DNA from: Streptomonospora mangrovi
Lineage (GTDB): Bacteria; Actinomycetota; Actinomycetes; Streptosporangiales; Streptosporangiaceae
Assembly: GCF_027604915.1 (NCBI RefSeq)
Contig: NZ_JAJAQC010000054.1
Span: forward strand, 1 to 48,161
Reading direction: 5' to 3'
DNA: 48,161 nucleotides
Below, one piece after another: positions 1 to 48,161 of this stretch. The notes under the pieces were generated by a model. The model was not told the DNA's origin, did no database searches, and saw only the letters and a program-made list of their open reading frames with translations. The number at the start of each line of letters is the position of its first letter. The stretch's first letter is position 1. Made by a program: the position numbers and the translations under genes.

Positions 1-95
1 GCGGAGGCGGTGCCGCGGGCGCGGTCGGCGCCGCCCGGCGGGCGGTCCGGGCCGCGGGCCGCCGACGCGGGCGCGCACGCGGCGCGCCGGCGGCG

Positions 96-791
96 TCAGC
101 GGCCGGCGATATCGCGCAGGAACGGGTTGGTGGCGCGCTCGCGGCCCAGCGTGGTGCGGGGGCCGTGGCCGGGCAGCACGTGGGTGTCCTCGCCCCAGGC
201 GGCGCAGACCCGCTCCAGGCTGGCCAGGATCTGGGCGTGGTCGCCGCCGGGCAGGTCGGTGCGGCCGATGGAGCCGGCGAACAGCAGGTCGCCGGTGAAC
301 AGCACGCCCGCGCCGTCCTGGGCGTCGGCGACGCCGAAGGCCACCGACCCGGGGGTGTGGCCGGGCACGTGCTCGACGGAGAACTCCAGGCCGGCCAGGG
401 CCAGGCGCTCGCCGCCGGCCAGTTCCACCAGCGGGTGGGGCTCGGCGGGCGCGGTGTCGCCCAGCAGGGCGGACAGTTGGCCGCCCAGCACGGGGTCCAG
501 GCCCTTGGCGGGGTCGGTGAGCAGCACCCGGTCGGCGCCGTGGATGTGGGTGGGCGCGCCGGCTCCGCCGTGGCCGGCGACGGCCGCCGCCGACCACACG
601 TGGTCGAAGTGGCCGTGGGTGAGCAGGACCGCCTCGATGCTGAGCCCGTGCCGGGCGACGGCGGCGGCCACGCCCTCGGCGGCGTCCTGGCCGGGGTCGA
701 CCACCACGCACGGCGCACCGCTCTCCGCGGCCGCGGCGACCACGTAGCAGTTCGCGGCGAGCGGCCCGGCGGGGAAAGCGGTGATGAACAC
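96..791 (-). CDS. MBL-fold hydrolase (glyoxalase II-like)
   Basis: Metallo-beta-lactamase-fold hydrolase of about 231 aa, a family that includes hydroxyacylglutathione hydrolase-like thioesterases. The metal-binding signature THGHFDH is near residue 68, a second histidine is in VPGHTPGS, the bridging aspartate is in FTGDLLF and a late histidine is in LPGHGP. The start is taken as GTG at 791 because AGGAGAAGAAGGAAGG lies just upstream; a longer in-frame reading exists but adds only low-complexity Arg/Pro sequence. It is divergent from the DUF349 gene. In other actinomycetes this gene lies between the rel region and hisS, so hisS may lie just left of the window (inference). The substrate is unknown. 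Confidence 0.85.
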   Translation of the reverse strand: MFITAFPAGPLAANCYVVAAAAESGAPCVVVDPGQDAAEGVAAAVARHGLSIEAVLLTHGHFDHVWSAAAVAGHGGAGAPTHIHGADRVLLTDPAKGLDPVLGGQLSALLGDTAPAEPHPLVELAGGERLALAGLEFSVEHVPGHTPGSVAFGVADAQDGAGVLFTGDLLFAGSIGRTDLPGGDHAQILASLERVCAAWGEDTHVLPGHGPRTTLGRERATNPFLRDIAGR

Positions 792-1306
792 GGTGCGCGC
801 GGCCTTCCTTCTTCTCCTGTTGGCATGCACGGGCAAGCACGGGTGGGGCCGCGGGCGGCGGGGCCGCCGGCGGTCCGGGGCGGGCCGCACCGGATGGCCG
901 GGCCGGGCGGGTGGCCCGGCCGCGCCGACCAGAGGCGGGCGGGCCGCTGTTTCCGAGCCTACCGAGGTCCGCGCGGGCGGGCGACCGGGTTCCCCGGTGC
1001 CCGGCGCGCCCCCGTCGTTCCGGTTCATCACCATTCGATCACCGCGCCAGCCACGGCCCTTTGCCAATCGCCCCGTCAGTGTCATATTGGTCGCGTCGCA
1101 CCCGCTCGGCGGTGTTCCGAGCGGCACCCTCGACGCGGTGGGGCGAGCCGCTGATATGCGGCGACGCCGGCGGAAAAGCGGGCGGTATCCGGTGAGGTGT
1201 GCGGATATCGTGCATAGTCACGGCGGTCCCCGGCCACGGGCGGGGCGGCGCCGGGACCACCCGAACCTGGCCGCAGGAGCCAGGCTCATGACTGCTGGAG
1301 GACACG
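792..1306. other. Divergent intergenic region (515 bp), possible promoter
   Basis: No gene is seen between the MBL hydrolase and the DUF349 gene. It should carry two divergent promoters. One plus-strand candidate is TTGCCA at 1061-1066, 16 bases, then CATATT at 1083-1088, in a locally less GC-rich stretch. Nothing else convincing is visible. Confidence 0.35.
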
Positions 1307-2539
1307 GTGACCACGGACCCCTGGGGCCGCGTTGACGACGACGGCACGGTCTACGTGCGCACGAGTGAGGGCGAGCGCGTCGTCGGCTCGTGGCAGGCCG
1401 GCGCGCCCGAGGAAGCCCTCGCGTTCTTCCGCCGCAAGTACGACGCCCTGGTGACCGAGGTCGAGCTGCTGGAGAAGCGGCTGCGCACCACCGACCTGTC
1501 CGCCGCGCAGGCCATGTCCAGTGTCGAGAAGCTGCGCGCGGCCGTGCGCGAGGCCCACGCCGTGGGCGACCTCGACGCGCTTGAGCGCCGCCTCGACGCG
1601 CTGACCAGCCAGGCCGAGGAGCGCCGCGCCGAGCAGAAGCAGGCCCAGGAGCAGGCCCGGGTGGAGGCGCGCGAGACCAAGGAGCGCATCGTCGCCGAGG
1701 CCGAGCGCGTGGCCGCCGAGACCACGCACTGGAAGTCCGGCGGCGAGCGCATGCGCCAGCTCATCGAGGAGTGGAAGGCCGCGCCGCGCACCGACCGCCC
1801 CACCGAGCAGGCCCTGTGGAAGCGCATGTCGGCGGCGCGCAACTCCTTCTCCAAGCGCCGCAAGGCGTACTTCGCCGGGCTGGACCAGCAGCGCGAGCAG
1901 GTGCGCGAGGAGAAGGAGCGCATCGTCGCCGAGGCGGAGTCCCTGTCCGACTCCACCGACTGGGGCCCCACCGCCGGGCGCTACCGCGACCTGATGCAGC
2001 AGTGGAAGGCCAGCGGCCGCGCCGACCGCGCCAGCGAGGACGAGCTGTGGACCCGCTTCAAGGCGGCCCAGGACCGGTTCTTCCAGGCGCGCAACGCGGT
2101 CTTCGCCGAGCGCGACGCCGAACTCCGCGTCAACGCCGAGGCCAAGGAGCGGATCCTGGAGGACGCCCGACGCGAGCTGGCGGAGATCTCCGATCCCCGC
2201 GAGGCCCGCGCGCGGCTGCGCGACTTCCAGGAGGCGTGGGAGGAGGCCGGCCCGGCGCCGCGCGACTCACGCGACCGGCTGGAGGGCGCGTTCCGCAAGA
2301 TCGAGGACGACGTGCGCCGCGCCGAGGAGCAGGAGTGGCAGCGCACCAACCCCGAGGCGCGGGCGCGCGCCGAGGCGACGGCCAGCCGGCTGCACGACTC
2401 CATCGTCCAGTTGGAGGCCGACCTGGCCCACGCGCGCGAGCGCGGCAACGAGCGCAAGATCCGCGAGATCGAGGACGCGCTGACAGCCCGCCGCTCGTGG
2501 CTGGAGGAAGCCGAGAAGGCCCTCAACGAGATGCGCTGA
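1307..2539 (+). CDS. DUF349 domain-containing protein
   Basis: A 410-aa, highly charged, largely alpha-helical cytoplasmic protein with tandem DUF349 repeats. Two clear repeats share a pattern of W-K-A, then an acidic E-x-x-L-W, then a basic A-x-x-x-F block (around residues 155-195 and 225-265), and a weaker third follows near 300-340. The C-terminal 70 residues are predicted coiled coil. The GTG start at 1307 follows CTGGAGGACACG. DUF349 proteins commonly neighbour rel in actinomycetes, and a link to ribosome or (p)ppGpp physiology has been proposed, but the molecular function is not established. It is the only plus-strand gene in the first 3.9 kb. Confidence 0.85.
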   Translation: MTTDPWGRVDDDGTVYVRTSEGERVVGSWQAGAPEEALAFFRRKYDALVTEVELLEKRLRTTDLSAAQAMSSVEKLRAAVREAHAVGDLDALERRLDALTSQAEERRAEQKQAQEQARVEARETKERIVAEAERVAAETTHWKSGGERMRQLIEEWKAAPRTDRPTEQALWKRMSAARNSFSKRRKAYFAGLDQQREQVREEKERIVAEAESLSDSTDWGPTAGRYRDLMQQWKASGRADRASEDELWTRFKAAQDRFFQARNAVFAERDAELRVNAEAKERILEDARRELAEISDPREARARLRDFQEAWEEAGPAPRDSRDRLEGAFRKIEDDVRRAEEQEWQRTNPEARARAEATASRLHDSIVQLEADLAHARERGNERKIREIEDALTARRSWLEEAEKALNEMR

Positions 2540-2632
2540 GGCGCGGGCCGGCGTCCCCTCGCGGCCGCCGGCCGCGCCGCCCGCCACCGGGGCGCGGCAC
2601 CGGCCCCGCGCCCGGCGCGCCCGCGGGTGCGC

Positions 2633-2965
2633 TCAGGTGTCCATGACCACTGTGAGCAGCAGCGCGGAGTCCTCCAGCGCCTCGATGGTGTGCTCGGTGT
2701 CGGGCGCGGCCAGCAGGTCCACCGGTCGGCCCTCCCAGGTGTCGGATCCGGCGGTCAGCCGGACCCGGCCGCGCAGCACGACCACCGTGGAGTCCACCGG
2801 GTTGGGGTGCGGGGAGACGGTGGCGCCCTGGCGCAGGCCGATCACGGTGTGCCGCAGGGTCTGCTCGTGCCCGCCGTAGAAGGTCTCGGAACTGCGGCCG
2901 GCCGACGCCGCCGCGGCCTCCTCCAGATGCTTGCGTGCCAGTGCGTCGAGCGAGAACTTGTTCAT
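2633..2965 (-). CDS. Cupin-domain protein
   Basis: A 110-aa single-domain cupin. The small beta-barrel pattern is visible as a conserved histidine and proline in the V-S-P-H-P-N-P segment, then V-V-L-R-G-R-V-R-L, and a second motif ending in H-T-I-E-A-L-E-D-S-A. Two in-frame starts exist (ATG at 2965 and GTG at 2974); ATG is preferred for its spacing from GAGTGGG. It is convergent with the DUF349 gene and lies downstream of the MarR regulator on the same strand, so it may be part of that regulator's unit, though the intervening sequence holds the broken MarR tail. The ligand is unknown. Confidence 0.75.
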   Translation of the reverse strand: MNKFSLDALARKHLEEAAAASAGRSSETFYGGHEQTLRHTVIGLRQGATVSPHPNPVDSTVVVLRGRVRLTAGSDTWEGRPVDLLAAPDTEHTIEALEDSALLLTVVMDT

Positions 2966-2994
2966 GGCACCCACTCTGACCGCTCAGCGCCGCC

Positions 2995-3224
2995 TCACAC
3001 CTGCACCCCGCCCGGGCGCCCCGCTCCCCCGCCGCCCGCGGCCGACTTCCCCGCCTCCTGATCCTCCGCCAGGCGGGCCAGCCCCTCCTCGGCCGACACC
3101 TCCTTAGCCAACTCCTCGGCGGCGGCCGGCTCCTCCCCGGCCGACGTCCTCCTCAACCGCCCCCACCTCGGCCGGCACCTCCTCACCCAACTCCTCGGCG
3201 CCCACCTCCTCGGCCGAGTCCTCC
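2995..3224 (-). repeat. Degenerate GCCGAGGAG repeat tract, remnant of MarR C-terminal tail
   Basis: Imperfect short repeats of the kind GCCGAGGAGGWG and GCCGAGGAGTTGGCT (minus strand) run from inside the MarR gene through about 3010. Reading on after the MarR stop needs a one-base shift near 3235-3245 and another near 3135-3150. The joined reading gives a continuous Ala/Glu-rich tail ending at a stop at 2995. No independent start or ribosome binding site is seen in this stretch. Confidence 0.6.
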
Positions 3225-3815
3225 TCAGCCAGCCCCACCTCGGCCAACTTCCTCCTCGACCGAGTCCTCCTGAGCCGGATCCTCCTCGGCCAGCTCGTCC
3301 TCGGTCGGATCCTCCTCGACTGACTCCTCCCCGGCCGGCTCCTCCCCGGTCGGCTTTTCGGCGGAGAGCCGGCGCGTCTCGGCGTGCAGGATGTCGATCG
3401 TGCCGGTCACGTACTCGGTGATGGCGGCGAGTTCGGCGTCGTCGTAGCCGGCCATGAGGCCGGCCATCGCCCGCCCCAACCCGCCGAAGGCGTCGGCCAG
3501 CGCCGCGCGCGCCCGGGGGTGCACCGCCACGACCACCCGCCGCCGGTCGGTGGGGTCGGTCTCGCGCGTGATGTAGCCCAGGGCGCCGAGCCGGTCGAGC
3601 AGGCCGGTCACGCCCCCGGGGGTCAACCCGGTCAACTCGACCAGCGAGCCGGCGGCCAGCGGTCCCTCGCGCTCGATCAGCGTGAGCGCGCGGTGGTCCA
3701 GCGCGCGCAGGCCCAGGCGCCGCCCCACCGCCTCGTGGAACAGCACGACGGCGGTGCTCAGCCGCTGCCCGAGGTCGTCACCCGCCGCATCGGGCCCGCT
3801 CGGTGCGTCATCCAC
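3225..3815 (-). CDS. MarR-family transcriptional regulator with frameshifted acidic tail
   Basis: Winged-helix MarR regulator of about 196 aa. The core (residues roughly 20-145) contains the DNA-binding part ALDHRALTLIEREG...LVELTGLTPGGVTGLLDRL and the wing motif RETDPTDRRRVVV, typical of MarR proteins. The start is GTG at 3815 with GGAGAGG upstream; the ATG 30 bases earlier has no ribosome binding site. The last ~45 residues are a Glu/Pro/Ala-rich tail. The same repetitive coding pattern continues past the stop in the other two frames down to about 2995, suggesting the tail was once longer and has been cut by frameshifts. It is divergent from a membrane protein gene across a strong pseudo-palindrome, its probable operator. 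Confidence 0.85.
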   Translation of the reverse strand: MDDAPSGPDAAGDDLGQRLSTAVVLFHEAVGRRLGLRALDHRALTLIEREGPLAAGSLVELTGLTPGGVTGLLDRLGALGYITRETDPTDRRRVVVAVHPRARAALADAFGGLGRAMAGLMAGYDDAELAAITEYVTGTIDILHAETRRLSAEKPTGEEPAGEESVEEDPTEDELAEEDPAQEDSVEEEVGRGGAG

Positions 3816-3870
3816 GTGTCCGTCCTCTCCTCGTCGCGACGGCATGCTGTTGCGCCGACACTTCGGTTTA

Positions 3871-3891
3871 TTTTAGTTTAGTGAAATAAAA
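3871..3891. promoter_or_regulatory. Probable MarR operator in AT-rich island
   Basis: A 17-bp pseudo-palindrome, TTAGTTTAGTGAAATAA, occupies 3873-3889 with 6 of 8 arm pairs complementary; two further A:T pairs extend it on each side. It sits between the divergent MarR and membrane protein genes, 17 bases before the latter's GTG start, in an AT-rich patch that contrasts sharply with the surrounding DNA. Size, symmetry and position are those of MarR-family operators; binding by this regulator is inference. Confidence 0.7.
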
Positions 3892-3907
3892 CGAATGGGA
3901 GAGCACT

Positions 3908-4575
3908 GTGCCGCAACACACGACCTCCGCGCCGCCCGAACCCGCCCACCTGCGCCTGGCCCTGGAGGTCCCCCGCTGGGCCTGGCACTTCACCCTGCGC
4001 CGCCTCCCCCTCGTGGTCGGCCTCTCCCTCATCCCCGCCGCCGAGCGCTTCGGCGTGGCGCTGTGGGGCGAGGCCCTGGCGCCGGCGGCACACGCGGCGC
4101 TGGAGGTCCTGGCCCAGGGCGCGCGGGTGGTGCTGGTGGTGCTGCTCGTCCGGATCGCCGTACTCGCCGACGAGCGGGTGCGCGAGCACGCCGCGGCCGG
4201 GTTCGGCCGCCGCGTCCAGGCGTTCCTGGACCATCGGTGGCCCAGCGTGCTCGCCCAGACGGCCCTGCTGCTGGCACTTGCCGCGGTGTCCACCGTGATC
4301 CCGGAGTGGCTGGTGCCGCTGTGGATCCCCGCCGGAGCCCACGACCTCTACTGGGCCGTGCTGCTCGCCGTCAAGAACGTCACCGTCATCGCCTTCGCCC
4401 TGGTCTGGGTGGTCGGCGCCCTGCGCCAGGCGCTGGTGGAGGGCGGCCGCCTGCTGGCCGCGACCCCCGCACCTCCCGCACCTCCCGCACCCGCCGCGCC
4501 GGAGGGCGCGGACGCGGACCGGCGCGGCCAGGCACGGCCGGGCGGCGCCACTGGGGACGGCCGGGCGGCGCGCGG

Positions 4576-4579
<4 letters not shown>
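3908..4579 (+). CDS. Putative integral membrane protein divergent from MarR regulator
   Basis: A 223-aa protein with about four hydrophobic segments (approximately residues 35-55, 62-85, 115-135 and 145-170) and a Pro/Ala-rich then polar C-terminal tail of about 45 residues. The start is GTG at 3908 with GGGAGAG six bases upstream. No family was recognised with confidence. Its divergent placement across the MarR-type operator suggests it is the regulator's main target, perhaps a membrane stress or transport function. Its stop is only a few bases from the rel stop, so the two genes converge with almost no space for a terminator. Confidence 0.75.
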
Positions 4580-7020
<2,441 letters not shown>

Positions 7021-7289
7021 GGACATCCCTCCCGCGGCCGGTCGTCCCCGGGGCCGAAACCGCTACCGCGTACGGGTCGGGCACCGCCCGGGAAGGGGCG
7101 GTGTCGCCGTGGTCCGGCCGCCGGGGTCGACGTCAGCGTCGTGAACGTTGTGAACGTTAGGGCTCACCTGTACCAACGCGCCGCTGCGGCTCCGTTATGC
7201 CCGCAAGTCTACTGCCCGGGGGTCGGGCGGCCCGGCTCAAGGGGGCGGGGGCGGTTCCGGGGGCGGGGGCGCCTCCCGGTCGCCGACCG
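7021..7289. promoter_or_regulatory. apt-rel intergenic region with tandem 9-bp repeat
   Basis: Between the apt stop and the rel start is a 269-base gap. It contains a perfect tandem repeat GTGAACGTT-GTGAACGTT (7141-7158), about 120 bases upstream of rel, in a locally AT-richer stretch. This could be a regulator site or part of a rel promoter separate from apt. No -10/-35 pair is convincing. Confidence 0.35.
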
Positions 7290-7820
7290 CTAGAGGACGG
7301 CGAGCGCGTGCGGTTCCACGTCGGTCAGTCTCCGCCGGCCCTCAAGGAAACCGAGTTCGATGAGGACCGAGAATCCCACGACCGTACCACCCGCCTGTCG
7401 GACCAGGCGCACCGCGGCCTCCCCTGTGCCACCGGTGGCGAGGACGTCGTCCACGATGAGCACGCGGCTGCCGGGCTGGACGGCGTCGGTGTGGATCTCG
7501 ACCGTCGCGGAGCCGTACTCCAGATCATAGGTCGCCTGGTAGGTCTCGCGGGGGAGTTTTCCCGCTTTGCGCACCGGCACGAATCCGGCGCCCAACTCCA
7601 GGGCGACGGGCGCGCCCAGGATGAAGCCGCGCGCCTCCAGGCCCAGCACGGTGTCGACGGTGCCGGGCGCGTACCGCCTCGCGATCCCCTCGACGACCGC
7701 GCGCAGGGACGCGGCGTCGGCCAGCAGTCCGGTGATGTCCTTGAAGACCACCCCCGGCCGGGGGAAGTCGGGGACGTCGCGCAGGCCGGCCTTGATCAGG
7801 TCGGAGAGGTCCGCGGACAT
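7290..7820 (-). CDS. apt: Adenine phosphoribosyltransferase
   Basis: Purine salvage enzyme converting adenine and PRPP to AMP; 176 aa, normal family length. The PRPP-binding loop VLIVDDVLATGGT is near residue 120, and the N-terminal DFPRPGVVFKDIT and GLEARGF segments are characteristic. The ATG at 7820 follows GGCGAGG. It lies upstream of rel in the usual actinobacterial order. A strong hairpin separates it from yajC, so apt is probably transcribed from its own promoter. Confidence 0.96.
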   Translation of the reverse strand: MSADLSDLIKAGLRDVPDFPRPGVVFKDITGLLADAASLRAVVEGIARRYAPGTVDTVLGLEARGFILGAPVALELGAGFVPVRKAGKLPRETYQATYDLEYGSATVEIHTDAVQPGSRVLIVDDVLATGGTGEAAVRLVRQAGGTVVGFSVLIELGFLEGRRRLTDVEPHALAVL

Positions 7821-7888
7821 GGTGGTGTGGTCCTCGCCTTCGTCGCAGTGGGGCGCGCGCCGGGGGGGGCGGCCGGGCGGCCGGCACG

Positions 7889-7932
7889 CGCGCGCCTACC
7901 GGCCCCGCGGTCGCGGGGCCGGTAGGCGCGCG
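7889..7932 (-). terminator. Very strong hairpin downstream of yajC
   Basis: A perfect inverted repeat: arms 7889-7909 and 7912-7932 pair over 21 bp with two bases between them. It starts about 20 bases after the yajC stop on the minus strand. There is no U-tract, as is common for actinomycete terminators. It sits exactly where secD would normally begin. Confidence 0.75.
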
Positions 7933-7952
7933 GGCAGCGCCGGGTCGGGGCG

Positions 7953-8339
7953 CTACTTGCCGTCGTTCTTGTCGTCGTTGCCCGGGAAGTCGGGGCGGTC
8001 CTCGACCGGGGTGTCGTCGGCCGGGGCCTCGTTGGGCCGCACGATGTCGCCGACACCCGCCTTGAGCATGCGGATGCGGGTGCCCGGGGACACCTCAAGC
8101 TCGACCTCGGTGTCGCGCACCTCGACCACGGTGGCGAAGAAGCCCGCCTTGGTCAGCACCTCGACGCCCGGCTGGAGGTCGCTCTGCATCTTGGTCTCCT
8201 GCTGCCTGCGCTTCTGCTGCGGGCGCAGGATCAGCAGCCAGAAGACGAGTGCGATGAGCACGAACGGCAGGAGCATCCCGAGGAGCCCGCCGTCCTGAGC
8301 GGCGGCGCCTCCTTGGGCCAAAATCGTCTGGGCCAGCAC
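7953..8339 (-). CDS. yajC: Preprotein translocase accessory subunit YajC
   Basis: Small single-span membrane subunit of the Sec translocase accessory complex with SecD and SecF. About 128 aa, with an N-terminal transmembrane helix (LLPFVLIALVFWLLILRP) followed by a basic stretch RPQQKRRQQE, then the conserved PGVEVLTKAGFFATVVEV segment and an acidic tail. The start is GTG at 8339 with GGGAAGGACA upstream. The expected partners secD and secF do not follow; a terminator-like hairpin and then apt come next. Confidence 0.93.
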   Translation of the reverse strand: MLAQTILAQGGAAAQDGGLLGMLLPFVLIALVFWLLILRPQQKRRQQETKMQSDLQPGVEVLTKAGFFATVVEVRDTEVELEVSPGTRIRMLKAGVGDIVRPNEAPADDTPVEDRPDFPGNDDKNDGK

Positions 8340-9113
8340 GGGGTGTCCTTCCCTTGGTTTGTCTCGACCTTGGTGGCGCGCCGACGTGCGGCGGGCCGCT
8401 GCCACGGCGTTCGCCGCCGCCCGTCAACGAGCGGCGGGGCGGGAGGCGTTCCCCGCGGCCGGATCGGCGCGGCCATCGTTGCCGTTTCGCAAGGTCCGCG
8501 TTCCAGCTTAGGCCATCGGGCGGAGGGGGACCCGCCACCGGCCGGCGGGGTGGGTGGCCTCGGGAGGCGACGGCGCCCGCTGGCCGGGCCGAGCCGACGT
8601 CGGGACGCCGGTCCAATCGTTGGGGCCAATGGCCGGGGCGGGTGACGGGTGCGGCGACGGCGGCCGGTGGCCTGAGCAGGCGACCGGCGCGCGGTGCGCG
8701 CGTGGTCGGGGGCGACGGGGCGCCCAGCGCGGCGGCGCCCGGGGCCGGGCGACCACGACGGCGCGGGGCGGATGACCGGGGAAGGCGCCGGAGACAGCGA
8801 AGGCAGCGGATGGCCGGGCAGGCGGTCACCGGGTCGCGCGGCGCGCGGCTGAGGCGAGCGACCGGTGCGGCGAGGACGCCGAGGGACTGAGGCAGCCGAC
8901 CATTCGGTGGCTCGTCGCCACCTGACCGTCCGCCCCGGGAACCGGGGGGCGCGCGCCCCGCCCCGCGCCTGACTTAAGCTCTCGCGCCCTTCCCCACGCG
9001 TCCGACCCGCTGGGCGGTGAACGCGGGCTGGACCGTCGCCTCGCTTCCCCGTCGCCGGCCCGGCCGATCGACCCGCTGGTCGATGAGGACCGTCCCGGGA
9101 ACCGCCCTCACCC
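8340..9113. other. ruvB-yajC intergenic region (774 bp), no gene recognised
   Basis: Long GC-rich stretch without a protein that looks real on either strand; all open frames are Arg/Pro/Gly-rich shadows. Imperfect copies of a CTGAG...CGACCG pattern recur near 8672, 8849 and 8888, and the region looks like degenerate low-complexity DNA. The yajC promoter should be in its left part. It may be the scar of a rearrangement, but no secD- or secF-like fragment was seen. Confidence 0.5.
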
Positions 9114-10247
9114 CTAGGGTTGGGACGTCCCGGCGCTTCCGGGCTGGGCGGGGGCGGGAGCGGCACCGCCGTCGGCCGGGGCCGTGGCCGGCGCCGTGCC
9201 CGAGGCTGGGTCGGCCACCGCGCCCGCGCCGAAGGCGGCGTCCGGGGGCGGGGCGATGCCCATGTGCTCCCAGGCGCGCGGGGTGGCCACGCGGCCGCGC
9301 GGGGTGCGGGCGATGAAACCCGAGCGCACCAGGAACGGCTCGGCCACCACCTCCACCGTCTCGGGCTCCTCGCCCACCGCCACCGCCAGGGTCGACAGCC
9401 CCACCGGGCCGCCGCGGAACTTGGTGAGCAGGGCGTCCAGCACGGCGCGGTCCAGCCGGTCCAGGCCGTGGGCGTCGACCTCGTAGAGCGCCAGCGCGGC
9501 GCGGGCGGTGTCGCGGGTGAGGCGGCCGTCGCCGTGGACCTCGGCGTAGTCGCGGACCCGGCGCAGCAGCCGGTTGGCGATGCGGGGGGTGCCGCGCGAG
9601 CGGCCCGCGATCTCGGCCGCGGCGTCGGCGGCGAGTTCGACCTGGAGCAGCCCGGCCGAGCGGTGCAGGATCAACTCCAGGTCGGCGGGGTCGTAGAAGT
9701 CCATGTGCGCGGTGAACCCGAAGCGGTCGCGCAGCGGCGCGGGCAGCAGCCCGGCCCGGGTGGTGGCGCCGACCAGGGTGAACGGCGCGATGTCCAGGGG
9801 GATGGCGGTGGCGCCGGGCCCCTTGCCCACCATCACGTCGACCCGGAAGTCCTCCATGGCGACGTAGAGCATCTCCTCGGCGGGGCGGGCCATGCGGTGG
9901 ATCTCGTCGAGGAACAGCACCTCGCCCTCGTGCAGGGTGGACAGCACCGCCGCGAGGTCGCCGGAGCGCTCGATCGCCGGCCCCGAGGTGATGCGCAGCG
10001 GCGCGCCCAACTCGGCCGCGATGATCATGGCCAGGGTGGTCTTGCCCAGGCCCGGCCCGCCCGACATCAGCACGTGGTCGGGTGCCCGGCCGCGCCGCTG
10101 GGCGCCGCGCAGCACCAGGGACAGCTGCTCGCGCACCCGCTCCTGGCCGACGAAGTCGGCCAGCCGCTTGGGCCGCAGCGCGCCCTCGATGGCGCGCTCG
10201 TCCAGGTCGGCCTCCGGGGAGACGGTGTCGCGTTCGTAGTCGGCCAT
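9114..10247 (-). CDS. ruvB: Holliday junction branch migration ATPase RuvB
   Basis: AAA+ motor (377 aa) that drives branch migration with RuvA. The N-terminal [12 protein letters not shown], Walker [12 protein letters not shown], Walker B FLDEIHRM, sensor I GATTRAG and the C-terminal winged helix ending at ...[12 protein letters not shown]...[10 protein letters not shown] are all present. A Pro/Ala/Gly-rich tail of about 45 residues follows the winged helix. ATG at 10247 follows GAGGGAGG; the ruvA stop is 15 bases upstream, so the genes are cotranscribed as ruvCAB. Confidence 0.97.
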
Positions 10248-10262
10248 GGCCGCCTCCCTCTG

Positions 10263-10883
10263 CTAGACCCGGCTGAGCCTGCGCAGGGCGCTGCGCAGGA
10301 GCAGGGCGACGTCGGGCGTGTGCTCGGCCTCGGCGGCCACGGCCTCAGCGGCGGCCTCGGCGTCCTTGGCCGACCACCCGAGGTTGACCAGCCCCGAGAC
10401 CACCTGGGGTCGCCAGGGCGAGGCGGCCGTGGCGGCGGGGCCGCCGCCGGGTCCGCCGGTGCCCGCTCCGGCTCCGGGCGCGGGCTCGCCGAGCTTGCCG
10501 CGCAACTCCAGCACGATGCGCTGGGCGCCCTTGGGGCCGATCCCGGGCACGCGGGTGAGGGCGGCGGTGTCCTCGGCGGCCACGGCCGCGCGCAGTGCGT
10601 CGGGGGTGTGCACCGCGAGGATGCCCAGGGCCAGGCGGGGGCCGACCCCGCTCGCCGACTGGAGGCGCTCGAAGACCGCGCGCTCGTCGTCGTCGGCGAA
10701 CCCGTAGAGGGTCAGCGACTCCTCGCGCACGACCAGCGAGGTGGGCACGGTGGCGGTCTCGCCCACGCGCAGCCGGGCCAGGGTGGCGGGGGTGGCGTGG
10801 ACGGTCATGCCGACCCCGCCGACCTCGATGACGGCGGTCTGGGCGGAGCGGGCGGCGACCCGTCCGCTGAGGAACGCGATCAC
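10263..10883 (-). CDS. ruvA: Holliday junction branch migration protein RuvA
   Basis: Holliday-junction-binding subunit (206 aa). The N-terminal OB fold begins VIAFLSGRV; tandem helix-hairpin-helix motifs are visible as ASGVGPRLALGIL and VPGIGPKGAQRIVLEL; the C-terminal RuvB-interacting domain contains ALVNLGWS-type sequence (GLVNLGWSAKDAEAAAE). Start GTG at 10883 has GGGAAGG five bases upstream; another GTG at 10889 overlaps the ruvC stop but would add two residues not usual in RuvA. The linker before domain III is Gly/Pro-rich. Confidence 0.95.
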   Translation of the reverse strand: MIAFLSGRVAARSAQTAVIEVGGVGMTVHATPATLARLRVGETATVPTSLVVREESLTLYGFADDDERAVFERLQSASGVGPRLALGILAVHTPDALRAAVAAEDTAALTRVPGIGPKGAQRIVLELRGKLGEPAPGAGAGTGGPGGGPAATAASPWRPQVVSGLVNLGWSAKDAEAAAEAVAAEAEHTPDVALLLRSALRRLSRV

Positions 10884-10885
10884 AG

Positions 10886-11452
10886 TCACCTTCCCTGGGG
10901 GTTGGGGGCCGGGCGCGCGCGGCGCGCCAGTTCGACCTTGCGGGCGAAGTCCTGCTGGGCCTGGGCGACCCGGGCCTGGGCGCCGCCGCGCCAGATGTGG
11001 CAGATGGCCAGGGCGACGGCGTCGGCGGCGTCGGCGGGCTTGGGCGCCTCGGCCAGGCGCAGCAGCCGGGCGACCATGGCCTGCACCTGGGCCTTGTCGG
11101 CGCGGCCGCTGCCGGTGATGGCGGCCTTGGCCTCGCTGGGGGTGTGCAGCGCCACCGGGAGGCCGCGGCGGGCCGCGCACGTGATGGCGACGGCGCCGGC
11201 CTGGGCGGTGCCGATGACGGTGCTGACGTTGTGCTGGGCGAAGACCCGCTCGACGGCGACGGCCTCGGGCGCGTGGCGGTCGAGCCACTCCTCGACGCCG
11301 CGCTCGACGCCCAGCAGGCGGTCGGCGAGGTCGGCGCCGGGGTCGGTGCGCACCACCCCGGCCTCCAGGAGTTCCAGCGGCCGGCCCACGGCGCCCTCGA
11401 CAACGCCGAGTCCGCACCGGGTCAGGCCGGGGTCGACCCCCAGCACGCGCAT
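10886..11452 (-). CDS. ruvC: Holliday junction resolvase RuvC
   Basis: Crossover junction endodeoxyribonuclease (188 aa) that cleaves Holliday junctions. The N-terminal catalytic aspartate is in [14 protein letters not shown], the conserved glutamate in [15 protein letters not shown], and the last aspartates in [12 protein letters not shown]. First gene of the ruvCAB operon; its stop is immediately before the ruvA start. Confidence 0.96.
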
Positions 11453-11609
11453 CGCTCGCCTCCCCCTCGTGGACCTGCCTGCTCGAACGTCCGTTCGCAG
11501 AGCCTACCGTCGCCGGGCGGGGCCGCGCGCGCGGGACACGGCCCCGCGGCGCCCGCCGGGCCGGTTCCCCACGGCTGTGGCCCCCGGCTCCGGAACCCGG
11601 CGACCGGGC

Positions 11610-11628
11610 GTGCGCCGCTTCGGCGCAC
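11610..11628 (-). terminator. Hairpin downstream of the DUF4282 gene
   Basis: GTGCGCCG, three bases, CGGCGCAC forms an 8-bp stem 22 bases beyond the stop of the DUF4282 gene (minus strand). It probably separates that gene from ruvC. No U-tract. Confidence 0.5.
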
Positions 11629-11649
11629 GGCGCCTCGGCTCGCGGCGAC

Positions 11650-12273
11650 TCAGCGGCCGCCTCTGGCGCGGACGGCTGCCAGGTCCTCGCCGATGCGGAA
11701 GACGACGATGACCAGTTCCAGCACGACCCGGGTGACCAGGACGGCGACGGCGCCGCCGACCAGGGAGCCGAGGAGGGTGAGCAGGCCGTCGAAGGGCGCC
11801 ATGGCCATCAGGCCGAAGGACCCGACGATCCCGCTCAGCGTGGAGATGCCGATGAGGACCAGCGCCAGGACGAACAGCACCCGGGTGATCTGGGTGGCCA
11901 CCAGGGTGCGGAACCGCAGGTCGAACAGGCCGCTGAGGAACCCGGAGCCGCTCCCCGTACCCTGGCCGCCGCCGGCGCCCTGGCCGCCGGGTGCGGGCGG
12001 CGGTGCGGGGGCGGGGCCGCCGGGCGGCGGGGCGTAGCCCCCGGCGTGGCCCCCGGCGTGGCCCTGGTCGTAGGCGGGGTCGTAGGCCTGCTCGGGCGGC
12101 GCCTGCTCGTAGGAGCGGCCGGCGTAGGGCTGCTGGTGCTGCTGGGGCGCGTGGGCCTGCGGCGGTGCCTGGTGCTGCTGCGGCTGCTGCTCCCAGCCCT
12201 GCTGGGGGCCGGAGGCGCCGGGGTCGTAGGGCCGGGGTCCGGGCTCGTAGGGGCTTTCGCCGGGGGGATTCAT
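11650..12273 (-). CDS. DUF4282 domain-containing membrane protein
   Basis: A 207-aa protein with a long Pro/Gln/Tyr/Gly-rich cytoplasmic N-terminus (about 1-115) and a C-terminal DUF4282 region (FLSGLFDLRFRTLVATQITRV followed by two hydrophobic helices around residues 135-155 and 165-195). The ATG at 12273 has AGGAAGG five bases upstream. The function of DUF4282 is unknown; actinomycetes carry several such proteins with disordered heads. It stands between yebC and ruvC on the same strand. Confidence 0.8.
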   Translation of the reverse strand: MNPPGESPYEPGPRPYDPGASGPQQGWEQQPQQHQAPPQAHAPQQHQQPYAGRSYEQAPPEQAYDPAYDQGHAGGHAGGYAPPPGGPAPAPPPAPGGQGAGGGQGTGSGSGFLSGLFDLRFRTLVATQITRVLFVLALVLIGISTLSGIVGSFGLMAMAPFDGLLTLLGSLVGGAVAVLVTRVVLELVIVVFRIGEDLAAVRARGGR

Positions 12274-12374
12274 GGCTGCCTTCCTGATCGGTCGCGGGGA
12301 CGGCGCGTCGGCGAGTGGCACCCTACCGGTTGGCGGCCGCGCCCTCGGGGCGGCCGCGCGGGGAGCCCCCGAAA

Positions 12375-12414
12375 CGCCGCACGCCCCGCTGCGGCTGGCG
12401 CGGGGCGTGCGGCG
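12375..12414 (-). terminator. Terminator hairpin downstream of yebC
   Basis: Perfect 14-bp stem: CGCCGCACGCCCCG (12375-12388) pairs with its complement at 12401-12414 around a 12-base loop, starting 18 bases after the yebC stop on the minus strand. It closes the pdxS-pdxT-yebC unit. Confidence 0.75.
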
Positions 12415-12432
12415 AAGGTGGGTGGAGCCGGC

Positions 12433-13182
12433 TCAGCCGATCTTCTCCATGATGTCGTCGGGGATGTCGGCGTTGGTGAAGACGTTCTGGACGTCGTCGG
12501 AATCCTCCAGGGCGTCGACCACCCGCAGGACCTTGCGGGCGTCCTCCTCGCCGACCGGGACCTCGACGCTGGGCAGGAACGAGCTTTCGGCCGACTCGTA
12601 GTCGATGCCGGCCTCCTGGAGCGCGGTGCGCACCGCCAGCAGGTCGCCGGCCTCGCAGACGACCTCGAACGCCTCGCCCAGGTCGTTGACGTCCTCGGCG
12701 CCGGCCTCCAGGACCGCCAGGGTGATGTCGTCCTCGGTGGTGCCCTCCTTGGGCACGATCACGACGCCCTTGCGGTTGAACAGGTAGGACACCGACCCGG
12801 CGTCGGCCATGGAGCCGCCGTTGCGGGTGACCGCCACGCGGACCTCGGAGGCGGCGCGGTTGCGGTTGTCGGTGAGGCACTCCACCAGCAGCGCCACCCC
12901 GCCGGGGGCGTAGCCCTCGTACATGATGGTCTGCCAGTCGGCGCCGCCGCCCTCCTCACCGGAGCCGCGCTTGCGGGCGCGCTCGATGTTGTCCAGCGGG
13001 ACGGAGTTCTTCCGGGCCTTCTGGATGGCGTCGTACAGGGTGGGGTTGCCGTCGGGGTCGCCGCCCCCGGTGCGCGCGGCCACCTCGACGTTCTTGATCA
13101 GCTTGGCGAACAGCTTGCCGCGCTTGGCGTCGATGACGGCTTTCTTGTGCTTGGTGGTGGCCCACTTGGAGTGGCCGCTCAT
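12433..13182 (-). CDS. YebC/PmpR-family (TACO1) protein
   Basis: Conserved 249-aa protein beginning [15 protein letters not shown], the hallmark of the family. Members act as transcription regulators or, for the TACO1/YebC branch, aid translation of difficult peptide motifs; the sequence alone does not separate these roles. The central [20 protein letters not shown] and the C-terminal conserved region are intact. Its ATG overlaps the pdxT stop (ATGA), so translation is coupled to pdxT. In other actinomycetes it is often followed by ruvC, as here after one extra gene. Confidence 0.93.
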
Positions 13183-13787
13183 GCCTGTCCTTTCACCATG
13201 TCGACAAAGAGCCGGTGGATCCGCGGGTCACCGGTGAGTTCGGGGTGGAAAGAGGTGGCCAGCAGGCCGCCCTGTCGTACGGCGACGATCCTACCGGCCC
13301 GCTCGCCGTGGGCGACCTGGCCGAGCACGCGCACGTCGGCGCCCACGGCCTCGACCCAGGGGGCGCGGATGAAGACCGCCTCGAAGGGGCCGCCCGCCAG
13401 CCCGTCGATGTCGACGGCGCCCTCGAAGGACTCGGTCTGGCGGCCGAAGGCGTTGCGCCGCACGGTGATGTCCAGGCCCCCGACGGTCTGCTGGCCCTGG
13501 GCGCCGTCGAGGATGCGGTCGGCCAGCATGATCATGCCCGCGCAGGTGCCGTAGGCGGGCATGCCCTCGCCGATGTGCTTGCGCAGCGGCTCCATGAGGG
13601 CGTAGCGCACGGCGAGCTTGGACATGGTGGTGGACTCGCCGCCGGGCAGGACCAGGCCCTGGACGCGGTCGAGGTCCTCGGGCCGCCGCACGGGCGCGGC
13701 GGCGACGCCCAGGCCGCCGAGGACGCGCAGGTGCTCGGCGGTGTCGCCCTGGAGGGCGAGCACCCCGATGGTGGGTGTGGCGGACAA
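13179..13787 (-). CDS. pdxT: Pyridoxal 5'-phosphate synthase glutaminase subunit PdxT
   Basis: Class-I glutamine amidotransferase (202 aa) supplying ammonia to PdxS for PLP synthesis. [17 protein letters not shown] opens the protein, [12 protein letters not shown] forms the oxyanion region, the nucleophile is in [10 protein letters not shown] (about residue 80), and the catalytic His/Glu pair is in [10 protein letters not shown]. It follows pdxS on the same strand, with a highly unusual homopolymer-rich spacer between them. Confidence 0.96.
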
Positions 13788-13942
13788 CGGCTACCTCGCT
13801 TGCGTGGTGAGGGGCGGGAAGGGCGACGGGACCCGGCGGACCGGCGGGTCGGCGGCGTGGCCGGTCCGACCGGCGGCGCCGACCCCGGCCGACCGGCGGC
13901 CCGGTCGACCTTACGGCCCGGCGGCCGGCGCGGGGGCGGCGC

Positions 13943-14038
13943 GGGGGGCGGGGGGGGGGGGGGGGGGGCGGGGGCGCCCCCCCCCCCCGCCGCCGCCGGG
14001 GGGGGGGGGGGGCCGCCCCCCCCCCCCCCGCCGGGGGC
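13943..14038. repeat. Extreme poly-G/poly-C tract between pdxS and pdxT
   Basis: Runs of G (13950-13968, 19 bases; 13998-14012, 15 bases) alternate with runs of C (13977-13988, 12 bases; 14016-14029, 14 bases), with almost no other sequence. They can fold into nested G:C hairpins and the G-runs could form quadruplexes. The tract could act as an intercistronic attenuator, but lengths of such runs are also the kind of sequence most often miscalled. Confidence 0.7.
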
Positions 14039-14051
14039 GGGCGGGCGCCGG

Positions 14052-14966
14052 CTACCAGCCGCGGCCGGCGTAGCGCTGGGAGTCGTCCAGCTCGTCCAGG
14101 TTGATGCCGACCATCGCCTCGCCCAGGCCGCGGGAGACCTTGGCGATGACCTCGGGGTCGTCGTAGTGCAGGGTGGCCTGCACGATGGCGTCGGCGCGCT
14201 TGGCGGGGTCGCCGGACTTGAAGATGCCCGAGCCCACGAACACGCTCTCGGCGCCGAGCTGGCGCATGAGCGCGGCGTCGGCGGGGGTGGCCACACCGCC
14301 GGCCGAGAACAGCGGGACCGGCAGCTTGCCGAGCTGGGCGACCTCCTTGACGATCTCGAAGGGCGCCTGGAACTCCTTGGCGGCGGCGTACAGCTCGGGC
14401 TCGTCCAGCGTGCCCAGGCGGGCGATCTCGCGGCGGATGGCGCGCATGTGGCGGGTGGCCTCGACCACGTTGCCGGTGCCGGCCTCGCCCTTGGAGCGGA
14501 TCATGGCCGCGCCCTCGGCGATGCGGCGCAGCGCCTCGCCGATGCTGGTGGCACCGCACACGAAGGGCACGGTGAACGCCCACTTGTCGATGTGGTGGGC
14601 CTCGTCGGCGGGGGTGAGGACCTCGGACTCGTCGATGAAGTCGACGCCGAGGGACTGGAGGACCTGGGCCTCCACGAAGTGGCCGATGCGGACCTTGGCC
14701 ATGACCGGGATGGAGACGGCGTCGATGATGCCGTCGATCATGTCGGGGTCGGACATGCGGGCCACGCCGCCGTCGCGGCGGATGTCGGCGGGCACGCGCT
14801 CCAGGGCCATGACCGCGACAGCACCGGCGTCCTCGGCGATCTTGGCCTGCTCGGGTGTGACGACGTCCATGATGACGCCGTTCTTGAGCTGTTCGGCCAT
14901 GCCTCGCTTGACCCGGGTGGTGCCGACGGCGGCGCCGGTGGCCGAGGTGTCAACGGTGTTGGTCAC
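14052..14966 (-). CDS. pdxS: Pyridoxal 5'-phosphate synthase lyase subunit PdxS
   Basis: The synthase subunit (304 aa) builds PLP from ribose 5-phosphate, glyceraldehyde 3-phosphate and ammonia. [28 protein letters not shown], the catalytic lysine segment [14 protein letters not shown], and the phosphate-binding [16 protein letters not shown] and [10 protein letters not shown] are all intact. GTG at 14966 is preferred over a TTG 15 bases earlier, since GGAG lies about nine bases upstream of it. It heads the pdxST-yebC unit. Confidence 0.97.
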
Positions 14967-15182
14967 GGTGGCGGACTCCAAAGGGTTGTGGGCGCGACGC
15001 GGGGCGGCGGCCCCGGCGGCGCGCGGGATGATCGTCGCGGCACGTCAGCCGCGCGCGGCGGGGGGCGCGCTCCGCCTCCAATGGTAGATCACCCGTTCGT
15101 ACTGCTTTATGGACATAACGGCAGGGCGCCGGTCGCTGTTCCACGCGCGGCGCTCCTGGCGGCCCGGTCGGCGCCGTCCGGG

Positions 15183-15758
15183 CTAGACCGGGGCGGTGAC
15201 CGGCGGCTCGTCGTCCATCTCGAAGAACTCCGGCATGGGTGCGCGCCCGGCCAGGCGCAGCAGCCGCACCAGCCGCCCCGAACGGGCCTCGCGAATCCCG
15301 GCGACCGCGTCGTTGTAGAACCTGCGGGCCAGCAGCACCCGCTTGGCGGCCGCCTCCACCTCGGCCACCAGGTCGTCGCCGGCGGACTCGACGCCCTCGG
15401 GCGCGCGCAGCGCCTCGGCGAGGCCGGGTTCGGCCAGGACCGCGCGCAGCGCGCGCGACAGGGTGCTCTCGGCGAGTTCGCGTTCGGCCCGGTCGGCGCC
15501 GTGGGAGCGGCGGGCGCGGGCGGCGGCGTCGCCCAGCAGCACCGCCGAGGCGGGTTCCAGCGCGGGGGCGGCGGCCAGTTCCAGCACCACCGCGCCGCGC
15601 CGCACGAGGGCGGCGTCCAGGGCGGCGTAGGCGGTCTCGACCCGGGTGTGCAGGCGGTCCAGCCGGCCGGCCCGCCAGGAGACGTAGGCCGACAGCAGCA
15701 CCACGGCGGTGACGATCAGGGCGGCGGCGGTGATCCAGGGGGGAATCCACTCGGGCAC
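15183..15758 (-). CDS. LemA-like membrane-anchored protein
   Basis: A 191-aa protein with one N-terminal transmembrane helix (PPWITAAALIVTAVVLLSAYV) followed by a helical domain. The C-terminal signature RRFYNDAVAGIREAR...RAPMPEFFEMDDE matches the LemA pattern (R-x-Y-N-D-A-V ... P-x-F-E), so the family call is fairly good though the sequence is divergent. GTG at 15758 begins six bases after the pimA stop, so it is cotranscribed with the PIM genes. LemA proteins have no settled biochemical role. Confidence 0.7.
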   Translation of the reverse strand: MPEWIPPWITAAALIVTAVVLLSAYVSWRAGRLDRLHTRVETAYAALDAALVRRGAVVLELAAAPALEPASAVLLGDAAARARRSHGADRAERELAESTLSRALRAVLAEPGLAEALRAPEGVESAGDDLVAEVEAAAKRVLLARRFYNDAVAGIREARSGRLVRLLRLAGRAPMPEFFEMDDEPPVTAPV

Positions 15759-15763
15759 GGGGA

Positions 15764-16912
15764 CTACACGCTCTCCTTGCGTCCGGCGGTGACGGGGCCG
15801 GCGGCGGCCGCCGGCGGCAGCACGGTCTCGTAGACGGCGACCACGTCGGCGGCGACCGTGCGCCAGTCGTAGGCGCGCACGGCGGCGCGGGCCGCGGCGG
15901 ACAGTTCGCGGCGCCGGGCGGGGTCGTCGAGGAGCTCGGCGGCGCCGCGCGCCAGGTCGCGGGGGTCGCCGGTGGCAAACAGCCGGCCGGCGGCGCCGCC
16001 GCGCAGCACCTGCCGGAAGGCGGGCAGGTCGCTGGCGAGCACGGGGGCGCCCGCCGACATGGCCTCGGCCAGCACGATCCCGAAGCTTTCGCCGCCGGTG
16101 TTGGGCGCGCAGAACACGTCCACGGAGTGGTAGGCGCGGACCTTGTCGTGGTCGTCCACCCGGCCCAGGGCGACCACCCGGTCGCGCAGGTCGGGGGCGA
16201 GGCGGGCGCGGACCTCGTCGGTGTCGCCGGGGCCGGCCACCAGCAGCCGCAGGCCGGGGCGTTCGCGGCCGAGGACGTCGAACGCCTCCAGCAGCACGGC
16301 CAGCCCTTTGCGTGGCTCGTCCAGGCGGCCGAGGAACCCGATGGCGCCGCCGGGGCCGGGCCAGCCCTCGAAGGGCGCGGCGTGGGCGTAGCGGTCCACG
16401 GCGACCCCGTTGGGGATCAGCACGGCGTCGCCGCCCAGGTGCTCCACCAGCGTCTTGCGGGCGGCCTCGGAGACCGCGATGCGGCCGCTGATGCGCTCCA
16501 GGGCGGTCCGCAGCGCGGCGGCGGAGACCGCCATGGCGCGCGAGCGCGGGTTGGAGGTGTGGAAGGTCGCCACGATGGGTCCTTCGGCCACCCAGCACGC
16601 CAGCAGCGACAGGCTGGGCGCGGCGGGCTCGTGGACGTGGAGGAGGTCGAAGCCGCCGTCGCGGATCCAGCGGCGCACCCGTCCGGCGGCGCGGAACCCG
16701 AACGCCAGCCGCGCCACCGACCCGTTGTAGGGCACCGGCACCGCTCCCCCGGCGGAGACGACGTAGGGCGGCAGGTCGGCGGCGGAGTCGCTGGGCGCCA
16801 GGACCGACACCTCGTGGCCCAGGTCCAGCAGCGCCTCGGCGAGGTCGCCGACGTGCTGCTGGACGCCGCCGGGGACCTCCCAGGTGTAGGGGCAGACCAG
16901 GCCAACCCTCAT
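15764..16912 (-). CDS. pimA: Phosphatidylinositol alpha-mannosyltransferase PimA (GT4)
   Basis: GT-B glycosyltransferase of 382 aa that adds the first mannose to phosphatidylinositol on the cytoplasmic face. The start MRVGLVCPYTWEVPGGVQQH is diagnostic for PimA; the nucleotide-sugar region has FLGRLDEPRKGLAVLLEA and the E-x7-E motif lies in GGESFGIVLAEAMSAG. The ATG at 16912 follows the acyltransferase stop within five bases. The order CDP-alcohol phosphatidyltransferase, acyltransferase, PimA is the conserved actinobacterial PIM cluster. Confidence 0.93.
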   Translation of the reverse strand: MRVGLVCPYTWEVPGGVQQHVGDLAEALLDLGHEVSVLAPSDSAADLPPYVVSAGGAVPVPYNGSVARLAFGFRAAGRVRRWIRDGGFDLLHVHEPAAPSLSLLACWVAEGPIVATFHTSNPRSRAMAVSAAALRTALERISGRIAVSEAARKTLVEHLGGDAVLIPNGVAVDRYAHAAPFEGWPGPGGAIGFLGRLDEPRKGLAVLLEAFDVLGRERPGLRLLVAGPGDTDEVRARLAPDLRDRVVALGRVDDHDKVRAYHSVDVFCAPNTGGESFGIVLAEAMSAGAPVLASDLPAFRQVLRGGAAGRLFATGDPRDLARGAAELLDDPARRRELSAAARAAVRAYDWRTVAADVVAVYETVLPPAAAAGPVTAGRKESV

Positions 16913-16916
16913 GGCC

Positions 16917-17942
16917 TCACCACTTCCGGGTCGCGCCGCCGCCGCGCTCCCGCGGGCGCGGCCGGGGTGCGGCGGCGGGCGGCTCGGTGGACGTCTCAGC
17001 GGACGCCTCAACGCTACCCGCGCGGGCGCGCTCATCACCGGTGCGCCGGGCCGGGGTGTCGGCGGTGAACACCGGCTGGAGCATGTGCCAGTCCTCGGGG
17101 TGGGCGGCGATGGCGGCCTCGAAGGCGCGGGCCAACTCCTGGGTCATCAGCCGCACCCGCTCGGGCCGGGTGGGCGCCGGGGGAACCGGGATCTCGGGGC
17201 CGATGTCCACGCGCAGCCGGTCGCCGTCGTACCAGGGCGCCACCGGCAGCAGCGCGGCGCCGGTGCGCTCGGCCAGCGCGGCGGGGCCGGCGGGCAGCCG
17301 CGCGGGTTCGCCGAAGAACTCCACCTCCACCCCGGTGGCGGTGAGGTCGCGGTCGGCCAGCAGGCACACCAGGCGGCCGGCGCGCAGCCGCCGCGCGAGC
17401 ACGCCGGCGATGTGGTTGCCGGCGCCGGTCAGCGGCAGCACCTCCATGCCCAGCCCTTCGCGGAAGGCCACGAAGCGGGCGAAGACGGATTCGGGCCGGA
17501 GGCGTTCGGCGACGGTGGTCGGGGGGATGCCCTGCTGGGCCACCCACGCCCCGGCGAGGTCCCAGTTGCCCATGTGGGGCAGCGCGGCCACGGCGCCGCG
17601 CCCCTGGGCCAGGGCGTCCTGGACCCGGTCCAGGCCGGTGCAGTGCACGCGGGCGGCGATGTCGGCGGGGGCCAGGGCCGGCAGCCGGAACATCTCGTAG
17701 AAGTAGCGCAGGTAGGAGCGCATGCCGGCGCGCGCGAGCGCCCGGATGTGGGCGGGTTCGGCGCCGGGGCCGGCGACCCGGCGCAGGTTGGCCTCCAGCC
17801 GGCGCACCCCCGCGCCGCGCCGCCGCCACAGGTGGTCGGCCACGGCCTGGGCGGCGCGCCGCCCGGCGCGCTCGGGCGTGTGGCGGACCAGCCGCCAGCC
17901 CAGCAGGTAGACGGCGGCCACGGCGCGCTCGGCGGCGCCCAT
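16917..17942 (-). CDS. Phosphatidylinositol mannoside acyltransferase (PatA-like, LpxL/HtrB family)
   Basis: Lysophospholipid acyltransferase-like enzyme (341 aa) that acylates mannose of PIM. The HX4D catalytic motif is in ALPHMGNWDLAG, and GVEVEFFGEPARLPAGPAALA is the conserved second block. The C-terminal 50 residues are Pro/Arg-rich and probably disordered. The ATG overlaps the upstream phosphatidyltransferase stop (TAATG), showing tight coupling. Confidence 0.9.
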   Translation of the reverse strand: MGAAERAVAAVYLLGWRLVRHTPERAGRRAAQAVADHLWRRRGAGVRRLEANLRRVAGPGAEPAHIRALARAGMRSYLRYFYEMFRLPALAPADIAARVHCTGLDRVQDALAQGRGAVAALPHMGNWDLAGAWVAQQGIPPTTVAERLRPESVFARFVAFREGLGMEVLPLTGAGNHIAGVLARRLRAGRLVCLLADRDLTATGVEVEFFGEPARLPAGPAALAERTGAALLPVAPWYDGDRLRVDIGPEIPVPPAPTRPERVRLMTQELARAFEAAIAAHPEDWHMLQPVFTADTPARRTGDERARAGSVEASAETSTEPPAAAPRPRPRERGGGATRKW

Positions 17943-18574
17943 TACGCGGTTTCGGGGTCGCCGGCGGGCCGGCGGGGCCGGGTGAGCCGGTTGCGGGTCT
18001 CGATGAGCCGCTGGACGATGGTGATCGCGCTCAGCGCGGCGAGGATGCCCAGGCCGGCCTCCAGCACGTAGGGCACGCCCGCGCCGCCCAGGCCCACGGC
18101 GACCAGGGTGATGACGAGCCGTTCGGGGCGTTCGGCGATCCCGACGTCGCAGTTGGCGCCCAGCCCTTCGGCGCGCGCCTTGATGTAGGACACCCCGAAC
18201 CCGCTGACCAGGCAGAACAGCGCGAGGTAGCCGAGCACGGGTTCGCGCCCGCCGCCGAAGAACCACACCACCAGTCCGGTGAGGATGGCGGCGTCGGAGA
18301 GCCGGTCCAGGGTGGAGTCGAGGAACGCGCCCCACTTGCTGGCGCTGTCGGAGGCGCGGGCGACCGCGCCGTCGAGCATGTCGAAGAGCACGAAGGCGGT
18401 GATGACGGCGGAGCCGGTGAACAGCTCGCCCAGGGGGTAGAACACGAGCGCGCTGGCGACGGTGCCCAGGGCGCCGACGAGGGTGACGGTGCTGGGCGTG
18501 ACGCCGAGCCGGGCCAGGAAGCGGCCGAGGGGCAGCAGCAGCCGCGCGAGCAGGGGACGCAGATATCTCAGCAT
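17942..18574 (-). CDS. pgsA: CDP-alcohol phosphatidyltransferase (phosphatidylinositol phosphate synthase-like)
   Basis: Membrane enzyme (210 aa) that attaches an inositol phosphate headgroup to CDP-diacylglycerol, the first step to PIMs. The motif D-x2-D-G-x2-A-R-x8-G-x3-D-x3-D is complete: FDMLDGAVARASDSASKWG then AFLDSTLD. Five to six hydrophobic segments are visible. Placement directly before patA and pimA supports the inositol substrate; the family alone does not exclude glycerophosphate. First gene of the PIM unit. Confidence 0.9.
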   Translation of the reverse strand: MLRYLRPLLARLLLPLGRFLARLGVTPSTVTLVGALGTVASALVFYPLGELFTGSAVITAFVLFDMLDGAVARASDSASKWGAFLDSTLDRLSDAAILTGLVVWFFGGGREPVLGYLALFCLVSGFGVSYIKARAEGLGANCDVGIAERPERLVITLVAVGLGGAGVPYVLEAGLGILAALSAITIVQRLIETRNRLTRPRRPAGDPETA

Positions 18575-18644
18575 GATCTCTCAGGATCGTACGGCCAGGC
18601 GGAGGGGGCGGCCACGCGGCGCTCCGGCGCGCGGGCGGCCGGGC

Positions 18645-18662
18645 ACGTGAGGGTCCTCACGT
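18645..18662. repeat. 18-bp perfect palindrome ACGTGAGG-GT-CCTCACGT
   Basis: The two arms (18645-18652 and 18655-18662) are perfectly complementary around GT. It overlaps the stop of the DCC-family gene and lies about 70 bases upstream of the pgsA start, so it could be a short terminator or an operator for the PIM operon. Confidence 0.4.
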
Positions 18663-19031
18663 CGGGGGGTCGAGGGAGCAGGCGGGGGTGCCGCCGGGCA
18701 TGCGGTGGCGGTTGCGGGCCACCCACCGGTAGGCGGCGGCCGCGACGGGGCGCGCGGGCACGCGGCGCAGCAGCCACCCGGCGGCCGCCCACCAGGGGCG
18801 GGGGCTGGCCAGCAGCAGCACGGCCGCGGCGTCGGCGCCGCCCCACACGCGGGTTCCGGCGGCGTCGCGCAGCAGCACCTCGTGGCGGGCGCGCTCGCGC
18901 TGGGCGGGTGTGAGGTCGGCGCGCTGCCAGGGCACGGTGTCGATTCCGGGGGTGACGCGGTCGCGGGCGAGGCGGGCGCAGTCGGTGCAGAAGCCGCAGT
19001 CGCCGTCGTAGAAGAGGACGGGTCGGGGCAT
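18657..19031 (-). CDS. DCC-family (DUF393, YuxK-type) thiol protein
   Basis: A 124-aa protein with the family signature FYDGDCGFCTDCARL at the N-terminus (D-x-D-C-x-x-C-x-x-C), then GADAAAVLLLA and the C-terminal AYRWVARNRHR. DCC proteins are predicted thiol-disulfide oxidoreductases of uncertain role. ATG at 19031 lies about 12 bases after AGGAGG. It sits between the HIT gene and pgsA on the same strand. Confidence 0.85.
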   Translation of the reverse strand: MPRPVLFYDGDCGFCTDCARLARDRVTPGIDTVPWQRADLTPAQRERARHEVLLRDAAGTRVWGGADAAAVLLLASPRPWWAAAGWLLRRVPARPVAAAAYRWVARNRHRMPGGTPACSLDPPT

Positions 19032-19078
19032 GGACGGGGTTCACCTCCTCTCCGGGGCCGACGGCGGTGTCGAGCCGG

Positions 19079-19624
19079 TCAGTGGTCGGGCCAGGCTCCG
19101 GCGACGGCGTCGCGGGTCTGCCGCAGCAGCTCGGGCAGGACCTTGGTGCGCCCGATGACGGGCATGAAGTTGTTGTCGCCGCCCCAGCGGGGCACGACGT
19201 GCTGGTGCAGGTGGGCGGCGATCCCGGCGCCGGCGGCCGAGCCGAGGTTCATGCCGATGTTGAAGCCCTGGGGGTCGTAGGCGCGGCGCAGCGCGGTGAC
19301 GCCGGCCTGGGTGAGGGCGGCGAACTCGGCGGCTTCGGGGTCGTCGAGGTCGGTGTAGTCGCCGACGTGCCGGTAGGGGCAGACGAGCAGGTGGCCGCTG
19401 TTGTAGGGGTAGAGGTTGAGGACCGCGAAGGCGGTCTTGCCGCGCGCCACCACCAGGCTCTCGGTGTCGGGGAGGTCGGGGGCGCGGCAGAAGGGGCAGC
19501 CGTCCTCGGGTGCGGAGCCGCGCGGCTTGTTCTCGCCCTTGATGTAGGCCATGCGGTGGGGGGTCCACAGGCGGTCGAAGCCGTCGGGGTCGCCGGGGCG
19601 CGTGTCCCGTTCGGCCTCACTCAT
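19079..19624 (-). CDS. HIT-domain nucleotide phosphorylase/hydrolase
   Basis: Histidine-triad protein of 181 aa. The active-site triad is HLHQHVVPRW (H-x-H-x-H), preceded by the conserved NLYPYNSGHLLVCPYRHV block. A CPFC pair near residue 43 is typical of the actinobacterial HIT proteins that sit upstream of the PIM cluster and resemble Ap4A phosphorylases. The start is ATG at 19624 with GGTGAGGTGA upstream. In Streptomyces thrS commonly precedes this gene, but here a terC gene does. Confidence 0.9.
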   Translation of the reverse strand: MSEAERDTRPGDPDGFDRLWTPHRMAYIKGENKPRGSAPEDGCPFCRAPDLPDTESLVVARGKTAFAVLNLYPYNSGHLLVCPYRHVGDYTDLDDPEAAEFAALTQAGVTALRRAYDPQGFNIGMNLGSAAGAGIAAHLHQHVVPRWGGDNNFMPVIGRTKVLPELLRQTRDAVAGAWPDH

Positions 19625-19671
19625 GCGCGTTCACCTCACCGCGTCGGCTGGTCGTGGTGCCCGAATGGCGC

Positions 19672-19702
19672 GGGCGCCGCCCGCCGTCGGCGGACGGCGC
19701 CC
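19672..19702 (-). repeat. Hairpin upstream of the HIT gene
   Basis: GGGCGCCG (19672-19679) pairs with CGGCGCCC (19695-19702), with further complementarity inside the loop. It lies between the TerC terminator and the HIT start. Its function is uncertain: second terminator or 5'-leader structure. Confidence 0.4.
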
Positions 19703-19750
19703 GTTCATCCATCCAGCATAGGAGTCCGGAGGCCGTGGGGTGGCGCGGGG

Positions 19751-19776
19751 CGTGCGGGCGGCGGGCCGCCCGCACG
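19751..19776 (-). terminator. Terminator hairpin of the TerC gene
   Basis: CGTGCGGGCGG pairs perfectly with CCGCCCGCACG around a four-base loop, beginning seven bases after the TerC stop on the minus strand. Confidence 0.75.
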
Positions 19777-19782
19777 GTGCGG

Positions 19783-20721
19783 CTAGTCGCCGCCGCCGCC
19801 ACCGCCGCCGTCGGAACCGCCGCTGGAGCCGCCGTCAGAGCCGCTGGATCCGCCCGCGGACGGGCCGGCCGAAGGGGTGGGGTCGGTGGCGGGGGTGGCG
19901 ACGGGCTCGGCGGGGGTGTCGGTGCCGGTGCCGGTGGAGTGGCCGGCGGCCACCGGAGCCGAGCCGTCGCCGGAGGAGGAGTCGGCGTAGCGGCTGTTGA
20001 GCTTGACCGGCTGGGCCTTGCGGCGGCGCCGGGCGAAGATGTTGAGCAGTTCCACGAACAGCGAGAAGCCCATGGCGAAGTAGATGTAGCCCCGGGGCAC
20101 GTGGAAGTGCAGGCCCTCGGCGACCAGGGTGAACCCGATGAGCAGCAGGAACGACAGCGCCAGCATCTTGACGGTGGGGTGGGCGTTGACGAACCGGCTG
20201 AGCGGGCCGGCCGAGACCAGCATGACGATCACCGCGATGACCACGGCCGCGACCATGACCCAGATGCCGCCGGGCTCGTCGCCGATCATGCCGACGGCGG
20301 TGATGACGGAGTCCAGGGAGAAGACGAGGTCCAGCGCGACGATCTGGAGGAGCACGGCTCCGAACGCGGCGCGCACCTTGGACCCCTTGTGGTCCTCCTC
20401 GCCCTCGAGGCTCTCGTGGATCTCGTAGGTGGCCTTGGCGATGAGGAACAGGCCGCCCGCCAGCAGGATGAGCGACTGCCCGGTGAACTCGATCCCGGCG
20501 ATGGTGAACAGCGGCACGGTCAGCCGCATGATCAGGGTGATCGAGGCGAGCAGGACCAGCCGGCCCACCAGCGCCAGCGCGATGCCGATCTGGCGGGCGC
20601 GGGCGCGCTGGTGCTCGGGGAGCTTGCCCGCCAGGATCGAGATGAAGACGAGGTTGTCGATTCCGAGGACGATCTCCAACGCCGTCAGCGTGAAGAATCC
20701 GACGATCAGGTCTGTGCTCAT
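19783..20721 (-). CDS. TerC-family integral membrane protein
   Basis: A 312-aa membrane protein with about seven hydrophobic helices in the first 230 residues, then an 80-residue Ser/Gly/Pro tail ending in a glycine run. LEIVLGIDNLVFISI and LVFSLDSVITAVG are the two acidic metal-site motifs of the TerC family. Members export or buffer Mn2+ or protect against tellurite and alkaline stress. No Mn-sensing yybP-ykoY riboswitch was recognised upstream. Monocistronic, with its own terminator. Confidence 0.9.
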   Translation of the reverse strand: MSTDLIVGFFTLTALEIVLGIDNLVFISILAGKLPEHQRARARQIGIALALVGRLVLLASITLIMRLTVPLFTIAGIEFTGQSLILLAGGLFLIAKATYEIHESLEGEEDHKGSKVRAAFGAVLLQIVALDLVFSLDSVITAVGMIGDEPGGIWVMVAAVVIAVIVMLVSAGPLSRFVNAHPTVKMLALSFLLLIGFTLVAEGLHFHVPRGYIYFAMGFSLFVELLNIFARRRRKAQPVKLNSRYADSSSGDGSAPVAAGHSTGTGTDTPAEPVATPATDPTPSAGPSAGGSSGSDGGSSGGSDGGGGGGGD

Positions 20722-20873
20722 GGCGGGGCGTCAGCTCCGGGGTCAGGTGTCGGTCGAGGGGCTACCACTGGCCTAGGGAGTCTAGATCATCCGTATACGC
20801 GCCCAGGTAACATCGCGCGGCGCCCGCCTGGCCGGAACAGGACGCCCCGGTACCACCCGCCGGACCCGCCCCC

Positions 20874-20896
20874 CGCCCGCCGGCCCGGGGCGGGCG
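20874..20896 (-). terminator. GC-rich hairpin downstream of the ECF sigma gene
   Basis: CGCCCGCC (20874-20881) pairs with GGCGGGCG (20889-20896); further G/C complementarity extends the structure on both sides. It starts about 65 bases beyond the sigma factor stop. Confidence 0.5.
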
Positions 20897-20962
20897 GAGG
20901 GCGGGGGGCGGACCGCCCGGCGGGTTCCGCCTGAACGGGACCTTCTTCCGAGGGGCGGGGCC

Positions 20963-21868
20963 TCACCGCTCCAGGCCGGCGAGGTCCAGGCGGGCCAGCC
21001 GGTCGGGGTCGGAGAGGATGTCGATCTCGAGGATCCGCCCGTCCGCGACGGTGAAGCCCATGACCGAGATGAGCGTGCCGTCGATGGTGTTGACCAGTCC
21101 GGCGGCGCCGTTGACCAGTGCGGGGCGGGTGGTCGAGACGGTGGCCATGCGCTGGAAGGTGGCGAGCTGCCCGGCCACCGCCTGGGCACCGCGCAGGACC
21201 CGCATGCCGCCGGGGAGCGCCTTTCCGGTGTCGGCGCGCAGCGTGACGTCGGGGTCGAGGACGGCCAGCAGGGCGGTGAGGTCGCCGCCGCGCGCGGCGG
21301 CGAGGAAGGCGTCGACGACGCGACGCTGGGCGGCCGGGTCGGGGTCGGGGGTGGGGGCCGCGCCCTGGACGCGCCGGCGGGCGCGGCTGGCGAGTTTCCG
21401 GGCCGCGACCGGTGTGCGGTCCATGATCGGGGCGATCTGCTCGAACGGCATGCCGAACAGGTCGTGCAGGACGAAGGCCAGCCGTTCGGCCGGTTTCAGC
21501 GACTCCAGCACCACCAGCAGCGCCAGCCCCACCGAGTCGGCGAGCACGGCCTGGTGTGCGGGGTCGGCGCCGTCGTCGCTGACGACGGGGTCCGGCAGGC
21601 GCGCATCCAGCGGGTCCTCGCGGCGCGTCCGGCGCGAACGCAGCATGTCCAGGCAGACCCGGCCGACGACCGTGGTCAGCCAGCCGCCGAGGTTGTCGAT
21701 GTCAGCGGCGCGGTCGTCGCCCGTGGTGCGGGCGAGCCGCAGCCAGGACTCCTGGACGGCGTCCTCGGCGTCGGTCAGGGAGCCGAGCATCCGGTAGGCC
21801 ACCGCGGTGAGGTGCGTGCGGTGCTCCTCGAATCGCCGGGCGAGGAAGAGGAAGTCGTGTTCGTTCAT
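20963..21868 (-). CDS. ECF41-type RNA polymerase sigma factor with SnoaL-like C-terminal domain
   Basis: Sigma factor of 301 aa. Region 2 is AYRMLGSLTDAEDAVQESWL (about residues 24-45), region 4 is PAERLAFVLHDLFGMPFEQ followed by APIMDRTPVAARKLASRAR, and residues 185-300 form a SnoaL_2-like fold. The end VADGRILEIDILSDPDRLA matches the conserved (N)PDKL signature of ECF41 proteins, in which the fused domain controls activity in place of an anti-sigma factor. ATG at 21868 follows GGAGG. A GGTCACA-N16-CGTC element 32 bases upstream implies autoregulation. Genes of the usual ECF41 partner type lie divergently. Confidence 0.93.
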   Translation of the reverse strand: MNEHDFLFLARRFEEHRTHLTAVAYRMLGSLTDAEDAVQESWLRLARTTGDDRAADIDNLGGWLTTVVGRVCLDMLRSRRTRREDPLDARLPDPVVSDDGADPAHQAVLADSVGLALLVVLESLKPAERLAFVLHDLFGMPFEQIAPIMDRTPVAARKLASRARRRVQGAAPTPDPDPAAQRRVVDAFLAAARGGDLTALLAVLDPDVTLRADTGKALPGGMRVLRGAQAVAGQLATFQRMATVSTTRPALVNGAAGLVNTIDGTLISVMGFTVADGRILEIDILSDPDRLARLDLAGLER

Positions 21869-21899
21869 GGTCGTCCTCCGGGTTGGCGGTCGAGTCCAT

Positions 21900-21926
21900 G
21901 ACGGACACCGCGCCGGCGATGTGACC
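21900..21926 (-). promoter_or_regulatory. ECF41-type promoter for the sigma factor gene
   Basis: On the minus strand GGTCACA (21926-21920), 16 bases, CGTC (21903-21900). The published ECF41 consensus is TGTCACA-N16-CGTC, so only the first base differs. It is back to back with the divergent copy at 21937-21963; together the two -35 elements form the inverted repeat TGTGACC...GGTCACA. Confidence 0.85.
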
Positions 21927-21936
21927 GCCGGGGTCC

Positions 21937-21963
21937 GGTCACACTTTCGGCGGCCCGTGCGTC
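21937..21963 (+). promoter_or_regulatory. ECF41-type promoter for the hydrolase-MFS unit
   Basis: GGTCACA at 21937-21943, exactly 16 bases, CGTC at 21960-21963, about 46 bases before the serine hydrolase ATG. Same sequence and spacing as the elements at 21900-21926 and 24712-24738. Confidence 0.85.
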
Positions 21964-22009
21964 ATGCCTCCGTCGAATCGGTAACACGATGAACGGAGCA
22001 GCACCGACG

Positions 22010-23164
22010 ATGAGCGACATCGACGTCCACGGGACGGTCACCGGCGGTTTCGAGGCGGTGCGGGAGGAGTTCGCCGCCGTGATGGCCGGGGAGAGGGGCC
22101 CGGGCCAGGCCGGCGCGCAGTTGGCCGTCTACGTCCACGGCCGCCGGGTGGTCGACCTGTGGGCCGGAGACGAGGTGACGGGCGACACGCTGACCGGCGT
22201 CTACTCCGCCACCAAGGGCGCCGCGACCTTGGTGGCGGCGCTGCTGGTCCAGGACGGCGCCCTGGAGCTGGACCGGCCCGTCGCGCACTACTGGCCGGAG
22301 TTCGCCGCCAAGGGCAAGGACCGGATCACCGTGCGGGACGTCCTCACCCACCGGTCCGGGGTGATCGGCGTGGACGGCGGCCTCACCGCCGACGAACTGG
22401 CCGACGACCGGGTGATCGCGCGGCGGCTGGCCGGGCAGCGGCCGTACTGGCGTCCGGGCTCGGCCTACGGCTACGGCGGGTTCGTGACGTTCGCGGTCGT
22501 CAACGAGGTGGTCCAGCGGGCGACCGGCCGCCCGCTGCGGGAGCACTTCGAGGAGCGGGTGCGCGCACCCCACGGGCTGGACCTGTACCTGGGGCTGCCG
22601 GAGGCGCTGGAGGACCGGTTCCGGGAGGTGCTGCCAGGGCTGGCGTCCCCCGAGGAGCTGGCCGCGTTCTGGGCGAACGTTCCGGGACCGCACAGCATCA
22701 CCGGCATCGGCTACGGCCTCAACTCCACCCCGCCCCTGGACCAGGTGGCCTTCCTCAACACCCGGCGGGTGCGCGCGCTCGGCCAGTCCTCCGCCGGCGG
22801 CGTCGGCAGCGCCCGCGGGCTGGCCCGGATGTACGCGGCCGCGGTCTGGGGCGTGGACGGCGCCGCGCCGCTGCTCACCCCCGACACCCTCGGCGAGTTC
22901 GCCATGCTCCACTCCACCGGCGGCGACCTGGTCACCGGCGAGGCCGGCCAGTACGCCCTGGGGTTCCAGGCCAAGGGGCTGCGCTACCCCTTCCTGAGCG
23001 CGAACTCCTTCGGCCACAACGGGTCCGCCGGCGCGGAGTCGTTCGCCGACCCGCGCGGCGGCATCGCCTTCGGCTACACCCGCCGCCGCTTCTCCTTCGA
23101 CTGGTCCTACCCCGAACACGACCGGCTGGCCGCCGCGGTCCACCGCGCCGCCACCGGTGCCTGA
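22010..23164 (+). CDS. Serine hydrolase, beta-lactamase/EstB family
   Basis: A 384-aa penicillin-binding-fold esterase or peptidase without a signal peptide, so probably cytoplasmic. The catalytic S-x-x-K is SATK (S66/K69), the second motif is Y153-G-Y155 as in EstB-type esterases, and a late H-N-G motif (FGHNGSAGAESF) stands for the third. ATG at 22010 is chosen over ATG at 21989 because GGAG is spaced 11 bases before it and the earlier one has no ribosome binding site. It is the first gene after the sigma-dependent promoter and is followed within 11 bases by the MFS gene. Confidence 0.85.
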   Translation: MSDIDVHGTVTGGFEAVREEFAAVMAGERGPGQAGAQLAVYVHGRRVVDLWAGDEVTGDTLTGVYSATKGAATLVAALLVQDGALELDRPVAHYWPEFAAKGKDRITVRDVLTHRSGVIGVDGGLTADELADDRVIARRLAGQRPYWRPGSAYGYGGFVTFAVVNEVVQRATGRPLREHFEERVRAPHGLDLYLGLPEALEDRFREVLPGLASPEELAAFWANVPGPHSITGIGYGLNSTPPLDQVAFLNTRRVRALGQSSAGGVGSARGLARMYAAAVWGVDGAAPLLTPDTLGEFAMLHSTGGDLVTGEAGQYALGFQAKGLRYPFLSANSFGHNGSAGAESFADPRGGIAFGYTRRRFSFDWSYPEHDRLAAAVHRAATGA

Positions 23165-23175
23165 GGAGGCTCGAC

Positions 23176-24639
23176 ATGACTTCGCACCTGGATACCCCGT
23201 CCCGCACCCGGTCCGGCGGCCTGGCGCTGTGGGTGATGGCCGCGGCGCAACTGGTGATCGTGATGGACGGCACCATCGTGACCGTGGGCCTGCCCGCCAT
23301 CGGCGCGGGACTGCACATGGCCGAGTCCGATCTGGACTGGGTCCTGACCTCCTACGCGCTGGCGTTCGGCGGGCTGCTGCTGGCCGGCGGCCGGGCCGGT
23401 GACGTGTTCGGCCGCCGCAGGATGTTCCGGATCGGGCTGGTGGTGTTCCTGCTCGCCTCCCTGCTGGGCGGCGTGGCGCAGACCGGGGCCACGCTCATCG
23501 CCGCCCGGGTGGTGCAGGGCGTGGGCGGCGCGATCATCGCCCCGGCCGCGCTGTCCCTGCTCGCCGACACCTTCCCCGCCGGGCCGGCGCGCGACAAGGC
23601 GCTGGGTGTGTACGGCGCGATGGGCGGGCTGGGCGCCGTGGTCGGGCTGCTGCTCGGCGGCGCGCTCACCGAGTACCTCGGCTGGCGGTGGATCATGTTC
23701 GTCAACATCCCCTTCGCCCTGCTGCTGCTCGCCGGCACCCTCGCGGTGGTACCCGGCACCCGGCGGCGCGGCGGGATCGACCTGCCCGGCGCGATCACCG
23801 CGACCCTCGCGCTGGGCTCGCTGGTCTACGCCGTCAACCGGGCCGGCTCCCACGGCCTGGGCGACGGGTTCACCCTCGCCTTCGGCGCGGCCGGCGTCGT
23901 GCTGGCCGTCGTGTTCGTCGCCATCCAGCGCGGCGCCCGCACCCCGCTGGTCCCGGCCGGTGTGCTCGCCGACCGCACCCGGTTCGGCGCCAACCTGGTC
24001 ATGCTGCTCATGGGCGCGGGCCAACTGGCGACGTTCTACTTCCTCACCCTCTACATGCAGGCGGTCAAGGACTACCCGCCCATGGTGACCGGGCTGGCCT
24101 ACCTGCCGTTCGCGATCGGCATCGGCATCGGCTCCGGCGTGGTCGGCCCCCGCCTGCTCGCCCGCACCTCCATCCGGACCACGCTGACGGCCGGCCTGGT
24201 GGTGGCCGCCGCGGCGATGGTCTGGTTCAGCGTGCTGACCCCCGACCAGAACGCCCTGATCGCCTTGCTGCCGGCCCAACTGGTCGGGGGCGTCGGCCTG
24301 GGGATCGGCTTCGTCGCGGCGACGATCGGCGGCGTGCGGGGCGTGGCCGCGGCGGACTCCGGCATCGCCTCCGGGCTCGTCAACACCAGCCAGCAGATCG
24401 GCGGCGCGCTGGGGCTGGCGGTCCTGGCCGGTGTCGCCGCCGCCGCCACCGCCGGCCAGCCGACGGGGGCGCCCCTGCCAGACGCCCTGACCGCCGGCTA
24501 CACCACCGGGCTGCTCGGCGCGGGCGCGTTCTACCTGGCCGCCGTCTGCGCCGCCGTGCTCCTCGTCCGGCCGCGTTCGGGCCGGAGCGGGGCCGAGCCG
24601 TCACCGGCCCGCGGCGGGGCGCCCACCGCCGCCGCGTGA
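23176..24639 (+). CDS. MFS exporter, DHA2 (EmrB/QacA) 14-TM family
   Basis: A 487-aa proton-coupled multidrug exporter-like protein. Fourteen hydrophobic segments can be counted. VMDGTIVTVGLPAIGAGL is the DHA2 motif of helix 1, GGRAGDVFGRRRMF is the loop 2-3 motif A, and GAMGGLGAVVGLLLGG is the helix 5 antiporter motif C region. ATG at 23176 has GAGGAGG six bases upstream. Co-transcription with the upstream hydrolase is implied by the 11-base gap. The substrate is unknown. Confidence 0.92.
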   Translation: MTSHLDTPSRTRSGGLALWVMAAAQLVIVMDGTIVTVGLPAIGAGLHMAESDLDWVLTSYALAFGGLLLAGGRAGDVFGRRRMFRIGLVVFLLASLLGGVAQTGATLIAARVVQGVGGAIIAPAALSLLADTFPAGPARDKALGVYGAMGGLGAVVGLLLGGALTEYLGWRWIMFVNIPFALLLLAGTLAVVPGTRRRGGIDLPGAITATLALGSLVYAVNRAGSHGLGDGFTLAFGAAGVVLAVVFVAIQRGARTPLVPAGVLADRTRFGANLVMLLMGAGQLATFYFLTLYMQAVKDYPPMVTGLAYLPFAIGIGIGSGVVGPRLLARTSIRTTLTAGLVVAAAAMVWFSVLTPDQNALIALLPAQLVGGVGLGIGFVAATIGGVRGVAAADSGIASGLVNTSQQIGGALGLAVLAGVAAAATAGQPTGAPLPDALTAGYTTGLLGAGAFYLAAVCAAVLLVRPRSGRSGAEPSPARGGAPTAAA

Positions 24640-24711
24640 GCGGTTCGCGGGCGGTCCGGCGGGCGCGCCGGGCCGCCACCGCGCCCGCCGAAAAAATTCG
24701 TCGCGCTCACC

Positions 24712-24738
24712 GGTCACATCCGCCGCCCGCGACCCGTC
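24712..24738 (+). promoter_or_regulatory. ECF41-type promoter for the AhpD-like gene
   Basis: GGTCACA at 24712-24718, 16 bases, CGTC at 24735-24738, 40 bases before the ATG at 24778. It is the third copy of the element in this locus and gives the AhpD-like gene its own sigma-dependent start point. Confidence 0.85.
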
Positions 24739-24777
24739 AAGAAGATGACAGCCAAGAACGGGAAAGGAAAACCCACC

Positions 24778-25311
24778 ATGACCACCACTCCCGCCTCCAC
24801 CCCCGCTTCCGCCGCCGCGGAGACCGAGAGCACCGCCCTCCAGTCGCGTCTGCCCAACCCCGCCAAGCTCGTCCCCGAACTGGGGCAGATCGCCGGGGCC
24901 CTGTTCAAGGCCACCGGGAACGGCTCGATCCCGCAGACCACCATCGGCCTGGTCCAGTTGCGCGCCGGGCAGATCGCGGACAGCACCTACCTGACCGTCC
25001 TGCACACCGGCAACCTCCGCAGGGCCGGGGAGGCGGAGGAGCGCATCTCCGCCGTGGCGTCCTGGCGGGACGCGCCCCACTTCACCGAGGCCGAGCGGGT
25101 CGCGCTCGAACTCGTGGAGGCCGTGCTGACCGCCAACCCCCACGGCGAGCGGGTCCCCGACGAGCTGTACGCCCGGGCGGCCGCGCACTACGACGAGACG
25201 GCGCTGACCACCCTCATCATGGCGATCGGCCAGGTGTGCTTCTTCCTCCCCCTCGCCCTCATCGGCAAGCCGCTGCCCGGGGTGTCGCCCGCGGAGCAGT
25301 GGCGGGACTAG
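24778..25311 (+). CDS. AhpD/carboxymuconolactone decarboxylase-like protein lacking CxxC
   Basis: A 177-aa all-helical protein of the AhpD-like superfamily, the usual partner of ECF41 sigma factors. The family core is clear: QLRAGQIADSTYLTVLHTG then GEAEERISAVASWRDAPHFTE. Where active members have C-x-x-C (QINGCAYCVDMHT type), this one has S69-T-Y-L72, so both redox cysteines are gone while the following histidine (H76) is kept. ATG at 24778 has AAAGGAAA upstream and lies about 40 bases past the promoter; an ATG at 24745 would sit on the expected transcription start. The first 25 residues are Thr/Ala/Pro-rich. A peroxidase role is unlikely; a binding or non-redox role is inference. Confidence 0.88.
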   Translation: MTTTPASTPASAAAETESTALQSRLPNPAKLVPELGQIAGALFKATGNGSIPQTTIGLVQLRAGQIADSTYLTVLHTGNLRRAGEAEERISAVASWRDAPHFTEAERVALELVEAVLTANPHGERVPDELYARAAAHYDETALTTLIMAIGQVCFFLPLALIGKPLPGVSPAEQWRD

Positions 25312-25325
25312 CACCGGCGGGCTCA

Positions 25326-25356
25326 GGGGTGCGGAACGGTGACCGTTCCGCACCCC
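25326..25356. terminator. Bidirectional terminator
   Basis: GGGGTGCGGAACGGT pairs over 15 bp with ACCGTTCCGCACCCC around a single base, followed on the plus strand by the T-rich TCTTTCCGTTTT. It separates the convergent AhpD-like and DUF885 genes. Confidence 0.85.
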
Positions 25357-25399
25357 TCTTTCCGTTTTCCGGTCGGCGGCCGGCGCGGCCCCGCTCCCC

Positions 25400-27103
25400 T
25401 CAGCCCAGGCCGAGCAGGGTGCGGAGGTGGCGCGGTGAGGGCGAGCCGTGGGCCAGCACGGTGTCGTGGATCTCGCGGCGCGACGCCTGGGGGCGGGCGG
25501 TGCGCAGGTCGCGCACGATCTGGGAGACCTCCTGGTAGCCGACGTAGTAGGTGGCCAGTTGGGCGCTGGTGAGCTGGGCGCGGCGCCACTTGCCCGCGGC
25601 CTCGCCCTCCTCCTGGTGGCCGCGCTCGGTGAGCAGGGCCATGGCCTCGGCCTCGGTCATGCCGTGGGCGTGCACCCGCACGTCGAGGATGGCGTTGATG
25701 ATCATCCGCAGCCGGGTCTTGAGCTGCATGAGCCGCAGCCGCCGGTTGAGCGCCGGGTCCTCCGACCAGCCCAGTTCGGCCATGGCCTCCTCGGCGTAGA
25801 CGGCCCACCCCTCCACGAAGGTGCCGCTGAGCAGGGCGCGGCGCAGCCGGGTGCCGCCGGTGTAGGCGGCGGCGTGGGCGAGTTGCAGCGCATGGCCGGG
25901 CACGCCCTCGTGGATCATGAGTTCGCGCAGCATGTCGGCGTTGTACTCGCGGTAGAACGACGCGCGGCGCTCGGCGGGCCAGTCGTCGGGCGGCGGGGCC
26001 ACCGCGATGAGGGTGGGCCGGTCGGGGGTGGGCGAGAGCGGGCCGGGCGGGTCGCAGTAGGCCACGGCCATGCCGCGCCGGGACTCGGGCATGGGGATGA
26101 CCCGCACGGGGTGGTCGGGCACCGTGGCGAAGTCCAGTTCGCGGGTGCGGGCGTAGAGGTGCGCCAGGATCTCCTCGCAGCCGGGGCGGATGGTGTGCTC
26201 GTCTGTGGCGCTCTCGGCGGCGATGCGGTCGAGGACCTCGCGGACCTGGCCGGGGCGGGCGGGCGCGCCGGCGAACTCGGCGGCGGCCTCGGCCATGGCC
26301 TCCTCGGTGGCCAGCAGGTCGCTTTCGGCGCGGGTGAGCAGGGCGTCCTGGCTCAGTTCGGAGTCGAGGGTGTACCAGAGCCGGGCGGCGTGGTCGCGGG
26401 CGCCCAGGCGGGGGTCGGCGTTGGCGGCCTCGGCGCGCGCGGCCAGCCACGCGGCGTGCTCCTCCAGCGCCGCGGCGGCGGCCCGCCGGGCGGGGTCGAC
26501 GTCGCCGCGCGCGCCGGGTGCCTGCTCCAGGAGGGCGTCGACGGGGCCGCCGAGGAGGCCGGCGACGCCGCGCGCCTGGGCGGCGGCGGTCTGCACGTGG
26601 ACCTTGGGCATGCCGGGGCCCTCGTCGAGGCGGGCGCGCGCGGTGGCCAGGAAGTCGGGGACGGCGCGGCAGCGGGCGGCCAGCGCGGTCAGCCGCTCCT
26701 CGGCGGGCAGGTCCTCGCCGGCGACGAGGCTGTAGAGGGCGTCGCCGGGGAGCTGGTCGAGGGGGTCCCAGGTCTGCGGGCGCAGCTCGGTGAGCTGCCA
26801 CAGGTCAGCCGACAGGCGGTTGCGCAGCATCTCCAGGTCGACCCGGTCGGCGGCCGGCAGCAGCAGGTCGTCGATCTGGTCGAGGGCGCCCAGCGCGTCG
26901 GTGATCACGCCGGCGCGGCGGGCGTCGCCCTCGGCGGAGTGGTCGCTGAGGCGGTCGGCGTAGCGGTGGTCCCCGAGGTCATCGGCCCATTCCGGCGACT
27001 CGGCGAGCAGCGCGTCGAGGATGCGCTCGCCGACCTCGTGGAAGCGGTCGGTCATGGCGTTGGCGCCGGGGTCGGGCTGGCCGTGGGCAGGATGTGAAGT
27101 CAT
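25400..27103 (-). CDS. DUF885 family protein, putative zinc metallopeptidase
   Basis: A 567-aa protein without a signal peptide. The DUF885 zinc motif is IHEGVPGHALQLAH near residue 395 (H-E-x-x-x-G-H), with a downstream glutamate in FVEGWAVYAEEAM. These features are shared by DUF885 proteins, which resemble carboxypeptidase Taq/M32-like enzymes. ATG at 27103 follows GGCAGGCG; a downstream ATG at 27055 lacks a ribosome binding site. It is divergent from the cyclase gene. Confidence 0.88.
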   Translation of the reverse strand: MTSHPAHGQPDPGANAMTDRFHEVGERILDALLAESPEWADDLGDHRYADRLSDHSAEGDARRAGVITDALGALDQIDDLLLPAADRVDLEMLRNRLSADLWQLTELRPQTWDPLDQLPGDALYSLVAGEDLPAEERLTALAARCRAVPDFLATARARLDEGPGMPKVHVQTAAAQARGVAGLLGGPVDALLEQAPGARGDVDPARRAAAAALEEHAAWLAARAEAANADPRLGARDHAARLWYTLDSELSQDALLTRAESDLLATEEAMAEAAAEFAGAPARPGQVREVLDRIAAESATDEHTIRPGCEEILAHLYARTRELDFATVPDHPVRVIPMPESRRGMAVAYCDPPGPLSPTPDRPTLIAVAPPPDDWPAERRASFYREYNADMLRELMIHEGVPGHALQLAHAAAYTGGTRLRRALLSGTFVEGWAVYAEEAMAELGWSEDPALNRRLRLMQLKTRLRMIINAILDVRVHAHGMTEAEAMALLTERGHQEEGEAAGKWRRAQLTSAQLATYYVGYQEVSQIVRDLRTARPQASRREIHDTVLAHGSPSPRHLRTLLGLG

Positions 27104-27215
27104 CGCCTGCCATCTTGCCCGGTCGCCGCTCCCCGCGCACCCCGGTTGGCGGGGTCGGGTGGATCCGTTCGGCGTGGTATCCATGGCGCCAGGCGAACGA
27201 GGTGAGGAGGCGGCC

Positions 27216-27881
27216 GTGGAAGCGCTGCGCGTGGTGGATCTGAGCCGGAGCATCGGACCCGACACCCAGCCCTACCCGGGCGACGACCCGCCGGTGCTGG
27301 AGGAGGCCGCCGTGCTGGCCGAGCACGGCTACACCTCCACGCGGGTGCACATGGGCTCCCACAACGGGACCCACGCCGACGCGCCGTTCCACTTCCTGGC
27401 CGACGGGCCGCGGCTGGAGGAGCTGCCGCTGGAGCTGTTCGTGTGCCCGGCGGTGGTGGTCGACGTGACCGGCCGGCCCGACCGCTCCCCCATCACCGCC
27501 GCCGACCTGGCGCCGTGGGCGGCGCGGCTGGGGCCGGGCACCGCGGTGCTGGTGCGCACCGGGTGGGCGGCGCACTACGGCACCGACCGGTACTTCGACC
27601 ACCCCTACCTGGACGGGTCGGCGGCCCGCCTGCTCACCGGGGCGGGCGTGCGCACGGTGGGGCTGGACGCGCCCAGCCCCGACCCCACGCCGCGCCCCGG
27701 GGACCCCGAACCGGACTGGGCGGCGCACCTGGCGGTGCTGGGCGCCGGCGGCACCGTCGTGGAGAACCTGTGCCGCCTGGAGGAGGTGAACTTCGCCGAC
27801 CCGCTGTTCTGCGCGCTGCCGATCCGGCTGGCCAGCGGCGACGGCGCCCCGGTGCGCGCGGTGGCGGTGCGCACCGGCTGA
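27216..27881 (+). CDS. Cyclase-family (kynurenine formamidase-like) metal hydrolase
   Basis: A 221-aa protein of the cyclase/arylformamidase superfamily. The metal-binding signature H-x-G-T-H-x-D-x-P is complete as GSHNGTHADAPFHF (about residues 48-60), and VRTVGLDAPSPDPTP and VVENLCRLEEV are conserved later blocks. GTG at 27216 follows GGAGG. It could hydrolyse an N-formyl amide or a related cyclic substrate; no tryptophan catabolism genes are near. Confidence 0.88.
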   Translation: MEALRVVDLSRSIGPDTQPYPGDDPPVLEEAAVLAEHGYTSTRVHMGSHNGTHADAPFHFLADGPRLEELPLELFVCPAVVVDVTGRPDRSPITAADLAPWAARLGPGTAVLVRTGWAAHYGTDRYFDHPYLDGSAARLLTGAGVRTVGLDAPSPDPTPRPGDPEPDWAAHLAVLGAGGTVVENLCRLEEVNFADPLFCALPIRLASGDGAPVRAVAVRTG

Positions 27882-27964
27882 GGCGGGCGCGCGCGGGCCC
27901 CGCGCGGCGCGCGGGCGCTCCGGCGGGTGCCCCGCCGGGGCTCAGCGCCCGGTGCGGGCCGCGG

Positions 27965-28003
27965 TCCGGGGCCGGTCCGGTGCGGACCGGGCCTGGCCCC
28001 GGA
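27965..28003. terminator. Bidirectional hairpin between cyclase and cvnD
   Basis: Outer arms TCCGGGGCC (27965-27973) and GGCCCCGGA (27995-28003) enclose an inner perfect stem CCGGTCCG/CGGACCGG. It abuts the cvnD stop and serves the two convergent genes. Confidence 0.65.
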
Positions 28004-28651
28004 TCAGCGCCAGGAGCCCTGGCCGCCGGTGGAGGTGGGCTGCTGGCCGGCGCCGCCGGTGTCGCCCACGTTGATGGCGTGCTCCACCAGGGTGATCAGC
28101 GTGGCCTTGGTCGAGGTGCGGTCGCGCGCGTCGACCTGCACGATGGGGATGTCGGGGCTGAGGGTGAGCGCGTCGCGGACCTCCTCGGCGGCGTGGGGGT
28201 AGTAGCCGTCGAACCCGTTGATGCCCACGATGAACGGCAGCCGCGCCTCTTCGAAGTAGTCGATGGCGGGGAAGCAGTCGGCCAGGCGGCGGGTGTCGAC
28301 CAGCACCACGGCGCCGATCGCGCCCTTGACCAGGTCGTCCCACATGAACCAGAAGCGGTGCTGGCCGGGGGTGCCGAACAGGTAGAGGATGAGGTCGGAG
28401 TCCAGCGAGACGCGGCCGAAGTCCATGGCCACGGTGGTGGTCTGCTTGTCCGGCGTCTTGGCGAGGTCGTCCACGCCCACGCTGGCGCTGGTCATGACCG
28501 CTTCGGTGGTCAGCGGCACGATCTCGGAGACGGAGCCGACGAATGTCGTCTTGCCGACACCGAAGCCTCCGGCGACGACGATCTTGACCGACGTCATCGC
28601 ACTCGCCGCAGCAGCGCCCTCGTCGGCCGCGCTAGAGCTTGCGAAGTCCAC
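28004..28651 (-). CDS. cvnD: Conservon GTPase CvnD
   Basis: Small Ras/MglA-like GTPase of 215 aa, last gene of the conservon. The P-loop is AGGFGVGKTTFVG, the G3-like motif is LFGTPGQHRFWFMW and the G4-like motif is NGFDG in place of the usual NKxD. Conservon GTPases assemble with the kinase-like CvnA and the roadblock protein CvnB at the membrane, resembling eukaryotic G-protein coupled signalling. GTG at 28651 overlaps the end of cvnC by 20 bases, as is usual in conservons. Confidence 0.93.
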   Translation of the reverse strand: MDFASSSAADEGAAAASAMTSVKIVVAGGFGVGKTTFVGSVSEIVPLTTEAVMTSASVGVDDLAKTPDKQTTTVAMDFGRVSLDSDLILYLFGTPGQHRFWFMWDDLVKGAIGAVVLVDTRRLADCFPAIDYFEEARLPFIVGINGFDGYYPHAAEEVRDALTLSPDIPIVQVDARDRTSTKATLITLVEHAINVGDTGGAGQQPTSTGGQGSWR

Positions 28652-29108
28652 TGAGCACCCTTTCAAGAAGGTTGGCGTTGGGCCGGCTGTCGGCGTTGAT
28701 CGACGACCTGATCTGGAGCAGTCCCTGTTCGGACATGTCGGCGACCAGCACCCTGGCGACTCCCAGCGGGATCCGCAGCAGGGCCGAGATCTCGGCGACG
28801 GAGCGCCATTCGCGGCACAGGTCGCTGATGGCCTGGCACTCGGGGGTGAGGGTCCCCGACTCGTTGCGCGCGGTGGCCGTGGAGGAGATAAGGGTCTCCA
28901 GCGGCAACTGCGACTTGGGTCGGGTGCGGCCCTTGGTGACAGCGTAGGGGCGGACGAGGGAGCTGGGTGCTCCGGCCGCCGCCTGGTCGGCGTGTTGATG
29001 GGGGGATCGTGGAAGGTCCGCGCCGCCCGGCCCGGCCGCGAGCGGCCTGGAGGAGCCGGGGGGAAGCTGCCCGAACCACGACCCGGCGTCTCGGCTGTGA
29101 GGTGCCAC
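28632..29108 (-). CDS. cvnC: Conservon DUF742 protein CvnC
   Basis: A 158-aa protein with the DUF742 region in its C-terminal two thirds: SLVRPYAVTKGRTRP, LTPECQAISDLC, SVAEISALLRIPLGVARVL and the final LLERVLSGLRKL. The predicted winged-helix character suggests protein or nucleic acid contact, but the role is not defined. The start is the second of two adjacent GTG codons (29108), five bases after GGAGG. The first ~65 residues are low-complexity, rich in Ser, Pro, Gly and Ala. Confidence 0.88.
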   Translation of the reverse strand: MAPHSRDAGSWFGQLPPGSSRPLAAGPGGADLPRSPHQHADQAAAGAPSSLVRPYAVTKGRTRPKSQLPLETLISSTATARNESGTLTPECQAISDLCREWRSVAEISALLRIPLGVARVLVADMSEQGLLQIRSSINADSRPNANLLERVLSGLRKL

Positions 29109-29131
29109 CACTTCCTCCTGTCGGTGGTGGG

Positions 29132-29533
29132 TCAGTGGATTCCCGAGGTGCGCGCCGCCGGGGTCAGCGCGCGACCGGCCCGTTCGACGAGCAGGGTCAT
29201 CTCGTAGGCGACCAGGCCGAGGTCGCACTCGGCGGCCGCCAGTACGGCAAGGCAGGAGCCGTCGCTGATCGACATGATCAGCAGGAGCCCGCGCTCCATC
29301 TCGACCACGGTCTGGGCGACGGCGCCGCCCTCGAAGACGCGCGCGGCGCCCTGGGTGAGGCTGGAGAGGCCCGAGGCGATGGCCGCGAGCTGGTCGGCCC
29401 GGTCGGCGGGGAAGCCGGTCGAGGAGGCGAGGGGCAGGCCGTCCGACGACACCACGATCGCGTGTGCGACGTCCGGCACTCGATTCGCGAAGTCAGTGAT
29501 CAGCCAGTTCAGCTCATTCACCGGTTGATTCAT
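29132..29533 (-). CDS. cvnB: Conservon roadblock/LC7 protein CvnB
   Basis: A 133-aa roadblock/LC7 domain protein. ELNWLITDFANRVPDVAHA and VVSSDGLPLASS are typical of the actinobacterial conservon type, followed by LAAIASGLSSLTQGAARV. These proteins bind the Ras-like CvnD GTPase and modulate its state. The ATG at 29533 follows AGGAGAG. A 235-base gap separates it from cvnA, unusually wide for a conservon. Confidence 0.92.
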   Translation of the reverse strand: MNQPVNELNWLITDFANRVPDVAHAIVVSSDGLPLASSTGFPADRADQLAAIASGLSSLTQGAARVFEGGAVAQTVVEMERGLLLIMSISDGSCLAVLAAAECDLGLVAYEMTLLVERAGRALTPAARTSGIH

Positions 29534-29768
29534 CTGCTCTCCTGTCCATACCGGCCGGGGGAGTGACCGTGGCCCGCGGGCCGGCCGTCGGCCGAGTGGG
29601 CTCCTGTAGTGACCTTATTCGAGTGGTTGGTGTCGATCATCACGGTATGCACAAATGGTTCGGTAGATCCTAATCCGTGGCGTTTCCGTGATCCATGCGG
29701 ACCCGGATGACACGGCCCGCGGGTCGGGGCGCGTCGAGTCGGGGTCCGCTCGGCCGTACTCGCGCGGT
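29534..29768. promoter_or_regulatory. cvnA-cvnB gap, possible internal promoter
   Basis: A 235-base stretch with locally AT-rich sequence (29600-29690) between cvnA and cvnB. On the minus strand it contains ATTAGGAT and TTGTGCATACCG, possible promoter elements, without a clear spaced pair. The gap suggests cvnBCD can be expressed apart from cvnA. Confidence 0.35.
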
Positions 29769-32700
29769 TCACTTGTCGTCCTCGCCCGGCTGGCCGCCGA
29801 GCTGGCTGCGTCCCTCGCGGACTCCGCGCTGGAATCCGGAGAAGCGGTTGCGGACCCGGTCGGCCGAGCGCGTGGGGATCTGCTTGACGTGCTCGGGCGC
29901 GGGAGCGGTTCCGGGAACCAGGTTCGCCTTGGGAACGCGCTTTGGCAACCCCGAGGAGGTCAGTCCGCCGGCGATGGGCTCGGCCGCCGAGCGGGCGGCC
30001 TGCCACCCGCGGTCGGCGTCGGAGCGCCACTCGTCCTCGGGCGGGCGCTGGGCGGCGCCGTTGCGGGAGGCGTGGCCGTTGGCGCCGGCCGCACCGCCGG
30101 TGCCGCCTGCCGCCCCGCCGGGGGCCGGCGCGGCGGGCGCCGGCCCGTAGCGCCCGGCGTCGGCGGCCGGGGCCTCGCGGCGGGCGCCGTCGGCGGAGCC
30201 GTTGTCGGGCGAGAAGCGCGGCAGCGGGCCGGTCTCGGGCTCGGAGGCCGGTCCCCCGCTGCGGCGGCGGAACCAGTTGGACTCGATGGCGTCGAAGATC
30301 GGCAGCGCCTCGGAGCTGCTCTCCTCGGGCGAGGGCGGCACCACGGTGTTCTGCCCGGCGCCCGTGCCCCCGTAGCGGCGCGAGATGTAGGCGGTGGAGC
30401 CGTAGCCCTCGCGGGTGTCGTGGTCGGCGCTCCACTCGGGCCGGGGCGGCTGCGGGGCGCGCTGGGGCGGGGCGGCCCAGACGCTGTCGCTGGGCAGGGC
30501 CGGCGCGGAGTCGCCCTGCCAGGGGCGGCGCTCCTCGGCGTAGGGCTGGGCGGGCGGCTGGGCCGGGGGTGGGGCCTGCCGGTCGTGGGGGCGCGGCGCC
30601 TCGGGCTCGGGGCGGCGGGGCTCGCCGCTCCAGCCGGGGGTGTCCCACGGCGAGGGGCCGCGCGGCGGCTCGGGCGCGGGGCGCTCGGGCGCGGGGCGCT
30701 CGGGCAGCGGGGGCCGCTCGGTGGCGGGCGGCTCGGCGCGCGGGGCCTCACTCCGGCGCGGCTCGGCCGGCGGCAGCGGGCGGGCGGGCGGGCCGGCGGG
30801 CGGGTTGGCCCAGCCGGTCGACCCGGTGGCCCACAGGTCCTCGCCGCTGGGCGGGTGCTCGGCGGGGGCGGCGCTGCCGGAGACGGCGGGCCGGTTGTAG
30901 CCGGGTTCGCGCTTGGGCAGGTCGGAGCCGGCCGGGGAGCGGCCGTAGTCGTCGGCGCTCCCCCACACCCCGGGTTCGGGCGGCGCGGGGTTGGCGGCGA
31001 AGGCGGCGGCGGCCTCGGCGTAGGTGTCGGGCGCCGAGGGGCCCAGCGCGGGCGGTTCGACGGGGGCCTGCGGCTCCACCGGCGTGATGAGCAGGTCGGG
31101 CGGCAGGACGGCCGTGGCGGTGACGCCGCCGTTGTGGGCCTCGGACAGCCACACCCGGATGCCGTGGCGGGCGGCCAGGCGGCTGACCACGAACAGGCCC
31201 ATGCGGCGGGAGACGCCGACGTCGATGACGGGCGGCTCGGCCAGGCGGGCGTTGGTGGCGGCGATCTCGTCGGGCGGCATGCCGATGCCGCTGTCGGTGA
31301 CCTCCACCCGCACGCCGCCGTCCTCCAGGACCTGGGCGTTGACCGCCACCTGGGTGTCCTTAGAGGAGAACGCGGTGGCGTTCTCGACCAGCTCGGCCAC
31401 CAGGTGGATGACGTCGTTGACGGGGCGGCCCAGGACCGAGATGTGGGAGGGGGCGCGCACGTTGACGCGCTCGTACTCGTCGACCTCGGAGATGGCGCCG
31501 CGCAGCACGTCCACCAGCGGGACGGGCTGGGCCCACTTGCGGGTGTTGTCCTGCCCCGACAGGACCAGGAGGTTCTCGTTGTTGCGCCGCATGCGGGTGG
31601 CGAGGTGGTCGAGCTGGAAGAGGTCGGACAGCCGGTCGGAGTCCTGCTCGCCCTGCTCCAGGCCGTCGATGAGGCGCAACTGCCGCTCCACCAGGGTCTG
31701 GCTGCGGCGGGAGAGGTTGACGAACATCGCGTTGACGTTGCTGCGCAGCGCGGCCTCGTCGGAGGCCAGGCGCAGCGCCACGCGGTGGACCTCGTCGAAG
31801 GACCGGGCGACCTCGCCGATCTCGTCGCGGGAGGTGACCTCGATGGGGGTGACCTCGACGTCGCCCGGCGCGGAGCTGGACTCCTGCATCCGGGCGATGG
31901 CGCCGGGCAGGTCCTCCTCGGCGATGCGCAGGGCGCCCTCGCGCAGCGCGCGCAGCGGGCGGACCAGCGAGCGGACCACGATGGAGGTCAGCACGAAGAC
32001 GGCGATGAGGACGGCCAGCACCAGCGCGGTGTCCAGCAGCGCCAGGTTGAACGCGCCCGAGCGCAGCCCGTCGGCCTGGGTGCGCACCGAGGAGGCCAGG
32101 GTGCTCTCCAGGTCGTGCATGCGGTCCAGGGTGCCGTCCAGGGCGTCCTGGTAGTCCTGCGGCGTGGAGTCCTGCATCACGCTGGTGATGTCCTGGCTGT
32201 CGCGGGCCCGCATCACCGCCCGCAGCCGCATGGTGTCGACCTGGCTGACCTCGGCGCCGGCGTACATCTCCTCGTACAACTGGGCCTGCTGGGTGGTGGC
32301 GCTGTCGCGGAAGTTCTCGCGCTCGTGCTCGAAGCCGGCGCGGCTGTCCTCGATCTCGGAGCGGATGCCGTTGGACATCGTGCCGGTGCTCAGCGAGTGC
32401 AGCATGAGGGCGCCCTCGTAGGACAGCTCCTCGCGGGCGTTGGCCAGGGCGGTGAGGGCGCGGACGCTCTCGCGCAGCTCGGTGTCGCTGGTGGCCTCGG
32501 CGATGATCTGGGTGAAGTCGGCGAGGGAGCCGATGACCTGCCGGTACTTGGTCACCATGGACAGCACCGAGGTGCGGGTGGACTGCACCTCGGTGCGCAC
32601 GGTGTCGAGGTTGCCCAGGCTGCCCTGGAGCCCCTGGAGCCGGTTGGCGGCGAGCTGGGTGCCGGGGTCGCCCAGGCCGTCGATGAGGTTGCGGACCTCC

Positions 32701-33101
32701 TGCTCGGCCTGGCGGCTCTCCTGGATCTGCTCCTGGAGGGCGTCGAGCTTCTGCTGGGAGCGCTCGTCGGGGTCGACGTTGTCGGCGATGTAGGCCGCGG
32801 AGTACACCCGCTCGCGGCCCAGTTCGTCGCCGAGGTGGACCATCGACTCGGTGAGGGCCGCCATCTGCTCGATGCGGTCGTGGGTGACGGTGTTGACGAT
32901 GCTCTCGGAGATCCGCAGCCCGCCCAGGACGAGCGCCGCCGCGGTCGGGATGACGATCAGAGCGATCAGTCGGGGGCGCACCCGCCATTCGCGCGGCGCC
33001 CACCAGCGCGCACGGGGCTCGGCGGCCGTGACGGCGCTGTCGGCCTCATGAGGCGCGCCCCGGGAGGCGCCGCCTGCGTCATCTGTCGCTCGTGTCGGCA
33101 C
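29769..33101 (-). CDS. cvnA: Conservon sensor kinase-like protein CvnA
   Basis: Large membrane sensor of 1110 aa. A basic N-terminus leads to TM1 (about 43-62), an extracytoplasmic NIT-type helical sensor (about 65-345), TM2 (LALLDTALVLAVLIAVFVLT), a HAMP-like linker, then a histidine-kinase-type ATPase with the N box ELVENATAFS and G boxes DSGIGMPPDEI and RRMGLFVVSRLA. The C-terminal ~430 residues are Pro/Glu/Arg-rich and disordered. The GTG start at 33101 follows GAGGG; an upstream TTG is possible. Conservon CvnA proteins work with CvnB-D rather than a classic response regulator, and none is adjacent. Confidence 0.92.
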   Translation of the reverse strand: MPTRATDDAGGASRGAPHEADSAVTAAEPRARWWAPREWRVRPRLIALIVIPTAAALVLGGLRISESIVNTVTHDRIEQMAALTESMVHLGDELGRERVYSAAYIADNVDPDERSQQKLDALQEQIQESRQAEQEVRNLIDGLGDPGTQLAANRLQGLQGSLGNLDTVRTEVQSTRTSVLSMVTKYRQVIGSLADFTQIIAEATSDTELRESVRALTALANAREELSYEGALMLHSLSTGTMSNGIRSEIEDSRAGFEHERENFRDSATTQQAQLYEEMYAGAEVSQVDTMRLRAVMRARDSQDITSVMQDSTPQDYQDALDGTLDRMHDLESTLASSVRTQADGLRSGAFNLALLDTALVLAVLIAVFVLTSIVVRSLVRPLRALREGALRIAEEDLPGAIARMQESSSAPGDVEVTPIEVTSRDEIGEVARSFDEVHRVALRLASDEAALRSNVNAMFVNLSRRSQTLVERQLRLIDGLEQGEQDSDRLSDLFQLDHLATRMRRNNENLLVLSGQDNTRKWAQPVPLVDVLRGAISEVDEYERVNVRAPSHISVLGRPVNDVIHLVAELVENATAFSSKDTQVAVNAQVLEDGGVRVEVTDSGIGMPPDEIAATNARLAEPPVIDVGVSRRMGLFVVSRLAARHGIRVWLSEAHNGGVTATAVLPPDLLITPVEPQAPVEPPALGPSAPDTYAEAAAAFAANPAPPEPGVWGSADDYGRSPAGSDLPKREPGYNRPAVSGSAAPAEHPPSGEDLWATGSTGWANPPAGPPARPLPPAEPRRSEAPRAEPPATERPPLPERPAPERPAPEPPRGPSPWDTPGWSGEPRRPEPEAPRPHDRQAPPPAQPPAQPYAEERRPWQGDSAPALPSDSVWAAPPQRAPQPPRPEWSADHDTREGYGSTAYISRRYGGTGAGQNTVVPPSPEESSSEALPIFDAIESNWFRRRSGGPASEPETGPLPRFSPDNGSADGARREAPAADAGRYGPAPAAPAPGGAAGGTGGAAGANGHASRNGAAQRPPEDEWRSDADRGWQAARSAAEPIAGGLTSSGLPKRVPKANLVPGTAPAPEHVKQIPTRSADRVRNRFSGFQRGVREGRSQLGGQPGEDDK

Positions 33102-33578
33102 GGACCCTCGCAACCTTTCGTGTCCACCGCCTCAGCTACCGGATGTTGGTCCCCATGAGGTGGTACCGGATCCGAAAGAGACCGTACGGGACCCTCGGTG
33201 ATAGGCGCCAGAGCGGGCCTGCCGTGTTCGGCCGCCGGCGCGGAAAAGGTGGGGTTCCGCGCTGGACGCTGCCTCAGGGGGAGTGAAGAGGCGTTGTGCA
33301 CCATAAACCAAAAATGGTGCACGTGAGGTGGATAGCGTATCAATCCGCGCAGACGCCTCGCGGCTGGCGATCGTCCCCGTCGTCCGGCGCCGTGGGTGCG
33401 GCAGGGCTCGGCAGGAGGCGCCCGCGCCCTCGGCGAGCCCGCGACCACGGCGCCTGCGCCCCCTACCCCGCCACCCGCATCACATTCATAACTTTTGGAA
33501 CACGCCGGGAGGCTTCGGTGAAGACCCCTGTTCAGCGTGTCACCGTTGCAGGTGAGACGCATGTTGGGGGGAGCGCCC
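33102..33578. promoter_or_regulatory. Divergent region cvnA-M15 peptidase (477 bp)
   Basis: No gene seen. It should hold the divergent promoters of the conservon and the M15-type peptidase. Two AT-richer islands lie at 33294-33350 and 33478-33510. The first contains the inverted repeat listed separately. A c-di-AMP riboswitch, sometimes present before actinomycete cell-wall hydrolases, was looked for and not recognised. Confidence 0.4.
33296..33322. promoter_or_regulatory. Inverted repeat GTGCACCAT-N9-ATGGTGCAC
   Basis: Two perfectly complementary 9-base arms (33296-33304, 33314-33322) around an A-rich spacer (AAACCAAAA). It lies 195 bases before cvnA and 257 before the M15 gene. The A-rich loop and symmetry suggest a dimeric regulator site; an RNA hairpin is an alternative. 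Confidence 0.55.
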
Positions 33579-34784
33579 GTGAACCCGGTTCCGCCTGCCG
33601 CCGCCCGCCCCGGCCGCGCGCGCCGCGCCGCCGCGCTGGGGCTGTGCCTGGCCGCCGTCCTGTCCGCCGCCGCCCACGCCCACCCGCCGGCCGGGGCGAC
33701 GGAGGCGCGGGGCGCCTCCGGCCGCCCGGAGTCCTCGGCGGCCGAGCTGACCAGCCGGCTGGCGGCGGTCCGCGCCCGGCTGGACGACCTCCAGGCCGAC
33801 GCCGACGCCGCCGTGCTGGACTACGCCGAGGCCGCCGACCGGCTGGCCGAGGCCCGCTCCGACAGCGAGTCGGCCCGCCGCGCCGCCGACCGCGCGGCCG
33901 GGCGCGGCGAGGACGCCCGGGATGACGCCGCCCGCTACGCGGCGGCGGCCTACAAGGGCGCCGAACTCGGCCCGGCCGCGGCCTGGAGCACGGCCCGCGG
34001 CCCCCAGGAGGTCCTCGACCGCTCGGCCTACCTCGCGGTGGTGGGCGGGCGCCGCGCCGACACCGTGGCCACCGCCGGCGCCGCGAGCACGGTCGCCCAG
34101 ACCCTCGCCGAGCGGGCGGAGGAGGCCGAGGAGGAGCGGGCCGACGCCGCCGAGGAGGCGCGCGAGGCCCGCGACGCCGCGCTGGAGGCGGTCGCCGGCC
34201 AGCGCGACGCCCTGGCCGGCGTCATCGCCGAGCAGACCGACCTGGAGCTGCGGCTGGCCCGGGCGGGCGGCACCGCCGGGCAGCCCGAGGAGACGCGCGC
34301 GGCCGCGCTGGAGCGGGCCTCGGCGGCCGCCTCGGCCGGGGCGGGCCCGGCCTCCTCCGCGGCGGCCGGGGAGCCCTGCACCGCCTCGGGCGCCGCCGAC
34401 CACCCCAACGGACGCATCCCCGAGTCGGCGCTGTGCCCCCTCCCCCAGCCCGGCGAGATGCTGCGGGCCGACGCCGCCGCCGCGTTCATCCGCCTGGACG
34501 GGGAGTTCCGGGAGCGGTTCGGCCGGCCGATGTGCGTCACCGACTCCTACCGGCCCTACGCCGAGCAGGTGCGGCTGTTCCACGAGAAGGAGGCGGGCAT
34601 GGCCGCCGATCCGGGCACCAGCACCCACGGGCGGGGCATCGCCGTGGACCTGTGCGGCGGGGTCGAGGAGCACGGCTCGCCCGAGCACGCCTGGATGCTG
34701 CGCACCGCGCCCCAGCACGGCTGGCACAACCCCGAGTGGGCGCGCGGCGGGTTCGAGCCCTGGCACTGGGAGTACACCGGCTGA
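33579..34784 (+). CDS. Secreted coiled-coil M15-type D,D-carboxypeptidase-like protein
   Basis: A 401-aa exported protein. The signal peptide is basic then hydrophobic (RRAAALGLCLAAVLSAAAHA); residues 45-250 form a long Ala/Glu/Arg coiled coil; the C-terminal domain is a VanY-type peptidase with RFGRPMCVTDSYRPYAEQ, the zinc motif STHGRGIAVDL (S-x-H-x6-D) and PWHWEYTG at the end. It likely trims peptidoglycan stem peptides, held away from the membrane by the coiled coil. GTG at 33579 is preferred, since GGGGGGAG precedes it and the signal peptide then begins at residue 1. Confidence 0.88.
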   Translation: MNPVPPAAARPGRARRAAALGLCLAAVLSAAAHAHPPAGATEARGASGRPESSAAELTSRLAAVRARLDDLQADADAAVLDYAEAADRLAEARSDSESARRAADRAAGRGEDARDDAARYAAAAYKGAELGPAAAWSTARGPQEVLDRSAYLAVVGGRRADTVATAGAASTVAQTLAERAEEAEEERADAAEEAREARDAALEAVAGQRDALAGVIAEQTDLELRLARAGGTAGQPEETRAAALERASAAASAGAGPASSAAAGEPCTASGAADHPNGRIPESALCPLPQPGEMLRADAAAAFIRLDGEFRERFGRPMCVTDSYRPYAEQVRLFHEKEAGMAADPGTSTHGRGIAVDLCGGVEEHGSPEHAWMLRTAPQHGWHNPEWARGGFEPWHWEYTG

Positions 34785-34815
34785 CCCGGCGCCCGGCGCA
34801 CCGGCGCCGGGGGGC

Positions 34816-35496
34816 TCAGCCGCCCGCGCCCACGCGGACCTCGAACTCCCCCAGCGCGCCGCCGTCCACGAACAGCTCCTCGCCGGCCTCCAGCGGCCGG
34901 GTGCGCGCCGGCAGCACCGCCGCCGCCACCGCGCCGGGCGCGCCCGAGGCCCACGCCAGACCGCCGTCCACGGCGGCCGCCGCCAGCTCGGTGTCCTCCA
35001 CTCCGGCGGTCACCCGCAGCGGCGCGCCGCCCGCCTCCTCGGGGGTGACCACGGCCGGGCCGGTGGTCAGCGCCACCTGGCGGCCCTCGGGGGTGCTCCA
35101 CAGGCAGGCGGGGGCGTAGCCGGTGTGCCGCCCGCCGGCGTCGAACAGGGCCAGCACGCCCACGTCGGCGACCAGGGTGTCGGCGCCCGGCGGCAGGGCG
35201 ATCCCGTCGTCGGTGCCGCGCACCAGGGCGGGGTCGAGGTCGGTCCAGGCGTCGCCCACCCGCGCGGGCACCGGGGCGGTGAAGGCGACCGGGGCGCACA
35301 GCCGGGTCTCGAACTCCACGATGATCTCCACCGGGGAGTCCAGCGCGGCGCGGTGGGCCGCGGCGAGCGGTTCGGGTCCGCGCTCCAGCAGGGCGGGCAG
35401 GGGCTCGGTGCCGGGGTAGCCGAAGACGCAGCCGTCGTCGACCACTCCGGGCCGCTCCAGTCCCCCGCTGGGCGACAGATAGGTGACCCACCGCAT
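34816..35496 (-). CDS. Fumarylacetoacetate hydrolase-like protein (divergent)
   Basis: A 226-aa protein. The N-terminus MRWVTYLSPSGGLERPGVVDDG resembles the actinobacterial FAH family head, and the order of later blocks (D-V-G-V-L, E-G-R-Q-V-A, T-R-P-L-E-A-G-E-E-L) recalls the FAH fold. The acidic metal-binding motif E-V-E-L-A-V-V-I-G was not found intact, so catalytic activity is doubtful. ATG at 35496 has GGGGAG upstream. It is convergent with the M15 peptidase and shares no obvious pathway with its neighbours. Confidence 0.55.
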   Translation of the reverse strand: MRWVTYLSPSGGLERPGVVDDGCVFGYPGTEPLPALLERGPEPLAAAHRAALDSPVEIIVEFETRLCAPVAFTAPVPARVGDAWTDLDPALVRGTDDGIALPPGADTLVADVGVLALFDAGGRHTGYAPACLWSTPEGRQVALTTGPAVVTPEEAGGAPLRVTAGVEDTELAAAAVDGGLAWASGAPGAVAAAVLPARTRPLEAGEELFVDGGALGEFEVRVGAGG

Positions 35497-35571
35497 GGCG
35501 CTCGCTCCCCTCACCGGCGACATCCGCTGTTCACGGTAGCGGCCCCGGGCGGGTGCCCGGCCCGGGGGCGC

Positions 35572-36594
35572 TCAGCCGGACTCGCGGATGACCAGGTGGG
35601 TGTCGAGCATCCGCTCGGTGTGGTCGGCGGTGCCGGGGATCGCGATGTCGGCGAGGATGCGCGCCATCTCCCGGCCCATGCGCTCGGTGGGCTGGTGCAC
35701 GCTGGTCAGCGGGGGGTCGCTGTGGGGGGCGAAGGGCGAGTCGTCGTAGCCGATCACGGCGACGTCGTCGGGGATGCGCCGCCCGGCGGCCCGCAGCACC
35801 CTGAGCACCGCCAGCGCCATGGGGTCGGAGGCCACGAACACCGCGTCGACGTCGGGGGCGGCCTCCAGCACCCGGCGCATGGCGGACTCGCCGCTCTCGT
35901 AGCTGAAGTCGCCGCGGGCCACCAGTTCGGGCGCGGGGGGCAGGCCGGCCTCGCGCAGCGCCTGGTGGTAGCCCTCCAGGCGGTCGGCGCCGGCCACCAT
36001 GTCGGGCGGGCCGGCGACGGTGGCGATGCGCCGGCGCCCGGTCTCGATGAGGCGGCGGGTGGCGGTGTGGGCGCCGCCGACGTTGTCGACGTCCACCGAG
36101 TGCACGGGGTGGCGGGTCTGCCAGGAGGGCCGGCCGCCGATCACGAACGGCACCCCGGCCTCGACCAGGCGGTCGGGCAGGGGGTCGTCGGCGTGCAGGG
36201 ACACCAGCAGCACGCCGTCGACGTGGTGGGCGGTGAGGTAGTCGCCCAGCCGCTCGTACTCCTGGGCCGAGCGCACGGTGGTCAGCAGCAGTTGCAGGCC
36301 CATCTCGTTGAGCGCGCTGCTGACCCCCCGCACGATCTGGGCGAAGAACGGCTGGGCGAACAGGCGGTCGTCGGACTCGGCGATCACGAAGGCCACCGTG
36401 TCGGTGCGCCGGGTGACCAGGGTGCGGGCGGCGTGGTTGGGGACGTAGCCCAGTTCGGCGATGGCGGTGCGCACCGCCTCGCGCGTGGCCGGACTCACCT
36501 GGTCCGAGCCGTTGATGACGCGGGAGACGGTGCCGCGCCCGACCCCCGCGCGCATCGCCACCATCTCCAGCGTCGGCCGCCGGCCCCCGTTCAT
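35572..36594 (-). CDS. LacI-family regulator (CebR/CelR-like)
   Basis: Repressor of 340 aa. The helix-turn-helix is LEMVAMRAGVGRGTVSRVIN (residues 9-28) with the hinge helix PNHAARTLVTRRTDTVAFV; the periplasmic-binding-like domain follows (AVIGYDDSPFAPHSDPPLTSV). Its neighbours are a GH1 beta-glucosidase and a sugar ABC importer, and the operon carries the TGGGAGCGCTCCCA box bound by CebR/CelR repressors. It therefore probably releases this site on cellobiose or a related beta-glucoside. Start ATG at 36594 with GGGGAAGG. In Streptomyces cebR is divergent upstream; here it is the last gene in line. Confidence 0.9.
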   Translation of the reverse strand: MNGGRRPTLEMVAMRAGVGRGTVSRVINGSDQVSPATREAVRTAIAELGYVPNHAARTLVTRRTDTVAFVIAESDDRLFAQPFFAQIVRGVSSALNEMGLQLLLTTVRSAQEYERLGDYLTAHHVDGVLLVSLHADDPLPDRLVEAGVPFVIGGRPSWQTRHPVHSVDVDNVGGAHTATRRLIETGRRRIATVAGPPDMVAGADRLEGYHQALREAGLPPAPELVARGDFSYESGESAMRRVLEAAPDVDAVFVASDPMALAVLRVLRAAGRRIPDDVAVIGYDDSPFAPHSDPPLTSVHQPTERMGREMARILADIAIPGTADHTERMLDTHLVIRESG

Positions 36595-36697
36595 CGCAAC
36601 ACCTTCCCCATCCCCGCGCACCCGACCGGGTGTCCCTGGGCGCCCGAGCGGGGCGGTCCTCCCCGCCCCGGCGCCCCTACCAGCATTACATCCCCTG

Positions 36698-38158
36698 CTA
36701 CACGGCCAGCCCACCCCGCCGGATGACGTCGGCGTACCAGCGCCCGCTGTCCTTGACGCGGCGCCGCTGGGACTCGTAGTCGACGTGGACCAGGCCGAAG
36801 CGCTGGGAGTAGCCCCAGGCCCACTCGAAGTTGTCCAGCAGCGACCACACGAAGTAGCCGCGCATGGGCACGCCGGCCTTCAGCGCCTCGTGCACGGTGC
36901 GCAGGTGGGCGTCGATGTAGGCGGTGCGCTCGGGGTCGCGCACCCGGTCGTCGGGGCCGACCTCGTCCTCGTAGGCGGCGCCGTTCTCGTGGACGTACAT
37001 GGGCACCCCGGGGCACTCGGCGGCCAGGCGCACCAGCACCTCGTACAGCCCCGTGGCGTCGATCTCCCAGCCGATGCCGGTGCGCGGCAGCCCCTGGCTG
37101 ACGAACACCACGTCGTCGCAGCCGACGTAGGCGCCGCTGTCGCCGCCGCTCTCCACGCGGGAGGGGTCGACGCCCTCGCTGGTGGCCGAGACCCAGTGCG
37201 GGGTGTAGTAGTTGACGCCCAGGTGGTCCAGCGGCGCGTTGATCGTCGCGAGGTCGCCGTCGCGGACGAACGCGAAGTCGCTGATGTGGGCGAGGTCCTC
37301 CAGCATGTCGGCGGGGTAGCTGCCGCGGAACAGCGGCCCGGTGAACACCCGGTTGCGCACGCCGTCGGCGCGGCGGGCCACGGCGATGTCGGCGGGCGAG
37401 GTGGTGTAGGGCCGCACGGTGGTCTGGTTGAGGGTGAGGCCCACGCGCCGCCCATCCCCGCCGGGGCCGGCCCCCTCGCGCAGCACCGCCGCCGCCAGGC
37501 CGTGGCCCAGCATGAGGTGGTGGGCGGCGGCCAGGGCGGCGGCGGGTTCGCGCCGGCCCGGCGCGTGCACGCCGTCGGCGTAGCCCAGGAACGCCGCGCA
37601 CCAGGGCTCGTTGAGGGTGGTCCAGTCGCTGACGCGGTCGCCGAAGCGGTCGCGCAGCACCTGGGCGTACTCGGCGAAGCGGTAGGCGGTGTCGCGGTTG
37701 GGCCAGCCGCCCTTGTCCTCCAGCGCCTGGGGCAGGTCCCAGTGGTAGAGGGTGGGCCAGGGGGTGATCCCGGCGGCGAGCAGGCCGTCGAGGAGGCGGT
37801 CGTAGAAGTCCAGGCCGGCCTGGTTGACCGCGCCGCCGCCCTCGGGCAGGATCCGCGGCCAGGCGACGGAGAACCGGTAGGCGCCGATCCCCAGCTCGCG
37901 CATGATCCCGATGTCGTCGGCGTAGCGGCGGTAGTGGTCCACGGCGGGCTCGCCGGTGTCGCCGTTGAGGACCTTGCCGGGGGTGTTGGCGAAGGTGTCC
38001 CAGATGCTGGGGCCGCGGCCGTCGGCGGTGGTGCTGCCCTCGATCTGGAAGGAGGCGGTGGAGGCGCCCCACACGAAGTCCGCGGGGAAGCGGACGGCGG
38101 CCTCGGTGGCGGGTATCGGTTCGGCGGCGGTGGGCACGTGGGAAAGGGACTGGGTCAC
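36698..38158 (-). CDS. bglC: GH1 beta-glucosidase
   Basis: Intracellular family 1 glycoside hydrolase (486 aa) that would split imported cellobiose into glucose. FPADFVWGASTASFQIEG opens the barrel; the acid/base glutamate is in TLNEPWC (about 183) and the nucleophile in VHENGAAYED (about 389); WSLLDNFEWAWGYSQRFGL is the conserved end. GTG at 38158 overlaps the upstream permease stop (GTGA), so translation is coupled. No signal peptide. Confidence 0.94.
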   Translation of the reverse strand: MTQSLSHVPTAAEPIPATEAAVRFPADFVWGASTASFQIEGSTTADGRGPSIWDTFANTPGKVLNGDTGEPAVDHYRRYADDIGIMRELGIGAYRFSVAWPRILPEGGGAVNQAGLDFYDRLLDGLLAAGITPWPTLYHWDLPQALEDKGGWPNRDTAYRFAEYAQVLRDRFGDRVSDWTTLNEPWCAAFLGYADGVHAPGRREPAAALAAAHHLMLGHGLAAAVLREGAGPGGDGRRVGLTLNQTTVRPYTTSPADIAVARRADGVRNRVFTGPLFRGSYPADMLEDLAHISDFAFVRDGDLATINAPLDHLGVNYYTPHWVSATSEGVDPSRVESGGDSGAYVGCDDVVFVSQGLPRTGIGWEIDATGLYEVLVRLAAECPGVPMYVHENGAAYEDEVGPDDRVRDPERTAYIDAHLRTVHEALKAGVPMRGYFVWSLLDNFEWAWGYSQRFGLVHVDYESQRRRVKDSGRWYADVIRRGGLAV

Positions 38159-39069
38159 GCTTTGATCGCACCTTCCATGATGCGGCCGACGAGCTGGCGG
38201 CCGAGCACGACGAAAATGATGAGTAGGGGGAGGGTCGCGAAGGTCGCGCCGGTGAACATCAGGGCGAAGTCGCGCGCGTAGGCGGACTCGTTGAGCTGCT
38301 GGATGGAGAACTGGACGGTGGGGTTGCTGGGCGACAGCACGGCCAGCGCCCAGATGAACTCGTTCCAGGTCTGCATGAAGGTCAGCAGGCCCAGCACCAC
38401 CATGGCCGGGCGCAGGGCGGGCAGCACGATGCTCCAGTAGATGCGGAAGGTGGAGCAGCCGTCGATGCGCGCCGCCTCGATCAGCTCGTCGGGGATGGTC
38501 TGGGTGACGTACTGGCGCATCATGAACACGCCGAAGCCGCTGACCATGAACGGCACGATCACCGACTGGAGTTCGCCGCGCCAGCCGAACCACTCCATGA
38601 GGATCAGCAGCGGCACCAGCCCGATCTGCACGGGCACGGCCATGGTGACCACGACCGCGACGGTGGCCACCGTGCGGCCCTTGAAGTTCAGCTTGGCCAG
38701 CGCGAACCCGGCCAGGGAGCAGAAGAACACCACCGACACCGCCACCGTGGTGGAGGCGATGAGGGAGTTGAGCAGGCCGGTGGTGAAGTTGGCCGAGGGG
38801 TTCTCGAACAGGCGCACGATGTTGGCGCCGAAGTTGGGGCCGGGCAGCAGGGCCGGCGGGAACTGGCTGGCGGCGGTGGTGGTGCGGGTGGCGATGACGA
38901 ACATCCACCACAGCGGGAACACCGACAGCACCAGGGTGAGCAGCAGCGCGAAGTAGGTCAGGGGGGTGGCCTGGCGCATCCGGCGCAGGGAGCCGGGGCG
39001 CCGGTTGGCCCGCCTGCGGTGCTGGGCGGGCCGCTGCGTGGAGGCGGGCCGCACAGTGGTCGCCGTCAT
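38155..39069 (-). CDS. cebG: Sugar ABC transporter permease (CebG-like)
   Basis: Inner membrane permease (304 aa) with six helices. The cytoplasmic EAA loop is EAARIDGCSTFRIYWSIVLP, which contacts the ATPase. Basic N-terminus before helix 1. The ATG at 39069 overlaps the cebF stop (ATGA). No ATPase gene is in the operon; in actinomycetes a shared MsiK/MsmK-type ATPase usually serves such systems (established for Streptomyces ceb). Confidence 0.93.
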   Translation of the reverse strand: MTATTVRPASTQRPAQHRRRANRRPGSLRRMRQATPLTYFALLLTLVLSVFPLWWMFVIATRTTTAASQFPPALLPGPNFGANIVRLFENPSANFTTGLLNSLIASTTVAVSVVFFCSLAGFALAKLNFKGRTVATVAVVVTMAVPVQIGLVPLLILMEWFGWRGELQSVIVPFMVSGFGVFMMRQYVTQTIPDELIEAARIDGCSTFRIYWSIVLPALRPAMVVLGLLTFMQTWNEFIWALAVLSPSNPTVQFSIQQLNESAYARDFALMFTGATFATLPLLIIFVVLGRQLVGRIMEGAIKA

Positions 39070-40076
39070 TCCGCACCTCGAATCCGGCTGGTGATCCACG
39101 TGTTGATGAGGCCGAGCACCACGACGAGCAGGAACAGCACCCACGAGACCGCCGCGGCGTAGCCGTAGTTCTGGTAGGTGAAGACCTCTTCGAAGACGAG
39201 CATCATGACCGTCTGGAACTGGCCCTGGGTGCCGCCGCCGTAGCCGGCGCTGTTGTCGAAGATGGCGGGCTCGGTGAAGAGCTGCATCTGGCCGATGGTC
39301 GAGATGATCACCGTGAAGACAATGGTGGGCCGCAGCAGCGGGATGGTGATCTGCCAGAACTGGCGCATCCGCGAGGCGCCGTCGAGGTCGGCCGCCTCGT
39401 AGACGTCCTTGGGGATCGACTGCATGGCGGCCAGGTAGATGAGCGCGTTGTAGCCGGTCCAGCGCCAGTCGATCATGACGGCGATCGCGGTCCAGGCGGC
39501 GTAGCGGTCGCCGTGCCAGGCGATCGGCTCCAGGCCCACCGCGGCCAGCAACTGGTTGATGAGGCCGAACTGCTCACCGCCGAACAGCGTGCTGAACACG
39601 ATGGCCAGCGCGGCGATGGAGGTGATGTAGGGCAGGATCATCGTCATCCGGAACAGGTTGGCGAACCTGATGCGCCGGTTGAGCGTGTCGGCCAGCAGCA
39701 GCGCGAGCAGAAGCTGCGGTACGACCGCCAGGACGAAGATGCCCATCGTGTTGTAGAGGGCGTTCCAGAAGACGGGGTCGGTCACCAGGCGGGCGTAGTT
39801 GTCCAGGCCCGCCCAGCCCTCGTTGCCGCCGATCAGGCTCCAGTCGTGCAGGGAGACCCAGACCGTGTAGAGCAGGGGGAACAGCCCGAAGACCCCGAAC
39901 AGCAGGAAGAACGGGGCGATGAACGCGTAGGGGGAGGCGCGTACGTCAAGGCGGCTCCACATCAGTCGGCGGCGCGCACGCGCCTGCCGCCGCGGGTCGC
40001 GGTCCTGGGTGCGGGCGCCCCCGTCAACGCGCCCTGGGGGGCGTGACGGCGGGGCGCCGTGCTGGAGGGAGGTCAC
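39066..40076 (-). CDS. cebF: Sugar ABC transporter permease (CebF-like)
   Basis: Partner permease (336 aa) of the MalF/CebF type. An Arg-rich cytoplasmic head of about 45 residues precedes the helices; the EAA loop is EAADLDGASRMRQFWQITIP. GTG at 40076 follows AAAGGAG. A strong hairpin lies in the 125-base gap after cebE. Confidence 0.93.
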   Translation of the reverse strand: MTSLQHGAPPSRPPGRVDGGARTQDRDPRRQARARRRLMWSRLDVRASPYAFIAPFFLLFGVFGLFPLLYTVWVSLHDWSLIGGNEGWAGLDNYARLVTDPVFWNALYNTMGIFVLAVVPQLLLALLLADTLNRRIRFANLFRMTMILPYITSIAALAIVFSTLFGGEQFGLINQLLAAVGLEPIAWHGDRYAAWTAIAVMIDWRWTGYNALIYLAAMQSIPKDVYEAADLDGASRMRQFWQITIPLLRPTIVFTVIISTIGQMQLFTEPAIFDNSAGYGGGTQGQFQTVMMLVFEEVFTYQNYGYAAAVSWVLFLLVVVLGLINTWITSRIRGAE

Positions 40077-40127
40077 GTCGCGCTCCTTTCAGATGTCTTG
40101 GCGTGCATGGGTGCGGCCAGCGAGAAA

Positions 40128-40188
40128 GGCGGCCCGGCCTGGTGGTGAGGGGGCGTGCTCACCACCGGAGGGGAGAGGCCGGGCCGCC
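40128..40188 (-). repeat. Intercistronic hairpin between cebE and cebF
   Basis: An outer perfect 13-bp stem (GGCGGCCCGGCCT at 40128-40140 with its complement at 40176-40188) encloses an inner 9-bp stem (GGTGGTGAG/CTCACCACC at 40141-40149 and 40158-40166). It begins 13 bases after the cebE stop. Such structures after the binding-protein gene raise its mRNA level relative to the permeases, by stabilising the 3' end or partial termination. Confidence 0.8.
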
Positions 40189-40201
40189 GTGCCGGGAGGG
40201 G

Positions 40202-41491
40202 CTAGCGCTCGCCGGTGGCGCGCTGGGCTTCCTCGATCGCGTTGTCCCAGCCCTCGTCGGGCTCGGCCTGGCCCTGCTCGACGGACTCAAGGGCCTGGCG
40301 GAACGCGTCGTCGATCGCCTGCATGTCGGGGCCGTAGTAGACCGGCTCCAGCTCCAGGGCGGTGGCGCTGTAGATCTCGCCGACGGGGGCGTCGTTGAAG
40401 TAGGGGCGGGTGAACTGGGTCACCTCGTCGCTCTCCAGCGCCTCGGGCGAGGACGGCAGCACGTTGGCCTCCTCCCAGGTGCTGAGCTGGCCTTCGGGGC
40501 TGGTCAGGAACTTGGCCAGCTCGGCGGCCTCCTCGGGGTGCTCGCTCTGCGCGGGGACCGCGAGGAAGGAGCCGCCCCAGTTGCCGCCCTCACCGGGGAC
40601 GTCGGCGACGTTCCACTGGCCCTCGCCCTCCTCGCCGGCGGTGCTCTCGATGTGGCCGAGCATCCAGGCGGGGCAGGGCAGGGTGGCGAACGCGTTGTTC
40701 TGGATGCCGGCGTTCCACTCCTCCGACCAGATCGGCAGGCTGGCCGACAGGCCGGCGTCGGCCATGGCGGTCACCGTGTCGTAGGCCTCGCGGGTGGAGT
40801 CGGTCTGCTCCACGACCAGGTCGCCCTCGCGGTTCTGGAAGGGCTCACCGCCCTGCTGGGCGACCACCGAGCGGAAGTAGGGCTGGATGGTCGAGACGAA
40901 GGAGGCGCCGGTGTCGGCCTCGGTGAACTCCTCGCCGGTGGAGATGAAGTCGTCCCAGGTCGGCCACAGCTCGCTGACCTCGTCGGGCTCGGTGGGCAGG
41001 CCGGCGTCCTCGAAGAGGGGGACGTTGTAGCACATGCCCATACTGCCGATGTCGGTGCCCAGGCCGATGAGCTGGCCGTCGGCGGCGTGGCCCTGCTCCC
41101 ACTTCCAGCCCAGGAAGTTGTCCTCCAGCTCGGCGCCGCCGTGGTCGTTGAGGTCCACGAACTGGTCGGGCTGGGCGAGGAACTGGGCGATGTTGCCCTC
41201 TTCGATGGCGACCACGTCGCCCGCGCCGCTGCCCGCCGCGATGTTCTGCTGGAGCTGCGGGGTGTAGTTGGCGAGGTCGGTGACGTTGCGCTCTTCGATC
41301 GTGATGTTGGGGTGCTCTTCTTCGTACTGCTCGATGAGAGCGTCGTAGCCCATCACGCCGAACGTGTCGAGGACGAGGGTGATCTCGCCGTCCTCCTCGC
41401 CGCCGCCTCCGCCGCACGCGGTGGCCATGAGCAGCGCTCCGCCGCCCAGCATCGCGGCGGCCACTCTGGCACCGCGCCTACGCTTTGACAT
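40202..41491 (-). CDS. cebE: Sugar-binding lipoprotein (CebE-like)
   Basis: Extracellular solute-binding lipoprotein of 429 aa. The lipobox is LLMATACGG, with the lipidated cysteine about residue 26, followed by a Gly/Glu linker. The mature part has the family 1 solute-binding pattern (PNITIEERNVTDLANYTPQLQ, GTDIGSMGMCYNVPLFEDAG, PCPAWMLGHIE). Cellobiose or cello-oligosaccharides are the likely ligand from the operator and the GH1 gene. ATG at 41491. First gene of the operon. Confidence 0.92.
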   Translation of the reverse strand: MSKRRRGARVAAAMLGGGALLMATACGGGGGEEDGEITLVLDTFGVMGYDALIEQYEEEHPNITIEERNVTDLANYTPQLQQNIAAGSGAGDVVAIEEGNIAQFLAQPDQFVDLNDHGGAELEDNFLGWKWEQGHAADGQLIGLGTDIGSMGMCYNVPLFEDAGLPTEPDEVSELWPTWDDFISTGEEFTEADTGASFVSTIQPYFRSVVAQQGGEPFQNREGDLVVEQTDSTREAYDTVTAMADAGLSASLPIWSEEWNAGIQNNAFATLPCPAWMLGHIESTAGEEGEGQWNVADVPGEGGNWGGSFLAVPAQSEHPEEAAELAKFLTSPEGQLSTWEEANVLPSSPEALESDEVTQFTRPYFNDAPVGEIYSATALELEPVYYGPDMQAIDDAFRQALESVEQGQAEPDEGWDNAIEEAQRATGER

Positions 41492-41550
41492 GGTTGCGAC
41501 CCCTTACGTCACGAGGAATACCTGTTGACCGCGACCCCGTACCCCCTTCT

Positions 41551-41564
41551 TGGGAGCGCTCCCA
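41551..41564. promoter_or_regulatory. CebR/CelR operator TGGGAGCGCTCCCA
   Basis: A perfect 14-bp palindrome identical to the known CebR (Streptomyces) and CelR (Thermobifida) binding site, 60 bases upstream of cebE. On the minus strand it lies about 26 bases after a TTGACT -35-like sequence (41595-41590), so a bound repressor would block the start region. Confidence 0.93.
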
Positions 41565-41589
41565 CAAGACAAGCCCCATCACCCGCCGC

Positions 41590-41595
41590 AGTCAA
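41590..41595 (-). promoter_or_regulatory. Candidate -35 element of the ceb operon
   Basis: TTGACT on the minus strand. The matching -10 is poor (TTGTCT 17 bases on), ending near the CebR box; a weak promoter is plausible for a tightly repressed operon. Confidence 0.45.
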
Positions 41596-41685
41596 TGCCC
41601 GGACACACTGACGAAATTCAACCGTTACCCGCAGGGCCCCTTCCGCCGCACCGCCGCCGGGCGGGGCAACCGGCGAAAACACGGC

Positions 41686-41726
41686 GGGGGGGGGGGGGCG
41701 CCCCCCCCCCCCCCCCCCCCCCCCCG
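41686..41726 (-). terminator. G13-CG-C25 hairpin after metQ
   Basis: A run of 13 G, then CG, then 25 C. It is a near-perfect G:C hairpin about 50 bases after the metQ stop on the minus strand, in a terminator position. The arm lengths are unequal and such runs are error-prone. Confidence 0.55.
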
Positions 41727-41777
41727 CCAGGGTACGACCGTGACCTGCGTCGACGTAACCCCCCGAAGGGGGCGCGG

Positions 41778-42641
41778 TCAGGACTCGCCGCCGCCCTCCA
41801 GGGGCAGCACGACGCCGTCCCACTCCTCCTCCATGAAGGTGCGGACCTCGTCGCTGTGCAGCAGCTCGTCGAGCTTGGCAATGCTCTCGTCATCTTCGTG
41901 GCCCGCGGGGACCACCAGGCCGTTGCCGTAGGGGCTGCCCTCGGTCTCCTCCCAGGCAAGCGCGTTGGCCGACTCCGCCAGCCCGGCCTCCAGGGCGAAG
42001 TTGCCGTTGACCACGGCGGCGTCGACGTCGGCCAGCGAGCGCGGGAGCTGGGCGGCGTCCACCGGCACCAGCTCGACGTCCTTGGGGTTCTCCTCGATGT
42101 CGCCCTCGCCGGCGGTCTCGCCCGCGCCCTCGGCCAGGGTGATGATGCCTTCGGCGTCGAGCAGGTTCAGCGCGCGGCCCATGTTGGAGGCGTCGCTGGG
42201 CACCGCGATCTCGGCGCCGCGCTCGATGCCGCCGACCTCCTCCAGCGTCTCGGAGTACAGCCCGAACGCCTCCAGGTGGACGTCGGAGACCCAGGTCAGG
42301 TCGGCGTCGGGGTTGCCGTCCTCGTAGTCGGCCAAAAACGGCTTGGTCTGGAAGTAGTTGGCGTCGATCTCGCCCTCGGCCAGCGCCGCGTTGGGCTGGT
42401 TGTAGTCGGTGAACTCCACGATCTCGATGTCGAGCCCGGCGTCGGCGGCCAGCTCCTCCTGCACGAAGCGCAGCACCTCGGCGTGGGGCACCGGGGTGGC
42501 GCCGACGCGGACGGTGGTGCGGTCGCCGCCGCCGGAGTCCTCCTCGGCCGCCTGCTCGCTGGGGCTCCCGCACGCGCTCAGCCCCACGGCCAGGGCGGCG
42601 GCGCCCAGGACTCCGGAGATCTTTCGCAGCTCGGTGTTCAT
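41778..42641 (-). CDS. metQ: Methionine-type ABC substrate-binding lipoprotein (MetQ/NlpA)
   Basis: A 287-aa lipoprotein with lipobox VGLSACGSP (Cys about residue 24). The mature domain shows the NlpA pattern: RVGATPVPHAEVLRF, EFTDYNQPNAALAEGEIDAN, YFQTKPFL, AVPSDASNMGRALNLL and AAVVNGNFALEAG. It captures D/L-methionine or a related amino acid and hands it to MetI. ATG at 42641 follows AGAAGGAACC. Confidence 0.94.
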   Translation of the reverse strand: MNTELRKISGVLGAAALAVGLSACGSPSEQAAEEDSGGGDRTTVRVGATPVPHAEVLRFVQEELAADAGLDIEIVEFTDYNQPNAALAEGEIDANYFQTKPFLADYEDGNPDADLTWVSDVHLEAFGLYSETLEEVGGIERGAEIAVPSDASNMGRALNLLDAEGIITLAEGAGETAGEGDIEENPKDVELVPVDAAQLPRSLADVDAAVVNGNFALEAGLAESANALAWEETEGSPYGNGLVVPAGHEDDESIAKLDELLHSDEVRTFMEEEWDGVVLPLEGGGES

Positions 42642-42745
42642 GGTTCCTTCTTCACATGGGGTCGTGGTGCCGGGTCGGCACCGGGGACGGCGGGGGGCGG
42701 GAGCGGGGGGCGGCCGCGCGGGTTAGGGTGGAGCGGCGGGGGGTG

Positions 42746-43429
42746 CTAGCGGTGGGAGATCCGGCGGATCACGAGGTCGCCCAGGGACTGGGCGGCCTGC
42801 ACCACGACCACCAGCAGCACCACCGTGGCCCACAGGTAGAGGTCGTCGAAGCGCTGGTAGCCCTCGCGGATGGCGATGTCGCCCAGCCCGCCGCCGCCGA
42901 TGGCGCCGGCCATGGCGGAGTAGGACACCAGCGTCACCAGGGTCATGACCAGGCCGGCGACCAGGCCGGGCAGGGCCTCGGGCAGCAGCACCTTGGCCAC
43001 GATGGTCGGCTTGCCCGCGCCCATGGCGTGCGCGGCCTCGACCACGCCCCGGTCCACCTCGCGCACGGCGGTCTCCACCAGCCGGGCGAAGAAGGGGATC
43101 GCGCCGATACTCAGCGGCACGATCGCGGCCGTGGGGCCCAGGGTGGTACCGGTGAGCAGCCGGGTCAGCGACAGCACCGCCACCATGAGGACGATAAAGG
43201 GCAGCGAGCGCCCCACGTTGACGATGCCGCTGAGCACGGCGCGCAGCACCGGGGCGGGGGTGAGGCCGCCGCGGTCGGTGGTCACCAGCAGCACGCCCAG
43301 GGGCAGCCCGCCCAGCACCGCGAACAGCGCCGACCACACCACCATGTAGACGGTGTCCAGGGTGCCCAGCCACAGCTCGGGCGCCATCTCGGGCCAGCGC
43401 CGGGCGATCTCCTCCAGCAGTGCGGTCAT
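42746..43429 (-). CDS. metI: Methionine-type ABC permease MetI
   Basis: A 227-aa permease with five helices. GRSLPFIVLMVAVLSLTRLL and the EAA-like EAAHAMGAGKPTIVAKVLLP loop are typical, as is SAMAGAIGGGGLGDIA. The ATG overlaps the metN stop (ATGA). Confidence 0.95.
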   Translation of the reverse strand: MTALLEEIARRWPEMAPELWLGTLDTVYMVVWSALFAVLGGLPLGVLLVTTDRGGLTPAPVLRAVLSGIVNVGRSLPFIVLMVAVLSLTRLLTGTTLGPTAAIVPLSIGAIPFFARLVETAVREVDRGVVEAAHAMGAGKPTIVAKVLLPEALPGLVAGLVMTLVTLVSYSAMAGAIGGGGLGDIAIREGYQRFDDLYLWATVVLLVVVVQAAQSLGDLVIRRISHR

Positions 43430-44391
43430 CGCGCGGCCTCCACGAGCAGTCCCTTTCCGTCCAGCCAGGCCAGGGCGTCGGCCCGGCGGGCGCCGCTGAC
43501 GCGCACGGCCAGCCGGCCCACCGCGTGGCCCGACACCTCCTCGATCGCGCCGCCCAGGACGTTGACGTCCACGTCGTAGCGCCGTGTCAGCTCCGACATC
43601 AGCGGCTCGTCGTAGGAGCGGGTGTAGGTGAGGTGCACGGCGTCGGGGTGGTCGACGGCCGGCAGCGGGAACAGCGAGCGGGCCAGCAGGGAGCCGGGCC
43701 GGCCGATGAGGTCGATGACACGGCCCGACTCCCGCACGGTGCCGTCGGTGAGGATCGCGGCGGAGTCGCACACCCGCTTGATCACGTCCATCTCGTGGGT
43801 GATCAGCAGGATGGTCAGGCCCAGTTCGCGGTTGAGCCCCCGCAGCAGGTCGAGGATGGACTCGGTGGTGGCGGGGTCCAGCGCCGAGGTGGCCTCGTCG
43901 CTGAGCAGCACGCTGGGGTTGGAGGCCAGCGCGCGGGCGATCCCCACCCGCTGCTTCTGGCCGCCGGAGAGCTGGGCGGGGTAGGCGCGCGCCTTGTCCG
44001 ACAGCCCGACCAGCTCCAGCAGCTCGCCCACCCGGCGGCGGCGCTCGGCGCGGTCGGTGCCGGCGACCTCCAGGGGGAAGGCGACGTTGCCGGCGACGGT
44101 CCGCGAGGACAGCAGGGCGAAGTGCTGGTGCACCATGCCGATGCGCCGGCGCGCGGCGCGCAGGCGGGGGCCGCGCAGCGCGGTCAGCTCGGTGCCGTCG
44201 ACCGTGACGGTGCCCAAGGTGGGCCGCTCCAGCAGGTTGACGCAGCGCAGCAGGGTGCTCTTGCCGGCGCCGCTCTGGCCCACGACGCCGTAGACCTCGC
44301 CCTGCTCGACGCGCAGGTCCACGCCGTCGAGCGCGCGCACCTGGCGTCCCTTCAATCGGTAGACCTTGTGCAGGCCCACAGCCTCAATCAC
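43426..44391 (-). CDS. metN: Methionine-type ABC ATPase MetN
   Basis: A 321-aa ATPase: Walker A GQSGAGKST, Q loop MVHQHFALL, signature QLSGGQKQRVGIARAL, Walker B LLSDEATSALDP, and a C-terminal NIL domain (about 240-321) that senses the imported amino acid in MetN proteins and shuts transport. GTG at 44391 follows GAGGA. First gene of metNIQ. Confidence 0.96.
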   Translation of the reverse strand: MIEAVGLHKVYRLKGRQVRALDGVDLRVEQGEVYGVVGQSGAGKSTLLRCVNLLERPTLGTVTVDGTELTALRGPRLRAARRRIGMVHQHFALLSSRTVAGNVAFPLEVAGTDRAERRRRVGELLELVGLSDKARAYPAQLSGGQKQRVGIARALASNPSVLLSDEATSALDPATTESILDLLRGLNRELGLTILLITHEMDVIKRVCDSAAILTDGTVRESGRVIDLIGRPGSLLARSLFPLPAVDHPDAVHLTYTRSYDEPLMSELTRRYDVDVNVLGGAIEEVSGHAVGRLAVRVSGARRADALAWLDGKGLLVEAAR

Positions 44392-44585
44392 GGGAATCCT
44401 CGTCGTTGTCGCACCGCGCGCACGGGTGTGCGCAGGCGGGATGATGGGACCTCGGGGGCGGCGGCCCGGCGCGCCCGGGGTCGGGGGCGCGGCGAGCGGG
44501 GTCCGGCGGTCGCGCGCGGCCGAAGGGGGCCGGGGCGCCGGATCGCGCAGGGGGCGAAGACGGTGGAGGGGAGTCCTCAGGGTCC

Positions 44586-44684
44586 TCAGCCGCTACAGAG
44601 CCCGCGCATTCGACAGCGCCGACACGCGCCGCCGACTACGGGTCGGCGGCCGGGGGCGGTGTCGCGGCGGTCTGTCGTGGGCAC
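44586..44684 (-). CDS. Candidate cysteine-containing leader peptide upstream of metN
   Basis: A 32-codon frame from GTG at 44684, two bases after GGAGG, to TGA at 44586. Its last dozen residues contain cysteines at 21, 24 and 30, all written TGT, the rare choice in this GC-rich DNA. A 9-bp hairpin (44628-44650) overlaps its middle. Cysteine-coding leader peptides control sulfur genes in other actinobacteria, which makes the position before a methionine-type importer suggestive. The short spacing to the ribosome binding site is a weakness; this may be chance. Confidence 0.25.
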   Translation of the reverse strand: MPTTDRRDTAPGRRPVVGGACRRCRMRGLCSG

Positions 44685-44906
44685 GTCCTCCAGCTAACCA
44701 TAGGAGCGGCGCGTTGCCACGCCCCAGCGCCTGGACACGGCGTTAGGTTCGCCACAGGCGCCCCGCCGCGCCCCCGCCGCCCCCCTGGGCACCGGGGCCG
44801 CGCCGGCCCCGCCGGGCGCGCCCGCGCCCCCGGCGGGCAGGGGCTTTCCGTACAATCCAAGGGCCGCCAGCGGGCGGCCCGAGCGCGCTCGCGGGCGGCC
44901 GATCGA

Positions 44907-44935
44907 TTGGCAAACCCGGTGCGGTGCCCTACCCT
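44907..44935 (+). promoter_or_regulatory. Candidate sigma70-like promoter
   Basis: TTGGCA at 44907-44912, 17 bases, TACCCT at 44930-44935. Good match to the housekeeping actinomycete pattern, about 140 bases upstream of the GTG at 45078. Confidence 0.5.
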
Positions 44936-45077
44936 GCTGAGGCCCGCGCCCGCGTGTTCCGCGGGTGCTCGCCCGTGCCCGCGCCTTCGACCGCCGCGGC
45001 CGCCCCGAGCAACCGACCCCAGCGCGCGGCCCCCTGCTCCGCCCCGGGTCCGCGCGCCAGCCGAGGAGCGAACCCTC

Positions 45078-46181
45078 GTGGAACCCGACCGATCCGACCG
45101 CGCGCGCGACGCCTCCGCCGCCGGCGTCGCCGAACGCGCCGCATCCGCCGATCGGGCTGATCGCGCCGCTGCCGCCGGTCACGCTGACGCGGCCGACTTC
45201 GCCGACTTCTGGGCGCCCGACCCCCCGTGCCCGCGCGACCCCGCCGACCGCCTCCCGCTCCACCCCCGCCGGCCCGCCTCCGCCGTCCTGGCGGCGTGCG
45301 TCCTGGCCGGGGGGCTGGCCTCCTCCCCCGCGAGCCTGGCCGCGCCGCTGCCCGCCGAGGATCTGGAGGACCTGCGCGCGCGCTCGGACGCCCTGAGCGA
45401 GGAGTACCGGGGCGAGCTGCGCGACATGGAGGGCGTCATCGACGCGGCCGAGGACGCCGAGGAGCGCGCCGACGCCACCCGCGAGGAGGTCGAGGACGCC
45501 CAGGTGCAGGTGCGCGAACTCGCCGCGGCCAGCTACACCAACGGCGGCATCGACCCCGCCATGGCGATGTTCGTGGAGGACGACCCCCAGGCGATCATCG
45601 ACCAGGCCCAGTTGGTGGGCCACCTGTCAAACACCAACCAGGACAAGATCGACCGCCTGGAGCAGGCCATCGAGCGCGACGAGAAGGCGCGCGACAACGC
45701 CGAGGAGAAGCTGGCGGCCGCCGAGGAGGACCTGGAGGAGCTGGAGGCCCGGCGCTCGGAGGTCCAGGAGCTGATCGCCGACTACCCGGCCCAGGAGATG
45801 GGCGGGCAGTACAACCTGACCCCGCGCACCGAGCAGATGCGCGCGCTGGTGATCGAGGAGTTCGGCGAGAGCCCCGACACCGGCGGCGTGGGCTGCTACC
45901 GGCCCGTGGGCGGCTGGGTGGTGGGCGAGCACCCCAAGGGCCGCGCCTGCGACTTCATGCTCAACGCCAACGGCGAGATGCCCTCGCAGAAGCAGATCGA
46001 CCGCGGGTACGCCATCTCCGAGTGGGCGCAGGACAACGCGGAGCGGCTGGGGATCATGTACATCATCTACCGCCAGCAGATCTGGGACGTCCGCCGCGGC
46101 GACGAGGGGTGGCGCGACATGTCCGACCGGGGCAGCATCACCGAGAACCACTTCGACCACGTGCACATCTCGATGTTCTAG
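45078..46181 (+). CDS. Exported coiled-coil protein with ARB_07466-like C-terminal domain
   Basis: A 367-aa protein. After a 65-residue Asp/Ala/Arg/Pro-rich head comes a hydrophobic signal or anchor (SAVLAACVLAGGLASSPASL), a coiled coil with EEDLEELEARRSE-type heptads (about 95-240), and a C-terminal domain with RALVIEEFGESPDTGGVGCY, GRACDFMLNANGE and NHFDHVHISMF. The last pattern is that of the ARB_07466-like domain of actinobacterial cell-wall proteins, related to M15-type zinc sites (conserved D and the final H-x-H). GTG at 45078 follows GAGGAG; the long segment before the signal is unusual and no later in-frame start was seen. Confidence 0.82.
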   Translation: MEPDRSDRARDASAAGVAERAASADRADRAAAAGHADAADFADFWAPDPPCPRDPADRLPLHPRRPASAVLAACVLAGGLASSPASLAAPLPAEDLEDLRARSDALSEEYRGELRDMEGVIDAAEDAEERADATREEVEDAQVQVRELAAASYTNGGIDPAMAMFVEDDPQAIIDQAQLVGHLSNTNQDKIDRLEQAIERDEKARDNAEEKLAAAEEDLEELEARRSEVQELIADYPAQEMGGQYNLTPRTEQMRALVIEEFGESPDTGGVGCYRPVGGWVVGEHPKGRACDFMLNANGEMPSQKQIDRGYAISEWAQDNAERLGIMYIIYRQQIWDVRRGDEGWRDMSDRGSITENHFDHVHISMF

Positions 46182-46285
46182 CCGGGTGAGGGGAGCGCGT
46201 CCGCGGCCGGCGGTGAGCGGTCGGCGGGGCGGACGGCCGATGCCCGCTCACGCCGGCCATCCGCCGTCCGCGGCCCTCCCCTGTC

Positions 46286-46501
46286 TCACCCGCCGGTGAG
46301 CAGGGGGCCGTAGAGCACCGACAGGCAGCCGGTGACCAGGGTCAGCACGGCCAGGATCGCGGCGACGAAGACCGCCCAGGCCGTGAACCCGTAGCGCCGC
46401 CGGGGCGGGCCGGGAGCGTTCGGCGCACCGGGGGTTTCCGGCACTCCACGGGCGTCGCGCGCGCCGGGGTCGTCGGGCGGGGCGGGGTCGGTGGGGCTCA
46501 T
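46286..46501 (-). CDS. Small single-span membrane protein, unknown
   Basis: A 71-aa hypothetical protein: Pro/Asp/Ala-rich head of about 40 residues, then one hydrophobic helix (FTAWAVFVAAILAVLTLVTG) close to the C-terminus. ATG at 46501 lies six bases after GGAAGG, which supports it as a real gene. Convergent with the ARB_07466-like gene. No function assigned. Confidence 0.6.
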   Translation of the reverse strand: MSPTDPAPPDDPGARDARGVPETPGAPNAPGPPRRRYGFTAWAVFVAAILAVLTLVTGCLSVLYGPLLTGG

Positions 46502-47007
46502 CTCCGGCCTTCCCACCGCGCGGCCCGTGCGGGGGCCGGGCGGACACCGGGTGGATGGGGTCGCCGTCCACCGTAGCCCGCACCCCTACGCGGCGGCGGG
46601 ACACCGGTTGCGATAGCGCAACGATCGGCCCGCCCCCACCGCCTCGCGCAGCCCTTACTTGGCCGCCGCACCTCCCCCACCGGGAAACGGAACAACCCGT
46701 TCCGACCACGAAACGATGACGATGTTGGCCCTTTCGTCCCGTTCAGGGGGCATGGCGGGGCACACTCGGTAGCTAGGATGCGAACGTCCTGCCCCCCGCT
46801 CGGCCTCGCACCGCTGTCGCGGTGCCGCCCGCGCCCATGGGGCGGGGCGACACGTCACGTTCCGCCCGCGCCGCCGCGCCACCGTGCGGCGGAGCGCGAC
46901 AACGCCCGCGGCCGCCCTCCGGCGGCCCGTGCGCGGCAGGTGGAACCGGAAGCGCGCCGACGCGCGTCTCACAATGCGTTTAAAGCAAAGCTGGCGCGAG
47001 GGGAGTC
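46502..47007. other. Intergenic region (506 bp)
   Basis: No gene. A short inverted repeat CGGAAC-N5-GTTCCG lies at 46688-46704, and TAGCTAGGAT near 46770 resembles a -10 region. An AT-rich patch (TGCGTTTAAAGC) lies 25-35 bases before the next ATG and may be part of a promoter or leader. Confidence 0.35.
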
Positions 47008-48096
47008 ATGAGCGACAACGGACCCTACACACAGCCTCCGCAGTATCCGGAAGGCGAGGGCGGAACCGGCGGGCAGCAGCCGCCCTACGGCGGTGGCTAC
47101 GGCCAGCCCGGTCCCGATCAGGGTGCCCCCTACTCCGGCCAGCCCTACGGGACGGGCCCCTACCAGTCCCCCCAGGGTCCCCCCGGACCGCAGGGGCCGG
47201 GCGGCGGCCCCTACGGCGGCGACCCCAACGCGGGGCAGGGCGGCTACGGCCCCGGCTACGGTCCGCCCAGCGGCCCGCAGTTCCAGCAGCCGGCCGACCA
47301 GCAGATGTTCTCCGGCGGCGGCCAGCCGCCCTACGGCCCCGGCCCCATGGACTCCGGCGGCTACCAGCAGCCCCCCAAGAAGAGCAACGCCGGGCTGTTC
47401 GTGGTCATCGGCGGCGGCGTGGTCATCGTCGCCCTGGTGATCGCGGTGCTGGTGGTGCTGCTGCGCAACCCGGAGGACCCGCCGCCGGTGGCCGACCCCT
47501 CCACGGCGCCCTCCGAGCAGCAGAACACCGAGGCGCCCACCGAGGAGCAGCCCACGGAGCCGGCGGCGGGCGGACCGCCCTACGCCCTGCCCGAGGACCC
47601 GTGCAGCGCGATCTCGGAGGGCACGCTGTCGCAGTACGGCATCGAGGACGGCAGCAAGAGCCTCACCGACTCCACCTCGACCTGCAACTGGTACGTCGAC
47701 GGCGAGGGCGAGACCTACGGCGGCGTCACGCTGACCTACCAGACCCCGTACGCGGGTTCGGACTCCGTCGAGGGCGCCAAGGAGGAGTTCAACACCAACC
47801 TGGACTACGTCACCGACGAGAGCGGCAGCTTCAGCGAGCTGGAGGTGCACAACGAGGAGGACGTGGACCTCGGCGACGAGGCCAAGCTGGTGTTCTCCAC
47901 CGAGGTCATCCTCACCACGCAGGACTCCGTGGCCACGATGCTCATCCGCAAGGAGAACATGAACATCGAGGTGCGCTACTCGCTGTCGCCGGGGCTGAGC
48001 GCCACCGAGGACACGCCGGCGCCGCTGGAGTTCTCCGACGTCGAGGACATGATGCACACGCTGGGTTCGGAGGCCCTGGGTCCGGTCGGCGGCTGA
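47008..48096 (+). CDS. DUF3558-like membrane-anchored protein with Pro/Gly/Gln-rich head
   Basis: A 362-aa protein: residues 1-125 are a disordered Pro/Gly/Tyr/Gln head; one TM helix (LFVVIGGGVVIVALVIAVLV) follows; then an Asp/Glu/Thr/Pro linker and an extracytoplasmic domain with two cysteines (PEDPCSAISEGTLSQYG and STSTCNWYVDGEGE), a layout typical of DUF3558-like actinobacterial surface proteins. ATG at 47008 has GGGGAG upstream. Function unknown; the cysteines probably form a disulfide. Confidence 0.75.
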   Translation: MSDNGPYTQPPQYPEGEGGTGGQQPPYGGGYGQPGPDQGAPYSGQPYGTGPYQSPQGPPGPQGPGGGPYGGDPNAGQGGYGPGYGPPSGPQFQQPADQQMFSGGGQPPYGPGPMDSGGYQQPPKKSNAGLFVVIGGGVVIVALVIAVLVVLLRNPEDPPPVADPSTAPSEQQNTEAPTEEQPTEPAAGGPPYALPEDPCSAISEGTLSQYGIEDGSKSLTDSTSTCNWYVDGEGETYGGVTLTYQTPYAGSDSVEGAKEEFNTNLDYVTDESGSFSELEVHNEEDVDLGDEAKLVFSTEVILTTQDSVATMLIRKENMNIEVRYSLSPGLSATEDTPAPLEFSDVEDMMHTLGSEALGPVGG

Positions 48097-48161
48097 GTCC
48101 GCCGCCCGCACCACGGGCACCAACGGGCACCATGCGCGGGGGCGCGGCCACTGGCCGCGCC

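Follow-up and report, generated by a model that had tools for sequence, protein, structure and literature searches.

Which genes answer to the ECF41-type sigma factor encoded in the window, that is, the whole 48,161-nt stretch of Streptomonospora mangrovi DNA analysed here, and how are their promoters arranged? By comparison of sequences, the factor very probably heads a local, self-activating ECF41 regulon in which three promoters serve the sigma gene itself, a hydrolase-exporter operon and a gene for a cysteine-less AhpD-fold protein. The anatomy, spacing and conservation of these promoters and genes were observed directly in the present analysis, and the features are listed in Table 1.

Table 1: Features of the sigma factor locus, with positions in the window.
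Feature	Position	Strand	Evidence
ECF41/SigJ-type sigma factor with C-terminal SnoaL-like domain, 301 aa	20963..21868	-	Profile and structure matches
Sigma gene promoter	21900..21926	-	GGTCACA 21926-21920, CGTC 21903-21900; same place in relatives
Gap between the two divergent -35 elements, 10 bp	21927..21936	no strand	9-12 bp in 13/15 hydrolase-bearing back-to-back loci
Hydrolase-exporter promoter	21937..21963	+	GGTCACA 21937-21943, CGTC 21960-21963
Beta-lactamase/esterase-superfamily serine hydrolase (probable start)	22010..23164	+	Pfam Beta-lactamase, 171 bits
DHA2-like MFS exporter	23176..24639	+	Pfam MFS_1, 159 bits
AhpD-like gene promoter	24712..24738	+	Motif, at most 1 mismatch, in 13/14 orthologs including the window
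AhpD-fold (CMD family) protein without CxxC cysteines (probable start)	24778..25311	+	Pfam CMD, 44 bits
Terminator-like hairpin, T-rich tail	25325..25357	+	1 found in 20700-25500, 0.6 expected in shuffles; weak by number

Profiles and the predicted structure assign the sigma factor to the ECF41/SigJ type, with a SnoaL-like fold at its C-terminus; its placement in ECF41, already made from the sequence alone, is borne out by comparison. The ECF core (sigma2, sigma4) of the NCBIfam SigJ subfamily is present, and this subfamily was matched with 281 bits (cut-off 271). The top match, both in sequence and in the PDB search with the predicted structure, was M. tuberculosis SigJ (5xe7), which was aligned with residues 11-292 (E 9.4e-49) and shows 34% identity in the fold alignment and a different linker. 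Pfam SnoaL_2 scored 21.7 bits, below the cut-off of 27; at the C-terminus an NTF2/SnoaL-like fold was predicted with high confidence, and the SigJ alignment is full-length. The domain architecture is shared with SigJ and with S. tsukubaensis SigG1 (ECF56, 7qh5). The two motifs named for ECF41 sigma factors, the YVGPWLPEP linker and NPDKL (PMC7730460), are degenerate in the window factor, which has RLPDPV at the aligned place and DPDRL, respectively.

Three copies of GGTCACA-N16-CGTC were found in the window, exactly where the sequence-only reading had placed them and all with 16-base spacers. Its description of the promoters as identical holds for the -35, the spacer length, the -10 and the A after the -10, while the spacer sequences differ. 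The ECF41 consensus TGTCACA-N16-CGTC is matched at all positions except the first. Between the divergent genes, TGTGACC-N10-GGTCACA forms a perfect inverted repeat; the two -35s are adjacent, the -10s are far apart and the predicted start regions do not overlap. Comparison with relatives upheld the proposals that each of three units has one promoter and that the divergent promoters of the sigma gene and the hydrolase-exporter unit are linked. No sigma70-like promoter was found in 20700-25500, a result of little weight considering that chance would yield only 0.1.

The hydrolase probably starts at the position given in Table 1, since most ortholog alignments start at residue 6-8 of the longer reading, for which an ATG at 21989 is also open; every NCBIfam match of this protein was below cut-off. 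The exporter gene begins 11 bases past the hydrolase stop, with GGAGG in the gap, and its product reached 205.7 bits for EmrB, below the cut-off of 230.2. A simple gene caller missed the exporter in several loci, including the window, and gene content was therefore taken from tblastn. The hairpin between the exporter and the AhpD-like gene is weak (z -2.19), and 6 of 200 shuffles did equally well.

The AhpD-like gene is a COE-type (CMD-family) gene near the sigma gene, with its own motif-type promoter and a Shine-Dalgarno-like stretch ahead of its probable start. In the Foldseek search the protein gave E about 2e-7 and TM by target of 0.82-0.86 for the top three matches. Its fold is that of the AhpD-like proteins PA0269 (2ijc, 2o4d) and Atu0492 (2gmy), but both cysteines are replaced and there is an extra conserved C-terminal segment. 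Both CxxC cysteines are absent from all 14 close orthologs; of 22 CMD neighbours at a greater distance, 20 have them. Because of this loss throughout the clade the protein is probably not a peroxidase, and the proposal of a detoxification module is weakened as far as an AhpD activity is concerned.

Upstream of related sigma genes, 152 motif matches were counted against 12 in reversed sequence, over 101 loci that include those of the same genome and three duplicate pairs removed later. In Actinokineospora fastidiosa the three promoters are all present and the genes stand in the same order. In L058, L065, L072 and L124 the genes are kept and the -35s are variant, the exporter in L065 being no more than a fragment. 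The orthologous loci L064, L078 and L093 have the hydrolase and no full promoter pair by motif scan, and in L057 and L067 the hydrolase match is fragmentary.

The sigma factor might control only its own gene and the hydrolase operon, the AhpD-like gene being reached by read-through and its promoter being vestigial. The exporter and the AhpD-like gene do lie on one strand, 138 bases apart, and L120 (G021) has the third promoter and no AhpD-like gene was found behind it, so that this promoter appears to be orphaned or to drive another target. We consider read-through unlikely, given that the promoter is there in 13 of the 14 orthologs, though in four of them (L056, L068, L076 and L122) this promoter belongs to the divergent pair. 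An ECF41 regulon enlarged by the hydrolase-exporter and the AhpD-like gene is well supported by these comparisons.

The loose pattern GTCACA-N15-17-CGTC was matched 14 times in the same genome (6.36 Mb), against 4 for the pattern read backwards. The spacer is N16 in seven matches, three of them in the window; of the other four, one is divergent beside the C120 sigma paralog, one is at the 5' end of the C103 paralog, within the longest reading of its ORF, and two are inside other ORFs. Considering that the genome has several ECF41-type sigma paralogs and that the closest, C120, is 64% identical and adjoined by GGTCACA-N16-CGTC, the window promoters could be read mainly by a paralog, the local factor being one of several inputs. 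This is improbable, as motif sites cluster at sigma loci and promoters of the same locus tend to have the same -35 variant. At the 7th -35 base, the paired promoters of a locus are alike in 59/68 cases (permutation mean 41.5), and at the first -10 base in 61/68 (mean 51.9); these figures are inflated by shared ancestry, with the C variant at the 7th base largely from one clade.

At the first -35 base the agreement is 39/68 overall (permutation mean 25.6), with 29/32 in back-to-back pairs and 10/36 in face-to-face pairs. The shared difference from the consensus at this base, which the sequence-only reading had singled out, is weakened as a mark, as this base varies in relatives; a switch of specificity at this base, from T in other clades to G in that of the window, was discarded as a strict mark on the face-to-face count. 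The back-to-back and overall counts leave a tendency at the level of clades.

Two quick sigma trees, both with many weak forks, were built, the first with 105 of 112 loci (seven short or partial ones left out) and the second with 98 loci (twelve names listed for dropping, long branches among them). In the window clade the promoters are back-to-back and a hydrolase-exporter module separates the sigma gene from the COE-type target; in many other branches the promoters are face-to-face and this type of hydrolase is missing. The narrow gap of Table 1 refers to the 15 hydrolase-bearing back-to-back loci alone, its exceptions being L074 (1 bp) and L126 (110 bp); when all loci are taken together, back-to-back gaps are loose. 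In the face-to-face layout, which C120 also has, the -10s are mostly 8-11 bp apart with an AT-rich centre; this geometry fits overlapping start regions, and one start region is apparently shared by the sigma gene and the target. A divergent ORF was assigned by a mechanical rule to 32/36 face-to-face loci, an upper figure because several ORFs resemble frames antisense to the sigma gene; the four that were scanned fell in FAD-binding domain or NAD(P)-binding/epimerase families. We found no report of the face-to-face ECF41 layout in the open-access papers searched.

The inverted repeat between the divergent genes could also be taken as an operator for a dimeric regulator, with CGTC incidental. 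This was rejected as very improbable: the third copy has no inverted partner, the half-site gap ranges from 1 to 110 bp in hydrolase-bearing loci and varies still more elsewhere, yet N16-CGTC is constant, and in many relatives the sites have the opposite, face-to-face layout. Chance matches in GC-rich DNA, for which it may be said that the loose pattern also occurs within unrelated ORFs, are refuted for practical purposes by the conservation in relatives and by the shuffles, where GGTCACA-N16-CGTCA appeared in none of 100 against three in the window and GTCACA-N15-17-CGTC reached its window count of three in 1/100 (0.41 expected).

For the promoter layouts we advance, with nearly even chances, a wider reading. 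The promoter of many ECF41 systems would be symmetric, GTCACA-N16-CGTC-N8(to 11)-GACG-N16-TGTGAC, and transcription of both genes would begin in its AT-rich centre, so that each polymerase must choose sigma or target, the target-side -35 lying between the ribosome-binding site of the sigma gene and its start codon; the window clade would be back-to-back instead, freeing both directions, with a recruited hydrolase-exporter operon and a target without redox cysteines. Bidirectional sigma70 promoters, in the available text of PMC12825309 and PMC10268837, have one -10 in common, the most frequent distance between starts being 18 bp. Exclusion of one polymerase by another would also be possible at face-to-face ECF41 pairs, but with two separate -10s; the window pair is not of this kind.

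ECF41 factors are widespread, with about 400 proteins from 10 phyla known in 2012 (PMC3426412). The ECF41 factors of B. licheniformis and R. sphaeroides (Wecke 2012, PMC3426412) and S. meliloti RpoE9 (PMC6180224) share with the window the C-terminal extension, TGTCACA-N16-CGTC, a CMD-family target and divergent arrangements. Insofar as the available parts of these papers go, the CMD gene or operon was the only target found, a single COE target in the two species of the former; the window adds the hydrolase-exporter by motif, and differs in its degenerate linker motif and in a target without CxxC, which the S. meliloti CMD protein retains. The earlier view that the regulon exceeds the usual single COE target agrees with the comparison, but it is less special than supposed, as the Figure 2 legend of Wecke 2012 already mentions other genes with the motif, and an Azospirillum ECF41 factor controls motility and lateral flagella according to the title of a cited reference. 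A sole COE target is not a defining feature of ECF41 sigma factors.

For the enlarged regulon we infer recognition of the promoters by the local sigma factor, autoactivation, control by a ligand and a joint action of the hydrolase, the exporter and the AhpD-like protein on one compound. The factor would be switched through its fused SnoaL-like regulatory domain, without an anti-sigma factor and, as the literature on the ECF41 group suggests, probably by a small ligand. It would then bring RNA polymerase to the three promoter copies, which lie before the sigma gene, before the divergently read hydrolase-exporter operon at 10 bp from the first copy, and before the gene for the cysteine-less AhpD-fold protein. 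To our knowledge, no signal has been established for ECF41 factors. The window clade, with a three-unit regulon of chemically suggestive genes, may make the ligand easier to trace than a CMD gene by itself would, and with the two layouts it could be tested directly how a self-activating sigma factor balances its own synthesis with that of its target, by mutual exclusion at one start region or from separate promoters.

All three GGTCACA elements with a 16-base spacer that the sequence-only reading had described were found in the window, and the extended form GGTCACA-N16-CGTCA occurred three times there versus zero in every one of 100 dinucleotide shuffles. The -10 element is better given as CGTCA (A in 81% and 84%). 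The genome-wide search which that reading had proposed was carried out with the loose pattern GTCACA-N15-17-CGTC, and the 6.36 Mb genome gave 14 matches versus 4 for the backwards pattern. The spacer was N16 in seven of the genome's matches: three in the window, two at paralog loci (contigs C120 and C103), and two within other ORFs. Judged by the motif, the regulon would be local, with cross-talk possible. Elsewhere in the window, the ORF list holds sensor-like, roadblock-like, DUF742-like, and GTPase-like ORFs, a set which we take to resemble a conservon-type cluster.

Features of the window, with the leaders expected if transcription started 6-9 bases past CGTC
Feature	Coordinates	Strand	Expected leader (nt)
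ECF41-type sigma locus	20963-25311		
Sigma gene and its promoter		-	23-26
Hydrolase-exporter unit and its promoter		+	38-41
AhpD-like gene and its promoter		+	31-34
Conservon-like ORF set	28004-33113	-	

Relatives were drawn from a search of genome contigs (65 loci) and from the relatives of the host genome. From -350 to +30 of the sigma start at 101 loci, allowing at most one core mismatch, 152 motifs were counted versus 12 in the reversed sequence. Gene order and three exact promoters were all retained in Actinokineospora fastidiosa. Four further loci (L058, L065, L072, and L124) kept the genes with promoters reading GGTCACC or GGTCACG, the exporter of L065 being only a fragment. Three exact promoters are also present at locus L120. 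The search for an AhpD-like gene after the third, which lies at -2737 relative to the start of sigma, found none, and this promoter is perhaps the remnant of a deletion. L065 and L072 each have two ECF41 systems side by side: 3.3-4.8 kb upstream of the window-type sigma gene there is another ECF41-type sigma (51-52%), accompanied by a CxxC-bearing CMD gene of its own and by TGTCACA promoters.

The promoters of a pair tend to share their variable bases. The seventh -35 base was the same in both promoters of 59 of the 68 pair-bearing loci, where permutation gave a mean of 41.5; for the first -10 base this held at 61 of the 68, against a permuted mean of 51.9. A single local sigma acting on both promoters would produce such agreement, with the figures inflated by shared ancestry, since most C variants come from one clade. 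The first -35 base, which the sequence-only reading had singled out as the constant departure from the consensus, agreed in 29 of 32 back-to-back pairs but in only 10 of 36 face-to-face pairs. As one sigma's two promoters so often differ there in the face-to-face layout, this base is no strict mark of its sigma.

Two layouts were distinguished, back-to-back with the -35s adjacent and face-to-face with the -10s in the centre. The window clade is back-to-back, the -35s being 9-12 bp apart in 13 of 15 hydrolase-bearing back-to-back loci; face-to-face promoters occur in many other branches and at the C120 paralog of the host genome. In this closest paralog (64%) the gap is 8; the promoter directed at sigma has GGTCCCA, and the other, with GGTCACA, points to a gene that encodes an FAD-binding domain. 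The ECF41-like paralogs on contigs C43, C77, and C25 showed no recognisable upstream promoter pair by motif scan, and C25 has one divergent GGTCACC-N16-CGTC.

Among 37 face-to-face pairs the -10 gap was 8 (25 pairs), 9 (4), 10 (1), 11 (5), 12 (1), or 17 (1, probably chance), and AT content was 60% in this gap versus 34% in the N16 spacers. A purine-rich, Shine-Dalgarno-like stretch directly precedes the -35 on the target side at 35 of 36 loci, with a start codon at most 10 bases beyond this -35. Gap-8 loci include nine close kin (Terrabacter group), Aeromicrobium, and the Alphaproteobacteria Aminobacter and Shinella. With gaps of 0-30 allowed, the face-to-face pattern matched in 8 of 396 genomes of the phylum, four of them one family and all with gaps of 8-11, and its backwards version gave no match in the same genomes. 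Six of the 396, counting the window, had the back-to-back pattern, TGTGAC and GTCACA being 10-26 bases apart (12 in the window). An ECF41-type sigma gene was present at 13 of the 14 loci found by pattern, the remaining one being too short to tell. On a tree of 98 rows at least 4 changes are needed for the layout and 11 for the hydrolase; where neighbours were known, a hydrolase was present at 0 of 28 face-to-face versus 15 of 26 back-to-back loci, 19 further rows with neither layout by scan not being required to have one. The sigma-side motif was absent by motif scan from 16 of the 98 rows.

Divergent from the sigma gene are a hydrolase of the beta-lactamase/esterase superfamily and a DHA2-like exporter, apparently forming one operon. 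Next come a gene of the CMD/AhpD family and a hairpin resembling a terminator. The AhpD-like gene has 14 orthologs of 71% identity or more, counting the one in the window, and the motif precedes 13 of them; at L056, L068 (spacer 15), L076, and L122 it is a member of the divergent pair. In all 14 close orthologs [NS]-[TA]-[YW]-L stands in place of CxxC, and the AhpD-like protein is thus no CxxC enzyme; the AhpD-like fold is nonetheless retained. Among 22 less closely related CMD neighbours 20 carried CxxC, L066 being left out as the motif fell outside its match; the exceptions were L093, with a single cysteine at that position, and L064. In the L064 gene (match from +1421, minus strand) an in-frame TGA replaces the first cysteine and tyrosine the second; either the TGA encodes selenocysteine or the gene is broken. 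Selenoproteins of the AhpD-like type are known.

Already known, as the consulted parts of PMC3426412 describe, are ECF41, its promoter, the CMD genes that it targets, and divergent loci in which both genes are preceded by the motif. Its main text has no words beginning "bidirectional", "hydrolase", or "lactamase". No report of ECF41 promoters that are bidirectional, face-to-face, or divergent and overlapping was found in the accessible portions of the open-access literature, and no hydrolase-exporter target is named in those of PMC3426412, PMC7730460, PMC8999054, PMC6180224, PMC9205884, and PMC3616915, both being weak evidence.

The sigma factor scores above the curated cut-off for the SigJ subfamily, and M. 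tuberculosis SigJ aligned to its residues 11-292. SigJ was also the top PDB match of its predicted model, with a whole-chain TM of only 0.34-0.37 because domain placement differs between the two; the linker of the model was poorly predicted. The C-terminal part folds as an NTF2/SnoaL-like domain, although its match to Pfam SnoaL_2, taken alone, scores under the cut-off of that family.

Taking the transcription start assumed for the leaders, an estimate from mapped ECF41 promoters in the available parts of PMC3426412 and PMC6180224, the divergent starts in the window would be 75-81 bp apart. In gap-8 face-to-face pairs they would be 3-9 bp apart with diverging RNAs, so one polymerase should exclude another. 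The effect would be similar to that of bidirectional sigma70 promoters, which, in the portions seen of PMC12825309 and PMC10268837, share one -10, whereas face-to-face ECF41 pairs have two. Considering the locus as a whole, the local sigma would recognise these promoters and activate its own gene, a ligand may exert control via the SnoaL-like domain, and the hydrolase, the exporter, and the AhpD-like protein may act together on one compound.
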